Translations under genes and position numbers: made by a program | Origin: Ideonella paludis | Lineage (GTDB): Bacteria; Pseudomonadota; Gammaproteobacteria; Burkholderiales; Burkholderiaceae_C | Reading direction: 5' to 3' | Assembly: GCF_018069865.1 (NCBI RefSeq) | Contig: NZ_JAGQDG010000001.1 | Span: 434,001 to 498,000, forward strand | Length of the DNA: 64,000 nt | In this document: positions 1 to 64,000 of the stretch, piece after piece | Position numbering within the stretch: position 1 is the stretch's first letter | Layout: every line of letters begins with the position of its first letter | The notes under the pieces: model-generated | What the model saw: the letters and a program-made list of their open reading frames with translations, nothing else | Databases searched by the model: none | Told to the model about the DNA's origin: nothing

Positions 1-491
1 CGCTCCTGGCGGTCCATGGTGATGGCCACACCCACCGGGGTGGCACCGGCGGCGCGGATCATGTCAGCCGCCTCGCGCTTGGAGGCGCCATCCGTGATCA
101 CGTCGTCAATGATCAACACCCGCCCCTTGACGGGCGCCCCCACCAAGGTACCGCCCTCGCCGTGATCCTTGGCTTCTTTGCGGTTGTAGGCATAGGGCAC
201 GCTCTTGCCCTCTTTGGCCAAGCCAATGGCCACCGCCGCAGCCAAGGTAATGCCTTTGTAGGCGGGGCCAAAGAGCATGTCGAACTCCAAGCCCGAGGCG
301 ATGAGCCGACGTGCATAGAATTCGCCCAGCCTCATGAGCTTGGCACCGTCGTCAAACAAGCCGGTGTTGAAGAAATAGGGGGACAGCCGACCCGCCTTGG
401 TCGTGAACTCGCCGAAGCGCAGAACCCCCGCCTCGACGGAGAACTTCACGAATTCCTGTGCCAGGGCGTCGGTGTGCGGGGTGGTTGTCAT
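1..491 (-). CDS. pyrE: Orotate phosphoribosyltransferase, C-terminus cut by window edge
   Basis: Transfers the phosphoribosyl group of PRPP to orotate, giving OMP, in cytosolic pyrimidine synthesis. The N-terminal 163 codons are present and the rest lies left of position 1. Visible family marks are the N-terminal [13 protein letters not shown] stretch, FGPAYKGI in the substrate region and the PRPP-binding block [17 protein letters not shown]. The ATG at 491 lies 18 bases from the divergent xth start, so each promoter must lie inside the other gene. pyrF, the next pathway enzyme, is at 19607-20431. Identification is firm; only the C-terminus is unseen. Confidence 0.95.
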
Positions 492-508
492 TGCGAAGGA
501 TTCGTCAA

Positions 509-1309
509 GTGGGTTTCAAGCTCGTCACGCTCAATCTCAACGGCATCCGCTCCGCGGCCACCAAAGGCTTTGTGGAGTGGGCCGAACAATCTGTTGCTGA
601 TTGTATTGGCGTCCAGGAAGTCAAAGCACAGGCGGCCGACATCGAGGGCCGGTTTGAGCAGGTGGCCCAGATGCCAGGCTACTTTCATTTCGCCCAGAAA
701 AAAGGCTACTCGGGCGTGGGACTCTATACCCGCCATCAACCGAGCGACGTGATTCGCGGCCTGGGCGTGCCCGAGTTTGATGACGAAGGCCGCTGGGTCG
801 AACTGCGCTTTGACAAACCCGGGCGCAAGCTGTCGATCATCAGTTGCTACTTCCCCAGCGGCTCCTCAGGCGAGGAGCGCCAGCAAGCCAAGTTTCGCTT
901 CTTGGCGGCCATGGCCCCACACCTGCAAGCCCTGCGGGCGGAGCGCGAATTCATCTTGGTGGGTGACCTCAACATCGCCCACCGCGAGGCCGACCTGAAG
1001 AACTGGAAGGGCAACCTCAAGAACAGCGGCTTTCTGCCCGAGGAGCGGGCTTGGATGACCCAACTGCTGGACCCGGCCCAGGGTGGGTTGGTGGATGTGT
1101 ACCGCCGCCTGCACCCGGACACGACCAACGAGTGCTACACATGGTGGAGCAACCGTGGCCAGGCCTATGCCAAGAACGTGGGCTGGCGACTGGACTATCA
1201 CATCGCGACTTCAGCGGTAGCTTCAACGGCAAGAGGTGCTTCGATTTTCAAAGCCTCTAAGTTCAGTGACCACGCGCCCTTGAGCATCGACTACGACATG
1301 AACATCTGA
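509..1309 (+). CDS. xth: Exodeoxyribonuclease III (AP endonuclease), with exchanged 3' end
   Basis: Base-excision-repair nuclease of the exonuclease III fold, 266 residues, normal family length. Residues seen: N11 in [10 protein letters not shown]37 in GVQEVK, the [16 protein letters not shown] block, and D254-H255 in the C-terminal FSDHAPL, matching the catalytic Asp-His of E. coli ExoIII. I chose GTG at 509 because GAAGGA (495-500) sits 8 bases upstream and the protein then begins [12 protein letters not shown]; longer versions read into pyrE. The last 37 codons (1196-1306) are AT-richer than the rest: 1201-1260 has 30 G+C of 60. A second, diverged version of these codons lies at 4019-4132 behind the restriction-modification genes. 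This tail therefore appears to have arrived with the island. The gene looks intact and functional. Confidence 0.93.
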
Positions 1310-1337
1310 CGTGCCTCATGCAACGTCCCGCATGCGA

Positions 1338-1395
1338 ATTCAATGTTGAATCACTATGGTTTTGACATTTATTTAATATTTGATTAACATTAATC
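1338..1395 (+). promoter_or_regulatory. Promoter of the restriction-modification operon with two palindromic operator candidates
   Basis: A consensus -35 TTGACA (1362-1367) is followed after 17 bases by TAACAT (1385-1390), a good -10. Two perfect palindromes with 2-base centres flank this. ATTCAA-TG-TTGAAT (1338-1351) lies just upstream of the -35. GATTAA-CA-TTAATC (1382-1395) covers the -10 and the expected start of transcription. Their centres are 44 bp apart, about four helical turns. 1321-1400 has only 26 G+C in 80 bases. The layout suits autoregulation by the downstream ribbon-helix-helix protein; binding is inferred. Confidence 0.75.
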
Positions 1396-1419
1396 GTGGT
1401 CCAGTCGCGGAGGATGCTG

Positions 1420-1647
1420 GTGAGCAATCAGAAGTCTGGGGGGCGCCGTGGCCGGCCTCCGCGTTCAGACGGGGTCAAGGGCGTGCAGAAGGGGTCGAGG
1501 CTTCAGATCAGTCTGACCATCACCCCAGACATGCTGGTGAAGGTTGATGGCCTTGCTGCCGCGATGGGGCAGACAAGGGCTGCCGTCATCAATCTGGCCA
1601 TCTATCGCCTGCTGTCGCAAGAGAGTGGTGCTGGCGCGCAGTCGTAG
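1420..1647 (+). CDS. Ribbon-helix-helix DNA-binding protein, candidate controller of the R-M operon
   Basis: A 75-residue basic protein, first gene of the restriction-modification operon. Residues 9-15 (RRGRPPR) resemble an AT-hook. Residues 28-35 (RLQISLTI) are a likely beta-strand followed by two helices (36-49, 52-66), the CopG/Arc type of ribbon-helix-helix fold. I chose GTG 1420 because CGGAGG (1408-1413) is 6 bases upstream. ATG 1414 would abut the Shine-Dalgarno and GTG 1396 would sit at the predicted transcription start. The methyltransferase gene begins 31 bases after its stop. The likely role is repression or timing of the operon through the palindromes at 1338-1395. Most known R-M controllers are helix-turn-helix proteins, so this type is unusual. 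Function is inferred from fold and position. Confidence 0.7.
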   Translation: MSNQKSGGRRGRPPRSDGVKGVQKGSRLQISLTITPDMLVKVDGLAAAMGQTRAAVINLAIYRLLSQESGAGAQS

Positions 1648-1678
1648 CGCCAGCTCGCGCCTCACATCGGAATCGAAC

Positions 1679-2998
1679 ATGCCAAAGCGTCAATACAAGG
1701 TTGTTTCTCTGTTCTCCGGCGCTATGGGTCTGGATATCGGACTGGAGAGCACGGGGAGATTCAAGACACTCGCGGCCGTTGAGCTCCGCGCCCCCTTTTG
1801 CGAAACCATTCGAGCGAATCGGGATGCAGGCCGAACCAGCTCTCGAAAAATGAAGGTCTACGAGGGCGATATCCGCGAACTGTCTGCGGAACAGCTCATG
1901 GACGACCTCGGCATCAAGCCCGGCGAGTTGGATCTGTTGGTGGGTGGCCCCCCCTGCCAGTCGTTCAGCACCACAGGACGCCGAGGCACCGTTCAGGATC
2001 CGCGCGGCACCTTGCTCTGGGATTTCCTGCGGTTCGTTGAAGTGCTACAGCCCAAGTTCTTCTTGATGGAGAACGTGCGCGGATTGGTTTCGGCGGCTAT
2101 ACGCCACAGGCCTATTGCCGAGCGTCCTGACAAGGGTGGCGCACCCTTGGAGGCTGACGAACTACCTGGGTCAGTCCTGCGCAAGTTTGTTGCTGACTTG
2201 AGAGCATCAACTGCGGCGGACTACCGCATGGATGTCTTCGAGGTGAACGCTGTTAACTATGGCGCCCCGCAACTTCGTGAGCGGGTTCTCTTCATCGGCA
2301 ACCGCTTTGGCAAGGTCGTCGAGTTCCCTGCACCGACTCATGGTCAGTCGGACGGACTGAAGCCAATGTCCACGCTCCGCGATGTCATCGGCGGGCTCCA
2401 CGAACTGTCGCCAACCGTGTTGGACTTCAGTCCTCGCAAGAAGTCCTTTCTGGCTCAGATTCCGCCGGGGGGGAACTGGCGCGCGCTGCCGGAGAACCTG
2501 CAAAAGGAATCCATGGGGAAGGCGTGGTTTGCGAAAGGCGGACGTTCTGGTTGGTGGCGTCGCCTGAGTTTTGACCTGCCGTCCCCCACCATTCTGACCA
2601 TGCCGAATCATGCGAGCACGGCGCTTTGCCATCCCGAGCAGCTGCGTGCCTTGACTTTGCGTGAATGCGCGCTCATCCAAGAGTTCCCGCCCGCTTGGAC
2701 CTTCTGTGGGACTGCACAGGAGCAGTACGCCCAAGTGGGCAACGCCGTACCGACTCGCTTGGGCCTTGTTGCCGGGCAAGTGCTTGCGCATGAACTCGAC
2801 CGCGTCACGGCTCCGGCTAAGATTCAGAAGGCAGGTTCATTGCACGATGACAATGTGCGCATCGTCTATCTGCAGTCCCACGTTAGAACGCGCAAATGGT
2901 TCAAAAAGGGACAAGCCGTGCTGTGGGCGGACGGTGATGGGAATGCTGATGCTCACCACACGGGACCCGTAACCAGTAGGCGGGTCAGATCGGTGTAG
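1679..2998 (+). CDS. DNA (cytosine-5-)-methyltransferase of a type II restriction-modification system
   Basis: Adds a methyl group from S-adenosylmethionine to C5 of cytosine in a recognition site, protecting host DNA from the partner endonuclease. The 439 residues carry the family motifs in order: I LFSGAMGLDIGL (11-22), IV GGPPCQS with catalytic C93, VI ENV (131-133), VIII QLRER (198-202), and IX-X from TLRECALIQEF to QVGNAVP (352-358). The IPPGGNW stretch lies in the usual target-recognition region (about 210-320). About 80 residues follow motif X, a longer tail than minimal enzymes have. The start ATG 1679 precedes MPKRQYKVVSLFSG; upstream in-frame codons read through the regulator gene. 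Recognition sequence cannot be read from the protein. Codon use and GC are unlike the flanks. Confidence 0.95.
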   Translation: MPKRQYKVVSLFSGAMGLDIGLESTGRFKTLAAVELRAPFCETIRANRDAGRTSSRKMKVYEGDIRELSAEQLMDDLGIKPGELDLLVGGPPCQSFSTTGRRGTVQDPRGTLLWDFLRFVEVLQPKFFLMENVRGLVSAAIRHRPIAERPDKGGAPLEADELPGSVLRKFVADLRASTAADYRMDVFEVNAVNYGAPQLRERVLFIGNRFGKVVEFPAPTHGQSDGLKPMSTLRDVIGGLHELSPTVLDFSPRKKSFLAQIPPGGNWRALPENLQKESMGKAWFAKGGRSGWWRRLSFDLPSPTILTMPNHASTALCHPEQLRALTLRECALIQEFPPAWTFCGTAQEQYAQVGNAVPTRLGLVAGQVLAHELDRVTAPAKIQKAGSLHDDNVRIVYLQSHVRTRKWFKKGQAVLWADGDGNADAHHTGPVTSRRVRSV

Positions 2999-3068
2999 GC
3001 ATTAGCAAGCCGGAGAGCTTGCAAGATTTGGCGTTAACCTGCCGGCTTCGTACACATCGAAGCCAAAA

Positions 3069-3953
3069 ATGCCTGTGCGCCCTCGCCGATTTGCCCGACA
3101 GAACCTCGCGGATGCTCTTTCCCCTGGTGTGCACAGTGCCATCGTTCGAGAGACGGATAGCCTACTGGAGCGGAGGCTGGCCAAAGCAAACGAGGTCACC
3201 GATATCAGGCAGACCAACTTCAATCCGTTCCTACTGCTCATCACCTCGCCCGTCTACAACATCTTCAGCCCGTACGAGGTTGCCGAGCGCCTTCAACTGG
3301 GAAGCTCATTCCATGGTGATGACACTTCTTTCGGGCGCTTTGCAGAAGAGAAGATCCTCCCGCTATTTGGCGCAGCTCTACCGGCCCAGAAAGACCGGCT
3401 GAACAGGGCTTTAGCAGCGGTCTGGGAGCCGATTGACCGTTCAATGGAGATAGAGGGTCATACGTACATGATGAGCATCAAGGCTGGCCCCTGGACGATG
3501 AATCAGTCCCATGCGAACGGCATGATTGAGAAGTTTCCAACCGTTCATGCGAGCACGGGTGCTCGCTGCATGATTGGAATTACCTACGGGCGCTATGCCG
3601 ACCTGAACAACAAGCCGGCCTTGGTCGAAGCGAGCCTTGGCCATCCTGACTGGTTTGACTACCTGGTCGGCAAGGATTTCTGGGAGTTTGTAAGTGGCGT
3701 CAGGGACGTCCATGTGCACATCTTCAAGGCCATCCGTGAAGCACAAGCCCAGTTCGCTGAGCGGCACCGCGACGAAACCTTCCACGAGCGGTTGATTCGC
3801 AATCGGTTGGACATCGCCGCATCGTTGCGGCGGAAGTTCGACCTGGACAAAGAAGACGACTTCTGGGAGACCCTTTTCAACAACGCATTCGAGGGCGGAG
3901 ACGAGTTACCCCAAGCAGGTGCCGCTGCTGACCTCGACACCCCGGAGCAGTAG
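3069..3953 (+). CDS. Putative type II restriction endonuclease
   Basis: A 294-residue protein encoded 70 bases after the methyltransferase on the same strand, the normal place for the cognate endonuclease. I do not recognise its exact family. Residues about 128-149 read MEIEGHTYMMSIKAGPWTMNQ. An acidic residue followed by a hydrophobic strand ending in x-Lys and then a Gly-Pro turn is compatible with a PD-(D/E)xK nuclease core, but the canonical (D/E)xK acidic residue is replaced by Ser. Other conserved-looking blocks are FNPFLLL near residue 57 and DFWEFVSG around 222. There is no helicase, methyltransferase or membrane segment. The call rests mainly on operon position and size. ATG 3069 is the first good start and has no strong Shine-Dalgarno; a 6-bp inverted repeat (3005-3022) lies in the leader. 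Confidence 0.7.
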   Translation: MPVRPRRFARQNLADALSPGVHSAIVRETDSLLERRLAKANEVTDIRQTNFNPFLLLITSPVYNIFSPYEVAERLQLGSSFHGDDTSFGRFAEEKILPLFGAALPAQKDRLNRALAAVWEPIDRSMEIEGHTYMMSIKAGPWTMNQSHANGMIEKFPTVHASTGARCMIGITYGRYADLNNKPALVEASLGHPDWFDYLVGKDFWEFVSGVRDVHVHIFKAIREAQAQFAERHRDETFHERLIRNRLDIAASLRRKFDLDKEDDFWETLFNNAFEGGDELPQAGAAADLDTPEQ

Positions 3954-3984
3954 ACGCCCCGCCACGATGCCCGTCAGCATCAAG

Positions 3985-4007
3985 CCCGCAATGAATGTGG
4001 GTTTTTT
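3985..4007 (+). terminator. Rho-independent terminator closing the R-M operon
   Basis: Stem CCCGCA (3985-3990) pairs with TGTGGG (3996-4001), including one G-T pair, around loop ATGAA, followed by six T (4002-4007). A/T pairs with AA at 3982-3983 extend it. It lies 31 bases after the endonuclease stop and about 11 bases before the displaced xth tail, so it marks the right end of the inserted unit. Confidence 0.75.
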
Positions 4008-4018
4008 GGGACTCCTTG

Positions 4019-4132
4019 TACCACGTCGCCACTCCCAGCCTAGCCACCACCGCCCACGCCGCCGCCATCTACAAAACGCAGAAGTTCAGTGACCACGCCC
4101 CCTTGTCGGTGGACTACGACTTCAGCCTGTGA
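4019..4132 (+). pseudogene. xth: Displaced 3' end of xth (37 codons plus stop)
   Basis: Read in frame, this stretch encodes YHVAT...[16 protein letters not shown] and a TGA stop, the C-terminus of exonuclease III. The joined tail at 1196-1309 has exactly the same length, and 22 of 37 residues are identical. This copy is GC-rich like the host (4021-4080 has 41 G+C of 60), whereas the tail now on xth is not. This is therefore probably the resident tail, cut off when the restriction-modification unit entered. It has no start codon or Shine-Dalgarno and is taken to be untranslated. The upstream break lies in the about 10 bases after the T-run at 4007. Confidence 0.85.
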
Positions 4133-4353
4133 AGCAGCACGTAGTGCAGATACATTGCTCTGCGCTTCAGGGCTTTCCTAGGGGTTGCGATACATCCGCA
4201 CACACCACCGACATCCTGTGACTTTAAGGTCGTCGTTTCCATGACGACTTCACGTTCTGAGGGCTGCTGAGGGCGTATGGGCGCTGCTACATTGCCCTGG
4301 AGCGCCCCGACGAGAGGGCGTGTTTTTTTGCCACCCACTCGTTGAGGTTCTTC
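4133..4353. other. Intergenic region with two hairpins
   Basis: No gene found. GTCGTC (4229-4234) and GACGAC (4243-4248) form a 6-bp stem around 8 bases. CGCCC (4303-4307) and GGGCG (4316-4320) form a short stem followed by TGTTTTTTT (4321-4329), a terminator-like signal just ahead of the outer-membrane protein gene. It may end read-through from the xth side, or act as a leader attenuator. The stem is only 5 bp. Confidence 0.4.
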
Positions 4354-5001
4354 ATGCAGTTCCTGTCTCGTTTTTGCGCCTTGGCCCTGACCGCGCTGTC
4401 CGTCGGCACGACTCAAGCGGCCGAACCCTATGCCGCCATTGGCGCCCCCGGCGTGATGCTGGGCATTGCCCAGCCCGTCTCTGACACCGTCACCGTGCGC
4501 CTGGACTTGGCCACCATCGGCACCCGCGACAAATCGGGCGTGGAGCAGGGCATCAATTACAAGGGCCAGTACAAATCGAACCGCACCGGTTTGTTCGCAG
4601 ACTGGTTTGTGGCCGGAGGCTTCCGCCTGACGGGTGGCGTGACGGTCAACGACACCAAGTTCGACCTCACTGCGTTTGGCGATGGCACCCCGATCAAGAT
4701 CGGTAACACCAGCTACGCCACCACCACCGCAGACCGTTTTGTGGCCAACATCAAATTCCCCTCCACCACGCCCTACATCGGCATTGGCTGGGGCCACAAG
4801 ATGGGCAACAGCGGTTGGGGCTTTGTGGCCGACCTCGGCGCCTCCATCGGCAAGGCCACGGTGGCCACGCGCGTCGAAGGCCCCCTGCTGAGCCAAGTCA
4901 GCCAGGCCGACCTTGACCGCGAAACGCAAGAGTTGCGCGACGGCGTCGGCAAGGTCCGAGCGCTGCCGCAGTTGTCGGTCGGGGTAAGCTACCAGTTCTG
5001 A
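4354..5001 (+). CDS. Small outer-membrane beta-barrel protein
   Basis: A 215-residue exported protein. MQFLSRFCALALTALSVGTTQAA is a typical signal peptide. The rest alternates polar and hydrophobic residues as in barrel strands and ends in Phe (SVGVSYQF), the terminal aromatic recognised by the barrel assembly machinery. The length suits an eight-stranded barrel of the OmpW or OmpA-like type, but I cannot fix a family. ATG 4354 was chosen because GTTGAGG (4341-4347) lies 6 bases upstream; the in-frame TTG at 4342 sits inside that Shine-Dalgarno. It is followed by its own hairpin at 5011-5034. Confidence 0.75.
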   Translation: MQFLSRFCALALTALSVGTTQAAEPYAAIGAPGVMLGIAQPVSDTVTVRLDLATIGTRDKSGVEQGINYKGQYKSNRTGLFADWFVAGGFRLTGGVTVNDTKFDLTAFGDGTPIKIGNTSYATTTADRFVANIKFPSTTPYIGIGWGHKMGNSGWGFVADLGASIGKATVATRVEGPLLSQVSQADLDRETQELRDGVGKVRALPQLSVGVSYQF

Positions 5002-5010
5002 CCCTCACCC

Positions 5011-5034
5011 AGCCTCTGCATTTGGGCAGAGGCT
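5011..5034 (+). terminator. Hairpin after the outer-membrane protein gene, overlapping the next ribosome-binding site
   Basis: AGCCTCTGC (5011-5019) and GCAGAGGCT (5026-5034) form a perfect 9-bp stem with a 6-base loop, followed by TCT only, so the U-tract is weak. The 3' arm contains AGAGG, the only Shine-Dalgarno-like sequence near the hydrolase start at 5046. Folding would both hinder transcription and hide that site. Confidence 0.55.
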
Positions 5035-5045
5035 TCTCATGGCAA

Positions 5046-5684
5046 ATGCTGCGCTACCTCACCCTCCCCGTCACCGCCTTTCAACAAAACTGCTCGCTGA
5101 TCTGGTGCGACCAGACCATGGAGGGCGCCCTCATTGACCCGGGCGGTGAGGGCGAGGGCCTGAAGGCTGAAGCCCAGCGCTTGGGCGTCAAGCTCACCGC
5201 GCTGTGGCTGACCCACGCGCACATCGACCATGCCGGCGCCACCGGCACCTTGGCGCGCGAGTTGGGCCTGCCCATCATCGGCCCGCACCCGGGCGATCAG
5301 TTCTGGATCGATGGCCTGCCGCAGCAAAGCAAGATGTTCGGCTTTCCCGAGGCCGAGACCTTCACGCCCACGCGCTGGCTGGCCGACGGCGACAGCGTGA
5401 GCTTGGGCCACGCCACCGTGGCCGTGCGGCATTGCCCTGGGCACACCCCCGGGCATGTAGTCTTCCATGCCGCCGAGATCTCGCGCTGCTTTGTGGGCGA
5501 TGTGCTGTTCGCGGGCTCGATTGGCCGCACCGACTTTCCCGGTGGCGACCACGACACGCTGATCAACAGCATCACCCAGCGGCTGTGGCCCATGGGCGAC
5601 GACACCATCTTCATCCCTGGCCACGGCCCAGAAAGCAGCTTTGGGCGCGAACGGCGCAGCAACCCCTATGTGGGCAACACCTGA
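5046..5684 (+). CDS. Metallo-beta-lactamase-fold hydrolase (glyoxalase II-like)
   Basis: A 212-residue cytosolic enzyme of the hydroxyacylglutathione-hydrolase-like branch (YcbL type). It shows the metal motif THAHIDH (HxHxDH), then HCPGHTPGHVVF, GDVLFAGSIGRTD and the final IPGHGPES, which supply the dinuclear metal ligands. The family cleaves thioesters; the substrate is not known here. It lacks the C-terminal glutathione-binding domain of classical glyoxalase II, as YcbL proteins do. ATG 5046 opens MLRYLTLPV; the in-frame TTG at 5022 lies in the preceding hairpin. The stop is 2 bases from a MITE-like element. Confidence 0.85.
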   Translation: MLRYLTLPVTAFQQNCSLIWCDQTMEGALIDPGGEGEGLKAEAQRLGVKLTALWLTHAHIDHAGATGTLARELGLPIIGPHPGDQFWIDGLPQQSKMFGFPEAETFTPTRWLADGDSVSLGHATVAVRHCPGHTPGHVVFHAAEISRCFVGDVLFAGSIGRTDFPGGDHDTLINSITQRLWPMGDDTIFIPGHGPESSFGRERRSNPYVGNT

Positions 5685-5686
5685 GG

Positions 5687-5956
5687 CTAGGGTCTGCTGA
5701 CATACAAATCCTGCCCGCGCAGGAGTGTCCAAGGGCGCTGGAGTAGGCGCGATCCGCAGCCCGGGCTGGTGCCCGGGCAAGGTGAGCAACGCCCGCCAGC
5801 ACCCTTGGACGTCCTGCCCTCAGGGTGAGTCCTACAGGCCACGCCATTCGTTGTTGCGCCGCTTGCCCGCACAGAGGTGCGGGCGGCGCAGCGCGCCTAG
5901 ACTGGCATGGCCTGTAGGGCTCACGCGGGTAGGATTTGTATGTCAACAGACCCTAG
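5687..5956. mobile_element. MITE-like inverted-repeat element with CTAG at both ends
   Basis: The outer 33 bases are inverted repeats. 5687-5719, beginning CTAGGGTCTG, matches the complement of 5924-5956 at 31 of 33 positions. CTAG at each extreme may be a 4-bp target duplication of the YTAR kind made by IS5 relatives, or TA may be the duplicated site as for IS630. Inside is a second inverted repeat, 5825-5846 with 5903-5924 (20 of 22), enclosing GCCCGCAC-agag-GTGCGGGC, plus a hairpin GCCCGGGC-TGGT-GCCCGGGC near 5759-5778. No plausible gene is encoded. It fills most of the gene-free stretch 5685-6094. Confidence 0.75.
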
Positions 5957-6094
5957 CAGCCCCACCTGCGTCATTTGACAGCTTGTGCGGGGCGAGCCCC
6001 CTTGGCGACACTGGTGTGCCGCCGCTTTGGCTGACGTCCTTGACGCGCAGCCTCTGCGGGCGGTTCACACCACAAGACGCTGGGAGAGCCCGCC

Positions 6095-7441
6095 ATGCCT
6101 TTAGATGAACCTGCAGCCCTTGCAGAAGGATCGTCACGCCTGCCGACGCTGGAGTTTGCGCTGACAGGCAGCACCGCTGACTACTTGATTCACGCCTCGC
6201 CCGACCTGCTCAGCAAAGCACGTGCTTTTGAGCACTGGGAGTCGACCCGCTTGGCGCATGGCTTGCTGCCCTTTGCCCGCAGCTTGCAGACGCCGCCCGC
6301 GGCCCACACCACGCTGCGCGAGCAGGACGGCCGTGATGTGCGGGGCCTCAATTTCTCGTCACAAGACTATCTGGCGCTGTCCTCCCACCCGGCTGTGGTG
6401 GCTGCTGCCCAAGAGGCCATGGCGCGGTTTGGCGTGCACAGCGCGGGCTCCAGCGTGCTGGCGGGCAATGTGGGCGACGGTGTCGCGCTTGAGCAAGCCC
6501 TGGCCGACTTTCTGGGCCTGCCGCACGTGCTGCTGTTTCCCACCGGCTGGGCCGCAGGCTTTGGGGTCATCAAGGGCTTGGTGCGGCCTGACGACCATGT
6601 GGTGATGGATGTGCTGGCCCACAACTGCCTGCAGACAGGTGCTCGCGCCGCGACACGCCATGTGCACCTGCACCGCCACTTGGACGTCGACCACGCGAGG
6701 CGGCTGTTGACCCGCATTCGCCGCAACGACCCCCACAACGGCATCATGCTGATCACGGAAGGCTGTTTTTCTATGGATGCCGACAGCCCCGACCTCGCGG
6801 CCCTGCAGGCCCTGGCCCAGGAGTTCCAGGCCCTGTTGGTGGTGGATGTGGCGCATGACTTGGGTGCCATGGGCCCGAACGGCCAAGGCCAAATCGGTCT
6901 GCAGGGCCTGCACGGTCAGATCGATGTGGTGATTGGCGCCTTCTCCAAATCCTTTGCGTCCAACGGTGGATTTGTGGCCGGGCGCAGCCGGGCACTCAAA
7001 GAATATCTGCGTTACTTTGCAGCCACAGCCACCTTCAGCAATGCGCTCTCACCGCTGCAGATTGCGGTCATCCACCAAAGCCTGAAGATCGTGCGCAGCG
7101 TCGAGGGGGAATGGCGGCGCGAGCAACTGATGCAGGCCGTCCAAGCCCTGCGCCAGGCCCTCACCCAAGAGGGTTTGACGGTGTGGGGCCAGGCCTCGCC
7201 CATCGTGCCGGTGCTGCTGGGTGACGAGCGACGAGCCCGATTGGCGGTGCGCGAGATGGGCCAACGCCACTTGCTGGCCAATTTGGTGGAGTTTCCGGCG
7301 GTGCCGCGGCACCGCGCCCGGCTGCGCATGCAGGTGATGAGCAGCCACACCGCTGAGGACGCCCAGCAGGCAGCGGCCACGGTGGCGGCCGCCTTGGCCG
7401 CGTCAGCGCAGCTTATGCCGCAGGCGGCCCAAACACCTTAG
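6095..7441 (+). CDS. PLP-dependent alpha-oxoamine synthase family enzyme
   Basis: A 448-residue fold-type I PLP enzyme related to 8-amino-7-oxononanoate synthase, 2-amino-3-ketobutyrate CoA ligase and serine palmitoyltransferase. These condense an amino acid with an acyl-CoA, releasing CO2. Expected residues are present: H176 (AHNCL) for stacking on the cofactor, E222-G223 (TEGCFSM), D251 and H254 (DVAHDLG), and the Schiff-base lysine K285 in GAFSKSFASNGG. The loop around K285 departs from the usual GTxGKAxGxxGG. An N-terminal extension of about 80 residues precedes the NFSSQDYL entry to the fold. No biotin or sphingolipid genes are adjacent, so the product is unknown. The 3' end overlaps the convergent protease gene by 29 bases. 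Confidence 0.8.
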   Translation: MPLDEPAALAEGSSRLPTLEFALTGSTADYLIHASPDLLSKARAFEHWESTRLAHGLLPFARSLQTPPAAHTTLREQDGRDVRGLNFSSQDYLALSSHPAVVAAAQEAMARFGVHSAGSSVLAGNVGDGVALEQALADFLGLPHVLLFPTGWAAGFGVIKGLVRPDDHVVMDVLAHNCLQTGARAATRHVHLHRHLDVDHARRLLTRIRRNDPHNGIMLITEGCFSMDADSPDLAALQALAQEFQALLVVDVAHDLGAMGPNGQGQIGLQGLHGQIDVVIGAFSKSFASNGGFVAGRSRALKEYLRYFAATATFSNALSPLQIAVIHQSLKIVRSVEGEWRREQLMQAVQALRQALTQEGLTVWGQASPIVPVLLGDERRARLAVREMGQRHLLANLVEFPAVPRHRARLRMQVMSSHTAEDAQQAAATVAAALAASAQLMPQAAQTP

Positions 7442-8369
7442 GCGGCTTGGGTGCGCGCGCATAGAGCGGGTCGACCTTGGGCAGCACGCGCTGGATGTCT
7501 TCAATGCGGCTGTCGCCCGACGGGTGGGTGGACATGAACTCCGGCGGCGCCCCCTCGCTGGCCTTCATCATCTTCTGCCACAGCGTGACGCCTGAGGCCG
7601 GGTTGTAGCCCGCACGCGCGGCCAACTCCAGGCCCACCAGGTCGGCCTCGCTTTCATCTTCACGGCTGAAGCGCAGGGTCAGCAGTTGAGCCCCCATGTC
7701 GGCCAGGGTGCGGCCAGTGCCCTTGAGGCCAAAGAGGGCCGCACCAATCTCCAAGCCGATGCCGGTGGCCGCCGTCTTGCCCATGCGTTCACGGGCATGC
7801 TCACGCAGGGCGTGGGCCATCTCGTGGCCCATGATCATCGCCACCTCGTCATCCGTGAGTTGCAGGCGCTGCAAGATGCCGTAATAGAACGCGATCTTGC
7901 CGCCCGGCATGCAAAACGCATTGAGCTGGCTGGAGCCAATCAGATTGACTTCCCACTTCCATTGGGTGGCGCGGTCGTTCCACGGCGGCGCGAAGGGAAT
8001 GATGCGATCGGCAATCGCGCGCAAGCGTTGCACCTGGGGGTGGTCTGCCGGTGCCAAAGCGCGCTTGGATGAGGCCTCACGCTGCAGTTGCAGATATTGC
8101 TGTTGCGCCGCGCGCTCCACTTGCTCGGCCGGGACCAGCTTGGCCATGCGTGAGGTGCGCCCCACCTCGCCGCGCACACCTTCTTCGTCTTGCGCCAGCA
8201 CTGCACCGGGCAGCAAGCTGCCCGCAGCCAACCAGCCAGCCACGCGGCGGCGCGCATGCAAGGGGCAGCCACAGTGCCGCGCCCGGACCATGGCCGGCAG
8301 ACCCACCTCGGCCGTGGTGCAAAACAGTGGGTCCTGCGGGGCAGGTGATGCTGATGCAGACAAAGGCAT
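7413..8369 (-). CDS. M48-family zinc metalloprotease, exported
   Basis: A 318-residue peptidase with the zinc motif GHEMAHALREH and the third ligand in the downstream ESEAD segment, typical of M48 (HtpX/Oma1/BepA-like) proteins. A hydrophobic stretch (VAGWLAAGSLLPGAVLA) after Arg-rich residues suggests a signal or twin-arginine-like export sequence near residues 40-60, preceded by an unusually long N-terminus. Start 8369 was preferred over 8387 because GGAG lies 6 bases upstream of it. The family works in envelope quality control. It lacks the TPR domain of BepA. Confidence 0.85.
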   Translation of the reverse strand: MPLSASASPAPQDPLFCTTAEVGLPAMVRARHCGCPLHARRRVAGWLAAGSLLPGAVLAQDEEGVRGEVGRTSRMAKLVPAEQVERAAQQQYLQLQREASSKRALAPADHPQVQRLRAIADRIIPFAPPWNDRATQWKWEVNLIGSSQLNAFCMPGGKIAFYYGILQRLQLTDDEVAMIMGHEMAHALREHARERMGKTAATGIGLEIGAALFGLKGTGRTLADMGAQLLTLRFSREDESEADLVGLELAARAGYNPASGVTLWQKMMKASEGAPPEFMSTHPSGDSRIEDIQRVLPKVDPLYARAPKPPKVFGPPAA

Positions 8370-8440
8370 GTCAGGCTCCAAATTCAAAACTCATTCAAGC
8401 CGCCAAGGCTGAAGCATTGTGCAAGGCCAATAGCCGGGCG

Positions 8441-10033
8441 TCAGTCGTCGGTGGCGCCCAGCGTGTCAGGGTCCACTTCCAAAGCCCTCACACTGTCGCG
8501 CATGACCCACAACATCAGCAACGCAGGCAGCGCGGCCAGCGTCGACACCACAAAGAAAGAGGGCCAGCCGATGGACTCGGCCAAGACGCCGGCCAGTGGC
8601 CCCACCCAGACCCGGCCGACCGACGCAAAAGCACTGAGCAGCGCAAACTGCGTGGCGGTGAACCGTTGGCTGGTCAAGCTCATCAAGAAAGCCAGAAAGG
8701 CCGCCGTTCCCATGCCGCCCGAGAGGTTCTCGAAGGCAATCACCATCAGCAAACCGCCATCGACCGGCGTCGGGTGGGCCAGCTTGACAAAGCCCCAGTC
8801 AAAGGCGGGCAGCAGCAAACCGGGCAAGGCATTCTGGCCATTCACCGCCAGCCACCAAAAGCCCAAATTGCTGGCGGCCTGCAACACGCCAAACAGCATC
8901 AAGGCCCGCCACAGGCCTAAACGCAACATCAAGGCCCCGCCCAGCAAGGCGCCCAAGATGGTCAGCCACAGGCCGATCACTTTGTTGACCACACCGACCT
9001 CGGCCGACGCATAGGCCATGCCCTTGAGCAGAAACGGCGTCAGCAGCGAGCCCGCAAACGCATCGCCCAGCTTGTAGAGCACGATGAACGCCAAAAACGC
9101 CACCGCGCCCGGCTGACTGAAGTAATGGCCCAGGCCGGACACCAGGGTCTCGAAGCGAGCGCGCCGCGCCGCCCAGGCGGCCAGCGGCAGGGTGAAGCCC
9201 AAGCCCAATAGCAGGGCCACCAGGTCCATCCAGCGCTGCTGAAGCGTGGTGCTCATGGTGCTGCCATGCCAGAGCGGCGCCATCAGTTCACGAACGGCCG
9301 GCCCGATGGCCCAGTTGGTGGCCGCATAGCCAGCCACGGCAGCCAACAGCACAGCGACAAAGCCCCGCAGGTCATGGCCCGCCACCGACTGCGGCACCTG
9401 AGGTTTGGGCACCTTGGGCAGCAAGGTCGCGCTGATGACGGCTGCCGCCACCATCAAGGCAGCCATCAAGCGATAAACCTCAGGCCAGGTCCAGCCGCCG
9501 CCTTGGGCCGGGTCGGTCCAGATCATGGCCACGCCGCCGGAGAGGATCATCGCCATGCGATAGCCCATCACATTCAGCGACGAACCCAAGCCCCGCTCCC
9601 GAGCCGGCAGCACCTCCGTGCGATAGGCGTCATAGGCCACGTCTTGCGACGCGGACAAAAAGGCAATCGCCACCGCAATCAAGGCAAACCACTGCAGATT
9701 GCCCTTGGGCGAGGTCGCGGCCAGCAGCATCAAGGCCCCGGCCAGCAGGAGCTGGGTCAGCACCAGCCAGCCGCGCCGCCGGCCCAACCAGGGCAGGTCG
9801 AAGCGGTCCATCAGCGGCGCCCACAGGAACTTGAAGGTGTAGGGCAGGCCGACCAGGCTGAGGAAACCAATGGTGGCCACATCCAGGCCTTCCAGGCTCA
9901 GCCAGGCCTGCAGGGCTTGGCCCGTCAGAGCCAACGGCAAGCCTGAGGCAAAGCCCAGCAGCGTGATCAGCACAAAGCGATGCAGCGAGGCCCAGCCAAA
10001 GCGCGCGCCGTCCGGCGAAGATGAAGAAGACAT
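8441..10033 (-). CDS. ampG: AmpG-like muropeptide permease (MFS)
   Basis: A 530-residue inner-membrane transporter with about twelve or more hydrophobic helices. It matches the AmpG pattern from the start: RFVLITLLGFASGLPLALTGQALQAWL followed by LPYTFKFLWAPLMDRF and RRRGWLV. AmpG imports GlcNAc-anhydroMurNAc peptides released by cell-wall turnover for recycling, and in some species influences beta-lactamase induction. It ends 72 bases from the M48 protease start, same strand, so co-transcription is possible. The divergent neighbour starts about 200 bases away. Confidence 0.88.
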   Translation of the reverse strand: MSSSSSPDGARFGWASLHRFVLITLLGFASGLPLALTGQALQAWLSLEGLDVATIGFLSLVGLPYTFKFLWAPLMDRFDLPWLGRRRGWLVLTQLLLAGALMLLAATSPKGNLQWFALIAVAIAFLSASQDVAYDAYRTEVLPARERGLGSSLNVMGYRMAMILSGGVAMIWTDPAQGGGWTWPEVYRLMAALMVAAAVISATLLPKVPKPQVPQSVAGHDLRGFVAVLLAAVAGYAATNWAIGPAVRELMAPLWHGSTMSTTLQQRWMDLVALLLGLGFTLPLAAWAARRARFETLVSGLGHYFSQPGAVAFLAFIVLYKLGDAFAGSLLTPFLLKGMAYASAEVGVVNKVIGLWLTILGALLGGALMLRLGLWRALMLFGVLQAASNLGFWWLAVNGQNALPGLLLPAFDWGFVKLAHPTPVDGGLLMVIAFENLSGGMGTAAFLAFLMSLTSQRFTATQFALLSAFASVGRVWVGPLAGVLAESIGWPSFFVVSTLAALPALLMLWVMRDSVRALEVDPDTLGATDD

Positions 10034-10238
10034 GAGGGGATTCTAGGGACGCCTGGCCGCTGGGCTTGCGGGCATCAGAACGTGAACAAATACCAGAGCC
10101 TGTGCAGAATGCCAAACGCGCAGCCGTATTCCCTGCTGCGGCTTCCGTGACGAGCGCACTGGAAAGTCAGACAATGCGTGACAAATCGTCGCCAGGGCGG
10201 AAGCCCTCGGACTGAATTCAAGGAGGCAGAGCGCGTTG

Positions 10239-10904
10239 ATGGTCGATCTTCCCGGCTGGGCATGGCAAGTAGCCCTCTTCGCAGGTGGAGGTCTGGCCCT
10301 TGGCGTGGTGCTGGGCGCCGTGTTGCGGCGCAAGCCCAGCGCGCCTGCGGCGCCGGCGCGGCCCCGTAGCGCCCCCGCCGACCGCAGCACGCCAGCACCG
10401 GCTCCCGCGACGGTGGACATCCCCCTGGATGATGTGGCCAGCCCGGCTCCGGCCATCACCGGCACGCCGCAGCAACGACTGTTGGAGCGCTTGCGCGAGC
10501 AGAATTTGCAACTGGCTGCGCAAGCCAAGTCAGCGGCCGACCATCATGCGCGGCAGATGAGCGAGCGCCAACAGGAGCAGCAGGCTGAAAGCCTGCGCCG
10601 AGATCGCCAAGTCGAGGAGCTGCGTCAGAACCACTCGGCGGAGTTCTCGCACCTGCTCGAAGTCATGTTTGAGCAGGTTGATCGGATCCAAGTGGCCCAC
10701 AGCAACCAAGCCCAAGCCCTGAGCCAAGAGCTAGAGCGCATGCGTCAATTGGCCCAAGCCGTCGATCAGGGCGGCTTGGCGGATGACGATACAGGCCCGG
10801 ACGGCCGCTCAGGCCAAGAACGCTTGGTGATGGCTGCGCGGGACGTGCGTCAAGCCGAGTTTGCGGCCGCGCGGGCCATGGAATCTTTGCGCCAGCCGCG
10901 CTGA
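10239..10904 (+). CDS. Membrane-anchored coiled-coil protein of unknown function
   Basis: A 221-residue protein with one N-terminal hydrophobic segment (WQVALFAGGGLALGVVLGAV), an Ala/Pro-rich linker to about residue 75, and a long charged, Gln/Glu-rich coiled coil from about 80 to 175. I do not recognise a family. The start is ambiguous: AGGAGG (10221-10226) is 9 bases from TTG 10236 and 12 bases from ATG 10239. It stands alone, divergent from ampG. Confidence 0.7.
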   Translation: MVDLPGWAWQVALFAGGGLALGVVLGAVLRRKPSAPAAPARPRSAPADRSTPAPAPATVDIPLDDVASPAPAITGTPQQRLLERLREQNLQLAAQAKSAADHHARQMSERQQEQQAESLRRDRQVEELRQNHSAEFSHLLEVMFEQVDRIQVAHSNQAQALSQELERMRQLAQAVDQGGLADDDTGPDGRSGQERLVMAARDVRQAEFAAARAMESLRQPR

Positions 10905-10942
10905 CGGCCCGCACTGCGCCAGCCTAGGCGGCGGCCAGACGC

Positions 10943-11131
10943 TCAGCCCCGCAGCGTCACCCAGCGGCGCAATACCTGCAGCCAGGGTGCGACACCCATC
11001 ACCTGCGCTTGCGCCTGAGCACCGCCTCGGGGCCGCAAGGACTCACGGCGCTCCAACAGCCGCAACGGCGGCTTGGCAGCTTCGCCGGGCAGAGGCTCCA
11101 GGGTATGCGGTGAGGAAGTGAAGCGCGCCAT
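10943..11131 (-). CDS. Possible small hypothetical protein (62 residues)
   Basis: An open frame between the coiled-coil gene and the LysR gene, starting MARFTSSPHTLEPL and rich in Arg, Leu and Pro. It has no recognisable domain, no signal peptide and no convincing Shine-Dalgarno. It fills an otherwise empty stretch, which is the only argument for it. Confidence 0.3.
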   Translation of the reverse strand: MARFTSSPHTLEPLPGEAAKPPLRLLERRESLRPRGGAQAQAQVMGVAPWLQVLRRWVTLRG

Positions 11132-11253
11132 GATCTCAGGGCTTACCAGAATGTCTTGGGTCTGACGGACTGTATGAGGGCGCAGCCTTGCACTCAAGCT
11201 GAAATTTCGCAGACCAGTTTTGCAAATTTGCATAGAGCAGGCACACTGCCGCC

Positions 11254-12186
11254 ATGAGCGCCTTGAACTGGAGTGACCTGCGTATTGCCCTGGCCATTGG
11301 CCACACGGGCTCCTTGGCCCAGGCGGCGCGCGAATTGAACGTCAACCACAGCACGGTGCTGCGTCGGCTGGACGCGCTGGAAGACCGCCTGGGTGCGCGC
11401 TTGTTCGAGCGCCTGCGCACAGGCTATGAACCCACCGAGGCTGGCCACCTGCTGCTGGAGCAAGCCCGCCGCATGGCCGACCAAGCCGACGAGATTGAGC
11501 GCCGCGTCATGGGCCGCGACCGCGAGTTGACTGGCCTGCTGCGGGTCACCACCGCGTTTGTGGTGATGGAGCATCTGCTGCCCAAGCCTCTGGCCAGCTT
11601 TGCCCGCACCTACCCCGGCATTGAGGTTGAGGTGATGGAAAACGCGTTCCTGGTGGATTTGGCCCGCCGCCGCGCTGAAGTGGCCCAAGGCCTGCTGCAG
11701 CGGGAGGCTGATGTGGCGCTGCGCTTGTCTGCCCATGTGGCCGAGCATTTGGTGGGACGCCGCTTGGGGCCGGCCCCCTGCCAGGTGTTTGCCCTGAGGG
11801 GAGCGCCAGACTTGCCCCAAAGCATCACGCCTTTGAGCCAACTGGTGCGTGAGGCGCCTTGGGTGGCCTTTGAGCGCGACGCCCATGCGCGCGTGTACGA
11901 CCGCTGGATGCGCCAGCATTTGCAGGCCGCCCAGGTGCGGGTGCGGGTGGACATCTTCAATGCCGTGGCCGCGATGCTGCACACCGGCATTGGCGTGGGC
12001 CTGCTGCCCAGCTTCATGCAGGCTCGCCACCCAGAGCTGATCCCCGTCTCCGAGCCCATCCCCGAGTTGGAGACGCCGGTCTGGATGCTGACCCACCCCG
12101 ACCTGCGTGACACCGCCCGCGTGCGTGCTTTTTTACAGCATGTCGGTGACGGGATTGCGTCCATATTGCACGCCGCTCGGACATAG
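11254..12186 (+). CDS. LysR-family transcriptional regulator
   Basis: 310 residues. The N-terminal winged helix-turn-helix (about 4-62) includes [35 protein letters not shown] split across the recognition helix. A linker helix and a periplasmic-binding-like effector domain (about 90-300) follow. LysR proteins usually control a neighbouring gene in response to a small molecule. Here the molybdenum hydroxylase genes follow on the same strand after 67 bases, so they are the likely target. The ligand is unknown. Confidence 0.9.
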
Positions 12187-12253
12187 TCAGCCCTCTCCAG
12201 ATCAAGCCGCTGGCTTCTGCCACACTGCGCCCAAGGAATTCTTGCGAGGCCCC

Positions 12254-12727
12254 ATGGACCTGATGATCAACGGCCAGCGCCGAGCGCTGGACCCCAAGCG
12301 TGTGCCCGACGATATGCCCCTGCTGTGGGTGCTGCGCGATGAGCTGGGCCTGACCGGCACCAAGTTTGGCTGCGGTGTCGCCGCCTGCGGGGCCTGCACC
12401 GTGCAGGTCGACGGCCAGCCTATGCGCGCCTGCGTCACCCCCGTCAGCAGCGCCCAAGGCAAGGCCGTGCGCACCATTGAAGCGCTGGGCACGGACGACA
12501 AACCGCATGCCCTGCAGCAGGCCTGGATCGAGCACCAAGTACCGCAATGCGGCTACTGCCAGAGCGGCATGCTGATGGCCGCCGAAGCCTTGCTGCGCGC
12601 CAAGCCCAACCCCACGGACGCCGACATCGACGCGGCCATCACCAACCTCTGCCGCTGCGGCACCTACCCGCGCGTGCGCGCCGCCATCCACTCGGCCGCC
12701 AAGGCGCTGCGCGGGGGCAAAGCATGA
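12254..12727 (+). CDS. Molybdenum hydroxylase small subunit, two [2Fe-2S] clusters (IorA-like)
   Basis: 157 residues. The plant-ferredoxin-type cluster is bound by C40, C45, C48 and C60, and the second cluster by C99, C102, C133 and C135, the standard pattern for xanthine oxidase-family small subunits. The opening and spacing resemble the alpha subunit of isoquinoline 1-oxidoreductase and aldehyde oxidoreductases. It passes electrons from the molybdenum site to an external acceptor. GCGAGG lies 4-5 bases before ATG 12254. Its stop overlaps the large-subunit start (ATGA). No FAD-subunit gene is adjacent, as in IorAB-type two-subunit enzymes. Confidence 0.9.
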
Positions 12728-15018
12728 AGCTCACCCGCCGTACCTTGCTGTGGAGCGGCCTGGGCGCCGCTGGCGCCTTGGTGGTGGGCTGGAGCGGCAT
12801 GCCGCCCCGCAGCCGCCTGGGCAAGCCCGACACTCTGCCACCCGCCGAGGGCGAGGTCGGCCTGAACGGCTGGCTGAAGATCGACGCCCAAGGCCATGCC
12901 TTGCTGGCCATGCCCTATGCCGAGATGGGCCAGGGCGTGCACAGCACCTTGGCCTTGCTGGTGGCCGAAGAGCTGAACCTGCGGCCCGACCAGGTCCGGC
13001 TGATCCCGGCCACGCATGATGCGCTGTATGGCAATGTGGCCGTGTTGGCCGCCAGCCTGCCCTTCCATCCCCGAGACACCGAGCCCGGCCACGAAACCAC
13101 CTCGGCCCGCCTGGGCCAATGGATGATCCGCAAGATTGGCCGTGAGCTGGGCCTGGTGATGACCGGCGGCTCAGCCACCATGGCCGACACCTGGGAGGTG
13201 CTGCGCCTGGCCGCGGCCACCGCTCGCGCCCAACTGCTGGGCGCCGCCTCTTTGCGCTGGAAGCTGCCGGTGTCTGAGTTCAATGTGGTGCAAGGGGTGA
13301 TCACCCACCCAGCCGGGGGCCACCACGCGCATTACGGCGAGTTCGCCGCCGCGGCGGCCACCACGCCACCGGGCGAAGTGCGCTTCAAAAAGCGCGAGCA
13401 ATGGGCGCTGCTGGGCAAGCCGCAAAAGCGCCTCGACATCCCCGCCCGCACCAATGGCCAGGCCCGCTATGGCATAGACACCCGGCTGCCCGGCATGGTG
13501 TTTGCCGTGGTGCGCCACGCGCCCATGTTGGGTGGCAGCGTGGCCCGCATGAACAGCAATGAGGTGCTCAAACGACCGGGGGTGGAGCGCGTGCTGCGCC
13601 TAGCCTCGGTGGCCGGCTCGACCGAAGCGGTGGCCGTGGTCGGCATCAGCACCTGGCATGCCAAGCAAGCCAGCTTGGCGCTGGACATTGACTGGGCGGC
13701 GCCGCTGAACGCGCGGCTGGACAGCCAAGCCATTCAACAGGCCCTTGAAGCGCAAGCCCAAGCGGCCGCCGACGGCGACGCGGGCTTCAGCTTCCACAAA
13801 GTGGGCGATGCCCCAGCCCAACTCGCCAGCGCGGCCAAGCGCCTGAATGCGGTTTACAAAGCGCCCTATCTGGCCCATGCCACGCTGGAGCCCATGAACT
13901 GCACGGCCCAAGTCACGCCTCAAGGCGTGCAGGTCTGGGCGCCCACCCAGGTGCCTGGCTTGGCGCGCGCTGTCGCCGCCCGCGTGGCTGACGTGCCCGA
14001 AGACAAGGTCACGGTACACATGACGCAGATCGGCGGGGGTTTTGGCCGCCGCCTTGAAGTGGACAGCGTGGCCCAGGCCGTGCGCGTGGCGCTGGAGACC
14101 GGCGGCCGCCCAGTGCAACTGGTGTGGCCACGCGAAGAAGACTTCACCCATGACTTCTACCGCCCGGCGGGCGTGGCCGTGCTGCAAGGCAGCCTGGACG
14201 CGCAGGGCCAGTTGCAAGCCCTGCGCATCGGCAGCGCGGGCGATGCCATCACCCCCCGCCACCTGGAGCGCAACGCGCCCTGGCTGGCTGGCCCGGTGGA
14301 CACGCCCGACAAAACCACCGCCGAAGGCTTGTTTGACTTGCCCTATGCCATCCCGCACCAGCTCATGCGCCATGTCGCCACACGCAGCGGCGTGCCCGTG
14401 GGCTACTGGCGCTCGGTTGGCCATTCGCATAACGCATTCTTCAGTGAAAGCTTTATCGATGAGCTGGCGCGCCTGGCCGGTCAAGACCCCGTGGCCTTCC
14501 GACTCGGGCTCTTGAAAGACCGCCCGCGTCACGCCGCCGTGCTGCAGCTTGCCGCCAGCAAAGCGGGCTGGGGCCAAGCCCTGCCCAAGGGGCAGGCGCG
14601 GGGGGTGGCGCTGCATGAGAGCTTTGACTCCACGGTGGCCATGGTGATGGAGGTCTCGCTGCAGAACAAAGCGCTGAAGATCCACCGCGTGGTCTGCGCC
14701 GTGGACTGCGGCACGGCCGTCAACCCGGCCGTCATTGCCCAGCAGGTGGAGGGCAGTGTGGTGTTCGGCTTGAGCGCAGCGCTCTATGGGCGCATTGACA
14801 TCGTCAACAACGAAGTGCGCCAGAAGAACTTCCCAGACTTCCCCCTGCTGAGCCTGCGCGAGTGCCCCCCCATCGAAACCCACATCGTGCCCAGCACCTT
14901 GCCGCCCACCGGCATGGGCGAGCCTGCAGTGCCGCCGGTGGCCCCGGCGCTGGCCAACGCGCTGTTTGCGCTGACCGGCCAGCGGCTGCGCGAGCTACCG
15001 CTGCAACTGCCGGGGTAA
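12724..15018 (+). CDS. Molybdenum hydroxylase large subunit, molybdopterin-binding (IorB-like), exported
   Basis: 764 residues. The N-terminus [22 protein letters not shown] is a twin-arginine signal, so the folded holoenzyme is probably periplasmic with its small subunit carried along. Cofactor-domain features include [29 protein letters not shown] and, near the C-terminus, [10 protein letters not shown], where the catalytic Glu of the family lies. The arrangement matches isoquinoline 1-oxidoreductase/aldehyde dehydrogenase beta subunits, which hydroxylate N-heterocycles or aldehydes. Substrate is unknown. It overlaps the small-subunit gene by 4 bases and is likely co-transcribed with it. 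Confidence 0.9.
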
Positions 15019-15079
15019 AGCCGGAGGCCCCAGCCCCGCTGAGAGCGGCAGAATCGCCGCTTTCTTTGCGGAGGCCCTG

Positions 15080-16534
15080 ATGAGCCGACACGACCCCACC
15101 GCCCACCCGGCGGTGTCCACCACACCCGATGACACGCTGGCGATCCCAGCCCGTCGGCGTTTGTTAGCCGGCATAGGCGGCGCCAGCCTGGGGCTGTTGA
15201 GCGCCTGCGCCACCCCGATGGGGCCTGATCGCCTGCAGCGCCCCCCGAGCCAGCTCAGCGCCATGGGCCTGCGCACACCCAAGCTGAACACGGTTCGCTT
15301 TGGCGTGATTGGCCTGGGCCAACGCGGCGCTTTTTTGACCCGCACCTTGATGGAAATCGAGGGCGCCGAGGTCACGGCCATTTGCGACATCGACCCGCCC
15401 ACCATCACCCGTGCGCTGGGCTATGCCGCCAAAGCCAAACGCGCCGCACCGGCCGTCCACACCGGCTCGCCCGAAGCCTGGAAGGCCTTGCTGGACCGCC
15501 AAGACGTGGATGCCGTGCTCATCGTCACGCCTTGGGAGCTGCACACGCCCATGGCCCTGGCCGCGATGCGGGCCGGCAAGCATGCGTTTGTCGAAATCCC
15601 CGCGGCCGTCAGCCTTGAAGAATGCTGGGCCCTGGTGAACACCGCCGAGGCCACTCAGCGCCACTGCATGATGCTCGAAAACGTCTGCTACGGCCGAGAT
15701 GAGCTGATGCTGCTGAACATGGTGCGCCAAGGCCTGTTTGGCGAGCTGCTGCACGCCGAAGGCGCCTACATCCACGACCTGCGCTGGCAGATCAAAGAGA
15801 TCGAGCGCAGCACCGGCTCTTGGCGCACGCTGTGGCACACCCAGCGTGACGGCAACATCTACCCCACCCATGGCCTGGGGCCGATTGCGCAGTACTTTGG
15901 CATCAACCGAGGCGACCGCTTCGACTACCTGAACGCCCAAAGCTCACCGGCCCGCGCGTTTGCCGCCTATTCCCAGCGCGAGTTCCCGGCAGACCATCCC
16001 CGCAACAAGCTCAAGTACATCAACGGTGATGTGCACACCAGCCTGATCAAGTGCGCCTCGGGCCGCACCATCATGCTGCAGCACGACACCGCCACACCGC
16101 GGCCCTACTCCCGGCTCAACACGGTGGTCGGCACCAATGGCAGCTTTGCAGGCTTCCCGAACCGCATTGCGCTGGAGCGCTTCGAGGGCAAAACCTTGAT
16201 GCACAAGAATGGCAAGTACGAGGCCTTCCATGAGTGGGACACGAACATGGAGCCTTGGCAGAAGCGCTATGACCATCCCTTGTGGACGCGCCTGGAGGCC
16301 GAGGCGAAGCGTAACGGCGGCCACGGCGGCATGGACTATGTGATGCTGTGGCGCTTGGTGTGGTGCCTGCGCGAAGGCCTGGCCTTGGACCAAGACGTCT
16401 ACGACGCCGCCGCTTGGTCGGCCGTGTTCCCGCTGTCTTGCGACTCGGTGGCACAGCGCGGCAATGCCCAGACCTTCCCCGACTTCACCCGCGGGCAGTG
16501 GCAACACACGCCCCCGCTGGCCATCGTCAGCTGA
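15080..16534 (+). CDS. Gfo/Idh/MocA-fold protein of GH109 type, exported
   Basis: 484 residues. [19 protein letters not shown] combines a twin-arginine motif (R25-R27) with a lipobox ending at C43, so it is probably a TAT-exported lipoprotein. A Rossmann motif GLGQRG (78-83) binds NAD. The glycosidase-family residues Y204 (NVCYGRDE), Y261 and H264 (YPTHGLGP) are present. GH109 enzymes use bound NAD in a redox-assisted cleavage of alpha-N-acetylgalactosaminides; substrate here is inferred from family. GGAGG lies just upstream of ATG 15080. The last 8 bases overlap the convergent kinase gene. Confidence 0.85.
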
Positions 16535-19442
16535 TCACCACTCTGTCTTCGCGCGGTGGCGGGCCGCCACCGCCGCGATGGGCCAACAAGCGCACCAAGG
16601 TATGGCGCAGGCGCTGCGCATCAATGGGCTTGGTCAAGAAGTCGTTCATGCCAGCCGCCAGCGCCTGATTGCGCTCGGACACCAGCGCTGCAGCCGTCAA
16701 GGCAATGATGGGCAACTGCTCTTTCGAGAAGCGGCGACGCAGCAGCAAAGTGGCCTCATGGCCACCCATGCTGGGCATTTGCACATCCATCAACACAGCG
16801 TCAAAAGGCATGCCCTCATCAACAGCATGCTGCACCGCTTCGATCGCAGCCCGCCCGTCTACCGCCTGGGCCACCTGAACGCCCCATTCTTCGAGCATGG
16901 CCACTGAGATCATCATGTTGACGGGGTTGTCCTCCACCATCAACACGCGCGCGCCGTTGATCGGGTCCACCCCAAAGCCGCTGGTGCCGATGTCCAAGTC
17001 ATCGGCCGAGCCTTGAGGCAGCGGCAGCTCGACCCAGAAGCAACTGCCTTGATCTGGCACGCTGCTGACGCCCACTTCGCCGCCCATCGCCCGCGCCAAC
17101 TGACGGCAGATGGACAGCCCCAAGCCCGTGCCGCCGACCCGGCGGGTGGTGGAGTTGTCCGCCTGGGTGAAAGGGTTGAAGAGGCGCTCTTGGATGTCCG
17201 GCGAAATACCCGGACCGGTGTCAATCACTTCAAAGCGCAGGCGCTCGGCCGTCAGCGACACAGCGCGCAGCCGGATCTGGCCGTGCGAGGTGAACTTCAG
17301 CGCGTTGTTCAAGAAGTTGCTGAGGATCTGGCGCAGCCGCACCGGGTCGCCCTGGACCACGCCCGGCAGGTCCACCCCACATTCGCCGGTAAACACCAAG
17401 CCCTTGGTGTCTGCCAAAGCGCCGTAGGCTTGCTCAAGATTGCTCAGTAATTCATGCAGATCGAACACCCGGTGCTCAATGTGCATCTTGCCGGCTTCAA
17501 TCTTGGAGAGGTCCAAGATGTCCGTCAGGATGCCCGACAGCGTCTCGGCGCTTTCGCTGATCTGCTCGATGTACTGCCGCCGCCGGGGTTCGTCCAGCTC
17601 GGGTGAGCGGGCCAAGCGCGCCAAGCCTAACAAAGCATTGAGGGGGGTACGGATCTCGTGGCTGGTGTTGGCCAAGAAGGCGCTCTTGGCGCGGTTGGCG
17701 CCCTCGGCATCGTCACGCGCCTTGGCCAGAGCCTGCTGGACGTGGCGCTGCTCGGTCACATCTTCCGCCAGCCACAGCGTGCCGCCTGCACCCGGCTGAA
17801 GCGGGTTGAGCGCCTTGCCGAACAAGTGGCAGAGAAAGCGGCTGCCATCACGGCGCTGAAACACACGCTCGACATCCACGCGCTCGCCGGCCCGCAGAGG
17901 CGGCGCCACCACCTGGCTCAAGGCCTCATAGTCTTCGATGGAGGGCGCCAACACGCTGGCATGCTCGCCCAACAACTCACCACCAGCCCAGCCCATCATC
18001 TCCTCAAAGCGTGGGTTAGCCAGAACGATGCGCTGATGGCGGGTCACAAAAATGCCGATCAACGCGGTTTGCAGCACCGCTTCGTGCAGCAGGCGTGCCT
18101 CTTCTGCCGCGCTGACATCGCGCGAGTAGATGACCAAATAGTCCCGGCCCTCCATCTTGAACCGGGCGGCGGACATCAGCATGGCCATGAAGCGTCCGTC
18201 CTTGGTGCGGAAGACCGCCGCCATGCCCTGCACACTCTGCTGGGTCTTCACGCGCTCGACCAAGGCCTCCCGGTCTTCGGGGCGGGCCCATAACTGCAGG
18301 TCCAGCGCCGTGCGGCCCAAAACCTCGTCTTCGGCATAGCCCGTCAGGCGGCAGAAGGTGGGGTTCACCATGGTGAAGCGGCCCGTCTGCAGGTCGGTCA
18401 AGGTGATGACATCGGGGGCAATCTCCACGAGCTGCGACAGCAAGGCGCTGGAGCGCTGCACCGCCATCTCCGCCTGTTGGCGCTGGGTGTCGTCGGTGTA
18501 GATGGAGAGCGCGGCCGGGCCCGTCGGCGTCTGAACTCTGGCGCTGGCCACCCGCACATGGAGCTCGCGGTCCGGCGCGGGCTTGAGGCGGTATTGCACC
18601 GTGGGCAAGCCCTGGCCCACCGGCAATTGCTCGAGGGTCGACTGCCGGGCGTGAACGCGCGCGGCCTCTTCAGGGGGATAGGCGTGCAGCAAAGGCCGGC
18701 GCTGCATCTCCGCCAAATCGGCATACCCGAACAGCGCCAGCGCAGCCGGGTTCGCCTCCAGCACCTTGCCGCTTTGGTGCAACACCACCGCACTGGGAAT
18801 CCAGCGGAACAGGTCTTGATAACGCAGCTCTGTGGCATCCAGGGCTTGGCGGGCTTCGACCTCTGCCGAAGCATCTCGCAGCACGCCCCAAAAGCCCAGC
18901 ACCTTGCCCGTGCCGTCGTCCCGCGGCTCGATGCCCAGCATCATGGTGCGAGGCTTGGTTTGACCGGGCAGGGTCAGCTGCAGGGGCAGCTCGCGCACCG
19001 GCTCGCGCGCTGCCAGCTTGGCTTGCAAGCTTGCGGCATCGTCCGCCGACATCTGCAGACCTGGCCACAGCCACAGCACGCAGGGCGCGTGCACGGGAGC
19101 GTCATGGAACTGGCCTCGACGGTCCCGCAAGGCGAGGCGGCGGACTTGGCCCTCGCGGTCCAACTCCAGATAAGCATCGGCGGCGATGCTGAGCAAACTG
19201 GTGAACCGCTTCTCGCGCTCTTGCGCCTGGCTGCGCTGCGTGTCCCACAGCCGATCCATCATCACGATGATCAGCGCCACCGCCATGGCCGCCACAGCCA
19301 ACACAATGACCAGGCGCCACCACCACGCAGTGTCCGCAGGCACGCTCAGCACCAGCGCAGCGGCCGCTGTGGCCACCAAGGCCACGGCCACCTTGAGGTG
19401 CCAAGGTTCACTCAAGAGAGAGGGGGACTCGGAGGACGACAC
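16527..19442 (-). CDS. Membrane hybrid histidine kinase with four PAS-like regions and a receiver
   Basis: 971 residues. Two membrane helices (about 17-34 and 42-61) are followed by four PAS-type sensor regions (about 80-195, 205-325, 330-450, 455-575). The dimerisation domain has phospho-acceptor H595 in NTSHEIRTP. The ATP-binding domain shows NNALKF (712-717), DTGPGIS and [10 protein letters not shown]-terminal receiver has phospho-acceptor D886 (LMDVQMP) and K938. There is no output domain, so it probably signals through a phosphotransfer protein or separate regulator not found here. The start is GTG 19442 with no clear Shine-Dalgarno and is uncertain by a few codons. Confidence 0.9.
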
Positions 19443-19606
19443 AAGCAGACCAAGACGAACGACCCCTCTGTTTTTGGGGGCATGGCGTTAGTGTCGTTCA
19501 GTGCGCCTGAAAAGACACTGTCGGGAAAGCACGCAGCCGCGCTGCCGTGTGTAAATGCACACCACACCCCTCAAGGTAGGGGGGAGGTAGCACCAAGCCG
19601 CCAAGC

Positions 19607-20431
19607 TCAGGCCCGCACGGGCTTGGCTTGCTGCAAGGCTTGGCGAGTGGCCTGCGCAACCGCCCGGGCCTGGCTGGCAAAGTCCTCGCCAGAGCCGGCA
19701 TAGAGCACCGCACGCGAGGAGTTGACGATGATGGGGCCGTCTTCACGCCAAGCGGCCGCCACCGTGGCGGCCGCGTCACCGCCCTGCGCGCCCACGCCAG
19801 GGATCAGCAGGGGCAAGGTGGGTGCCAGCTCACGCACACGCGCCAGCTCTTGCGGGAAAGTGGCCCCCACCACCAGGCCCAAGCGCTGATCGCGGTTCCA
19901 GGTGCTGGCGGCCAACTTGGCCACATGCTCATAGAGCTTGTCGCCATTGGCCAGGGTCTGGGCTTGCAAGTCAGAGCCTCCTGCATTGGAGGTTCGGCAC
20001 AGCAGGATCAAGCCCTTACCGTCGTACTTCAGGTAGGGCTCGATGGAGTCAAAGCCCATGAAGGGGGACAAGGTGACCGCATCCGCCTGGTAGCGCACAA
20101 AGGCCTCGCGGGCGTATTGCTCGGCCGTGGAGCCGATGTCACCGCGCTTGGCATCCAAGATGACCGGCACATCGGGCGCAGTGCGCCGGATGTAGGCCAT
20201 CAGCTCCTCCAGTTGGTCTTCGGCGCGGTGCCCTGCAAAGTAGGCGATCTGGGGCTTGAAGGCACAGACCACGTCTTTGGTGGCGTCGACGATGCGTGCG
20301 CAAAACTCAAAAATCTTGCCTGCATCCCCCTTCCAAGCGCCGGGAAAGCGGCTGGGTTCGGGGTCCAGACCGACGCACAGCAAGGAGTCGTGGCGGTCGG
20401 TGGCTTGGGCCAGCATGCGGGCAAAGTTCAT
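19607..20431 (-). CDS. pyrF: Orotidine 5'-phosphate decarboxylase, type 2
   Basis: Removes CO2 from OMP to give UMP, the last step of de novo UMP synthesis. 274 residues, the longer type 2 form. The catalytic Asp-Lys-Asp set is in LDAKRGDIG (D93, K95, D98), with CVGLDP near the N-terminus and IPGVGAQGGD near the C-terminus binding the phosphate. It lies 30 bases downstream of purB on the same strand, so the two may be co-transcribed. Confidence 0.97.
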   Translation of the reverse strand: MNFARMLAQATDRHDSLLCVGLDPEPSRFPGAWKGDAGKIFEFCARIVDATKDVVCAFKPQIAYFAGHRAEDQLEELMAYIRRTAPDVPVILDAKRGDIGSTAEQYAREAFVRYQADAVTLSPFMGFDSIEPYLKYDGKGLILLCRTSNAGGSDLQAQTLANGDKLYEHVAKLAASTWNRDQRLGLVVGATFPQELARVRELAPTLPLLIPGVGAQGGDAAATVAAAWREDGPIIVNSSRAVLYAGSGEDFASQARAVAQATRQALQQAKPVRA

Positions 20432-20461
20432 GGGCAGGTCTTTCTGGTTGGAGTGAACAGC

Positions 20462-22045
<1,584 letters not shown>

Positions 22046-22115
22046 TCAAAAAAACACTTCTGGTCTTCATCCCCTCTTTGGACACTCGTTGCGGTGACCC
22101 CGCGGCGTGCATCGC

Positions 22116-22730
22116 ATGAAACTGATCGCTTCACTCACCAGCCCCTACGTTCGCAAGGTTCGCGTTGTGCTGGCCGAGAAAAAGCTCGACTACCAGTTGG
22201 TGCTCGAGGATGTCTGGGCCACGGATGCTGTCCTGACCTCCAACCCGCTGGGCAAGGTGCCTTGCTTGGTGATGGAGGGCGGCGAAGCCATTTTTGATTC
22301 GCGCGTGATCGTGGAGTACGTGGACACCCTCTCGCCGGTGGGCAAGCTGCTGCCTGCCAGCGGGCGTGAGCGAGTGGAAGTGCGCACCTGGGAAGCCCTG
22401 GCTGATGGCCTGCTGGACGCCGCCATCTTGGCCCGCCTGGAGCAAACCTGGCCCGGCCGCAGCGAGGCCGAGCGCTCACAGGCTTGGGTGGATCGCCAAA
22501 TGAGCCGGGTGCACAGCGCCTTGAAGGCCATGAGCCACGGCCTGGGCGACAAAGCGTTTTGCGTGGGCATTTACATGTCCCTGGCCGACATCTCGGTGGG
22601 CGTGGCCCTGGGCTACTTGGACTTCCGCTTCCCGCACATTGACTGGCGCAGCGACTATCCCAATCTGCACAAGCTCTACGACAAGCTCTCGGCCAGGCCC
22701 AGCTTTGCCGACACCGCCCCGCCGGTCTGA
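22116..22730 (+). CDS. Glutathione S-transferase family protein
   Basis: 204 residues with the thioredoxin-like N-terminal domain (MKLIASLTSPYVRKVRVVLAEK; cis-Pro segment GKVPCLVM; E/DSR in IFDSRVI for glutathione) and an all-helical C-terminal domain. The family conjugates or reduces electrophiles with glutathione. ATG 22116 starts at the strand; the in-frame GTG at 22107 adds only three residues. It is divergent from purB, and its last 55 bases overlap the convergent flavoprotein gene. Confidence 0.9.
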   Translation: MKLIASLTSPYVRKVRVVLAEKKLDYQLVLEDVWATDAVLTSNPLGKVPCLVMEGGEAIFDSRVIVEYVDTLSPVGKLLPASGRERVEVRTWEALADGLLDAAILARLEQTWPGRSEAERSQAWVDRQMSRVHSALKAMSHGLGDKAFCVGIYMSLADISVGVALGYLDFRFPHIDWRSDYPNLHKLYDKLSARPSFADTAPPV

Positions 22731-24394
22731 ACCAAAGGCGGCTCGCCGCCATCGTCGCGCAGCGGCTGGAAGCTGTTGGCTCGGGCCAGCGGCCAGTAGC
22801 GCCGATAGACTTCGTGCGACCACGGCGTCTCGCCGCGAATGGCGGCCAGCAGCTCACCGGGCTGCAGAAAATCAAACTGGTCTTGCAGCAGCCGCACTTC
22901 GTCATTGCCGATGCGGCGCACGATGTGCCGCGCGCTCAGCTCACCGGGGTGCTTCAGCCCCGCGGCCTGCACCAGCTCTTTGAGCGCATGCAAGGTGTTG
23001 TCATGGAAGCGGTAGACCCGCTCGGTCTTGTCGCTCACCACCAGGGCGCGCTGGCGCACCGGGTCTTGGGTGGCCACGCCGGTGGGGCAAGCGCCGGTGT
23101 GGCAATGCTGGGCTTGGATACAGCCCAGCGCAAACATAAAGCCACGCGCCGAGTTGCACCAATCGGCCCCCAAAGCGATGGCGCGGGCGATGTCAAAGGC
23201 GCTGACGATCTTGCCCGAGGCGCCCAAACGGATGCGGTCTCGCAGGCCCAAGCCCACCAGCGTGTTGTGCACCAGCAGCAGGCCTTCTTGCAGCGGCGCG
23301 CCCATGTGGTCGGCAAACTCCACCGGAGCCGCCCCGGTGCCACCTTCGGCCCCATCGACCACGATGAAGTCTGGCGTTTGGCCCGTCTCCAGCATGGCCT
23401 TGCAAATGCCGAACCACTCCCAGGGATGGCCGACACAGAACTTGAAACCCACGGGCTTGCCGTTGGACAGCCGCCGCAGCCGCGCCATGAAGTCGATCAA
23501 CTCCAGGGGCGTCGAGAACGCCGTGTGCGCTGCGGGTGAGACACAGTCTTGCCCCACCGCCACACCCCGGGCCTCGGCAATTTCCTGGGTGACCTTGGGG
23601 CCGGGCAGCACGCCACCGTGGCCCGGCTTGGCGCCTTGAGAGAGCTTGACCTCGATGAGCTTGACCTGGGGCTCATTGGCATTGCGCACAAAGGCTTCTT
23701 CGCTGAAGCGGCCCTGGGCGTCGCGGCAGCCGAAGTAGCCTGAGCCAATCTCCCATACCAGGTCGCCGCCGGGCGCGCGGTGGTGCTGGCTGATCGAGCC
23801 CTCGCCCGTGTCGTGCATGAAGCCGCCTTTTTTGGCGCCGGCATTGAGCGCTCGGATGGCATTGGCCGACAGCGCCCCAAAGCTCATGGCCGAGATGTTG
23901 AACACGCTCGCGCTATAGGGCTGGGCACAGGCACCACCAATGGTGATGCGAAAGTCGTGCGAATCGAGCGTGGTGGGCGCCAACGAGTGGTTGATCCACT
24001 CATAACCCTCGCGGTGCACATCCACTTGGGTGCCGAACGGCCGCTTGTCGGGCTCGCCTTTGGCACGCTGGTAGACCATGGAGCGCTGCTCGCGCGAGAA
24101 GGGTGCGGCCTCATGGTCGCTCTCGATGAAGTATTGGCGAATCTCTGGCCGGATGAATTCCAGCAAATAGCGCATGTGGCCAATGACGGGGTAGTTGCGC
24201 AGCACGGCGCGCTTGCTTTGAGCCATGTCGCGCACGCCCAGCGCAAAGCCTGCGGCGCCCAGCGCCACCGCCCACGCCCCCACGCCCCACACCGCCCATG
24301 CCACGGCACCCGCCATGGCCAGGGTGCAGAAAGACAGCATGGTCAGGTAGCGGATGGGCAGGTGCCTATCCAATGCAATCAGCCAAGCAGGCAT
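22676..24394 (-). CDS. Glutamate-synthase-like FMN/Fe-S protein, membrane-anchored
   Basis: 572 residues. Two N-terminal hydrophobic helices (about 16-60) precede a GltB-type FMN barrel domain: AMSFGALSANAIRALN, the GGTGAAP flavin-phosphate loop, and cysteines in CIQAQHCHTGACPTGVA placed like the [3Fe-4S] ligands of glutamate synthase. It lacks the amidotransferase and GXGXG domains, so it is not a full glutamate synthase. Family members are annotated as FMN-binding glutamate synthase family and have no settled reaction. Confidence 0.85.
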   Translation of the reverse strand: MPAWLIALDRHLPIRYLTMLSFCTLAMAGAVAWAVWGVGAWAVALGAAGFALGVRDMAQSKRAVLRNYPVIGHMRYLLEFIRPEIRQYFIESDHEAAPFSREQRSMVYQRAKGEPDKRPFGTQVDVHREGYEWINHSLAPTTLDSHDFRITIGGACAQPYSASVFNISAMSFGALSANAIRALNAGAKKGGFMHDTGEGSISQHHRAPGGDLVWEIGSGYFGCRDAQGRFSEEAFVRNANEPQVKLIEVKLSQGAKPGHGGVLPGPKVTQEIAEARGVAVGQDCVSPAAHTAFSTPLELIDFMARLRRLSNGKPVGFKFCVGHPWEWFGICKAMLETGQTPDFIVVDGAEGGTGAAPVEFADHMGAPLQEGLLLVHNTLVGLGLRDRIRLGASGKIVSAFDIARAIALGADWCNSARGFMFALGCIQAQHCHTGACPTGVATQDPVRQRALVVSDKTERVYRFHDNTLHALKELVQAAGLKHPGELSARHIVRRIGNDEVRLLQDQFDFLQPGELLAAIRGETPWSHEVYRRYWPLARANSFQPLRDDGGEPPLVQTGGAVSAKLGLAESLS

Positions 24395-24554
24395 GGCGTC
24401 ATCCCCTACAAACGTAGATCGAGCGTCGATGCTAGGACGAGGCCGCCGCCCCGAAGCGTTGAAGTTGCAGGGGGTTTGCCCCGCAAATGGGGCTTCACAC
24501 CCAGCTCACAGAAGCCCACTACCATAGGGGCCTTCGCCCTTTTGTACCCGCTGG

Positions 24555-27041
24555 ATGCCTGCCCACTCCTCCTCTGAAACGCCAAGCTGGCGCCGCAAGC
24601 TCAACACCCTGCTGCTGGCCGTGGGCGTGCTGGGCCTGCTGGCCGTGCTGGCGGTGGCGGTGGTGGCCGCCATCTACACCCCCCAACTGCCCGCGCTGGA
24701 CAAGGTCACCGACTACAACCCGCAACTGCCGCTCAAGGTGCAGACGCGAGACGGTGTGGAGATCGCCCTCTTTGGCGCCGAGAAGCGGGTTTTTGTGCCG
24801 ATTGCGCAGATTCCGGCCCGTATGCAGGACGCGGTGCTGGCGGTGGAGGACAGCCGCTTTCGCGAGCACCGCGGCATTGACTTTCGCGGCGTGGCACGCG
24901 CCTTGTTCTCCAACCTCACCGGCGGCATGCGCCAGGGTGCGTCCACCATCACCCAGCAAGTCGCCAAGAACTTTTTCTTGAGCAATCGACGCACGTTTGA
25001 CCGCAAGATCAAGGAGGCTCTGCTGGCCCTGAAGATGGAAGAGGCGCTGACCAAGGACCAGATCCTGGAGCTCTATATGAACCAGATCTACCTGGGCCAC
25101 CGCGCCTATGGTTTTGGTGCTGCCGCTCAGGTCTACTTTGGCAAGACGCTGGACCAGCTCAGCATTGCCGAATGCGCCATGCTGGCCGGGCTGCCGCAAA
25201 ACCCGGCCTTCCACAACCCACGCACCAACTTTGCCAAGGCCCAGAACCGCCAGCGCGTGGTGCTGATGCGCATGCGGGATACCGGCGTGATCACTGAAGA
25301 AGAACACGCGGCCGCGCGTGCCGAGGTGCTGAAGCTGCGCTCGGCGCTGGACGTGCCCGTGCATGCGGAGTATGTCGCCGAGATGGCCCGCCAAGTGGTA
25401 GTCGAGCGCTTTGGCGAGGAGGCCTACCAGCGCGGGCTGACCGTCACCACCACCTTGGTGGCCGAAGAGCAGCGCGCCGCCTTCGCCGCCCTGCGCAAAA
25501 ACCTGATGGACTATGACCGCAAGCAAGCCTGGCGTGGCCCCGAAGACAGCGAAGACCTGCCTGAGGACGAAGACGCTGCCGAGTTAGCCGCGGGCCAATT
25601 GCTCAAAGAGCACCGCGACGACGAAGACCTGCGTGTGGCCATCGTCATGCAAGCCAGCCCCAAAGAAGTGCAAGCCCGCCTGGCCACCGGCGAGCTGCTG
25701 CGCCTGAGCGGCGAGGCCTTGCGCTGGGCCCAGCCGGCCCTGGCCCCCAACGCGCCCAAGGCCATTGCGCTCAAGCGTGGTGCCATCATCCGCTTGGCCA
25801 AGGGGCCGAAGTCCACCCCAGAGAAGCCGCAATGGCTGGTCAGCCAATGGCCTGATGTGCAAGGCGCTTTTGTCGCCCTGGAGCCGCAAACCGGCCGCAT
25901 CCGCGCCTTGGTGGGCGGCTTTGACTTCCAGCGCCAGCCCTTCAACCATGTGACCCAGGCTTGGCGCCAGCCCGGCTCCAGCTTCAAGCCCCTGCTGTAC
26001 TCGGCAGCCCTGGAGCAAGGCCTGATGCCCGAAACCCTGGTCAACGACATGCCGCTGGAGAACGTCGGCAACTGGGACCCGCAAAACTCCGACGGCTCCA
26101 CCGACGGCCCGGTGACCCTGCGCACCGCGCTGACCAAATCTAAGAACCTGGTCAGCGCCCGCGTGGCCCAGCACATGGGCGTGGAGCCGGTGCGGCAATG
26201 GGCCGAGCGCTTTGGCCTGGACGCCAAAAAGCAGCCCGACAACCTCACCGTGGCCTTGGGCGCAGGCAGCGTCACGCCGCTGCAAATGGCCCAGGCCTAT
26301 GGCGTGCTGGCCAATGGCGGCTGGCGCGTCACGCCCCGCGTGATTGAACGCATCACCGACGCCAAGGGGCAGGTGTTGTGGGAAGCGCCGGCCATTGCGC
26401 CATTGGCGGACGCACCCACGGCCGCCGCCTCCTCCGCCCTCCCTGCAGACGGCAGCGCGGACCCCGCCGCCGCCGCAGCCAGCAGCCCCGCCGATCTGTA
26501 CCAAGTGCCCATGCCCGCGCCGCCGGCCGCCGCCCCCGCCGCCTCTGGCGCTGAGCAGCCCGCGGTGCGCGTGATCCCGGCCCGCAACGCTTTTCTCACC
26601 AGCAGCCTGCTGCAAGACGTGACGCGCGTCGGCACCGCCGCCAAAGCCCAGGCCCAGCTCAAACGGCCCGACTTGTTTGGCAAGACCGGCACCACCAATG
26701 ACGCGGTCGACGCCTGGTTTGTGGGCTTCCAGCCCAGCATTGCCGCCGCCGTGTGGATCGGCCACGACGAGCCGCGCAGCCTGGGCCAGCGCGAGAGCGG
26801 CGGTGGCCTGGCCTTGCCTGTGTGGATCGCCTATATGGAGAAGGCCTTGAAGACCGTGCCCGTGCAAGACTTGAGCCCGCCGGCCGGTGTGATGCGCGCC
26901 GACCACGACTGGCGCTATGTCGAGTGGGCCGACGGCGGCTTTGTCCGCAGCGTGGGCCTGCCACCGCCCGAGCCCGCAGCGTCGGGCGCCTCTGCGCCGG
27001 CGCCAGAAGACCCACCCGCCAGGCCAGCCTCCGCGCCTTGA
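24555..27041 (+). CDS. mrcA: Penicillin-binding protein 1A, bifunctional
   Basis: 828 residues. One membrane helix (about 17-41), then the GT51 glycosyltransferase with catalytic Glu in VEDSRFREHRGID (E98) and the GASTITQQ block. An OB-like insert (about 320-430) precedes the transpeptidase, which carries S475-xx-K478 (PGSSFKP), S529-x-N531 (SKN) and the KTG box in FGKTGTTND. It polymerises and cross-links peptidoglycan in the periplasm. An Ala/Pro-rich low-complexity insert (about 615-670) interrupts the transpeptidase domain before KTG, and a Pro/Ala tail ends the protein. Confidence 0.95.
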   Translation: MPAHSSSETPSWRRKLNTLLLAVGVLGLLAVLAVAVVAAIYTPQLPALDKVTDYNPQLPLKVQTRDGVEIALFGAEKRVFVPIAQIPARMQDAVLAVEDSRFREHRGIDFRGVARALFSNLTGGMRQGASTITQQVAKNFFLSNRRTFDRKIKEALLALKMEEALTKDQILELYMNQIYLGHRAYGFGAAAQVYFGKTLDQLSIAECAMLAGLPQNPAFHNPRTNFAKAQNRQRVVLMRMRDTGVITEEEHAAARAEVLKLRSALDVPVHAEYVAEMARQVVVERFGEEAYQRGLTVTTTLVAEEQRAAFAALRKNLMDYDRKQAWRGPEDSEDLPEDEDAAELAAGQLLKEHRDDEDLRVAIVMQASPKEVQARLATGELLRLSGEALRWAQPALAPNAPKAIALKRGAIIRLAKGPKSTPEKPQWLVSQWPDVQGAFVALEPQTGRIRALVGGFDFQRQPFNHVTQAWRQPGSSFKPLLYSAALEQGLMPETLVNDMPLENVGNWDPQNSDGSTDGPVTLRTALTKSKNLVSARVAQHMGVEPVRQWAERFGLDAKKQPDNLTVALGAGSVTPLQMAQAYGVLANGGWRVTPRVIERITDAKGQVLWEAPAIAPLADAPTAAASSALPADGSADPAAAAASSPADLYQVPMPAPPAAAPAASGAEQPAVRVIPARNAFLTSSLLQDVTRVGTAAKAQAQLKRPDLFGKTGTTNDAVDAWFVGFQPSIAAAVWIGHDEPRSLGQRESGGGLALPVWIAYMEKALKTVPVQDLSPPAGVMRADHDWRYVEWADGGFVRSVGLPPPEPAASGASAPAPEDPPARPASAP

Positions 27042-27068
27042 GCGCCCCCTCTGAAAGCGAGCCCATCA

Positions 27069-27362
27069 ATGCGCTACATGGTTGTGTTTGACGACACCCC
27101 CGACATGGCCGCCGTGCGCCAACGCTTGGAGCCGGAACATCTGGCTTTTTTAGAACGTTACCGCAGCGAGATCCCGATGGCCGGCGGCCTGCGCCAAGAA
27201 CCCGGCGGCGCCTACACCGGCGGCCTCTGGATCTTCGAGGTCGCCAGCCGCGAACGCGCCGAAGAACTGATCGCCCTCGACCCCTACCAACAAGCCCACG
27301 CCCGCCGCTATCGCCTGGAGTTTTGGGGCAAGGCGTTGCCGCAGTTTGATGTGGTGATGTAG
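27069..27362 (+). CDS. YciI-family protein
   Basis: 97-residue single-domain protein (MRYMVVFDDTPDM; LEPEHLAFLERYR; GGLWIFEVASRERAEELIALDPY), the ferredoxin-like dimeric fold of the YciI/YCII family. Members have a His-Asp pair of uncertain catalytic role; H and D are present in the EPEH and LDPY segments. It starts 27 bases after mrcA on the same strand. A second, exported YciI protein is encoded at 28627-29070. Confidence 0.85.
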   Translation: MRYMVVFDDTPDMAAVRQRLEPEHLAFLERYRSEIPMAGGLRQEPGGAYTGGLWIFEVASRERAEELIALDPYQQAHARRYRLEFWGKALPQFDVVM

Positions 27363-27423
27363 GGCGGGGAGCTGCGATTGACGGCTGTGCTCAGTGCTTG
27401 CCACTGTTGATGCTTGCAATGGA

Positions 27424-27504
27424 GCTTGGGGGCGTGATTCCGCTCATGTCCCCCGGACGCTGACGCGTCCTCCTCCTTAACTTCGCTACACCACACCCCC
27501 AAGC
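27424..27504. repeat. Inverted-repeat element with inner hairpin
   Basis: Outer arms GCTTGGGGGCGTG (27424-27436) and CACACCCCCAAGC (27492-27504) match at 12 of 13 positions. Between them GGACGC-TGAC-GCGTCC (27455-27470) forms an inner hairpin. On the minus strand the element holds AAGGAGGAGG and, after the hairpin, a GGGGGAC-ATG followed by an 18-codon frame (27447-27391). It could be a leader-like RNA, a dispersed repeat, or both. The rest of 27363-27610 shows nothing else. Confidence 0.5.
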
Positions 27505-27610
27505 CCCACTGCCGTTTGCCGCGCTGCTGGTCTACTTTGCGAAGCCCCATAACTCTGATACACACTGTCGCCAAGCAATAGATCAACGATAGACCCCCTT
27601 GCAGCAAAGC

Positions 27611-28120
27611 ATGACCATCTCAAGCGCAGCGGCATCTCCAGAGCATTGGCTTAATCACACGGCGTCTCCAGAATCCGTACTCGGCCCCTCACGTGGTTGG
27701 GTTCCTCCGTTGTGTGAGTACCGCATTTCCGCGTTCCACGCACGCTGCGCCAGCCTTTGGATTTTTGGGGCAGTTACAGGCCTGCCGGACCATGTGCCCG
27801 CTAGCGGGGAAAGAGGTGGAGCACGGAAACTCGACCTCGCCTTGTGTATATCGCTGGAGCGTCTCAACAGCATGATCGGCATGCCCATGCTCGACCCGGT
27901 ACTCGATGACTCAATGCATAGCTTTGAGCTGGCCTTGCCGGTTTCTGTGACTATCGCTAGAACTAGTGAGCCGCTCCATCCGGGCAGTCCTCTTCATGTT
28001 CTGTCGTTGCGCGGCGAGTCTGAGCACTTCAGCTTTGATGCTCACGCATCGTGGATAGGTGCCTATGGCGGGAAGCATGCGGCCAAGCGATTTTCAGAAG
28101 CGTTTTACATACGTAGTTGA
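27611..28120 (+). CDS. Unrecognised low-GC ORF between two inverted-repeat elements
   Basis: 169 residues, starting MTISSAAASPEHWLNHTASPES. I see no signal peptide, membrane helix or known motif; the composition is that of a soluble mixed alpha/beta protein (ISLERLNSMIGMPMLDP; FELALPVSVTIART). Base composition is clearly lower in GC than the flanking genes. No good Shine-Dalgarno is visible; TTG 27599 is an alternative start. It may be a horizontally acquired gene or cassette cargo. Confidence 0.5.
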   Translation: MTISSAAASPEHWLNHTASPESVLGPSRGWVPPLCEYRISAFHARCASLWIFGAVTGLPDHVPASGERGGARKLDLALCISLERLNSMIGMPMLDPVLDDSMHSFELALPVSVTIARTSEPLHPGSPLHVLSLRGESEHFSFDAHASWIGAYGGKHAAKRFSEAFYIRS

Positions 28121-28262
28121 TTTTTATACTGTCAAGAGTTGGATGCCTTCGCGGAAAGCTGCACCTTGCAGACAAGCAAGTCATAGTGTTCGAAGATTCA
28201 GCTTTGGGGTCAGATTGCCCCCACGGAACGGCGACCCACACCTCATGCAGAAGTCAACAGCT

Positions 28263-28289
28263 TGGCACGCTTGTATTCACAGCGTGCCA
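28263..28289. repeat. 9-bp hairpin
   Basis: TGGCACGCT (28263-28271) and AGCGTGCCA (28281-28289) pair perfectly around 9 bases. There is no T-run. It lies between the low-GC ORF and the larger inverted-repeat element at 28306. Confidence 0.4.
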
Positions 28290-28305
28290 CTTCACCAACC
28301 GCCCC

Positions 28306-28527
28306 GGCGCGAGGTAGGCCCCAGGGCGATTTGAGAGGCGCTGAGGAGCGCAGGGGTGGGCTGGGGCGCGCGGAGCGCGCATCAATCTCTGACTCGCAGC
28401 AGATGATTGAGCGTAACGAACGCAGTGAGTGGAGCGAGTTCTGCAGCGCCCAGCCCAGCGCGAGCACCGCAAGGGAGTCGGCTTTGGCCGACCGCCTCTC
28501 CATGAGCCCTGGGGCCTGCCCCGCGCC
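28306..28527. repeat. Inverted-repeat element, about 220 bp, non-coding
   Basis: Arms 28306-28327 (GGCGCGAGGTAGGCCCCAGGGC) and 28506-28527 are complementary at 20 of 22 positions. The interior is rich in GAGCG/GCGAG words (for example AGTGAGTGGAGCGAGT near 28424-28439) that can fold further. No credible gene lies in 28121-28626. Size, arms and position suggest a dispersed repeat or a transposon derivative; no target duplication was identified. Confidence 0.5.
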
Positions 28528-28626
28528 AGGGCCAGCGAGCACCAACCCAATGGCGTGACAGGAAAATGTGCTCACCCAAAGGCCTGTGCCGACGGAATGC
28601 CCCCAACCCAGCAGCGATTCAAGGGC

Positions 28627-29070
28627 TTACCGCTTCAACGCCACCCCATAAGGATGGAGCGTGGCCAGCATCACCCCTGCCTTGACCGCTGGGTCGCCCT
28701 CCATGAAGCGGCGCGCGGCAGCTTCGTCGTCGGCCTCGAAGATCACCAAGCCAAAGGTCTTGTCGAGCGGCTCGTTGGTGCGGCCGGCCAGCAGCACCTG
28801 GCCGGCTTCGGTGGCGGCTTTCAGATATTGGAAGTGCGCCCCCACCAAGCCGCGCTCGCGGTCGGTCCAGCCGCTGTCTTGATGCAGGGTCGGGGCGAGG
28901 CGGAGGACATAAAGAAAGGTGGGGCGGCTCATGGCTTTGGCTGGAGTGGACGTGGACGTGGGAGCAGGAGGCGTTGCAGTTTGCGCTTGCGCGAAGCCGG
29001 CCAAGCACAGCGCTGCGGCGCTCACGCCCAGCAAGCTCAGGCGACGCAGGTGCAACACGAGTGAGTTCAT
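28627..29070 (-). CDS. Exported YciI-family protein
   Basis: 147 residues: a signal peptide (LSLLGVSAAALCLAGFAQAQ), a Thr/Pro/Ser linker, and a YCII domain (FLYVLRLAPTLHQDSGW; QVLLAGRTNEPLDKTFGLVIFEADDEAAARRFMEGDPAV). Most family members are cytosolic, so the signal peptide is notable. Its ATG overlaps the TGA of the TfoX-like gene (ATGA), making it the last gene of a three-gene operon. Confidence 0.8.
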   Translation of the reverse strand: MNSLVLHLRRLSLLGVSAAALCLAGFAQAQTATPPAPTSTSTPAKAMSRPTFLYVLRLAPTLHQDSGWTDRERGLVGAHFQYLKAATEAGQVLLAGRTNEPLDKTFGLVIFEADDEAAARRFMEGDPAVKAGVMLATLHPYGVALKR

Positions 29071-29357
29071 GACGAAGACTCCTTTATAGACAAACGCTCG
29101 GCGTCTTCCAGCGCCAGCAGCAAGCTGGTGCGGTGGTCCCGAGCCACTTGCAGCCAAGGCAAGCCGGTGAGTGCGCCCTCCAAGGCCCACAGCAAATTCA
29201 AGCTGGCTTTGGGCTGGCTGCGGCGCACCTGTGCAAAGGCATGCACCGCGCCCAAGGCACGCAGACGCGGCAGGTCTGCAATGCCTGCAGCCCGCAACAT
29301 CTCCGCAGAGGCAGGGCCAAGGTTGGGCAGGCTGGCGAAGGATGAGGTGTCATTCAT
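29067..29357 (-). CDS. TfoX C-terminal-domain protein
   Basis: 96 residues beginning MNDTSSFASLPNLGPASAEMLRAAGI, the helix-hairpin-helix-like TfoX C-terminal domain that also occurs alone. TfoX/Sxy regulates competence and CRP-S promoters in gamma-proteobacteria, but isolated C-terminal domains have no settled role. It is translationally coupled at both ends: 4-base overlaps with the dehydrogenase before it and the YciI gene after it. Confidence 0.8.
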   Translation of the reverse strand: MNDTSSFASLPNLGPASAEMLRAAGIADLPRLRALGAVHAFAQVRRSQPKASLNLLWALEGALTGLPWLQVARDHRTSLLLALEDAERLSIKESSS

Positions 29358-31288
29358 GTCGCCGCCCGGTACGGCCCCGGCCGCTGCGCCCAGCGCGGGA
29401 GCTGCGCCTCAGGCAGCAATTCGCTGATCGCGCGGGTGGCTTGGTCGATGGCGCTGTGGGCATAGGCAAAGGCGCCGGCGTCGCTGTTGGCAATGGCCAC
29501 GCGGCCCCAGCCCTGGCGCGCCAGCTCGCAGGGCAAGGGGCCTTGGGGCCAATAGGCGTCGGCGCCGTGCATGTACTCGTAGGCATAGCCGTGGGCCCAG
29601 CGGTTGAAGGTCACGGCCTCGACATCTTGGTCTTGGAAGCCATAAGGCCCCAGGGCGCTGCGCAGCAGGTGCATGGCGGGGGCCAGCAGGTCCTCGGTGC
29701 GCCAGGCCTGAAGTTGCTGGCGGCCGAGGTGGGCTTGCTGGCGCGGTGGCAGCCCTTGCGCCTCGGTGGGCAGCACCACTTTGGCCAGGTGCAGCAAGAT
29801 GGGGTGGTCCGGCCCGGGTGAGGCGCGGGCAGCGCCCATATTGACCGGAAAGTCCAGGCTGGCCTCGGGCCAGAAGCCACCCACCGAGCGCAAGCCGCTC
29901 CAGCCCGCACGAGCAAACGGACGCCAGTTCGACAACAACACGTTGGCATAGATCAGCGGCGTCTTGACCTGGTCGGCCAGCGCTTGGCGCTGCGCGGGCG
30001 GGATCTCCTCGCTCATCCTGGCAACGGCCCGGTGCCAGCAAGCCAGCACCACCCGCCGCGCCCGAACTTGGCGCCGCTGGCCTTGTCCATCCAATACCTC
30101 CAAGCGCACGCTGGGCGCGGAGGCCACCGGGCCGTCGTGCTGCACCTGCACCACCGTGTGCTGCAAGCGCAGGCGCACGGCAGAGGCCGGCGCCTGCAGC
30201 GCGGCCATGTTCAGCGGCGTATCCACCAAGCTCTCCAGGCCCTGGCCCGGCAGAGCGGCGGGGTTCAGGCTGCGCAGCAGCGCCCGCACCACCCCGTGGT
30301 TGCCATCAGGGAAGTGGTAGATGTAGCGATCGGCACCTTGCAGCAGTTGCTGGGCGCTGGGCGAGAGGCGCGGCTCGGGCTGCTCGCCCAGTGGCAGCCC
30401 GGCAAACCCTGGCATGCCCGCCGCCCAGGCATCCAGGGCGTTGACTTGGTCAATGCCCACGCCAAAGTAGGCCTCGGTGTCTTGCTGAAAGTACTGCGCC
30501 ACCTGGGGATGCAGGCGCCAGACACGCAGCAGGAACTGGCGATAGCTGATGCGCGCCAGGGCGTCCCGGCGTTGGCGAGGGCTGCGCGCTTGGGGCAGGA
30601 CGTCCTCCACACTGTTGAGCAGGCGCAGCAAGTCGGCCTGGGCGCTGGGCGCCATGGGCAAGGCGGCAGCCCACAGGCGTTGGGCTTGGGCGCGGCGCGG
30701 CGGCAGCACCGTGGGCTGGGCCGCCTGGGGCCAAACGCCCGGCTCAAACACCAGGGCATGGCCCTTCAAGCCATGGCGCTCATGCCAGCCGTGGTCAAAG
30801 AACTCGCTGTCAAAGCGCTTCAAATCAATGCCCACACCTTGCAACACGGCGTTCACGGCCGGCGAGAAAAGCCCGGGGCTGTCCAAAGACTGTGAGCCGC
30901 CATAGCCCACCAAGCGCTCACCGCTGCGGCTGAGAAACTCATTGCGGTGGGCATGGCCGCCGAGGTGCTCGGCGGCATCCAAGAGCAAGATGCGGGGCTC
31001 GCGCCCTTGGCGGCGTTCAAGCTGCTGGAACCACCAGGCGCCGGCCAAGCCCGACAAGCCCGCCCCCACCACCACCAGGTCTTCCATGCCGTCTTCGGCC
31101 AGCGCGGGCGCCGCGCGGTGGGCTTCAGGCGCATCGCGCCAGCGGTGGGCTTGATGGCGGGCGGCGTCTGTCTGGCCCTCTTCGCGCACGAGGGGCTCTT
31201 GGCGCTCCTGCGCCAGGAGCGCGGGGGCGGCAGCGCCCAGGGCCACGCCCTCCAGAAAGTCTCGACGGGTGATGTGGGGCCAGCGCAT
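29354..31288 (-). CDS. FAD-dependent amine oxidoreductase, spermidine-dehydrogenase-like, TAT-exported
   Basis: 644 residues. ITRRDFLEGVALGAAA is a twin-arginine signal. The flavin motif is VVVGAGLSGLAGAW (GAGLSG 75-80), followed by GGHAHRNEF, as in bacterial spermidine dehydrogenases. The C-terminal NRWAHGYAYEYMHG segment and closing FAD contacts are present. The family oxidises polyamines to an aldehyde and diaminopropane or related products in the periplasm; substrate here is inferred. First gene of an operon with the TfoX-like and YciI genes. Confidence 0.8.
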   Translation of the reverse strand: MRWPHITRRDFLEGVALGAAAPALLAQERQEPLVREEGQTDAARHQAHRWRDAPEAHRAAPALAEDGMEDLVVVGAGLSGLAGAWWFQQLERRQGREPRILLLDAAEHLGGHAHRNEFLSRSGERLVGYGGSQSLDSPGLFSPAVNAVLQGVGIDLKRFDSEFFDHGWHERHGLKGHALVFEPGVWPQAAQPTVLPPRRAQAQRLWAAALPMAPSAQADLLRLLNSVEDVLPQARSPRQRRDALARISYRQFLLRVWRLHPQVAQYFQQDTEAYFGVGIDQVNALDAWAAGMPGFAGLPLGEQPEPRLSPSAQQLLQGADRYIYHFPDGNHGVVRALLRSLNPAALPGQGLESLVDTPLNMAALQAPASAVRLRLQHTVVQVQHDGPVASAPSVRLEVLDGQGQRRQVRARRVVLACWHRAVARMSEEIPPAQRQALADQVKTPLIYANVLLSNWRPFARAGWSGLRSVGGFWPEASLDFPVNMGAARASPGPDHPILLHLAKVVLPTEAQGLPPRQQAHLGRQQLQAWRTEDLLAPAMHLLRSALGPYGFQDQDVEAVTFNRWAHGYAYEYMHGADAYWPQGPLPCELARQGWGRVAIANSDAGAFAYAHSAIDQATRAISELLPEAQLPRWAQRPGPYRAAT

Positions 31289-31350
31289 ACCCGATTGTGG
31301 GTATGTTCCGGCGCAAGGCGCATCCGAGGAAGTCCGGCTATCGTGCGCGC

Positions 31351-31893
31351 ATGAGTGATGCGCTCTTGGCTTTGCAGCCCAGCCCCGCAGCGGGCTTTGA
31401 TCAACCTCTAGACATGCTGGACGGCTGCCATGAGCGCCTGCGCCGCAGCTTGGCGCTTTTGGAGCGCCTCAGCGCGCATCTGACGGCCCACGGCGCAGAT
31501 CAAGCCGCCCAAGAGGCCGCCCGCGATGTGCTGCGCTACTTTGACCTGGCCGCGCCCCATCACCACCAGGACGAGGAGTTGCACCTGGTGCCACTGCTGC
31601 AGCGCGACCCCAGCACCCGCGCCTGGGCTGAACAATTGTTGAGCGACCATGCGCAGCTGGCCCCCTTGTGGTTGAACGCACGCATCGCCCTGGTGAAGGT
31701 CAGCGAGGGCGTGTGGCCAGCCGAGACCGAGGCTGCCGCCCTTCAAGCCCAGTGGGCGCAGTGGGCCCAGGCGCTCAGGGCTCATGCCGCGTGGGAGGAT
31801 GCGGTGGTCTACCCCTGGGTGCGCACACAGCTGTCCACCGACCATGCCCACGCCATGGGCCAAGAGATGGCGCAGCGGCGCGGCGTGCGCTGA
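31351..31893 (+). CDS. Hemerythrin-like HHE-domain protein
   Basis: 180 residues. Iron-ligand candidates occur in the expected order: H in LDGCHERLRRSL, HHHQDEELH, SDHAQLAPLW and HAAWEDAVVYPW. The fold is a four-helix bundle holding a di-iron site that binds O2, NO or metal. ATG 31351 gives MSDALLALQP; a longer version from 31297 would read back into the divergent dehydrogenase gene's start. Confidence 0.8.
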   Translation: MSDALLALQPSPAAGFDQPLDMLDGCHERLRRSLALLERLSAHLTAHGADQAAQEAARDVLRYFDLAAPHHHQDEELHLVPLLQRDPSTRAWAEQLLSDHAQLAPLWLNARIALVKVSEGVWPAETEAAALQAQWAQWAQALRAHAAWEDAVVYPWVRTQLSTDHAHAMGQEMAQRRGVR

Positions 31894-31964
31894 ATAGCCC
31901 GCCCTTGCACCGCTCCCGCTGAGCTTGGCTACCATAGCGTCCTGTGTCCACTGAAAGCCCGCTC

Positions 31965-32537
31965 ATGCTGCGTCGCTCCCTTGCCCTGACCCTCTTTGTG
32001 GGTTTGCCCCTGATGGCCTGCTCTGACGCGGCCAACACCGCTCCTGTTGCCGCCACCGGCAAGCCGGTGGACATCGAGGCCTACCAAAAAGCCGCCAAAG
32101 CCCACGGCTTCAGCACCGGGCCGGTGATGGCGTCGCAAACCCTGTATGTGTTTTTCGACCCGGCCTGCCCCCACTGCGCTCAGCTCTGGGCGAATGCCAA
32201 GCCGCTGGCGAAAAAGCTGCGCATTGTCTGGATCCCCGTCGGCTGGCTGCGGCCCAAGTCCATCGAGGTGGGCGCGGCCATCTTGTCGGCCCCCTCGCCC
32301 GCTGACGCCATGGAAGAGCACGAGAGCAAGATGCTGGCCCGCACCGGCACCATGACCTTGCCCGAGACCGTGCCCGAAGAGGCCAAGGCCAAGCTCAAGG
32401 CCAACACCGACCTCTTCTTGAGCCTGCGCTCGGAGAGCGTGCCGCTGATCATTTATCGCAACGGCAAGACCGGCGCCCATGGGCGCACCGAGGGCGCGAT
32501 CAGCGCCGATGAAATCGCTAACCTGGTGGGACTATGA
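31965..32537 (+). CDS. DsbC/DsbG-like thioredoxin-fold lipoprotein
   Basis: 190 residues. The signal peptide ends in a lipobox LMAC (C19), so it is probably lipid-anchored in the periplasm. Active-site CPHC (C68, C71) lies in YVFFDPACPHCAQLW, as in the DsbC/DsbG disulfide isomerase group, and the cis-Pro loop is SVPLIIY. It lacks the long N-terminal dimerisation domain of DsbC. ATG 31965 was preferred over GTG 31944 since the hydrophobic core then begins within five residues. The next gene overlaps by 4 bases. Confidence 0.8.
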   Translation: MLRRSLALTLFVGLPLMACSDAANTAPVAATGKPVDIEAYQKAAKAHGFSTGPVMASQTLYVFFDPACPHCAQLWANAKPLAKKLRIVWIPVGWLRPKSIEVGAAILSAPSPADAMEEHESKMLARTGTMTLPETVPEEAKAKLKANTDLFLSLRSESVPLIIYRNGKTGAHGRTEGAISADEIANLVGL

Positions 32538-32707
32538 AACGATTTGGTGGTGTGGGTCGGGGTGCTGCGCGTGGCGCCGCACGGGGCGGGCTCAACGGTG
32601 CCCTGCGCGGCTCCCTGGGCAACAAAGGCCTGGTGCAAGGCCTGCTGATGGGCGTGGTGATGGGCCTGATCCGTGGCGCCATCCGCGCCTTCATGCGGCG
32701 GCGCTGA
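32534..32707 (+). CDS. 57-residue Gly/Arg-rich amphipathic small protein
   Basis: ATG 32534 overlaps the TGA of the DsbG-like gene (ATGA), and the frame stays open for 57 codons. Residues 1-32 are Gly/Arg-rich ([19 protein letters not shown]), residues 33-49 form a hydrophobic segment with GxxxG-like spacing ([18 protein letters not shown]), and the end is RAFMRRR. It could insert in a membrane or act as a cationic amphipathic peptide. Tight coupling suggests a role with the thioredoxin-fold lipoprotein. The last 17 bases overlap the convergent mnmA. I do not recognise a family. Confidence 0.6.
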
Positions 32708-33806
32708 TCACCCCACCGCCCAGGCAGACCTCGCCGTCATAGAGCACGGCGGATTGCCCGGGCGTCACGGCCCATTGCGCCTGCGCAAAGTCCAGCCTGA
32801 AGTTCGGCCCGAGTGCCGCGCTCAAGGCGCCGGGTGAGTCCGCCTGGCGATAGCGGCTCTTGGTGCCATAGGTGGCCGCCGTGGGCGGCACGCCCGCCAC
32901 CCAGCTCGCGTTGTCTGCCTCCAGCCATTGGTATTGCAGCGCCGGGTGGTCATGGCCTTGCACCACCACCAGCGCGTTGCGCTCCAGGTCTTTGCGCGCC
33001 ACAAACCAAGGCTGGTGCTCACCCCCGCCGCGCGGCGCTTTCTTCTCCTTGACGCCGCCAATGCCCAAGCCCTGGCGCTGGCCCAGGGTGTAGAAGCTCA
33101 GGCCCACATGCTGGCCGAGTTTGCGGCCCCGCTCATCCACGATGGGGCCGGGCTGGTGCTTCAGATAGCGGTTCAGAAACTCTCTGAAGGGCCGCTCGCC
33201 GATGAAGCAAATGCCGGTGGAGTCCTTCTTCTTGGCATTGGGCAAGCCGATCTCTTCGGCCAAGCGCCGCACTTCTGTTTTGGGCAACTCGCCCACCGGA
33301 AAGAGCGTGCGTGCCAGTTGCGCCTGGTTCAAGCGGTGCAAGAAGTAGCTCTGGTCTTTCAGCGGGTCCAGGCCTTTGAGCAGCTGAAAGGCGCCGTCGT
33401 GCTGCCGCACCCGCGCATAGTGGCCAGTGGCAATCTTGTCGGCCCCGCGCGCAAAGGCATGATCCAAAAAGGCCTTGAACTTGATCTCGGCGTTGCACAG
33501 CACATCCGGGTTGGGGGTACGCCCCGCCTCGTATTCGCGCAAGAATTCCGCAAATACCCGGTCTTTGTAGTCGGCCGCGAAGTTCACATGCTCGATCTCG
33601 ATGCCGATGACGTCTGCAACGGCCGCTGCGTCCACAAAATCGATGTTGGACGAGCAAAATTCGCTGTCGTCGTCATCCTCCCAGTTCTTCATGAAGATGC
33701 CGACCACCTCGTGCCCTTGCTGCTTGAGCAGCCAGGCCGAGACAGCCGAGTCGACACCGCCGGAGAGTCCGACCACGACGCGTTGGAGTGGGTTTTTTGA
33801 GTTCAT
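32691..33806 (-). CDS. mnmA: tRNA-specific 2-thiouridylase
   Basis: Activates C2 of the wobble uridine in tRNA Lys/Glu/Gln with ATP and inserts sulfur. 371 residues. The PP-loop SGGVDS (15-20) and the two catalytic cysteines C104 ([11 protein letters not shown]) and C200 ([10 protein letters not shown]) are in place, as is GHYAR. nudJ, usually near it in this bacterial group, lies at 36538-37026 with the FIST/kinase pair between. Confidence 0.96.
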
Positions 33807-33891
33807 GCCGCCCCCATTTTAGGAAGCCTGCACAGCGCCCCTCTGCTAGAGTGGCTTGGCTATGCCCAGGGCAAGGTGCAGAGGAGTATTG

Positions 33892-35058
33892 ATGCAAGTC
33901 GCCCAACTCAACGTTTCGCCGCAAGAGCGGCCCACCGCCGCCGCCCTGCGGGGCCTGATGGCCGAGTCCCCCGACCTGGTGCTGCTCTTTGGCGACGCCG
34001 CCCTGCTGCATGACGCCGCTTGGCTCTCAACCCTGCGCGAGACCTGGCCCACCGCATCCCTGGCCGGGTGTTCTACGGCAGGTCAGATCCAAGGAGAGAC
34101 GGTCCATGCCCACGGCGGTGTCTTGACGGCAGTGCGCTTTGAACAGGCCCAAGTCCAGGTCGCACGCGTGCCTCTGAACGGGCTGGAGGGCTCCCGCGAC
34201 GCCGGCAAGGCCCTGGCGCGCACCCTCACCGCGCAGGCGGATACCGCCCCTCGCGGCGTCATCGTGCTCGCACAGGGCGTCAACATCAATGGCAGCTGTC
34301 TGATCGAAGGCCTGCAGTCAGGCTTGCCCGCTCAGGTGGTGGTGGCCGGTGGCTTGGCGGGCGACGACGGCGCTTTTGCCCGGACCTGGGTCTTGAGTGA
34401 AGAAGGCCCCAGCGCAGAGCATGTGGTGGGCATCGGCCTCTACGGCGAATCGCTGTGCTTCGGCCAGGCCGCTTACGGCGGCTGGAAGCCCTTTGGCATG
34501 GCGCGCCGAGCCACGCGCGTCGACGGCTCGCGCCTGTATGAGCTGGATGGCGAGCCGGCCTTGGAGCTCTATCGCCGCTATTTGGGCGACCACGCCCAAG
34601 ACCTGCCCGCCTCGGGCTTGCTGTTTCCCTTTGAAGTGCTGGATGAGCAATTGCAGCCCACCGGCCTGGTGCGCACCATTTTGGGCATCGACGCAGAGAG
34701 CGGCTCGCTGACCCTGGCCGGTGACCTGCCCCACCACAGCATGCTGCGCCTGATGTATGCCAGCACCGACGCCCTGGTCGACGGCGCCCAAACCGCCGCC
34801 GAGCATGTGCACCAGGCCTTGCCCGCGCCGGCCGAGTTGGCCTTGCTGGTGAGCTGCGTGGGCCGCAAGCTGGTGATGGGCGAGCGGGTCGAGGAGGAGC
34901 TTGAAGCCGTGCACGGTAGCCTGGGCCATCAAGCGGCCTTGGCGGGCTTTTATTCCTATGGCGAGATCGCCCCCTTGGGGCATGATGCGTCCAGCATTTG
35001 CAGCCTGAACAACCAGACCATGACGATTCTGGGCCTGTGTGAACGCCCCGTGGCCTGA
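33892..35058 (+). CDS. FIST-domain sensory protein
   Basis: 388 residues: FIST N domain (about 25-225; ASLAGCSTAGQI, VVAGGLAGDDGAF) and FIST C domain (about 230-375; SFxSYGEIAP-type end seen as GFYSYGEIAPLGHDASSICSLN). The domain is thought to bind small ligands, perhaps amino acids, for signal transduction. GAGGAG lies 6 bases before ATG 33892. The stop overlaps the start of a histidine kinase lacking its own sensor (TGATG), so FIST probably supplies the input. Confidence 0.9.
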   Translation: MQVAQLNVSPQERPTAAALRGLMAESPDLVLLFGDAALLHDAAWLSTLRETWPTASLAGCSTAGQIQGETVHAHGGVLTAVRFEQAQVQVARVPLNGLEGSRDAGKALARTLTAQADTAPRGVIVLAQGVNINGSCLIEGLQSGLPAQVVVAGGLAGDDGAFARTWVLSEEGPSAEHVVGIGLYGESLCFGQAAYGGWKPFGMARRATRVDGSRLYELDGEPALELYRRYLGDHAQDLPASGLLFPFEVLDEQLQPTGLVRTILGIDAESGSLTLAGDLPHHSMLRLMYASTDALVDGAQTAAEHVHQALPAPAELALLVSCVGRKLVMGERVEEELEAVHGSLGHQAALAGFYSYGEIAPLGHDASSICSLNNQTMTILGLCERPVA

Positions 35059-36488
35059 TGTCTGACCCCCACAAAACTTCCAAGCTGTTGGCGCGGCAAC
35101 TGCGCGCCACTTTGGGTGCGCCCAGCCGTGAGGCCTTGGCCGCACAGTTCGGCCCCGAGGCCAGCCTGGACGAATTGCGCCATCTCGCCGCCCGGCTGCC
35201 CGCGTTGCTGGAACGAGTCGATACCGCCTACCTGGACATGGAACGCGACTTGGCCCTGGTGCAGCGCAGCCTGGAGCTCAGCTCGGCGGAGCTGAACGCC
35301 GCGCGTGATGTGGCCGAGCAGGCCAATGCCGCCAAATCACGCTTTCTGGCCAATGTCAGCCACGAGCTGCGCACGCCGGTCAATGGCTTGGCCGGCATGA
35401 CCCAGCTCATGCTGATGGGGTCCTCCTTGAGTGACGCCGACCGCGCTCGCCTGGAAGTGATGGACCGCTCCACCCGGGCGCTGCAAGCCATCATCAGCGA
35501 CCTGCTGGATTGGGCGCAGGCCGACGCACGCCGCGTGCGCTTGGAGCGTGAACCCTTCTCCGTGCGGGAGTTGATGCGCGATGTGATGGTGCTGCTGCAA
35601 GGCGATGCCGACCGCAAAGGCCTGCAATTGCGCTGCCATCTGGCGCCCGACCTGCCGCCTTGGCTGCTGGGCGATGCCGGGCGGCTGCGCCAGATCTTGC
35701 TTAATTTGATCGGCAATGCAGTCAAGTTCACCGACCGCGGCCACGTCGTGGTGACTTTGTCCGGCAGCGTGCTGGGCGAGGGCGCCGACGCGCCCTATCT
35801 GCTGCACGGCAGCGTGCGTGACACCGGCCCAGGCATTCCCGATGCTGACCGCGACCGCATCTTCCAACCTTTCCAGCAGGCCGACGGCTCCATCACCCGG
35901 CGCCATGGCGGCACCGGGCTGGGACTGGCCATCAGCGCCAACTTGGTCCACCTCATGGAGGGCACCATGTGCCTGGACTCTCGCCTGGGCGAGGGCAGCG
36001 AGTTCAGCTTCACGGTGCGGCTGGGGCAGGTGGCCGCAGAAGCCGCGCCACAAGCTCAAGCCAGCAGCATGCTGCCTGCAGCGAATGACGCGCCGCGCGG
36101 CGGCTTGCGCGTTTTGGTGGTGGAAGACAACCCGGTCAATCAGGTGGTCGCCCGCGCCCAGTTGGAGCATCTGGGCTGCGAGGTGTCGGTGGTGGAGGAT
36201 GGTGAATCTGCCCTGGCGCTGCCCGTGCCGCTGGATTACGACCTGGTGCTGATGGACCTGAACATGCCCGGCCTCAGCGGCCTGAGCGTGGCCGAAGGCC
36301 TGCGCCGCCGCGAAGCGGCCTTGGCCCAGCCCCACCGGGTCTTCATCTGCGCGCTGACGGCCTGCGCCTCTGATGAAGACCGGCAAATGGCCCTGGCCGC
36401 CGGCATGGACGAGCACATTGCCAAACCGGTGCGCCTCGAGACCTTGGACGCGTTGCTGCAGCGCCTGCGTCACCCCCCCTCTGCATGA
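35058..36488 (+). CDS. Soluble hybrid histidine kinase partnered with FIST protein
   Basis: 476 residues, no membrane helix or PAS domain. A short helical N-terminus (about 1-88) leads to the dimerisation domain with H102 (NVSHELRTP), then the ATPase domain (NAVKFTDRG, DTGPGIPD, GGTGLGLAIS), and a receiver with D400 (LVLMDLNMP) and a Lys in HIAKPV. Input presumably comes from the FIST protein encoded immediately upstream. There is no output domain and no response regulator nearby. Confidence 0.9.
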   Translation: MSDPHKTSKLLARQLRATLGAPSREALAAQFGPEASLDELRHLAARLPALLERVDTAYLDMERDLALVQRSLELSSAELNAARDVAEQANAAKSRFLANVSHELRTPVNGLAGMTQLMLMGSSLSDADRARLEVMDRSTRALQAIISDLLDWAQADARRVRLEREPFSVRELMRDVMVLLQGDADRKGLQLRCHLAPDLPPWLLGDAGRLRQILLNLIGNAVKFTDRGHVVVTLSGSVLGEGADAPYLLHGSVRDTGPGIPDADRDRIFQPFQQADGSITRRHGGTGLGLAISANLVHLMEGTMCLDSRLGEGSEFSFTVRLGQVAAEAAPQAQASSMLPAANDAPRGGLRVLVVEDNPVNQVVARAQLEHLGCEVSVVEDGESALALPVPLDYDLVLMDLNMPGLSGLSVAEGLRRREAALAQPHRVFICALTACASDEDRQMALAAGMDEHIAKPVRLETLDALLQRLRHPPSA

Positions 36489-36537
36489 CGCCGCATGGAG
36501 GCGCATTCCGGATTGCAAAAAGCAAAACCGGCATTGC

Positions 36538-37026
36538 CTACTTTTGCAGCAGCTCCACGCTAGGGTGAGTACTCAAAAGCGCCAAGGGGAAGCGCTTTCC
36601 GGCGTGGTGGTCTTCAATGCTCAGCAGCACCAAAGGGCTGCGGTGGCGGTCCACGCTGGCGCGCACTTCGGCCAAGCTCATCCACAGCGTGCGCACCACG
36701 GGGTGGTCCAGTGCTTGCCCCGCAATGCGGTCGCCCACATCACCGCAAAACGCGAAGCGCAAATAGGTGATGTCTTCGTTGGATTGCGCCCGGTGCAAGC
36801 GTGCCAAATACACCCCCACCAGCGCCTCTGGCACGAAGGGGCAGGCGGTTTCTTCCAGGGTTTCGCGGCAGGCCCCGGCCAGCAGCGACTCGCCGGGGTC
36901 AAGGTGGCCCGCCGGGTTGTTCAGCTTCAGGCCGTCGGAGGTCATCTCCTCGACCAATAAATAGTGCCCCGCGCGGTGAACAACGGCCGCCACGGTGACG
37001 CTTGGTTTCCAGCGTTCTTCTCCCAT
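36538..37026 (-). CDS. nudJ: Nudix hydrolase, NudJ-like
   Basis: 162 residues with a full Nudix box GHLDPGESLLAGACRETLEETA, which binds the catalytic magnesium. The opening KPSVTVAAVVHRAGHYLLVEE and the length match NudJ, a phosphatase acting on HMP-PP and other nucleoside phosphates. ATG 37026 was chosen because family proteins start near KPSVTVA; upstream starts add unlikely residues. Divergent from the pnt operon. Confidence 0.85.
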   Translation of the reverse strand: MGEERWKPSVTVAAVVHRAGHYLLVEEMTSDGLKLNNPAGHLDPGESLLAGACRETLEETACPFVPEALVGVYLARLHRAQSNEDITYLRFAFCGDVGDRIAGQALDHPVVRTLWMSLAEVRASVDRHRSPLVLLSIEDHHAGKRFPLALLSTHPSVELLQK

Positions 37027-37187
37027 AGCGCGGGATGTTACGCCTGTTGAAACACGCTGAATGCAGCCCCCGCGCAACGCGACCGGGCACGTTGCCTGCT
37101 TTACCAGGCTTTGCAGTTAAGCTTTGTCGAGCATCGGCGCAAGCTGATACAGGCCACCCGGCCCGATGTACCAAGAGGAGACAGTTC

Positions 37188-38318
37188 ATGCTGATAGGTG
37201 TTCCGCTGGAGACAGCGGCGGGCGAGACGCGCGTTGCCGTCACCCCAGAGACCGCGAAGAAGTATGTGGCTCAGGGCCACACGGTTCAGGTGCAATCCGG
37301 TGCGGGTGTCGCGGCCAGCATCACCGATGCGGCTTTTGAAGCCGTCGGCGCCACCATCGTTGATCGCAACGCCGCACTCGGCGCCGAGCTGGTGCTCAAG
37401 GTCCAGCGGCCGTCCGCCGACGAGCTGGCGCTGATGAAGCCGGGCGCGGTGCTGGTGGGCATGCTCAATCCCTTTGATAAAGACGGTTTGAGCCAGATGG
37501 CGAACGCCGGCTTGACCAGCTTTGCCCTGGAAGCCGCCCCCCGCACCACCCGCGCGCAAAGCATGGACGTGCTGTCCAGCCAGGCCAATATTGCCGGTTA
37601 CAAGGCCGTCATCATGGCGGCCGACCGCTATCAAAAATTCTTCCCCATGCTGATGACGGCAGCGGGCACGGTCAAAGCCGCGCGCGTGGTCATCCTGGGC
37701 GTGGGCGTGGCCGGCTTGCAGGCCATCGCCACGGCCAAGCGCCTGGGTGCGGTGATTGAGGCCTCGGACGTTCGCCCCTCCGTCAAGGAGCAGGTCGAGT
37801 CTTTGGGCGCCAAGTTCATCGACGTGCCCTACGAGACCGCCGAAGAAAAAGAAGCCGCCGAAGGCGTGGGCGGCTATGCCCGCCCCATGCCGCAGAGCTG
37901 GCTGGACCGCCAAAAGGTGGAAGTCGCCAAGCGCGTGGCCGCCGCCGATGTGGTCATCAGTACCGCACTGATCCCCGGCCGCGCCGCGCCGGTGCTGGTC
38001 ACCGAGGACATGGTCAAAGCCATGAAGCCGGGCTCGGTCATCATCGACATTGCTGCGGGCAAAGGCCCGAATGGCCACGACGGCAACTGCCCGCTGACCG
38101 AAGCCGGCAAGACCGTGACCAAGCATGGCGTGCACATCGTGGGCGAGACCAACTTGCCCGCCTTGGTGGCCGCTGACGCCTCGGCCCTTTACGCCCGCAA
38201 TGTGCTGGACTTCCTCAAGCTGGTATTGACCAAGGACGCCCGCTTTGAGATGCCCACCGACGACGACATCGTGACCGCTTGCCTGATGACGCAAGCCGGC
38301 CAAGTCAAGCGCACCTGA
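37188..38318 (+). CDS. pntAA: NAD(P) transhydrogenase subunit alpha 1 (NAD-binding domain I)
   Basis: 376-residue cytosolic dI component of proton-translocating transhydrogenase. Alanine-dehydrogenase-like fold with the NAD Rossmann motif GVGVAGLQA and the mobile-loop region DVPYETAEEKEAAEGVGGYA, plus RQKVEVAKRVAAADVVISTALIPG. AAGAGGAG-type Shine-Dalgarno (37174-37180) lies 7 bases before ATG 37188. First gene of the pntAA-pntAB-pntB operon, the split form also known from Rhodospirillum. Confidence 0.96.
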   Translation: MLIGVPLETAAGETRVAVTPETAKKYVAQGHTVQVQSGAGVAASITDAAFEAVGATIVDRNAALGAELVLKVQRPSADELALMKPGAVLVGMLNPFDKDGLSQMANAGLTSFALEAAPRTTRAQSMDVLSSQANIAGYKAVIMAADRYQKFFPMLMTAAGTVKAARVVILGVGVAGLQAIATAKRLGAVIEASDVRPSVKEQVESLGAKFIDVPYETAEEKEAAEGVGGYARPMPQSWLDRQKVEVAKRVAAADVVISTALIPGRAAPVLVTEDMVKAMKPGSVIIDIAAGKGPNGHDGNCPLTEAGKTVTKHGVHIVGETNLPALVAADASALYARNVLDFLKLVLTKDARFEMPTDDDIVTACLMTQAGQVKRT

Positions 38319-38355
38319 TTCACCGCAGACCGCGCCCAAGACCGAGGAGACCGAT

Positions 38356-38688
38356 ATGGATGCTGTATCCCCCACCCTGATCAACCTGATCATTTTTGTG
38401 CTGGCCATCTACGTGGGCTACCACGTGGTCTGGACCGTGACCCCCGCCCTGCACACCCCGCTGATGGCCGTGACCAACGCCATCTCCGCCATCGTCATCA
38501 TCGGCGCCATGCTGGCCGCCGCGCTGACCGAAACCACCTTTGCGCGCACCTTTGGCGTGCTGGCGGTGGCCCTGGCCGCTGTCAATGTGTTCGGGGGGTT
38601 TCTGGTGACCCGCCGCATGCTGGAGATGTTCAAGAAGAAAGACAAAAAGCCCGCCGCTGACAAAGCCAACGGGACAGGAGCCGCATGA
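38356..38688 (+). CDS. pntAB: NAD(P) transhydrogenase subunit alpha 2 (membrane part)
   Basis: 110 residues with three to four membrane helices (LINLIIFVLAIYVGYHVVW, the 35-60 helix and the 65-90 helix) and a Lys-rich C-terminal tail. It forms part of the proton channel dII. In many gamma-proteobacteria this is fused to PntAA. GAGGAGA precedes ATG 38356. The stop overlaps the pntB start region. Confidence 0.95.
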   Translation: MDAVSPTLINLIIFVLAIYVGYHVVWTVTPALHTPLMAVTNAISAIVIIGAMLAAALTETTFARTFGVLAVALAAVNVFGGFLVTRRMLEMFKKKDKKPAADKANGTGAA

Positions 38689-40109
38689 TGTCCATGAACC
38701 TTGTTGTCCTGCTGTACCTCATCGCGAGCGTCTGCTTCATCCAGGCCTTGAAAGGCCTGTCCCATCCCACCACCTCCATCCGCGGCAATGTGTTTGGCAT
38801 GGTCGGCATGACCATTGCCGTGCTCACCACCACCGCCTTGATCATCAAGCTCTCGGGCAGCGCCAGCGGCCTGGTCTGGGTGCTGCTGGGCTTGGTCGTG
38901 GGCGGTGGCGCTGGCGCCGTGATGGCCCAGCGCGTGGAGATGACCAAGATGCCCGAACTCGTGGCCTTCATGCACAGCATGATTGGCTTGGCGGCGGTCT
39001 TCATCGCCGTGGCAGCCGTGGCTGAGCCTTGGGCCTTCCAGATCTCGCCCAAGGGCGGGGAGATCCCCGGTGGCAACCGCATTGAACTGGCGCTGGGTGC
39101 CTTCATTGGCGCGGTGACCTTCTCGGGCTCGGTGATCGCCTTTGGCAAGCTCAGCGGCAAGTACAAGTTCCGCCTGTTCCAGGGCGCGCCGGTGGTCTTT
39201 GCCGGCCAGCACAAGCTCAATGCTGCACTGGGCCTGGCCTCGCTGTTCTTCATCTTCGGCTTTTGGCACTCGCAAAGCCCGATGGACTTCGCGCTGATCT
39301 GCGCCCTCGGTTTTGTGATGGGCGTGCTCATCATCATCCCGATTGGCGGTGCCGACATGCCGGTGGTGGTGTCCATGCTCAACAGCTATTCGGGCTGGGC
39401 GGCGGCGGGCATTGGCTTCTCGCTGAACAACAGCATGCTGATCATTGCCGGCTCGCTGGTGGGCAGCTCGGGCGCCATCCTGAGCTACATCATGTGCAAG
39501 GCCATGAATCGCAGCTTCTTCAACGTCATCTTGGGCGGCTTTGGCGGTGATGCCACGGCGGCCACGGGTGGCGCTCAGCAGCAGCGCAGCGTTAAAAGCG
39601 GCAGCGCCGACGATGCCGCCTTCATCCTGGGCAATGCCGAAACCGTGGTCATCGTCCCCGGCTACGGCCTGGCCGTGGCCCGTGCCCAGCATGCGGTCAA
39701 GGAGCTGGCCGAGAAGCTCACGCACAAGGGCATCACCGTCAAGTACGCCATCCACCCGGTGGCGGGCCGCATGCCCGGCCACATGAATGTGCTGCTGGCC
39801 GAAGCCGAAGTGCCTTATGACCAAGTCTTCGAGATGGAAGACATCAACGGCGAGTTCGGGCAGGCGGATGTGGCCATCATCTTGGGCGCCAATGACGTGG
39901 TCAACCCGGCTGCGCTGACCAAGGGCAGCCCCATCTACGGCATGCCCATCTTGGAGGCCTACAAGGCCAAGACCATCATCGTCAACAAGCGCTCCATGGC
40001 AGCGGGCTACGCCGGCCTGGACAACGAGCTGTTCTACATGGACAAGACCATGATGGTGTTTGGCGACGCCAAGAAGGTGGTCGAGGACATGGTCAAGGCC
40101 GTCGAGTAA
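38688..40109 (+). CDS. pntB: NAD(P) transhydrogenase subunit beta
   Basis: 473 residues. The N-terminal half has about nine membrane helices (channel dII), and the C-terminal half is the NADP-binding domain dIII with VPGYGLAVARAQHAVKEL and GRMPGHMNVLLAEA. With PntA it drives hydride transfer from NADH to NADP+ using the proton gradient. Start: CAGGAG ends at 38680, which is 7 bases from ATG 38688 but only 4 from ATG 38685, so 38688 is preferred. Confidence 0.96.
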   Translation: MSMNLVVLLYLIASVCFIQALKGLSHPTTSIRGNVFGMVGMTIAVLTTTALIIKLSGSASGLVWVLLGLVVGGGAGAVMAQRVEMTKMPELVAFMHSMIGLAAVFIAVAAVAEPWAFQISPKGGEIPGGNRIELALGAFIGAVTFSGSVIAFGKLSGKYKFRLFQGAPVVFAGQHKLNAALGLASLFFIFGFWHSQSPMDFALICALGFVMGVLIIIPIGGADMPVVVSMLNSYSGWAAAGIGFSLNNSMLIIAGSLVGSSGAILSYIMCKAMNRSFFNVILGGFGGDATAATGGAQQQRSVKSGSADDAAFILGNAETVVIVPGYGLAVARAQHAVKELAEKLTHKGITVKYAIHPVAGRMPGHMNVLLAEAEVPYDQVFEMEDINGEFGQADVAIILGANDVVNPAALTKGSPIYGMPILEAYKAKTIIVNKRSMAAGYAGLDNELFYMDKTMMVFGDAKKVVEDMVKAVE

Positions 40110-40127
40110 ACGCGGCAGAAGAGGGGC

Positions 40128-40149
40128 GCGCCGATGGCATCATCGGCGC
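40128..40149 (+). promoter_or_regulatory. Perfect 9-bp hairpin abutting a start codon
   Basis: GCGCCGATG (40128-40136) and CATCGGCGC (40141-40149) pair completely around GCAT. The next base begins the ATG of the DUF1176 gene. A purine-rich AGAGGGG (40120-40126) just before the stem is the only Shine-Dalgarno candidate, and it would come close to the ATG only if the hairpin is folded. No T-run follows, so it is not a normal terminator for pntB. Confidence 0.5.
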
Positions 40150-41175
40150 ATGACCTCTTCACTGTTCACGATGCGCCCTGTGGCGGCCCTGGCCTTGCTG
40201 GCCAGCGCCACCGGCGCCCAGGCCCAGCTCGCTTGGGCCCACGGCGACTGGCAACTGGTGTGTGACAACACCCGCACCTGCCGCGCCGCCGGTTACACCA
40301 CCGAGTCCGCCACGCTTCGATCCACGGTGCTGATTGAGCGCACCGCAGGCCCTGGCACGCCGCTGAGCCTGAGTTGGAAGGTGGAGGTGGGGGAGTCCGC
40401 CGCCGAGGAAATCCGCCCGCCCGTGCAGCTCAAGGCCGGTGCGCTGAGCCTCAAGGCCAGCCAGCCCACGCTGGGTGCGGAAGACTCGGCCAAGCTGGTG
40501 GCCGCCATGCTCAATGCGCCACACCTGGGCTTCGAGAAAGCGGGCAGCCGCTGGCGCCTGCCCCTGAGCGGCCTCAAGGCCGTGATGCTGAAAATGGACG
40601 AAGCCCAGGGCCGGCTGGACACGCCGGGCGCCACGGTGCGTAAGGGCAGCCGCGCCGAAGCCGAAGTGCCGCCCGCCTTGCCCGCGCCGCGGCCGCGTGT
40701 GCTGGCCGCACTGAGCGCCCAAGCCGCGGACGCGAGCACGCTCCCACTGATGTGGGCCGCCGTGCGTGAGCGGGGCTGCTGGGAGAGCCTGCCCGACAGC
40801 GAAAGCCCCAGCCGAGCCGCCGAGCGCCTGGACAGCCGCACCTGGCTCTTGGTGCGCGAATGCTCGCGCGGCGCCTACCAAGGCGGGTCCATGGCCTGGT
40901 TGGTGTCCACGACACCGCCCTATCGGCCCAAGCCGGTCAGCTTTCCGACCAGCCAGAAGGGCGAAACCCTGAATGAGCTGGTGAACTTGGAGATAGGTCA
41001 TGGCCTGATCAGCAGCGCGGCCAAAGGCCGGGGCGTGGGGGACTGCTGGTCCAGCGCCGAATGGGGCTGGACGGGTGAGCGCTTTGAGCTGCTGAGCGAA
41101 AGCAGCACCGGGCTGTGCCGCGGGTTTGCGGGTGGCGCGTGGGAGCTGCCCACTTATGTGACGGAGCGACGCTGA
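40150..41175 (+). CDS. DUF1176-like exported protein
   Basis: 341 residues. Signal peptide MTSSLFTMRPVAALALLASATGAQA, then a domain opening HGDWQLVCDNTRTCRAAGY, typical of DUF1176, with paired cysteines (GCWESL, ECSRG, GDCWSS, GLCRGF) probably in disulfides. No known activity. An alternative start is ATG 40171, which would still leave a short signal peptide. Its stop overlaps the mtnN start (TGATG). Confidence 0.75.
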   Translation: MTSSLFTMRPVAALALLASATGAQAQLAWAHGDWQLVCDNTRTCRAAGYTTESATLRSTVLIERTAGPGTPLSLSWKVEVGESAAEEIRPPVQLKAGALSLKASQPTLGAEDSAKLVAAMLNAPHLGFEKAGSRWRLPLSGLKAVMLKMDEAQGRLDTPGATVRKGSRAEAEVPPALPAPRPRVLAALSAQAADASTLPLMWAAVRERGCWESLPDSESPSRAAERLDSRTWLLVRECSRGAYQGGSMAWLVSTTPPYRPKPVSFPTSQKGETLNELVNLEIGHGLISSAAKGRGVGDCWSSAEWGWTGERFELLSESSTGLCRGFAGGAWELPTYVTERR

Positions 41176-41921
41176 TGTTGGCCATTGTCTCGGCCATGCC
41201 GCCGGAGTTGGCCGCCCTCAAGGCCTTGATGCCGACCGACCAGATCACCACCGTGGCCGGGCGCCGCTTTCACCAAGGCCAGCTCGCCGGGCAAGACGTG
41301 GTGCTGGCGCTCACCGGCATTGGCAAGGTGGCGGCAGCGGCCACAGCGGCTGTGCTGTGCCAGCACTTTCAGGCCAGCGCCTTGCTGTTCACCGGCGTGG
41401 CGGGCGGCCTGGGGGCCGGCGTGAAGGTGGGTGATGTGGTGGTGGCCGACGCCCTGCTGCAGCATGACCTGGATGTCTCCCCGCTGTTCCCGCGCTGGGT
41501 GGTGCCAGGCGCGGGCAAAGACCGCTTCGCCCCGGACCCGCACTGGAGCGAACGCCTGCGGCAGGCCGCAGCCGCTGTGCTGGCCCAGCCCGAGCCTGAG
41601 CTGGCGCAAGGCTTGGCCGCCTTTGGCTTGCACGCGCCACAGTGCCATCAGGGCTTGATCATCAGTGGCGACCGCTTTGTCTCCACCACGGCAGAGAGCC
41701 AAGCCTTGCGCGCCGTGTTGCCCGACGCACTGGCGGTGGAGATGGAGGGGGCGGCAGTGGCCCAGGTCTGTGCCGACTTCGACCGTCCCTTCGCCGTACT
41801 GCGCACCGTATCCGACCGGGCGGATGACCACGCCCACGTGGACTTTGAGCGCTTTTTGGCCGATGTGGCGGCCGAGATGGCCCGCGATATCGTGCTGAAA
41901 GCCTTGCGCACCCCGGCTTGA
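41175..41921 (+). CDS. mtnN: 5'-methylthioadenosine/S-adenosylhomocysteine nucleosidase
   Basis: Cleaves adenine from MTA and SAH, recycling by-products of SAM use. 248 residues. MLAIVSAMPPELAAL, LTGIGKVAAA, GVAGGLGAGVKVGDVVV, and ALAVEMEGAAVAQVC with the following RTVSDRAD (catalytic Asp) match the family. Start ATG 41175 overlaps the upstream stop by one base. Confidence 0.93.
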   Translation: MLAIVSAMPPELAALKALMPTDQITTVAGRRFHQGQLAGQDVVLALTGIGKVAAAATAAVLCQHFQASALLFTGVAGGLGAGVKVGDVVVADALLQHDLDVSPLFPRWVVPGAGKDRFAPDPHWSERLRQAAAAVLAQPEPELAQGLAAFGLHAPQCHQGLIISGDRFVSTTAESQALRAVLPDALAVEMEGAAVAQVCADFDRPFAVLRTVSDRADDHAHVDFERFLADVAAEMARDIVLKALRTPA

Positions 41922-42019
41922 CCCTTAGGGGCATTCCCCCAAAACCCGCTATCGAATCCCCTGATGCTGACGGCCCGCCGCAGCAGGGAGAATCGCGCTT
42001 CCGTTCTCGGAGAGGATCC

Positions 42020-43702
42020 ATGGAAAAGATTTGGCTGAAGCAATATCCCGATGGCGTGCCGGCAGAGGTGCAGACAGATGTCTACCCCTCTTTGGTGGCC
42101 TTGTTGGAAGAGAGCTTCCGCAAGCATCAGGGCCTGCCGGCTTACCGGTTCATGGGCAAGGCCTTCAACTTTGAGCTGATCGACGACCTGTCGCGCGCCT
42201 TTGCGGCCTATCTGCAAAGCCTGGGCTTGGTCAAGGGTGATCGGGTGGCGGTGATGCTGCCCAATGTGCCGCAGTACCCAGTGGCGGTGGCAGGCATCCT
42301 GCGGGCCGGCTTGGTGGTGGTGAACGTCAACCCGCTCTACACCCCCCGCGAGCTGGAGCATCAGCTCAAGGACTCGGGTGCCAAGGCCATCGTGATCCTG
42401 GAGAACTTTGCCACCACGCTGCAGCAAGTGGCCGACGCCGTGCCCACCAAGCATGTGGTGCTGGCCGCCATGGGCGACCTGATGGGCTTCCTCAAGGGCG
42501 CGATCATCAACCACGTGGTGCGCAAGGTCAAAAAGATGGTGCCGGCCTACACGCTGGCCGCACCGGTGCGCTTCAACGACGCCATCTCGCTCGGCCGCCG
42601 CAAGCCCTTCACCGCGCCGGTGGTCGGCGCCGACGACATCGCCGTGCTGCAGTACACCGGTGGCACCACCGGCGTCAGCAAGGGCGCAGTGCTGCTGCAC
42701 CGCAACCTGGTGGCCAATGTCCTGCAGTCTGAAGCCTGGTATCAGCCAGCGCTGAAAAAAATCCCCAAGGGCGAGCAGATCACCACCATCTGCGCCCTGC
42801 CGATCTATCACATCTTCGGCTTTAACACGAACATGATGCTGGGCCTGCGCATGGGCGGCTGCAACATCCTGATCGCCAACCCGCGCGACCTGCCGGCCTT
42901 GTTCAAAGAGCTGAGCCGCGAGCGCTTCCACAGCCTGCCGGCGGTGAACACCTTGTTCAACGCCATGGCCAACCACCCCGACTTTGACAAAGTGGACTGG
43001 AGCCACCTGAAGATCTCCGTGGGCGGTGGCATGGCCGTGCAGCAAGCCACCGCGCGTCTGTGGCTGGAGAAGACCGGCTGCCCCATCTGCGAAGGCTATG
43101 GCCTCTCAGAGACCTCGCCCGTGGCCTCGTGCAACCGGGTGGACACCGACGCCTACAGCGGCACCATCGGCATCCCCGTCTCCAACACCGAGATGAAGCT
43201 GCTGGACGATGACGGCAACGCAGTGCCCATGGGCCAAGCCGGCGAGATCGCCATCAAAGGCCCGCAGGTGATGGCCGGCTATTGGCAGCGCCCGGACGAA
43301 ACCGCCAAGGTCATGACGGCCGACGGCTTCTTCCGCACCGGCGACATTGGCGTGATGGACGAGCGCGGCTTCTTCAAGATCGTCGACCGCAAGAAAGACA
43401 TGATCCTGGTCTCCGGCTTCAATGTGTACCCCAATGAAGTCGAAGACGTGCTCACCCAATTGCCCGGTGTGCTGGAGTGCGCCGCCGTGGGCGTGCCCGA
43501 CGACAAAGCCGGCGAGGCCGTGAAGGTGGTCATCGTCAAGAAAGACCCGGCGCTGACCGAGCAAGACGTGCGCGCCTGGTGCGAAGCCAACCTGACCGGC
43601 TACAAGCGGCCCAAGGTGGTGGAGTTCCGTGCGGACTTGCCCAAGACGCCGGTCGGCAAGGTGCTGCGCCGGGAGCTGCGCGACAAGCCCAGCGCTCGGT
43701 AA
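42020..43702 (+). CDS. fadD: Long-chain fatty acid-CoA ligase
   Basis: Activates fatty acids to acyl-CoA with ATP. 560 residues, normal FadD length. AMP-binding P-loop YTGGTTGVSKGA, then YGLSETSP and GFFRTGDIG, and the C-terminal catalytic Lys region in TPVGKVLRRELR. MEKIWLKQYPDGVPAEV is the usual FadD N-terminus and fixes ATG 42020, with GAGAGGA shortly upstream. Confidence 0.93.
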   Translation: MEKIWLKQYPDGVPAEVQTDVYPSLVALLEESFRKHQGLPAYRFMGKAFNFELIDDLSRAFAAYLQSLGLVKGDRVAVMLPNVPQYPVAVAGILRAGLVVVNVNPLYTPRELEHQLKDSGAKAIVILENFATTLQQVADAVPTKHVVLAAMGDLMGFLKGAIINHVVRKVKKMVPAYTLAAPVRFNDAISLGRRKPFTAPVVGADDIAVLQYTGGTTGVSKGAVLLHRNLVANVLQSEAWYQPALKKIPKGEQITTICALPIYHIFGFNTNMMLGLRMGGCNILIANPRDLPALFKELSRERFHSLPAVNTLFNAMANHPDFDKVDWSHLKISVGGGMAVQQATARLWLEKTGCPICEGYGLSETSPVASCNRVDTDAYSGTIGIPVSNTEMKLLDDDGNAVPMGQAGEIAIKGPQVMAGYWQRPDETAKVMTADGFFRTGDIGVMDERGFFKIVDRKKDMILVSGFNVYPNEVEDVLTQLPGVLECAAVGVPDDKAGEAVKVVIVKKDPALTEQDVRAWCEANLTGYKRPKVVEFRADLPKTPVGKVLRRELRDKPSAR

Positions 43703-43812
43703 TCCGGCAACGTGCCCCCCGCGGGCACACTGGCGCGGTGAGAGCCGCGCCACCCAGGGGGCTCAGCCCCCCAATGGCGATGCTGCTGCGCTGGCTGTAT
43801 TGAGGGCGCTTG

Positions 43813-44301
43813 ATGATTGAAGTTGGATTGTCCGCGCGCTATGTGCGCACCGCCGCAGGCCAAGCCGAGATTGGCGGGCGAACCCTGGGCCTGTCTCGGG
43901 CCGCGCGCAATTTGCTGTTGGTCATCAATGCCAGCAAGACAGCCCAGGAATGGCTGCAAGCGCTGCAGGGGGTGAGCAGTGAAGACTTGGCCTATCTGCT
44001 GGAATTGGGCCTGCTGGCCCCTGACGCGACGCCGTCCGCCCCGGTTGTCAGCCCTGAACAAATGGCTTGGCAGGCCCTGAGCAAACGCATCGATGCCGCC
44101 ACTTACGACCAGCTCTACACCGCCTTGACGGCCCAAGCCAAGGCGCAACTGGGCGTGATGAAGGGCTACCGCCTTGTGCTGGAGCTGGAGAAGGCCGACG
44201 GCGTGGAGGGCCTGCGCAAACTGGCGCTGCAGTTTGCCTCGGAGGTCAAGGCCAGCCGAGGCATGGGGGCTGTGCAAGAGCTCTACCGTCTGCTGGCCTG
44301 A
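43813..44301 (+). CDS. Conserved-looking hypothetical protein, predicted soluble
   Basis: 162 residues beginning MIEVGLSARYVRTAAGQAEIGGRTLGLSRAARNLL, mostly helical, with no signal peptide or motif I recognise. A central helix reads LSKRIDAATYDQLYTALTAQA. It lies 15 bases before rsmE and may share its transcript. TTG 43810 is an alternative start one codon earlier. Confidence 0.65.
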   Translation: MIEVGLSARYVRTAAGQAEIGGRTLGLSRAARNLLLVINASKTAQEWLQALQGVSSEDLAYLLELGLLAPDATPSAPVVSPEQMAWQALSKRIDAATYDQLYTALTAQAKAQLGVMKGYRLVLELEKADGVEGLRKLALQFASEVKASRGMGAVQELYRLLA

Positions 44302-44316
44302 GGCACACTCTCGCCC

Positions 44317-45060
44317 ATGCCGCCTCGTTTGTACCTGGATGCGCCGCTGCAGGACGGCGCTGAACTCACCCTGCCCGCTGACGCCTCGCGCCATATTCAG
44401 GTGCTGCGCCTGCAGCCCGGCAATGCAGTGACACTCTTCAATGGCCAGGGCGGTGAATGGACCGCCAGCGTGACCCGCATGGGCCGGCAAGACGTCGATG
44501 TCCGCATCGAGGCCCACCAGGCCTGCAGCCGCGAGCTGCCGGTGGCCGTGAGCTTGGCCCTGGGCATGCCCGCCAATGAGCGCATGGATGCATTGATCGA
44601 AAAGGCCACCGAATTGGGCGCCGTCGCCGTGCAGCCGCTGCACAGCGCCCGCTCGGTCTTGCGCCTGCAAGGCGAGCGGGCGGAACGCCGCCGCAGCCAT
44701 TGGCAAGGGGTGGCCCAGGCCGCCGCCGAGCAAAGCGGCAGGACCACCGTGCCCCAGATCACTCCGGTGCAAAACCTTGCCGACTGGCTGGGCAGCCTCA
44801 GCCCCGAGGCCGCTGACGGCGAGCGCTGGCTGCTGAGCTTTGCGCCCGACGCACGCCCCCTCTCCGCCTGGGCTGGGCGCCTGCCTCAGCACATCACCTT
44901 GCTCAGCGGCCCGGAGGGCGGGCTGGACCCCAAAGAAGAGGCGCTGGCTCGCAGCCGCGGCTTTGTGCCGCTGAGCCTGGGCCCGCGCGTGCTGCGTGCC
45001 GACACTGCCCCGCTGGCTACCCTGGCCGGTATCTCCGTACTCTGCACAGTGAATCTGTGA
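44317..45060 (+). CDS. rsmE: 16S rRNA (uracil1498-N3)-methyltransferase
   Basis: 247 residues: N-terminal PUA-like domain (MPPRLYLDAPL; RHIQVLRLQPGNAVTLFNGQGGEW) and C-terminal SPOUT knot domain with KATELGA, LLSGPEGGLDPKEEALA and LGPRVLRADTAPLA, the SAM-binding knot. Methylates U1498 in helix 44 of 16S rRNA. Confidence 0.95.
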   Translation: MPPRLYLDAPLQDGAELTLPADASRHIQVLRLQPGNAVTLFNGQGGEWTASVTRMGRQDVDVRIEAHQACSRELPVAVSLALGMPANERMDALIEKATELGAVAVQPLHSARSVLRLQGERAERRRSHWQGVAQAAAEQSGRTTVPQITPVQNLADWLGSLSPEAADGERWLLSFAPDARPLSAWAGRLPQHITLLSGPEGGLDPKEEALARSRGFVPLSLGPRVLRADTAPLATLAGISVLCTVNL

Positions 45061-45266
45061 CCTCGGCCCTCTGGGTTGAGGCGGCTTGTGGGTGCAGTCT
45101 CAACGCGGGCCTGAATTTCTGTCGCCCACGCTCCTCACCTGTGACGTGATTGCGACGCCCGCTCTCAGCAATGCACGATCAGACCCTCATCATCCCCCGC
45201 GCCAAGCCCTGCTCAGGCATGCTGCGAGCCTTCGCTGTCACACGTTACTTTTGAGGGAGAGCTGCC

Positions 45267-45677
45267 ATGGGATTGCTGGATTCTGTTGTCGGGATGTTGG
45301 GCCAAGGTGGTCAAGGTGGCGGTCAAGCTGCATTGATCAATGTCGTCACCACCTTGCTGAGCCAAGGCGGGCAAGGCGGCGGCTTGGCCGGCCTGGTGCA
45401 ACAGTTCCAGCAAGGCGGCTTGGGCGACGTGGTCTCGTCCTGGGTGTCTACAGGTCAGAATCTGCCGATCTCCGCTGAACAGTTGCAATCGGTGCTGGGC
45501 GGCCACAGCGCCCTGGCCGGTGTGGCCGAGCAAACTGGGCTCAGCCAAGGCGACCTGATGGGCCAGCTCTCGCAACTGCTGCCGCAAGTCATCGACCAAA
45601 TGACCCCCAATGGTCAGCTGCCTCCGGCAGGCGCTCAGCCTGACTTGGGCAGCCTGCTGGGCTCCTTGCTGAAGTGA
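45267..45677 (+). CDS. YidB-family protein (DUF937)
   Basis: 136 residues beginning MGLLDSVVGMLG with Gly/Gln-rich repeats (GQGGQGGG), then VVSSWVSTGQNLPISAEQLQSVLG and SQGDLMGQLSQLLPQVIDQMTPNGQLP, the diagnostic YidB/DUF937 blocks. No known activity. GAGGGAGAG precedes the ATG. The flanking gaps (45061-45266 and 45678-45876) show no gene. Confidence 0.88.
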   Translation: MGLLDSVVGMLGQGGQGGGQAALINVVTTLLSQGGQGGGLAGLVQQFQQGGLGDVVSSWVSTGQNLPISAEQLQSVLGGHSALAGVAEQTGLSQGDLMGQLSQLLPQVIDQMTPNGQLPPAGAQPDLGSLLGSLLK

Positions 45678-45876
45678 CGCTCACCGGGGGTTTCTCGGTC
45701 GTTGCAGCAGATGTTCCTTCTGCCGCCCACGCTCCGAGTACGGGGAGACCCCAGGGCCGGTTTGCCGAATCGTGATAGTCGGCGTCGGCGCACTTTCCCA
45801 GAATCGACTCCCATGATGCTGATGAGGCCGCGCACGCTCTGCGTTTGGCTCATCTTGGCATCGCGAGGAGAGCTCT

Positions 45877-47052
45877 ATGCATTCTGCGACGGTGCGTCCA
45901 CCCCTGCTGCTGGGCCTTTGTCTGGCCTGCGGCCTAACCCTGGCGGCGCCAGCCAAAACCCCGCCCCCTGAGCTGCCGGCCGAGACCTTGGGCGTCGGCA
46001 CCCTGGCTGGCACCTCTGCGGCCCGCGTCTATGTGGCCGACGTGGCCATCAGCCATATCTCCGACGGCCGCATCCGCGTCTTTGACGCCGAGAAGGGCCG
46101 CTTTCTGGGCCTGATCTCCACCGGCTACGCGGGCAACTTTGCCGTCAGCCCTGCGGCCAATGAGCTGTATGTGGCCACCAGCTATCTGGCGCGCGGCTCA
46201 CGGGGTGAGCGCAGCGATGTGCTGGAGGTGCACGACACCCAGACCTTGGGCTTCAAGTACGAAGTCCTGCTGCCCACCAAGCGGGCCCAAGCCCTGAACT
46301 ACCGAGGCCTGGTCAGCGTCACGGGTAACGGCCAATTTGTGCTGGTGATGAACGCCACACCGGCCACCTCGGTGACAGTGGTCAATCTACAAACCCGCCA
46401 AGTCGCCAGCGAGGTGCAAACCCCTGGTTGCTGGGGCAGCATGCCGGCCGCACAAGGCGCGCGCTTCTCCATGCTGTGCGGGGATGGCAAGGTCGCCACG
46501 ATCACGCTCAATGAGCAAGGACAAGTGGCCGATCGTCAACTCAGCGACAAGCTGTTTGACGCCGACCAAGACGCCTGGTTCCACCATGCCGAGCGGGTGG
46601 GTGACCGCTACTGGTTCGTGTCCTTCCAGGGCCAAGTCACAGAGCTGAACCTGGGCGGCCCCGTGGCTCAGCGGACGGGCCAGATCTCCTTGGTCAGTGC
46701 CAAGGACAAAAAGAACGGCTGGCGTCCTGGCGGCTACCAAAACTTTGCCGTCGACCCCAGCGGCAGCCGCTTGGTGGCGGCCATGCACAGCAAGGGCGCC
46801 GAGGGCTCGCACAAGCGGCCGGCAGAGCAGCTGTGGGTGGTCGACCTGGCCAGCGGCAAGCGTTTGGCCACGCACCCTGGCAAAGGCACGGCCTCGCTGA
46901 CCTTTTCACGCAATGGCGAGCGCCTGCAGGCGCTGGACGGCATGACCGGCGCGCTGAACGTCTGGCGCGTGGGCGCGGGCGGCAGCCTCAAGCCCTTGAC
47001 CAGCGTGGCCAAGGCCGGTGAAGCCGCCCTGCACCTTGAGAGTAACGACTGA
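45877..47052 (+). CDS. aauB: TTQ amine dehydrogenase large (beta-propeller) subunit
   Basis: 391 residues: signal peptide (LLLGLCLACGLTLAAPA), then a seven-bladed propeller like MauB/AauB. Visible: RVYVADVAISHISDGRIRVFD, the repeated blade pattern, a Cys pair region (TPGCWGS, SMLCGDG) and WFVSFQGQVTELNL. It clasps the TTQ-bearing small subunit in the periplasm as an alpha2beta2 enzyme oxidising primary amines. GAGGAGAG lies 5-6 bases before ATG 45877. It is coupled to the next gene (TGATG). aau (aromatic amine) is favoured over mau because two cytochromes follow and no amicyanin or mauG is present, but the substrate is unproved. Confidence 0.85.
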   Translation: MHSATVRPPLLLGLCLACGLTLAAPAKTPPPELPAETLGVGTLAGTSAARVYVADVAISHISDGRIRVFDAEKGRFLGLISTGYAGNFAVSPAANELYVATSYLARGSRGERSDVLEVHDTQTLGFKYEVLLPTKRAQALNYRGLVSVTGNGQFVLVMNATPATSVTVVNLQTRQVASEVQTPGCWGSMPAAQGARFSMLCGDGKVATITLNEQGQVADRQLSDKLFDADQDAWFHHAERVGDRYWFVSFQGQVTELNLGGPVAQRTGQISLVSAKDKKNGWRPGGYQNFAVDPSGSRLVAAMHSKGAEGSHKRPAEQLWVVDLASGKRLATHPGKGTASLTFSRNGERLQALDGMTGALNVWRVGAGGSLKPLTSVAKAGEAALHLESND

Positions 47053-47594
47053 TGGCCACCCCCACTCTGGACGCGGTCGACCCCCTGCTGGTGTGGATCC
47101 CCGCCGCGTGGCTGGCTGCCTTGTTCGCCCATGCGGGGCTCAGCAAGCTGCTGGACAGTCCCATGTTCCTACAGCACCTGGGCGCCTATCGAGTGCCAGA
47201 TCGCGCCCTGGGCCTGCTGCAGCATGGCCTGCCCTTGGCCGAATTGGCGGTGGCGGCCTTATTGCTCTCGCCGTGGCGCTCACTTGGATCATTAGGCGCC
47301 GCAGGGCTGCTGGCCACCTATGCCGCGGCGATGGCCACGCATTTGCGCGCGGGGCGTCGGCTCGATTGCGGCTGCGGCGGCGAGCCCTTGCCCCTGAGCT
47401 GGGCCCTGGTGGGCCGCAACCTCGGCTTGATGGCGCTGGCGGTGGCTGCCAGCCTCACGCCGGCTGATCGCACCATGACCTTGGCCGACCACGCAGTCAC
47501 CGCGGCAGCCGTGCTGCTGGGCAGCCTGCTGTGGGCCGCTTTTCACCAAGTGCTGCGCCAGCAGCGCCCGACCCGCTTTGTGGAGAAACACTGA
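47052..47594 (+). CDS. aauE: MauE/AauE-type membrane protein for amine dehydrogenase maturation
   Basis: 180 residues, four membrane helices (WIPAAWLAALFAHAGLSKLL; LAELAVAALLL; AAGLLATYAAAMATHL; AAAVLLGSLLWAAF). A short loop DCGCGG carries the cysteines conserved in MauE. MauE and MauD are required for stable small subunit in mau systems, probably through disulfide formation or transport. One-base overlaps at both ends show tight coupling. Confidence 0.88.
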   Translation: MATPTLDAVDPLLVWIPAAWLAALFAHAGLSKLLDSPMFLQHLGAYRVPDRALGLLQHGLPLAELAVAALLLSPWRSLGSLGAAGLLATYAAAMATHLRAGRRLDCGCGGEPLPLSWALVGRNLGLMALAVAASLTPADRTMTLADHAVTAAAVLLGSLLWAAFHQVLRQQRPTRFVEKH

Positions 47595-48190
47595 TGGACG
47601 CTTTGACAATCTCCGTGATCCTGCTGTGGGCCGCCGTGCTGGCCCTGGGGCTGATGCTGTGGGCGCTGTCGCGCCAGGTCGGCGTGCTGTTTGAACGCGT
47701 GGCGCCCATGGGCGCCTTGGTCACCGATGCCGGGCCGGCCGTGGGTGCGCCCTCACCCGTGCTGGCCTTGACGGGCTTGCAGTCGGAGCATGTGCCCATC
47801 GGCGGCCCACAGGCCCAGCCCACGCTGCTGTTCTTCTTGGCGCCGACCTGCCCGGTGTGCAAAAAGCTGATCCCCATCCTCAAAGCCTTGGCCCGTGATG
47901 AAGACAAAGGCCTGCGGGTGGTGTTGGCCAGCGACGGCGATGCCGACCACCTGCAGTTCATCCGCGAGCAGGGGCTGACGCATCTGCCCTATGTGCTGTC
48001 CACCGAGCTGGGCATGAGCTACCGGGTCTCGCGCCTTCCTTATGCGGTGCTGATGGACCGCCAAGGCACCGTCACGGCCAAGGGCTTGGTGAACTCCCGC
48101 GAGCAGCTTGACAGCCTGCTCAATGCCCAGGACATGGGCACCCCCACCATCCAGCAGTACCTGGGCGACCCTGCCCAGCACGCCCACTGA
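47594..48190 (+). CDS. aauD: MauD/AauD-type thioredoxin-fold maturation protein
   Basis: 198 residues: one N-terminal membrane anchor (ISVILLWAAVLALGLMLWAL) and a periplasmic thioredoxin domain with CPVC in FFLAPTCPVCKKLIP and a cis-Pro loop near SRLPYAVLM. It probably forms or shuffles the many disulfides of the small subunit. ATG 47594 shares one base with the aauE stop; a longer frame from 47531 reads inside aauE and is rejected. Confidence 0.88.
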   Translation: MDALTISVILLWAAVLALGLMLWALSRQVGVLFERVAPMGALVTDAGPAVGAPSPVLALTGLQSEHVPIGGPQAQPTLLFFLAPTCPVCKKLIPILKALARDEDKGLRVVLASDGDADHLQFIREQGLTHLPYVLSTELGMSYRVSRLPYAVLMDRQGTVTAKGLVNSREQLDSLLNAQDMGTPTIQQYLGDPAQHAH

Positions 48191-48200
48191 GGAGCCGCTC

Positions 48201-48755
48201 ATGAACTGGTTACTCTCTTTGATCGACCGCGTCACCGAGCGCCGGGTGCGCCAAACAGCGCATGTGCATGGCCGTCGCAGCTTTGTCACCCGTCTGGGCA
48301 CAGCCCTGGTGGGTGGGGCCGTTCTGCCCATGCTGCCCTTTGACCGCAGCGGCCAGTTTGGCAGTGCCATGGCGGCGGGCTCCAGCGGCGGCGCCAAGGC
48401 CAAAGCCCCGGACAAAAGCCAAGACCCGACCCAGTGCGAGTACTGGCGCTACTGTGCCTTTGATGGCTTTCTGTGCACCTGCTGCGGTGGCTCGCTGACC
48501 CAATGCCCGCCGGGCACTGAGGCCTCCAAAGTCAGCTGGGTGGGCACCTGCCTGAACCCTCAGGACGGCCGCCACTACCTGGTCTCTTACAACGACTGCT
48601 GCGGCAAGGGCTCGTGCGGCGAGTGCCTGTGCAATAACAACGAACGTGAGCGACCGGGCTACCGCCTGGGCGTGCACAACGACATCAACTGGTGCATGGC
48701 CAACACCAGCTCCATGTTTCATTGCACCACCTCCATCATCGTGGGGGCCGCATGA
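48201..48755 (+). CDS. aauA: TTQ amine dehydrogenase small (catalytic) subunit
   Basis: 184 residues. HGRRSFVTRLGTALVGGA is a twin-arginine-type signal, as usual for this subunit. The mature part has 14 cysteines and the two tryptophans that cross-link to tryptophan tryptophylquinone: W113 (VSWVGTC) and W164 (INWCMAN), 51 residues apart as in MauA W57/W108 and AADH W109/W160. D132 (YNDCC), 19 after the first Trp, matches the active-site Asp (D76 / D128). GGAG (48191-48194) is 6 bases before ATG 48201. All residues needed for cofactor formation are intact. Confidence 0.93.
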   Translation: MNWLLSLIDRVTERRVRQTAHVHGRRSFVTRLGTALVGGAVLPMLPFDRSGQFGSAMAAGSSGGAKAKAPDKSQDPTQCEYWRYCAFDGFLCTCCGGSLTQCPPGTEASKVSWVGTCLNPQDGRHYLVSYNDCCGKGSCGECLCNNNERERPGYRLGVHNDINWCMANTSSMFHCTTSIIVGAA

Positions 48756-49180
48756 AGCTGGTGGTTGCGCTGCTGCTGTTGACCAGCGGTCTGGCCCAGG
48801 CCGCCCCCGAAGGCAGCGCGCTCTATGCGCAGCACTGCGCCACCTGCCATCAGGCGGACGGCAGCGGCACGGTGGGTCTGGCGCCGTCGCTCAAAGGCGA
48901 GCATTGGGCGCGGCTGGGGGCCGATCGAAGCTATATGGCGGGGGTGCTTCAGCACGGTCTCTCCGGCCCCATCATGGTCAACGGCCAGCGCTTCATCGGC
49001 AGCATGCCGGCCTTTGCGGGCCAGTTGGACGACGCGCAACTGGCTGCTGTGGCCACCCATGTGATGAGCTTGCAAGGCCGCCCTGGCGAGGCCTACACGG
49101 CCGCAGAGCTCAAGGCCGCGCGTGACGCCGGTGGCAGCCCGCCGCAGTCGCGCGAGCGCCGCACTCAATTGCTGAAGTAA
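48752..49180 (+). CDS. Exported monohaem cytochrome c
   Basis: 142 residues: signal peptide MKLVVALLLLTSGLAQA, haem site C29-A-T-C32-H33 and a likely Met ligand in FIGSMPAF, then LDDAQLAAVATHVM as in class I cytochromes. A charged 35-residue tail follows. ATG 48752 overlaps the aauA stop (ATGA). Probable electron acceptor or relay for the amine dehydrogenase; the described Alcaligenes faecalis aau locus also has a small periplasmic monohaem cytochrome after aauA. Confidence 0.9.
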   Translation: MKLVVALLLLTSGLAQAAPEGSALYAQHCATCHQADGSGTVGLAPSLKGEHWARLGADRSYMAGVLQHGLSGPIMVNGQRFIGSMPAFAGQLDDAQLAAVATHVMSLQGRPGEAYTAAELKAARDAGGSPPQSRERRTQLLK

Positions 49181-49191
49181 GGGTGACACCC

Positions 49192-49710
49192 ATGCGCCGC
49201 GCTTTGACTCTGTTGGCCTGCGCCCTGATGAGCGGATGGGCAGGGGCCGGTGGTGGCGGCGTGCATGGCGACACCCCAACGGTGACGGGCCGCCAGATCG
49301 TGCTGCGCCCCGATGCACCCGCCGTCGCACCGCTGCAAGGCGGCGCCCGAAGCATCTATGTGCTGCACTGTGCCGGCTGCCACGGCATGGATGCCAGTGG
49401 CTCCGCGCTGGGCCGAGTGCCCGACATGCGGCGCGTGGGGGACTTCTTGCAACTGCCCGGCGGGCGCGAGTTCATCGTCAAGGTGCCGGGCGTGATGGGC
49501 TCCGGCCTGGACGATGCCCAGGTCGCTGCCGTCACCAACTGGGTGCTGGCGACCTTGGCCGCACCCTCCCAGCCGCCCGGCCACCGCGCCTACACGGCGG
49601 ACGAGATCCAACAAGCCCGCGCCAGCCCACTGCTGGACGTGGCGGCCGAGCGCCAGCGCTTGGTGAGCGAGGCTCGCCGACGCGGTGTGGCCTTGGCCAC
49701 GGCGCCTTGA
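49192..49710 (+). CDS. Second exported monohaem cytochrome c-like protein
   Basis: 172 residues: signal peptide, a 30-residue linker, haem site C60-A-G-C63-H64 (LHCAGCHGMD), and a candidate Met ligand in PGVMGSGLDD. It shares the C-terminal pattern (LDDAQVAAVTNWVL, then YTADEIQQAR) with the preceding cytochrome (YTAAELKAAR), suggesting an old duplication. ATG 49192 chosen with AAGGGTG upstream; GTG 49183 is an alternative. Confidence 0.88.
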   Translation: MRRALTLLACALMSGWAGAGGGGVHGDTPTVTGRQIVLRPDAPAVAPLQGGARSIYVLHCAGCHGMDASGSALGRVPDMRRVGDFLQLPGGREFIVKVPGVMGSGLDDAQVAAVTNWVLATLAAPSQPPGHRAYTADEIQQARASPLLDVAAERQRLVSEARRRGVALATAP

Positions 49711-49785
49711 GCCCGGGCAAATCTGCATGGTGGAGACGCACGGCGCATTCCACACTGAACGATGCCCCGATGATGGATACAGAGC

Positions 49786-50763
49786 ATGGCCAAGATCGTT
49801 GAACACCAGTCCCGCGATGTGGACGACCAAGCCCAGGCCCTGGATGGCTGGCAGCAGCGCTATGAGCAACTCAGTGCTGGGCGCTTTGAGGGCCGCGCGT
49901 GGCAACTGGTGATGGATGAGGGCACGCTGCTGCGTGAGCACACCAACCGCCACCTGCGAGAGCAAATCACCCCTCCGCCAGACCACTTGGTGCTGGCCAT
50001 TCCACTGGCCGTGATGCCGGGCTCGAGCTTTGGCGGGCGGCCGCTGGAGCGTGAGTCGCTGATGGTCTTTGGGCCGGATGAAGAGTACGACCTGGTCTCG
50101 GCGGGTGAGCTGGACCTGATCGGCCTGTCCGTGCACCGGGACACGCTGGCGGGGCTGGCCCCCTCCAAAGTGGAATGGCTGGAGCGGGCCCAGCGCGAAC
50201 GCAATCTGGGCCTCTCCCCGGAAACGGCCAGTGCCATTCGGCAGATGCTGCTGGCGGTCACGAGCCAGACCGAGGAAGAGGGCGCCTTGAGCCGCCTGGA
50301 GCACCGGGGGCAAACTGAAGAGTTGCTGACCGCCACCCTGACCCAGACCGTGATCCTGGCCATGCACAGCGAGGAGTTTCACCAGGCGCAGACCATTCCT
50401 CGCCGCGCCGACACGCGCCTCAAAGTGGTCAAGCGCGCCATTGACTTCATGCGCCAGCACTTGCAAGAAGAGATCGGCGTGCCCGAAATCTGTGCCGCCG
50501 CCTTTGCCAGCCGACGCAGCCTGCAGTACTGCTTTGAAGAGTTCTTGCAAACCACGCCCCAAGCCTATCTGCGGGCTTTGCGCCTGAATGAGGCGCGCCG
50601 GGCGCTCAAGCTGCACCAAGACAAGCCCATCACCGCCATTGCCTCCGACTTGGGCTTCTCCAGCGCCAGCCATTTCACCCGGCATTACAAGCTGATGTTT
50701 GAAGAGCTGCCCTCCGACACCGTGAAGGCCGTCCACCCGCACGCTGGCCCCATCTTGTTTTGA
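49786..50763 (+). CDS. AraC-family regulator, probable activator of the amine operon
   Basis: 325 residues. The C-terminal third (about 215-320) has two helix-turn-helices ([24 protein letters not shown] and [24 protein letters not shown]). The N-terminal ligand region resembles the EutR/FeaR group that senses amines such as ethanolamine or phenethylamine. Its position right after the TTQ dehydrogenase and cytochromes supports control of that operon; binding sites were not identified. Confidence 0.88.
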
Positions 50764-50818
50764 AGCACCCACGCCTTTGTGCGCCGGGCCACCCACTTTT
50801 GTTGACCCCAGCCTCGTC

Positions 50819-52516
50819 ATGAACGACCTTGACCCCCGTCTTCCCTCTGCTGGCCAATCCTGGGTTCGGGGTGTGGCTCTGCAGCCGCTGAGCACCGCCA
50901 CCATTTTTGACGTGTTGGCCCGCAGTGCCCAGCGCTATCCCCACCGAGATGCCGCCATCTTCAGCCAAGTCGGTTGGCGCTGCACCTGGGTCGAGCTGCT
51001 GCAGGAGGTCGAGGCCTGCGCTGCAGGCCTGCAAGCGCTGGGCGTGCGGCAGGGCGACCGGGTCGGGATCTGGGCGCCCAACCGACCAGAGTGGCTGCTG
51101 ACCCAGTTCGCCACCGCGCGCTTGGGCGCGATCTTGGTCAACATCAACCCGGCTTACCGCCTGGCCGAGCTGGAGTACGCGCTGAACAAGGCCGGGGTCA
51201 GCGTGCTGGTCAGCGCCGCGGCCTTCAAGAGCAGCAATTACTTAGGCATGCTGCAAAACCTGGGCGTGGGGCACCCGGAAGCACCGCAGCGCCTGCCCCA
51301 GTTGCGGCAGGTCATCCGCATGGGCCATGAAGCCACGGCCGGCATGCTCAATTGGGAGCAAGTGATGGCCCAGGGCCAGCGCGCCCTGGCGGCCGGCCAA
51401 GCCTTGCCACCGCTGGAGGCTTTGAACTGCCACCAGGCCATCAACATCCAGTTCACCAGCGGCACCACAGGCGCCCCCAAAGGCGCCACGCTGACCCACC
51501 ACAACATCGTCAACAACGCCATGGCCGTGGCCGACTGCATGCGCTTCAGCGAGCTGGACCGCCTGTGCATTCCCGTGCCGCTGTACCACTGCTTTGGCAT
51601 GGTGCTGGCGGTGCTGGCCTGCACCGTGCGCGGCGCCGCCATGGTCTTCCCTGGCGAGGGCTTTGAGCCGCGCGACACCCTGGCGGCCGTGCAAGCCGAG
51701 CGCTGCACCGCCTTGCATGGCGTGCCCACCATGTTCATCGCCGAGTTGGACCACCCCGACTTCAGCCAGTTTGATCTGCGCAGCCTGCGCACCGGCATCA
51801 TGGCGGGCGCGCCCTGCCCCATCGAGGTGATGCGCCGCGTGCAGGCTGAGATGCACATGACCGAGGTGACGATTGCCTATGGCATGACCGAGACCAGCCC
51901 GGTGTCCTTCCAGAGCGCCACCGACGACCCGCTGGACAAGCGCGTGACCACCGTGGGCCGGGTGCTGCCCCACCTGGAAGTGAAGATTGTTGACGACCAG
52001 GGCCGCATCGTGCCCGTGGGCCAAAAGGGCGAGCTGTGCACCAAGGGCTACTCCGTGATGCAGGGCTATTGGGACGACCCGGAACGCACGGCCGATACGG
52101 TGCGCGATGGCTGGATGCACACCGGTGACCTCGCCACGCTGGACGAGCAAGGCTATTGCAATATCGTTGGTCGGGTCAAGGACATGGTGATCCGGGGCGG
52201 TGAGAACATCTATCCACGCGAGGTCGAAGAGTTCTTGTTCCGCCACCCCAAAGTGGCTGCGGTGCAGGTCTTTGGCGTGCCCGACGAGCGCTACGGCGAA
52301 GAGCTGTGCACCTGGATCATCACCAAACCTGGCGTGGCCTGCACCGAGGACGAGATCCGCGCCTTTTGCCGCGAGAACATCGCCCATTACAAAGTACCGC
52401 GCTACATCCGCTTTGTCGATGAGCTGCCCATTACCGTGACGGGCAAGCCGCAGAAGTTTGTGATGCGCGAGTTGATGATGCGCGAGCTGGGCTTGAGCCT
52501 GATGGTGACGGCCTGA
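50819..52516 (+). CDS. AMP-dependent acyl-CoA synthetase
   Basis: 565 residues of the ANL superfamily: [19 protein letters not shown]-loop, [48 protein letters not shown] hinge, and the catalytic Lys in [13 protein letters not shown]. It forms an acyl-AMP and then an acyl-CoA. Substrate unknown; the place at the end of the amine locus suggests it activates the acid made from the amine-derived aldehyde. ATG 50819 gives [12 protein letters not shown]. Confidence 0.88.
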
Positions 52517-52519
52517 GCC

Positions 52520-52990
52520 TCAGCCCCGCGCAAAGCGCCGCACCGCCCAAGCCCGGGCGGCGAAGCTGCCGCTGAGCAGGCCGAAGACGGCGCTGGCCAG
52601 CAGCACAAACCACGTGGCGTGCGCAAAGCTGGCGCCCAGGCCATGGGCCATGCCCAGCGCAAACTTGGCCAAGAAGATGCTCAGCAGCAGCGCCATGGGC
52701 AACCAGCTACCGGGCACTTGCACCGCGCGGCCTTGGCGCACCAAGCCCTGAGGCGCGACCCAGCGCATCAGCCCCACCAGCGCGGCACTCAGCCCCACGG
52801 CCCAGGCCAGGAGAGGGGCCCACTGCATACCAAAGGCGCTGGTCACGCCCCAGGCGGAATAGACCAACAGGCCTGCGGCCACGCTGACCAGGACGGTGGG
52901 CTTGACCACGCGCGTGCGCGTCTGGCGCAGGCCGATGGCGATCAGGCCCAACAAGATGGCAAAGACCCAAACGGGGATGTGTGACCACAT
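52520..52990 (-). CDS. Integral membrane protein, DUF6622-like
   Basis: 156 residues with four to five membrane helices, opening MWSHIPVWVFAILLGLIAIGLRQTRTR. The pattern resembles small proteins listed as DUF6622, of unknown function. It converges on the acyl-CoA synthetase with a 3-base gap. ATG 52990 is preceded by a short purine stretch; upstream in-frame starts add a charged, unlikely N-terminus. Confidence 0.65.
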   Translation of the reverse strand: MWSHIPVWVFAILLGLIAIGLRQTRTRVVKPTVLVSVAAGLLVYSAWGVTSAFGMQWAPLLAWAVGLSAALVGLMRWVAPQGLVRQGRAVQVPGSWLPMALLLSIFLAKFALGMAHGLGASFAHATWFVLLASAVFGLLSGSFAARAWAVRRFARG

Positions 52991-53130
52991 GGCGCTGTCC
53001 TTCAACTCAAGCGACCTCCGTCGCGATGCAGCGCACTGTGCCGGCCTCGGCAGGCACAAGCCAGCGCCTTGCGACCAAGCGTCTGTGCCCGGCGCCAGCA
53101 GTCAGCCTGTGGCGCGAGTGTCGGGCTGGC

Positions 53131-53583
53131 TCACTTGCAGGGCGCGGGCTCGGCCACGGCTTTGCACTTCTCAAAGCCCTCGGCGCTGATCCGGTTGCCC
53201 GCGCCACGGTTGGCAGAAAAACAGGCCACGCTCTCGTTGTACTCGCGCCAAGCACGCTCACAGGCCGTGCCACCCGTGGGGCCTTGAGGCTGGCGCGCGT
53301 CGGGCGGGATCATCGCGTCTGGCCCGGTGCCGCCCAGCAGGGGGGGCTGATCAGCAATGGCCTTGAGCCGGGCCAGCCGCGCCTGGGCCTCCTGACGCTG
53401 AGCCTCCGTCACCGGCTGGACTTTGACCTCTACCGTCTTGGCCGTGGCCACGCTGGGCTTGGGCGGCTTGTCACTGAAATGCACTTTGCCTTGGGCATCC
53501 GTCCATTTATAGAGCTCTCCAGCCTGCACGCCGCACAGGGCCAGAGCCAAACCGCACAGCAGCATCGCCTTGGTCATGGACAT
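53131..53583 (-). CDS. DUF4124-domain exported protein
   Basis: 150 residues: signal peptide (AMLLCGLALALCGVQAG), then ELYKWTDAQGKVHFSDKPP, the DUF4124 signature, a short coiled-coil (EAQRQEAQARLARLKAI) and a Cys-containing C-terminus. Periplasmic, function unknown. The frame extends upstream to 53976 without a stop, but that part overlaps the anti-sigma-like gene; ATG 53583 begins the signal peptide. Confidence 0.8.
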   Translation of the reverse strand: MSMTKAMLLCGLALALCGVQAGELYKWTDAQGKVHFSDKPPKPSVATAKTVEVKVQPVTEAQRQEAQARLARLKAIADQPPLLGGTGPDAMIPPDARQPQGPTGGTACERAWREYNESVACFSANRGAGNRISAEGFEKCKAVAEPAPCK

Positions 53584-53687
53584 GTTCTTCACCCTTTCTT
53601 TGCGCCACCCCAGTAGGGCGCAGACAGCCCAAGATTGTGCGCTGAGCAGGCCCTCAGTGGGTGTGATTTGCTGACGCAATCCTGCGC

Positions 53688-54092
53688 TCAGCCGCCGCCC
53701 AAACAGCGGATCAAGGCTGAGGCAGGCTGCCCCGATTGGAACAGGATCCAGCCCAGCAGCGCGGTCTCTAACACCAGCACGCCCGCCAGCACCGGGCCCC
53801 AGCGCAGCCAGCCCGAAGGCTCGACGCTGTTCACCAAGGGCGTGGGTGGGCTGGGCACCCCGGCGGTGACAGGGATGTGGCCCGAGGGCAAGGCCGTCAA
53901 GGTGCTGGGCGGTGGCTTGCGCTCGCGGGCGAGGGCCTCTCCACCGGCCCTCAGTCGGGCCAGCTCTTCGCGGCACTCATCGCACTCGGCCAGATGGGCC
54001 TGGGCATGCTTGGCCAACTTGGGCGGGAGGTCGCCCTTGGCGATCTTGGGCAGTGCCGCAAAGCACTTGGCATGCACTTTGTCAAAGTCCAT
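53688..54092 (-). CDS. Zinc-finger anti-sigma-like membrane protein
   Basis: 134 residues. The N-terminal cytosolic part has H33-xxx-C37-xx-C40 (HLAECDEC), the HC2-type zinc-binding anti-sigma motif. A Pro-rich linker and one membrane helix (GPVLAGVLVLETALLGWILF, about 99-118) follow. Such proteins hold an ECF sigma factor at the membrane, but no sigma factor gene is adjacent. ATG 54092 overlaps the upstream hydrolase gene by 11 bases. Confidence 0.65.
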   Translation of the reverse strand: MDFDKVHAKCFAALPKIAKGDLPPKLAKHAQAHLAECDECREELARLRAGGEALARERKPPPSTLTALPSGHIPVTAGVPSPPTPLVNSVEPSGWLRWGPVLAGVLVLETALLGWILFQSGQPASALIRCLGGG

Positions 54093-54849
54093 GGGAGGCT
54101 CCCAGCAAAGAGGCATAGCGCGGGTGCGCGCCGATGGTGTTGTGGTCGGTGCCGGGCAATTCCTCCCAGCGGGCGAGCCCGGGCTTGAAGGCCTGCATCA
54201 GCCCCTGCGCCCGCGCTTTGGGCACCACCACGTCCTGCTCGGCCACCAGCAACAGGGTCGGCACCCGCACCTGCGGCGCATGAGCGGCGGAATCAAACTT
54301 GTCTTTGATGAGCCAGCGCGCCGGCAGCCATGGGTAGTGGCCTTGCGCCACCATCGCCATGCTGTCGTAGGGCGTCACCAAGACCAATCTCTCCAGCCTG
54401 GGCTCAGCAGCCAAGGCCGCCGCCACTTGCACGGCCACGCCCGAGCCCAGGCTGCGGCCCACCAGGGTAAGTGAGCGGTGGGAGCCCAAGACCTGCTGTG
54501 CCAGTGCCAGCGCATCGGCCACCAGGTCGGACTCCGTCGGCTGCCCTTGGCTAGGGCCAAATCCCCGGTAATGCAAGGCATAGATCGCGCGGTCGGGGAA
54601 GGCAAGGGCCAAGCTCGGCAAGGTCTGGGCGACATCTTCCGCATTCCCGCCGAAATACACCACCGCCTGGTGCTGTTCTGGCTGGCGCACCGCCGCATGC
54701 ACCGTGGCCGTGGCGCCCTGAACCCGCACGGTAGGGACCACCACGCCTTGAGGCTGCGGGTGGTAGAGCAAGGCGCGCTGAAACGCCCACACCGCTGCGG
54801 CCAGCAGCAGGTAGATCAAGAGCCCGAAGGCGAGCCACTTCATCAACAT
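54082..54849 (-). CDS. Alpha/beta hydrolase, membrane-anchored
   Basis: 255 residues. N-terminal helix (WLAFGLLIYLLLAAAVWAF) then an alpha/beta hydrolase domain: oxyanion strand VVYFGGNAED, nucleophile elbow VGRSLGSG (Ser), acidic residue in LLVAEQDVVVP and His in PGTDHNT. Related to BEM46-type serine hydrolases; substrate unknown. Start 54849 or 54843 (both ATG) overlaps the end of the upstream gene. Confidence 0.8.
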   Translation of the reverse strand: MLMKWLAFGLLIYLLLAAAVWAFQRALLYHPQPQGVVVPTVRVQGATATVHAAVRQPEQHQAVVYFGGNAEDVAQTLPSLALAFPDRAIYALHYRGFGPSQGQPTESDLVADALALAQQVLGSHRSLTLVGRSLGSGVAVQVAAALAAEPRLERLVLVTPYDSMAMVAQGHYPWLPARWLIKDKFDSAAHAPQVRVPTLLLVAEQDVVVPKARAQGLMQAFKPGLARWEELPGTDHNTIGAHPRYASLLGASHGL

Positions 54850-55241
54850 GCGTATGAGGGCATGAAGCGCAGGGGCTGCGGCGTGAGCAGGCGCCAGTCT
54901 CGGCCCGTGATGCTGACCTGGCTGCCGTTCGCAAACTCCAGCGCCAGGGTGCCTTCCGCCACGCCCGCCCAGGGCAGCGCCCAGCCGGTGAGGCGCTGGC
55001 CGCCGGCGTGCAGCACGGCACTGCGCAAGCGGCCCAAGCCGTCGCCCAGCACGGCCATGCCTTGGGCATGGGCTTGGTCGACCACCAAGGTCAAGCCCAG
55101 CAAGCTGCCGGCCAGCGGCGCCTGGCCGGGCTCCTGCGCCTGCGCGGTGGCGGCCGAAAACACCAGCTGCAAGGCGGCGCCCTGAGGCTCGATGCGCGCC
55201 ACTTCGCTGTCGGCCAGGTGGATCACGAAGGACGGGCTCAT
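54843..55241 (-). CDS. Hypothetical protein, beta-rich
   Basis: 132 residues: MSPSFVIHLADSEVARIEPQGAALQLVFSAATAQ, alternating strand-like segments, ending LRFMPSYAC. No motif recognised. Its start overlaps the upstream stop (ATGA) and its end overlaps the hydrolase start, so it belongs to a four-gene run 55813-53688. Confidence 0.6.
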   Translation of the reverse strand: MSPSFVIHLADSEVARIEPQGAALQLVFSAATAQAQEPGQAPLAGSLLGLTLVVDQAHAQGMAVLGDGLGRLRSAVLHAGGQRLTGWALPWAGVAEGTLALEFANGSQVSITGRDWRLLTPQPLRFMPSYAC

Positions 55242-55813
55242 GGTGCTGATCCGGCTGCGGCGGCTGAGGCGGCTGAGGCGGATTGAAAGGGCGCAGAGGG
55301 CCAAGCGGCGGCGACCAAGTCCTCTAAAGGCAGGGCGCGGCCCGCCGCCTGGGCCACAGCCTTCCACTCAGGCGGCGCTGGGGCGCGGCGCTGGGGCTCA
55401 GGCGCACCGCCCCAACCCAGCTTGAGCGCCACCACCACCGGCCCTCGGCGCACCACAAAGGGCTGCAGCGCGGCCACGGCCGCCACCAAGGCTTGCTGCT
55501 GCGCTGCGGGCAAGGGCTGCTGCCCATCCCACCACACCCGAGCCTCAGGCCCGGGCCGCACCACCAGCACCACGAAGCCGGCATTCGGGGCCCACCCGGC
55601 CTGCGCGGTGACGCGGGCCACCGCCGCCTCCACCGCTTTGAGGTAGCTGGCCATCGCATCCATGTTCTGCACGCGCTCTTGCATCTGCGCATCGGGCTGC
55701 AGCAAGACCAGGCCAAAGCGCTGCACTGCAGGCGCTGTGGCGGTTTGGGCCAGCAGGCTGCGTGGCGCGCCCCAGCAGCAGCAACAAAGGATGAAGAGGG
55801 TCAGACAACGCAT
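55238..55813 (-). CDS. Exported hypothetical protein
   Basis: 191 residues. N-terminus MRCLTLFILCCCCWGAPRSLLAQ is a Cys-rich signal peptide. The mature part has VQRFGLVLLQPDAQMQERVQNMDAMASYLKAVE and NAGFVVLVVRPGPEARVWWDG, with no recognised family, and a low-complexity Ser/Ala end. First gene of the coupled run towards 53688. Confidence 0.6.
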   Translation of the reverse strand: MRCLTLFILCCCCWGAPRSLLAQTATAPAVQRFGLVLLQPDAQMQERVQNMDAMASYLKAVEAAVARVTAQAGWAPNAGFVVLVVRPGPEARVWWDGQQPLPAAQQQALVAAVAALQPFVVRRGPVVVALKLGWGGAPEPQRRAPAPPEWKAVAQAAGRALPLEDLVAAAWPSAPFQSASAASAAAAGSAP

Positions 55814-55874
55814 GGGGCAAGCAGGGCGGCAGAGACCGCTATTGTTGCCCCAAAGCTGGGCGGGCCGCAGGCGC

Positions 55875-56399
55875 TCAGTGCGCCGTGAGGTTCATCATGC
55901 CGATGCGAAACCCGGTGGTGCCGTTGACCCCGGTGAGCCGAATGGCTTTGACGTTACGCACCAGGGGAGATTGGGCGTTGTTGCCATTGAAGATCACATA
56001 GATGCCCATGGGCGAATTGATCCAGGAGGACCACTGCGACGCGGTGCTCCAGGCGCCGCTGGCATCTTGCACATCCAGGCGCACCGCGCCGATGAAGTTG
56101 CTGCCGTTGTAGCTGTTGGAGCCACTCAGGCTGACGCTCATGCTGCCCAGATCCAGCAGGCCGCCGTTGGCATTGCGCAGCTCGACGCTGGGCTGGCGCA
56201 CTTCAAAGCCGTTGGGCGAGGGCGCCGACCACGGAAAAGCCGGCTTGAAGCGCAGCGCGAACAGACCATCTGAGGTGGTCTGGGTGCAGGTCTTGAGGGC
56301 CGTGCAATTGAGCGGGCCGGCGTCGGTAAAGGTCTCTTGCACCGCCGAGGCGGCCAAGGGTGCAGCCAGCAAGGCAGCCGTCAATACGATGGACTTCAT
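55875..56399 (-). CDS. Exported hypothetical protein, predicted beta-sandwich
   Basis: 174 residues: signal peptide MKSIVLTAALLAAPLAASA, then Asn/Ser/Gly-rich strands (GSNSYNGSNFIGAVRLDVQDASGAW; SWINSPMGIYVIFNGNN) ending in FRIGMMNLTAH. C38 and C32 are candidates for a disulfide. It looks like a secreted or surface protein; no PEP-CTERM tail. Function unknown. Confidence 0.65.
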   Translation of the reverse strand: MKSIVLTAALLAAPLAASAVQETFTDAGPLNCTALKTCTQTTSDGLFALRFKPAFPWSAPSPNGFEVRQPSVELRNANGGLLDLGSMSVSLSGSNSYNGSNFIGAVRLDVQDASGAWSTASQWSSWINSPMGIYVIFNGNNAQSPLVRNVKAIRLTGVNGTTGFRIGMMNLTAH

Positions 56400-56450
56400 G
56401 AACTTCCCTCCTAAAGCCCTATTGGCGCATACCCCCAGGGGAGATTCACC

Positions 56451-57404
56451 TTAAACCGGTAACGGGGGTGTCACATGATCCCCATCATGTTTCTGCCAGG
56501 GGTCCAAGTGGGTCATCAAATTGAGCACGCGGTGGCGCTGCATCACACGGTGGCGGGCCTCCACAGCAATGTCATGGCCAGCCTCAATGGTCAGCTCGGC
56601 ATCCACCTCCAGGTGGGCATCGACCACGATCATGTCGCCCATCTTGCGGGTGTGCAGGTCATGCACGCCGCGCACGCCGGGGGTCTCCAGCAAAGTGGCA
56701 CGGATCGCGGCGACCTCTTCGTCATCGGCCGCACGGTCCATCAGGTCGTGCAGCGCGTCCCAGCCGAACTCCCAGCCCATCTTGCCGACCATGAAGCCGA
56801 CGATCAAGGCCGCCACCGGGTCGAGGATGGGGTAGCCCGCCAGGTTGCCGATCAAACCCAAACCTACCACCAAGGACGAGGCCGCGTCTGAGCGAGCATG
56901 CCAAGCATTGGCCACCAACATGCTGGAGCGCACCCGCTTGGCCACAGCCAGCATGTAGCGGAACAGCAATTCCTTGGCCACCAGCGTGCCCCCGGCCACC
57001 CACAGTGCCGCGATATGCACGGTCTGGGCCGCCTCGGGGTGCTGCAGCTTCTGCGCGGCCGACCAGACCATGCCCACACCCACCGCCAGCAGCAGGCCGC
57101 CCAGCACCAGCGAGGCCGCTGTCTCGTAGCGGTGGTGGCCATAAGGATGGTCCTCGTCGGCGTCCTTCTTGGCATGGTGGCTGGCGAACAGCACCACAAA
57201 GTCCGCCACCAAGTCGGACAGCGAGTGGATACCGTCAGCCACCAAGGCTTGCGACTTGGTCATCACGCCGGCGGTGATCTGCACGGCCGTCAGCACCAGG
57301 TTCACCCAGACGCTGATCCAGGTGCTGCGCGAGGCCGCTGCTGCGCGCTCGGCCGGGCTGTGCTCGTCGTCTTCGGGTTCGTCAAAAGGCGGGGTGATGT
57401 TCAT
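56451..57404 (-). CDS. Cation diffusion facilitator metal transporter
   Basis: 317 residues with six membrane helices. Metal-site motifs HSLSDLVADF (helix 2) and HARSDAASS (helix 5) have the paired His/Asp, and HPYGHHRYET is in the loop. A cytosolic C-terminal domain (about 220-305, VHDLHTRKMGDMIVVDAHLEV) follows. Exports Zn, Fe, Co or similar divalent ions by proton antiport; the ion is not readable. Confidence 0.92.
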   Translation of the reverse strand: MNITPPFDEPEDDEHSPAERAAAASRSTWISVWVNLVLTAVQITAGVMTKSQALVADGIHSLSDLVADFVVLFASHHAKKDADEDHPYGHHRYETAASLVLGGLLLAVGVGMVWSAAQKLQHPEAAQTVHIAALWVAGGTLVAKELLFRYMLAVAKRVRSSMLVANAWHARSDAASSLVVGLGLIGNLAGYPILDPVAALIVGFMVGKMGWEFGWDALHDLMDRAADDEEVAAIRATLLETPGVRGVHDLHTRKMGDMIVVDAHLEVDAELTIEAGHDIAVEARHRVMQRHRVLNLMTHLDPWQKHDGDHVTPPLPV

Positions 57405-57467
57405 GGCAGGGTCTCATGGCGGCAAACGCTATTAGACCCGCTGCCGATGAAGCCCTGCTGAAAGGCC

Positions 57468-57992
57468 TCAGCCCAGCGCTTCAGCCACCGTGGCCACCCG
57501 CACCCGGGTCGACAGAGCATGCAGCGCAATGGCATGCAGCATCTCGCTGACGGTGGTGCTGGCGTCACCCAAGACCGTGACCTGGGCATAGCCTTCCGCC
57601 TGCTTGCTGATGGCCGTGTGGGTGACGCAGTTCTGGGTCATCATGCCGCAGACGATCAACTCGTCCACGCCCAGCTTGTCCAGCGTGGCCTTGAGCGTGG
57701 TGCGCTCAAAGCTGTCGGCAAAGTGCTTCACCACCACCGGCGCCTCGGGGGCTGCGGCCAGCACGCGAGGGTGAATCTGTACCCCCGGTGTGTCGGCATT
57801 GAAGAAGGGCGACAAACCCGCTGCCGGGTCGGCCACATGCTGCACATGCACCACGGGCACGCCCTTGGCACGGGCAGCGGCAATCGCCGCTTCAACCTGG
57901 TCCAGGGTGGCCTCGGTGTTGGCCAGCGCAAAAGCGCCGCCGGGGAAATAGTCGTTCTGCAGGTCGATCACGATCAAAGCGGGGTGGCTCAT
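57468..57992 (-). CDS. Isochorismatase-family cysteine hydrolase
   Basis: 174 residues. The catalytic triad D10 (IDLQNDY), K89 (VVKHF) and C122 (MTQNCVTHTA), with a cis-peptide before it, is intact. Members hydrolyse nicotinamide, N-carbamoyl amines or related amides. GGAG lies 8 bases upstream of ATG 57992. The divergent GlxA-type regulator next door may control it. Confidence 0.9.
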   Translation of the reverse strand: MSHPALIVIDLQNDYFPGGAFALANTEATLDQVEAAIAAARAKGVPVVHVQHVADPAAGLSPFFNADTPGVQIHPRVLAAAPEAPVVVKHFADSFERTTLKATLDKLGVDELIVCGMMTQNCVTHTAISKQAEGYAQVTVLGDASTTVSEMLHAIALHALSTRVRVATVAEALG

Positions 57993-58109
57993 CCAAAGCT
58001 CCAATTCAAAAGGGGTTGCGATGGACGAATTCTTGGCTTCAGGTGCTGGATCAACCAGTGGCCTGAACAACCAACCTCGATAACATCGGGCCAAACTCTC
58101 ATCGTTGCC

Positions 58110-59126
58110 ATGGCCCCCAACAGCGCCCGCCCCTGCCGCATCGCCGTAGTCGCTTTCGACCGCATCAGCCCCTTTCACCTCTCCGTGCCCTGCGTGGTGT
58201 TTGGTGAGGCCTTGCCCGAGCCCGGTCACTTCCAAGTGCAGGTCTGCAGCGCCGACCCCCAGCCCTTGCGCAGCACCGCCGGCTTCGAGATTTCGGGCTT
58301 GGCCAGCTTGCGCGCCCTGCAGCAGGCCGACGCCATCATCGTGCCGAGTTGGCGCGATGTGAATGAGCCGCCACCCGCCGCCTTGCTGCGGGCGCTGCGC
58401 GCCGCTCATGCCCGCGGCGCCCACATCGTGGGCCTGTGCCTGGGCGCCTATGTGCTGGCCGCGGCCGGCCTGCTGGATGGCCTGCGCGCCACCACCCACT
58501 GGAGCGCCGCCGCTGACTTTGCCAAGCGCTTCCCCGCCGTCGACCTCGACCCCGACGTGCTCTACGTGCAGCAAGGCCGCTTGCTCACCTCGGCCGGCAC
58601 CGCCGCCGGCATCGACTGCTGCTTGCACCTGCTGCGCGAGCGCTTAGGCGCTGAGGTGGCCAACCGCGTGGCCCGCCGCCTGGTGGTGCCGCCGCACCGC
58701 CAAGGCGGCCAGGCCCAGTTCATTGAACAGCCGCTGCCGCAAACCGCCAGCGGCCACCGCCTCACCGCGCTGATCGACCATGTGCGTGCGCACTTGGACG
58801 CGCCCCACAGCCTCGACAGTCTGGCTCAACACGCCGCCATGAGCCGCCGCAGCCTGACCCGCCACTTCAAAGCCCTGACCGGCACCAGCGTGCTCGACTG
58901 GCTGCTGGCCGAACGCTTGAGCCTGGCCCAGCGCCTGCTGGAACAAACCCAGCAACCCATCGAACACATCGCCACCTTGGCCGGCTTTGGCACCGCGCTG
59001 TCCTTGCGGCAGCATTTCAGGCAGCGGTTTGGGGTGACGCCGAGTGCGTGGAGGTCAGAGTTTCAAGGGCAGATGGACGGCGTTCCCCAACCCTCTGGAC
59101 GGTCGCGCGCCACCCGTTCAAGATAG
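58110..59126 (+). CDS. GlxA-type AraC regulator with DJ-1/PfpI domain
   Basis: 338 residues: N-terminal class I glutamine-amidotransferase-like (DJ-1/PfpI) domain (about 8-185; IAVVAFDRISPFHLSVP, the elbow GLCLGAYVLAAAGLLDG and GIDCCLHLL) and C-terminal AraC DNA-binding domain (about 225-325; DSLAQHAAMSRRSLTRHFKAL; IATLAGFGTALSLRQHF). It is divergent from the isochorismatase-family gene, a frequent pairing. It overlaps the convergent GNAT gene by 64 bases. Confidence 0.9.
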   Translation: MAPNSARPCRIAVVAFDRISPFHLSVPCVVFGEALPEPGHFQVQVCSADPQPLRSTAGFEISGLASLRALQQADAIIVPSWRDVNEPPPAALLRALRAAHARGAHIVGLCLGAYVLAAAGLLDGLRATTHWSAAADFAKRFPAVDLDPDVLYVQQGRLLTSAGTAAGIDCCLHLLRERLGAEVANRVARRLVVPPHRQGGQAQFIEQPLPQTASGHRLTALIDHVRAHLDAPHSLDSLAQHAAMSRRSLTRHFKALTGTSVLDWLLAERLSLAQRLLEQTQQPIEHIATLAGFGTALSLRQHFRQRFGVTPSAWRSEFQGQMDGVPQPSGRSRATRSR

Positions 59127-59665
59127 TCCACCAGCGTCGCCCCCTCCGCCAGCGGCTTCACCATCACTCGCAGATCATTCAGCCGCCCGCCGGTGTCCAC
59201 TGCCTCGCGGCGCCTGACCTCCACATAGCCCATGCGCAGCCAAAAGGCTTCGGCGCGGGCGTTGCCCACCACGGCGCCCAAGCGCATCCAGCAGGCACCA
59301 CTGCTTTGAGCCCAGGCTTCCAAGGCGCTGTAGAGCGCAGCGGCGACGCCGCGGCCGTGGCATGGCGTTGCCAACCAAAACAAGCTCAGGTGCCACACTT
59401 GGGGCGCCAAAAAGTCCGACAGGCCAATGGCTACGCCGATCAGCTCATCTTTGTCGGTATAGAGGCCTAGGCACCAACGGCCCCCGAACGGCATGTCGGG
59501 GGGCGGCAACTCGTCAAACTCTTCAGCGGCTTCATCGGGGTTGGCGTTTCGACCATTGACGGTCTGAAAGTACTCAGGGCTGGCGTCGAACAGCGCTTGC
59601 AGCGTGGGGATCTCGTCACGCCGCAGTGGGCGGGCCAAGAAGCCTGGGGTGTGGAAGGTGGTCAT
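59063..59665 (-). CDS. GNAT-family N-acetyltransferase
   Basis: 200 residues. Acetyl-CoA-binding motif A region seen as WLATPCHGRGVAAALYSALEAWA, with RAEAFWLRMGY as motif B. Preceded by RPLRRDEIPTLQALFDASPEYF, common in this branch. Substrate unknown. Its ATG overlaps the MFS gene's stop (ATGA), so the pair is co-translated. Confidence 0.88.
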   Translation of the reverse strand: MTTFHTPGFLARPLRRDEIPTLQALFDASPEYFQTVNGRNANPDEAAEEFDELPPPDMPFGGRWCLGLYTDKDELIGVAIGLSDFLAPQVWHLSLFWLATPCHGRGVAAALYSALEAWAQSSGACWMRLGAVVGNARAEAFWLRMGYVEVRRREAVDTGGRLNDLRVMVKPLAEGATLVDYLERVARDRPEGWGTPSICP

Positions 59666-60939
59666 GATGAAGCCGTCTCAAACGCCTTTGGATATGCCCG
59701 CTGATACCAGCCTTCAATCTCGTGGTGCTCCAGCGCCATAAAGGCTTTGTAGCCCGGCACGGCCATCAGCGCCAGCGAGGCCAGCGCACCCATCAGGCCG
59801 AAGCTGATGTAGACCGTGGCCACGCTCCATTGCAGCAGGGCGATGCCGGCCAAGGCCGGGCCCAAGGTGGCAGCCAACTTGGTGGTCATCATGGCGCCGG
59901 CGGTCATGCGGGCGCGGAAGGCCACGGGCCGTGCCAGCATGCGGTGGGTCATGCCCACCAGCACCATGGCGGCATTGCACAGGCCAGCCACCGCAAAGGC
60001 TGGCAGCAGGAGCAGCGGCTCGCTGGCCCAGCCTGCCAGGGCCAAAGCGAGGCCTTGCACCAGGGCCGCGGTGATGCGGGTGGCATAGCGGCCTTGCCAA
60101 GCCACCCAGTGCTTGGCCAGCCACAGCGAGCCCAGCAACATGCCCAAAGACAATGAGGCCTCGCACAAGCCCAACCACAGGGCCGACAGGCCCAGCGACT
60201 GCACTTTGAGCGGCACCAAGAGCGTAAAGGTCGGAAAGAGGAAGACCCATGAGACGGCGTTGACCAAGGTCCAGCCACGCTCCACCGGCACCGCCCAGTT
60301 GGCCCGCACACCGGCGCGCATGTCGGCCCACCATTGCGCGCGCGTGGCGGGCTGTTGGTGCTGCACGCCGCTGGCAGGCAACTGCCGAGCCAAAGCCGCT
60401 GCGCTCACCAGCAAGCCGCAATACATCCACAAGGTCAGGGCCGTGCTGGTGGCGGCCAAGACCATGCCGCCTAAAGCCGGGCCGACCATGCGACCCAAGG
60501 CCTGAGCGGTTTGCTGGCGCGACAGCGCTTCGGCCATGCGCGTGGGCGGCACCAACTCGGCCACAAAGCTGGCCGAGGCCGGCGCAATCACCGCCATGGC
60601 CATCACGGGCACCACCTCAAAGCCCAGCAGCGCCCACAACTGGTAGTGGCCCAGGCTGGCCAAGCTGGCCGTGCCTGCGGCCGCCAGGGCAAAGGCTGCC
60701 AAGCCCCAGGCAATGAGCCGCCGCTTTTCATAACGGTCACCCAAGGGCGAGAGCAAAGGAATGGCCAGCAAGGACACCGCCGAGACCACCACGCCATAAG
60801 TGGCGAGGTCTGCCGCGCCGCCTTCATGCACGATCCACCACGGAATGACCACCGGCCCCACCATCAGGGCCAGCACCATCAGCGCGTCGCTCCAGAGCAG
60901 GCGGGCGAAGGCGGGGCTGAGGTGGGTGTTGAGAGGCAC
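59662..60939 (-). CDS. MFS transporter
   Basis: About 425 residues with twelve predicted membrane helices and the MFS loop LGDRYEKRRLIAW between helices 2 and 3. Substrate not readable; a drug or metabolite exporter is plausible. The start is uncertain: GTG 60939 opens VPLNTHLSPAFARLLWSD without a clear Shine-Dalgarno. The frame is open to 61029, but the extra residues (Pro/Arg-rich) look non-coding. Followed directly by the GNAT gene. Confidence 0.8.
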   Translation of the reverse strand: MPLNTHLSPAFARLLWSDALMVLALMVGPVVIPWWIVHEGGAADLATYGVVVSAVSLLAIPLLSPLGDRYEKRRLIAWGLAAFALAAAGTASLASLGHYQLWALLGFEVVPVMAMAVIAPASASFVAELVPPTRMAEALSRQQTAQALGRMVGPALGGMVLAATSTALTLWMYCGLLVSAAALARQLPASGVQHQQPATRAQWWADMRAGVRANWAVPVERGWTLVNAVSWVFLFPTFTLLVPLKVQSLGLSALWLGLCEASLSLGMLLGSLWLAKHWVAWQGRYATRITAALVQGLALALAGWASEPLLLLPAFAVAGLCNAAMVLVGMTHRMLARPVAFRARMTAGAMMTTKLAATLGPALAGIALLQWSVATVYISFGLMGALASLALMAVPGYKAFMALEHHEIEGWYQRAYPKAFETASS

Positions 60940-61049
60940 AGGATTGAAACTTGATGGGCGCCTCAGGATAGCTGGATTTGGCCCATGGGCACCTTGCCTC
61001 AACGGTCGCGAGCCGCTACAGTGATGCATCGCAATTGCAACGCAACGCC

Positions 61050-61322
61050 ATGAAATCCGCCACCCTGCCCTCCTTGCGCGTCGATGCCGCCTTGCGTGAA
61101 GCGGCCGAAGGCGTGCTGCAAGAAGGTGAGTCGCTCAGCAGCCTGATCGAAACCGCCGTGCGAGAGACCATCTACCGTCGGCAGGCTCAGGCCGCCTTCA
61201 TTGCAAGGGGGCTGCAAGCGCGTGAAGAGGCTCGCGGCAGCGGCCTTTACTTTGAAGCGGCCGAGGTGCACCAAGCGCTGCAAGAGCGCTTGGACGCACG
61301 GCGCAAAAAGGTGCTGGGATGA
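61050..61322 (+). CDS. Antitoxin-like protein (YlcI/YnfO-ParD type)
   Basis: 90 residues: MKSATLPSLRVDAALREAAEGVLQEGESLSSLIETAVRETIYRR, a ribbon-helix-helix N-terminal domain, with a charged helical tail (ARGSGLYFEAAEVHQALQERLDARRKK) that would wrap the toxin. The stop overlaps the toxin start (ATGA). The short palindrome GCAATTGC (61031-61038) lies just before the start and may be an operator half-site. Confidence 0.82.
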   Translation: MKSATLPSLRVDAALREAAEGVLQEGESLSSLIETAVRETIYRRQAQAAFIARGLQAREEARGSGLYFEAAEVHQALQERLDARRKKVLG

Positions 61323-61639
61323 AGGGCCCCATTGCGGTGCGCTACAGCGCCGCAGCGCGCGACGACCTGTTCAGGCTCTACGACTTCTTGCTGGACCGCG
61401 CCCAAACGGCTGAAGACTTCGACGCCGCCCAATCCACCATCGACGCCTTGCGCCGAGAGGTGGAGCAGCACTTGAGTCATCACCCCTTTATCTGCCGCAA
61501 AGTCGGAGATAACCCGTTTTTAAGGGAACTGATTATCCCGTTTCGGCGCGGAGGCTATGTCGCTCTATTTGAGATTGAAGACGCTCACACGGTGAGCATC
61601 TTGGCGCTGCGGCATCAGCGTGAAGAGGACTATCACTGA
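61319..61639 (+). CDS. RelE/ParE-family toxin
   Basis: 106 residues: IAVRYSAAARDDLFRLYDFLLDRA, then HPFICRKVGDNPFLRELIIPFRRGGYVALFEIED and VSILALRHQREEDYH, the ParE/RelE fold with conserved Arg residues and the C-terminal strand. ParE members poison gyrase; RelE members cleave mRNA on the ribosome. Which applies here cannot be told. Coupled to the antitoxin gene. Confidence 0.88.
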   Translation: MKGPIAVRYSAAARDDLFRLYDFLLDRAQTAEDFDAAQSTIDALRREVEQHLSHHPFICRKVGDNPFLRELIIPFRRGGYVALFEIEDAHTVSILALRHQREEDYH

Positions 61640-61703
61640 GCGACGCTCATGGAGCCGCGTCATCCCCACCCTGATGAATGGCCCCCCGCACTACGCATAA
61701 GCG

Positions 61704-62696
61704 ATGTCACAAAGATTGAAGCGGTCTATGCAGACACAACAGCGTGCAAAAACGAAACCATGGGTCCGACTAGCCCTTGTGGCCTTGCTTTTTGGCTGCC
61801 TTACCGTCGCATATCTTGCAACGAGACCCAGCGGGACGGCATCGACCACGCTGCCGCAAAGCAGCCCATCCATTGAACCTTCTCTTGATGTGAGACCGTC
61901 CCCTGTTCCGACTGCAAGCGCAACGGACCTGGCGCTGACAACAGGCCCCACCCCGAGTACACCAACGGCACCTCCTACGCAGGGCGGCCGCAAAGACCTG
62001 CTCAATGAGAACCTGGCAGAGTTGTTCCGGCAGGCGCTAGAGGCCAAGAACCCAGATGATCGAGCGTTAGCTTTCTGGGTAGGCTCGCATTGCTCGGGAT
62101 TCGCATTCGGCGAGGCGAATGCTCCAGTGTCTGAGGAGGACTTGATGACCTCCTATGGTTTACAAGCTGATCAGGCCAAGAAGATATTGGAGCGCCGGAC
62201 GGCAGCGAGAAGTCAGATGAAAAGGCTTTGCAGCACGGGTGACGCAAGCGGCTTCTTTGATGCGCTGAAGAATCTCAGCAAACCAGGGGCACCGTCGACC
62301 GGGATCATCATGACGCGGATTGAGGGACTGAACAATGCGGATGGGCTGTATAGGCAACAGCATATCCAAGCGCTTACACAGATGTTGGCCTCACCGAGCC
62401 AATACCCAGCCCAATTCGACCGATGGCTCGACTCTCCGGGCTTCTCAAAAGTAGCAAAGAACATCGGGGTGCCGACTGGTGCCGTGTCCTTCATTGGCGA
62501 CGCACTCATGGCCCGCTTTGGCCTAGAGCAAATGTTGAACTACCGGAGAACGCGGCGGTGCATCGGATTCTTCAGATGCTTCACCGCCAACGAACTGCCA
62601 GAAGCTCAGCAGACCACCGTGGAAGCTGCTGCTGATCAGCTAGAGATGCTGATCCGCACCCAACGCTGGGATGTCCTCGTGGCACAAGGGGACTGA
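61704..62696 (+). CDS. Single-pass membrane protein of unknown function, low GC
   Basis: 330 residues. One membrane helix near the N-terminus (WVRLALVALLFGCLTVAYLAT, about 20-40), a Ser/Thr/Pro-rich periplasmic linker to about 95, then a helical domain with LNENLAELFRQALEAKNPDDRALAFWVGSHCSGF and paired Cys (CIGFFRC). I recognise no family. Its GC is lower than that of its neighbours and it follows a toxin-antitoxin pair, which suggests acquisition. An internal ATG at 61731 is an alternative start. Confidence 0.65.
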   Translation: MSQRLKRSMQTQQRAKTKPWVRLALVALLFGCLTVAYLATRPSGTASTTLPQSSPSIEPSLDVRPSPVPTASATDLALTTGPTPSTPTAPPTQGGRKDLLNENLAELFRQALEAKNPDDRALAFWVGSHCSGFAFGEANAPVSEEDLMTSYGLQADQAKKILERRTAARSQMKRLCSTGDASGFFDALKNLSKPGAPSTGIIMTRIEGLNNADGLYRQQHIQALTQMLASPSQYPAQFDRWLDSPGFSKVAKNIGVPTGAVSFIGDALMARFGLEQMLNYRRTRRCIGFFRCFTANELPEAQQTTVEAAADQLEMLIRTQRWDVLVAQGD

Positions 62697-62846
62697 ACAC
62701 CATTGAATCGCAACAGGCTTTGAAGACAGTCCCCTGCAAGACCCTTTGGATGCGTGTCGCTAAGGCGTGTCGGGATAAAGGGGCCGTTTACGCAGCGCTA
62801 CTGCGCTGCTCCACCCCAGCATGAAGACACGGACGCTGAGCGCCCT

Positions 62847-64000
62847 TCACTGCGCCCCGTCTTCTCCACCCTTGCGATTGCCCCCCGCCACCATGTCAAA
62901 GCGGAACATGCGGCATTCGATGGCGCCGTTCCACAAGGGCACGCGGCGGCTTTCTTTGAGGCGCATCAGGCTGGGCAGCTTGGGCTCTGGCGTCAGCACC
63001 CACGCGGTCCAGCCGGTGTATTGCTTTTTCCAGTGGGCCGCAAGGCGGGCGTAGAAGTCGCTGGCGTCGGCTGCGCCTTCGAAGGCTTCGCCGCCGTCTT
63101 GACGCGGTGCGGGTTGGCGCTCGCGGGCATAGCGGTCGCCATAACGATCCTCTTCACGCGGCGCATAGGCTTGTGAGCCTTGGCCCTTGGGCGCAATGCG
63201 CTCGCCGTAGGGTGGGTTCATCAGCAGGGTGCCGCGCTCGGCAGGGCAGGGGCGCTGCAAGGCGTCGGCCGTTTTGAACTCGATGGCCCCGGCTACCCCA
63301 GCGCGCTCGGCGTTGCGGGTGGCAAAGTCGGTCATGCGGAAGCTGACATCACCGGCCCAGATGGGCACGGCGGGGGCGTGGATGGCGTCTTGCGCTTGCT
63401 CGCGCAGGCGTCGCCAGGCGGGCAGGTGCTCGCGGAAGGGCAGCAGGCGCTCAAACGCGAAAGCGCGGTTCAGGCCGGGGGCAATGCCGCAGGCCACTTG
63501 GGCGGCTTCGATGGCAATGGTGCCGGCACCGCAGCAGGGGTCGAGCAGGCCGCCGTCTTGTTCGCGGCCGTGCCAGCCCGCCGCAGCCAGCATGGCGGCA
63601 GCCAGGGTTTCTTTGAGTGGGGCCTCGCCTTTGACTTCGCGCCAGCCTCGCTTGAACAAGGCCTCGCCTGAGAGGTCCACGCTCAAGGTGGCGTGCTCGG
63701 GGCCGAGGTGCAGCACCAGCGATAAATCGGGCCGGTAGGTGTCCACGCTGGGGCGCTCGCCGCACAGCTCGCGCAGGTGGTCGCAGACCGCGTCTTTGAT
63801 GCGCAGCGACGCAAAGTTCAGGCTGCGCAGCGGCGAGCGATAGGCCGAGGTGTCCACACGCAGGGTTTGGCGCGGGGTGATCCAGGCCTCCCAGCGCACA
63901 CCACGCGCGATGTCGTAGAGGTGGTGCTCGTCTTCATAGCGGCCCGAAGCCACTTGCCACAGCACGCGCTGGGCCAGGCGGCTGCCGAGGTTCAGGCGCA
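62847..64000 (-). CDS. rlmL: THUMP-domain 23S rRNA (guanine-N2) methyltransferase, RlmL-like, N-terminus cut by window edge
   Basis: The frame is open through position 64000, so the start lies outside. Visible: end of the THUMP domain (SVDTYRPDLSLVLHLGPEHATLSVDLSGEALFKRGWR), SAM-binding LLDPCCGAGTIAIEAA and catalytic NPPYGER. It lacks the RlmK domain fused in E. coli RlmKL. A charged Arg/Asp/Tyr-rich insert follows NPPYGER. Methylates N2 of G2445 by analogy. The gap 62697-62846 holds only a short GCAGCG/CGCTGC inverted repeat (62792-62809). Confidence 0.88.
   Translation of the reverse strand, partial: RLNLGSRLAQRVLWQVASGRYEDEHHLYDIARGVRWEAWITPRQTLRVDTSAYRSPLRSLNFASLRIKDAVCDHLRELCGERPSVDTYRPDLSLVLHLGPEHATLSVDLSGEALFKRGWREVKGEAPLKETLAAAMLAAAGWHGREQDGGLLDPCCGAGTIAIEAAQVACGIAPGLNRAFAFERLLPFREHLPAWRRLREQAQDAIHAPAVPIWAGDVSFRMTDFATRNAERAGVAGAIEFKTADALQRPCPAERGTLLMNPPYGERIAPKGQGSQAYAPREEDRYGDRYARERQPAPRQDGGEAFEGAADASDFYARLAAHWKKQYTGWTAWVLTPEPKLPSLMRLKESRRVPLWNGAIECRMFRFDMVAGGNRKGGEDGAQ

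Follow-up and report, generated by a model that had tools for sequence, protein, structure and literature searches.

The window, by which we mean the whole stretch of 64,000 nucleotides of Ideonella paludis DNA analysed here, carries an xth gene followed by a restriction-modification (R-M) operon and by a second, isolated 3' end of xth. The features of the locus and of the two genes beyond it are the following:

509..1195, + strand: xth body (codons 1-229), apparently native as far as the junction (83-96% identity to the closest relative, G004, per 60-nt bin until that point); a divergent pyrE lies upstream, the same as in relatives.
1196..1309, + strand: xth tail borne by this native body and judged foreign from its 59% nucleotide identity to the G004 tail, a change point at the core and a lower GC content; TA core at 1196-1197, FSDHAP segment inside.
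1362..1390, + strand: promoter-like site 5' of the R-M operon (TTGACA-17-TAACAT, 10/12), weak, since one was found against 1.2 expected in shuffles.
1414..1647, + strand: small ribbon-helix-helix-like ORF, possibly a regulator (RHH_1, E 0.0056, under the Pfam cut-off); the frame is open from 1396.
1679..2998, + strand: C5-cytosine DNA methyltransferase (PF00145, E 8.9e-52; PADLOC MTase_II).
3069..3953, + strand: EcoO109I-type restriction endonuclease (PF14511, E 1.8e-9, 38.1 bits against a cut-off of 22.5; structure 1WTD, EcoO109I, E 1e-8).
3997..4018, + strand: partial attachment-site arm, GTGGGTTTTTTG plus 10 nt up to the TA core (outer 12 nt exact, inner 10 nt mismatching).
4019..4132, + strand: orphan xth tail, read as the native one (in synteny with the G004 tail, to which it is 73% identical); TA core at 4019-4020.
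4351..5001, + strand: membrane-protein-like ORF without a Pfam family match, next after xth in G004 (85% amino acid identity).
5022..5684, + strand: ORF next along in G004 (92% amino acid identity), metallo-beta-lactamase-fold-like according to a by-eye reading of its sequence.

The insert contains only the ribbon-helix-helix-like ORF, the methyltransferase and the endonuclease; an integrase gene was absent from its ORFs and from their Pfam matches. As in EcoO109I-type systems, the endonuclease belongs to family PF14511 and has a C5 methyltransferase as partner, although its similarity to EcoO109I is weak (1e-8 to 1WTD). EcoO109I cleaves at RGGNCCY. The search for relatives of the endonuclease retrieved none from the 398 other genomes of the family and two distant matches from plasmids; an intact island carrying these R-M genes was not found in either set.

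The xth ORF spans positions 509-1309, and its last 37 codons (1196-1306), together with the stop, form the joined tail; the second tail, in frame and of 37 codons plus stop, lies at 4019-4129, behind the R-M operon. A recount confirmed what a preliminary description of this DNA had reported, i.e., two tails of equal length sharing 22/37 residues (71/111 nucleotides, 64%) and differing in GC (30/60 at 1201-1260 in the joined tail, 41/60 at 4021-4080 in the orphan). That description also held that a foreign 3' end had restored xth and displaced the native one, which can be checked in a relative lacking the island. G004, the closest relative found (98% amino acid identity in the xth body), is such a genome: its xth leads straight into the two ORFs located 3' of the orphan in the window, and its tail is syntenic with the orphan. 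At the DNA level, G004 and the window are 91% identical on the xth-pyrE side, 82% in the right flank and 73% in the orphan tail, while the bin identity of 83-96% in the body falls to 59% in the joined tail. Moreover, a likelihood change point (gain in log-likelihood 21.3) places the passage from relative-like to foreign sequence at -7..+14 nt, counted from the T of the Tyr230 codon. Because of this synteny, the drop in identity and the change point, the orphan tail is, on sequence comparison, the native one and the joined tail the foreign one, in agreement with the claim: the joined tail is foreign to the R-M-free G004, and the orphan has its counterpart there. The switch at the Tyr230 codon, together with the recurrence described below, indicates that the two-tail structure is more than chance.

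The G004 tail (L035 2549-2659) is itself rather diverged, being only 73% identical to the orphan next to an xth side of 91%, so that a tail exchange at an earlier time is possible. As for the origin of the joined tail, it averages 63% amino acid identity with the three island-type tails compared, against 56% with native tails, where the same difference for the native tails themselves is -6.9 (sd 4.9, maximum 7.9); this is mildly suggestive of a greater closeness to island-type tails, a lean that most other joined tails do not have. The donor codons CGA/TAT, common to the window and G337 within the 45 nt that precede the junction, were also considered, leaving aside several table rows taken from the wrong strand; CGA occurs in island-free hosts as well, and they are not decisive. 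Lastly, the 17-nt segment AAGTTCAGTGACCACGC shared by both tails, proposed earlier as a recombination site, is the conserved K/R-F-S-D-H-A coding segment of intact tails, and the junction lies elsewhere.

Orphan tails of this kind are not restricted to the window. An xth-protein search of 60 relatives retrieved them from G006, G001 and the window, and 3/16 genomes of the genus sample harbor one. A tail search was then carried out on 80 genomes chosen by eye from a table of the 399 family genomes (mostly those with at least three xth matches or a weak best match), and nine of them resulted in harboring orphans (G075, G109, G120, G199, G258, G288, G337 with two, G346 and G423). Adding the window, G001 and G006 gives 13 orphans in 12 genomes, and Rhodoferax lacus brings the total to 14 in 13, a lower bound, the tail search having covered 80/399 family genomes. 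The orphans begin at the Tyr230 codon, with the first codons altered in G346, and the junction falls at the TA of this codon in the window and in 12 other genomes. The same codon is used with unrelated cargo in several genera; cargo other than R-M genes between xth and an orphan tail, which the preliminary description suggested looking for, thus does occur. The xth body of G346 (L084) measures 600 nt against 687 in G279, and the missing 87 nt represent either an in-frame difference or an assembly fault.

Nine of these genomes, namely G000 (the window's genome), G006, G075, G109, G120, G199, G288, G337 and G346, share one layout: native xth body, foreign tail, cargo, half an attachment (att) site and native tail, with no integrase seen in the insert. 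We refer to them as remnants. Three others (G001, G423 and Rhodoferax lacus) harbor at xth an island with a large serine integrase adjoining the att site. The G001 recombinase, of 549 residues, abuts the site and matches the Pfam families Resolvase and Recombinase, with a zinc ribbon just under the cut-off; its homologs in G423 and R. lacus are 68% and 70% identical. The islands are arranged as att, integrase, cargo, complete xth copy, end module and att. The second, complete xth is found on the contig and strand of the integrase, towards the far end, in all three genomes; in R. lacus the island is divided between two contigs, and the truncated xth is on the one without the integrase. The integrase end points to the orphan tail in two of them (G001 and R. 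lacus) and to the truncated body in G423, from which it follows that the islands are found in either orientation, something that a palindromic core would permit. In G423, whose cargo includes a type III R-M set, the island xth copy is in direct repeat with the host xth. G258, whose contig does not include the left end, seems to hold the right part of an island of this type: its identity to G168 is 87% in the right flank and 72% in xth; broken tyrosine-recombinase ORFs lie upstream, beside xth. The G001 island also embeds a family-A DNA polymerase-like gene (L033 8957-10840, PF00476), and an ORF of similar look, by eye, is present in R. lacus (L101 13301-15040).

The xth-type integrase was not found in the eight remnant genomes searched (G006 lay outside that sample), the best match in the window's genome being 33% identical and on a different contig. 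The latter genome encodes, outside the window, a distant large serine recombinase (G000:C15:93593-95041, 33% identical to that of G001). Searching plasmids and phages with the integrase gave 17 records each, none with a single place spanning 80% of the query, and its alignment had no match in IMG/VR.

Immediately 5' of the orphans lies an arm with the consensus GTGGGTTTTTTG-TCGCATTGAC, reaching the TA core. Four genomes (G001, G423, G023 and R. lacus) have a truncated xth body that continues into the mirror image of this arm and ends at a TAG stop, and mirrored arms stand at both ends of the G001, G423 and R. lacus islands. Since the truncated xth runs into the mirror image of the orphan-side arm, the attP deduced from these sequences is nearly palindromic around TA. 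Reading by eye the left half of attB, GTGGGCTGGCGCCTGGAC, we found CGC and GAC at the same positions as in the arm and GTGGG 4 bp closer to the core. The LI integrase likewise has a pseudo-palindromic attP and an attB arm motif closer to the core, its zinc-domain motif being shifted by 5 bp, much like the 4 bp seen here (PMC3783163). The enzymes of the xth islands also share the Resolvase, Recombinase and zinc-ribbon domains of the large serine integrases of the A118/LI type; they differ in targeting xth, in a TA core that is itself palindromic and in the use of both orientations.

A 24-nt arm pattern (up to three mismatches) matched 8/399 family genomes, seven of them at xth orphans, and its reversed control one; the eighth, G028, is matched on a contig different from that of its xth. 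The pattern missed the window (G000), G120, G346 and one of the G337 arms. A short expression for the outer motif, applied to 0.66 Mb of collected, overlapping loci plus the window, recovered 11/18 arms with a sole extra match, at position 33788 of the window. In the order sample, a stricter pattern matched 1/245 genomes (seven of the same family, including the window's), not at xth, and the exact attP pattern had no match in IMG/VR. As regards the window's own arm, the outer 12 nt are exact and in register, with as good a score at only 2 of 127,976 window positions; the inner 10 nt do not match, the arm as a whole scores 4.07 where those from which the model was built score 18.7-35.9, and at least six sites in the window outscore it on the full model. 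The preliminary description placed a terminator just before the orphan; the stretch does fold into a hairpin with a T-run (z -1.6), and the partial arm match lies in the same stretch.

The module that separates the xth tail from the att half-site varies. It consists of R-M genes in the window and G006, of a HicB-type gene in G199 and G346 (one common island, 86.9% identical over 1,354 columns), of CcdB in G109, AAA plus RloB in G288, PIN plus Phd in G075, ParE in G120, and, in G001, of an AbiEii-like gene just under the Pfam cut-off and partly common to G258. Rhodoferax lacus has IrrE plus DUF4411, presumably a toxin-antitoxin pair, while G423 has just 136 nt at this position. G337 harbors two modules that look metabolic when their sequence is read by eye. 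Altogether, 9/11 distinct end modules have an R-M, toxin-antitoxin or defence-like character, which is tentative for two of the nine.

In our opinion, these data are best explained (with a probability of roughly 0.6) by the window's insert being what is left, without integrase, of a large-serine-integrase island whose collapse at the core spared the R-M genes. Islands of this family aim at the Tyr230 codon of xth through the TA core and truncate the host gene, as seen in the relatives; the loss could be covered by the island's own xth copy. Where that copy lies in direct repeat with the host's, as in G423, recombination at the TA core would join the host body to the tail of the island copy and delete the integrase and most of the cargo, leaving the end module (in the window, the ribbon-helix-helix ORF with methyltransferase and endonuclease) together with the native tail and half of an att site. 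Canonical reactions alone could lead to this in two steps: a second island would enter the attB within the xth copy of the first, and an attL x attR excision would then pair the outer attL with the inner attR. Direct attL x attB recombination or the integration of a cassette would depend on pairings that are reported to be unproductive (PMC3783163). The outcome would be a whole xth with a foreign catalytic tail and R-M genes fixed beside it; R-M and toxin-antitoxin modules would be expected to resist loss.

In favor of this collapse are the 14 orphans at the same codon, the integrase beside att, the mirrored arms and the complete second xth in all three islands, the arm pattern falling at xth orphans in seven of its eight genomes, the switches at the core given below and the mostly defence-related end modules; against it are the failure of the inner 10 nt of the window's arm, the arms that the pattern missed, the lack of an intact island with these R-M genes among the genomes and plasmids searched, the absence of an integrase of this family from the window's genome, the division of the R. 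lacus island between contigs, the upstream switch of G346 and the four rebuilt genes in which the switch could not be placed. How the islands acquire their xth copies, which do not group as one clade, is not explained by it. We infer, rather than observe, both the way the window's left join formed and the deletion step. Collapse also modifies what had been proposed for the element itself. A foreign tail did come in, as claimed; the mobile entity is probably something other than the R-M unit, and the integrase-bearing islands (G001, G423 and R. lacus) carry a complete xth copy and not a tail alone. Similarly, no integrase is seen in the window's insert, as described; its absence is probably a secondary loss, because a family of large-serine-integrase islands uses this site.

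The position of the left join bears on how such a collapse might proceed. In 4/9 rebuilt genes the switch to the foreign tail falls no more than about 18 nt from the TA core (intervals against close relatives: G075, -1..+15; G000, -7..+14; G337, -13..+5; G288, -13..+18), while in G346 it falls about 31 nt upstream. It could not be placed in G006 (one comparison flat, one giving +51..+64, inside the tail), G109, G120 and G199. The first change-point values of G346, G199 and the control pair G198/G028 were artefacts of an ungapped comparison over a length difference, and G346 was redone; none of the seven island-free control pairs, of which one is a gap artefact, combined an interval less than 20 nt from the core with a gain above 10. 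A homologous exchange in which the truncated host body recombined with the xth copy of the island and the integrase was deleted, or the movement of a finished remnant between species via its flanks, would give a similar structure, and we consider it a possible, albeit unlikely, origin of the window's insert. The direct repeat that it needs is present in G423, and the G346 switch and the island common to G199 and G346 fit it; nevertheless, identical runs longer than 12 nt between host body and island or island-like copy occur in the last 45 nt for only 2/18 pairs, so that crossovers would be expected further upstream, and four switches map to the core. Given these four switches and the scarcity of long identical runs near the junction, the sequences favor recombination at the core for the left join; the G346 switch and the island shared with G199 suggest that homologous transfer happens too.

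It might also be supposed that tail, cargo and half att site circularise as a P|B'-tail cassette, which an integrase acting in trans inserts at the attB of xth, units stacking beside the xth body. The single unit structure with varied cargo and the switches at the core are in keeping with such a mobilisation, and so is the G337 locus (L083 2500-15400), with two stacked tail-cargo-arm units and, beyond the outermost tail, a ccdAB stretch that no arm follows and that is 78% identical to the unit of G109, a genome of another genus; because this stretch follows the two units, the locus looks like three stacked units. We regard this scenario as rather improbable, since it requires an attB x attR-like pairing, reported to be unproductive with serine integrases (PMC3783163), no circle was seen, and the eight remnant genomes searched lack an xth-type integrase. 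Its broader form, in which the 3' end of xth is an integron-like loading dock for integrase-less cassettes (a spare catalytic tail, an R-M or toxin-antitoxin module and half a serine-integrase site) that are mobilised in trans, always rebuild xth and are stacked newest-first, appears just as doubtful; no integron-type integrase was seen in the window's insert. Finally, self-insertion of the R-M unit with a long target duplication, of a kind that is in print (PMC3031569), and later divergence of the copies is very improbable, being largely contradicted by the codon common to unrelated cargo in several genera and by the att-arm-like sequence flanking the orphan, while tails only 64% identical in nucleotides do not support copies of one origin and the joined tail differs from G004 where the adjoining body does not.

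An island collapse at xth has partial parallels in known systems. Prophage e14 inserts into the housekeeping gene icd of E. coli, providing an in-frame replacement 3' end and keeping the native end on the far side as icdC (PMC11148124), which resembles the foreign in-frame end joined to the window's xth and its displaced native end; however, the e14 duplication is of 165 bp with 12 nt changes, against 111 nt with 40 changes here, and the window's insert has no integrase and serine-type sites, with relatives carrying a whole gene copy. CIMEs are decayed elements without integrase that accrete in tandem at one site (PMC5704250); the xth remnants share the loss of the integrase and the stacking, but a CIME retains attL and attR, whereas the left site of the window is the rebuilt xth, with no left arm. 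HE-PICI satellites may carry an intact copy of the gene that they interrupt (PMC10111431), as the xth islands do; there, the elements are phage satellites and the gene a late one of a prophage, while here it is a core repair gene. No paper describing xth as an integration target appeared among the matches listed for open PMC text.

The xth locus is a real and recurrent case, best read as the decay of an island of which R-M genes and an exchanged enzyme tail remain. If this is right, defence and toxin-antitoxin genes can become fixed after the loss of the element that carried them, and mobile elements can remodel a core repair enzyme at its catalytic end. The locus would also define a serine-integrase family with a natural chromosomal target, whose island-borne copy of the target gene may serve as a backup of the gene, as a reserve site for landing, or in both roles.

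Downstream of the locus, positions 5686-5957 of the window hold a MITE-like element with 34-nt terminal inverted repeats (94% complementary) and more inverted repeats inside; in the same genome it has five near full-length places, counting that of the window, besides a place of 160 nt and some shorter pieces.
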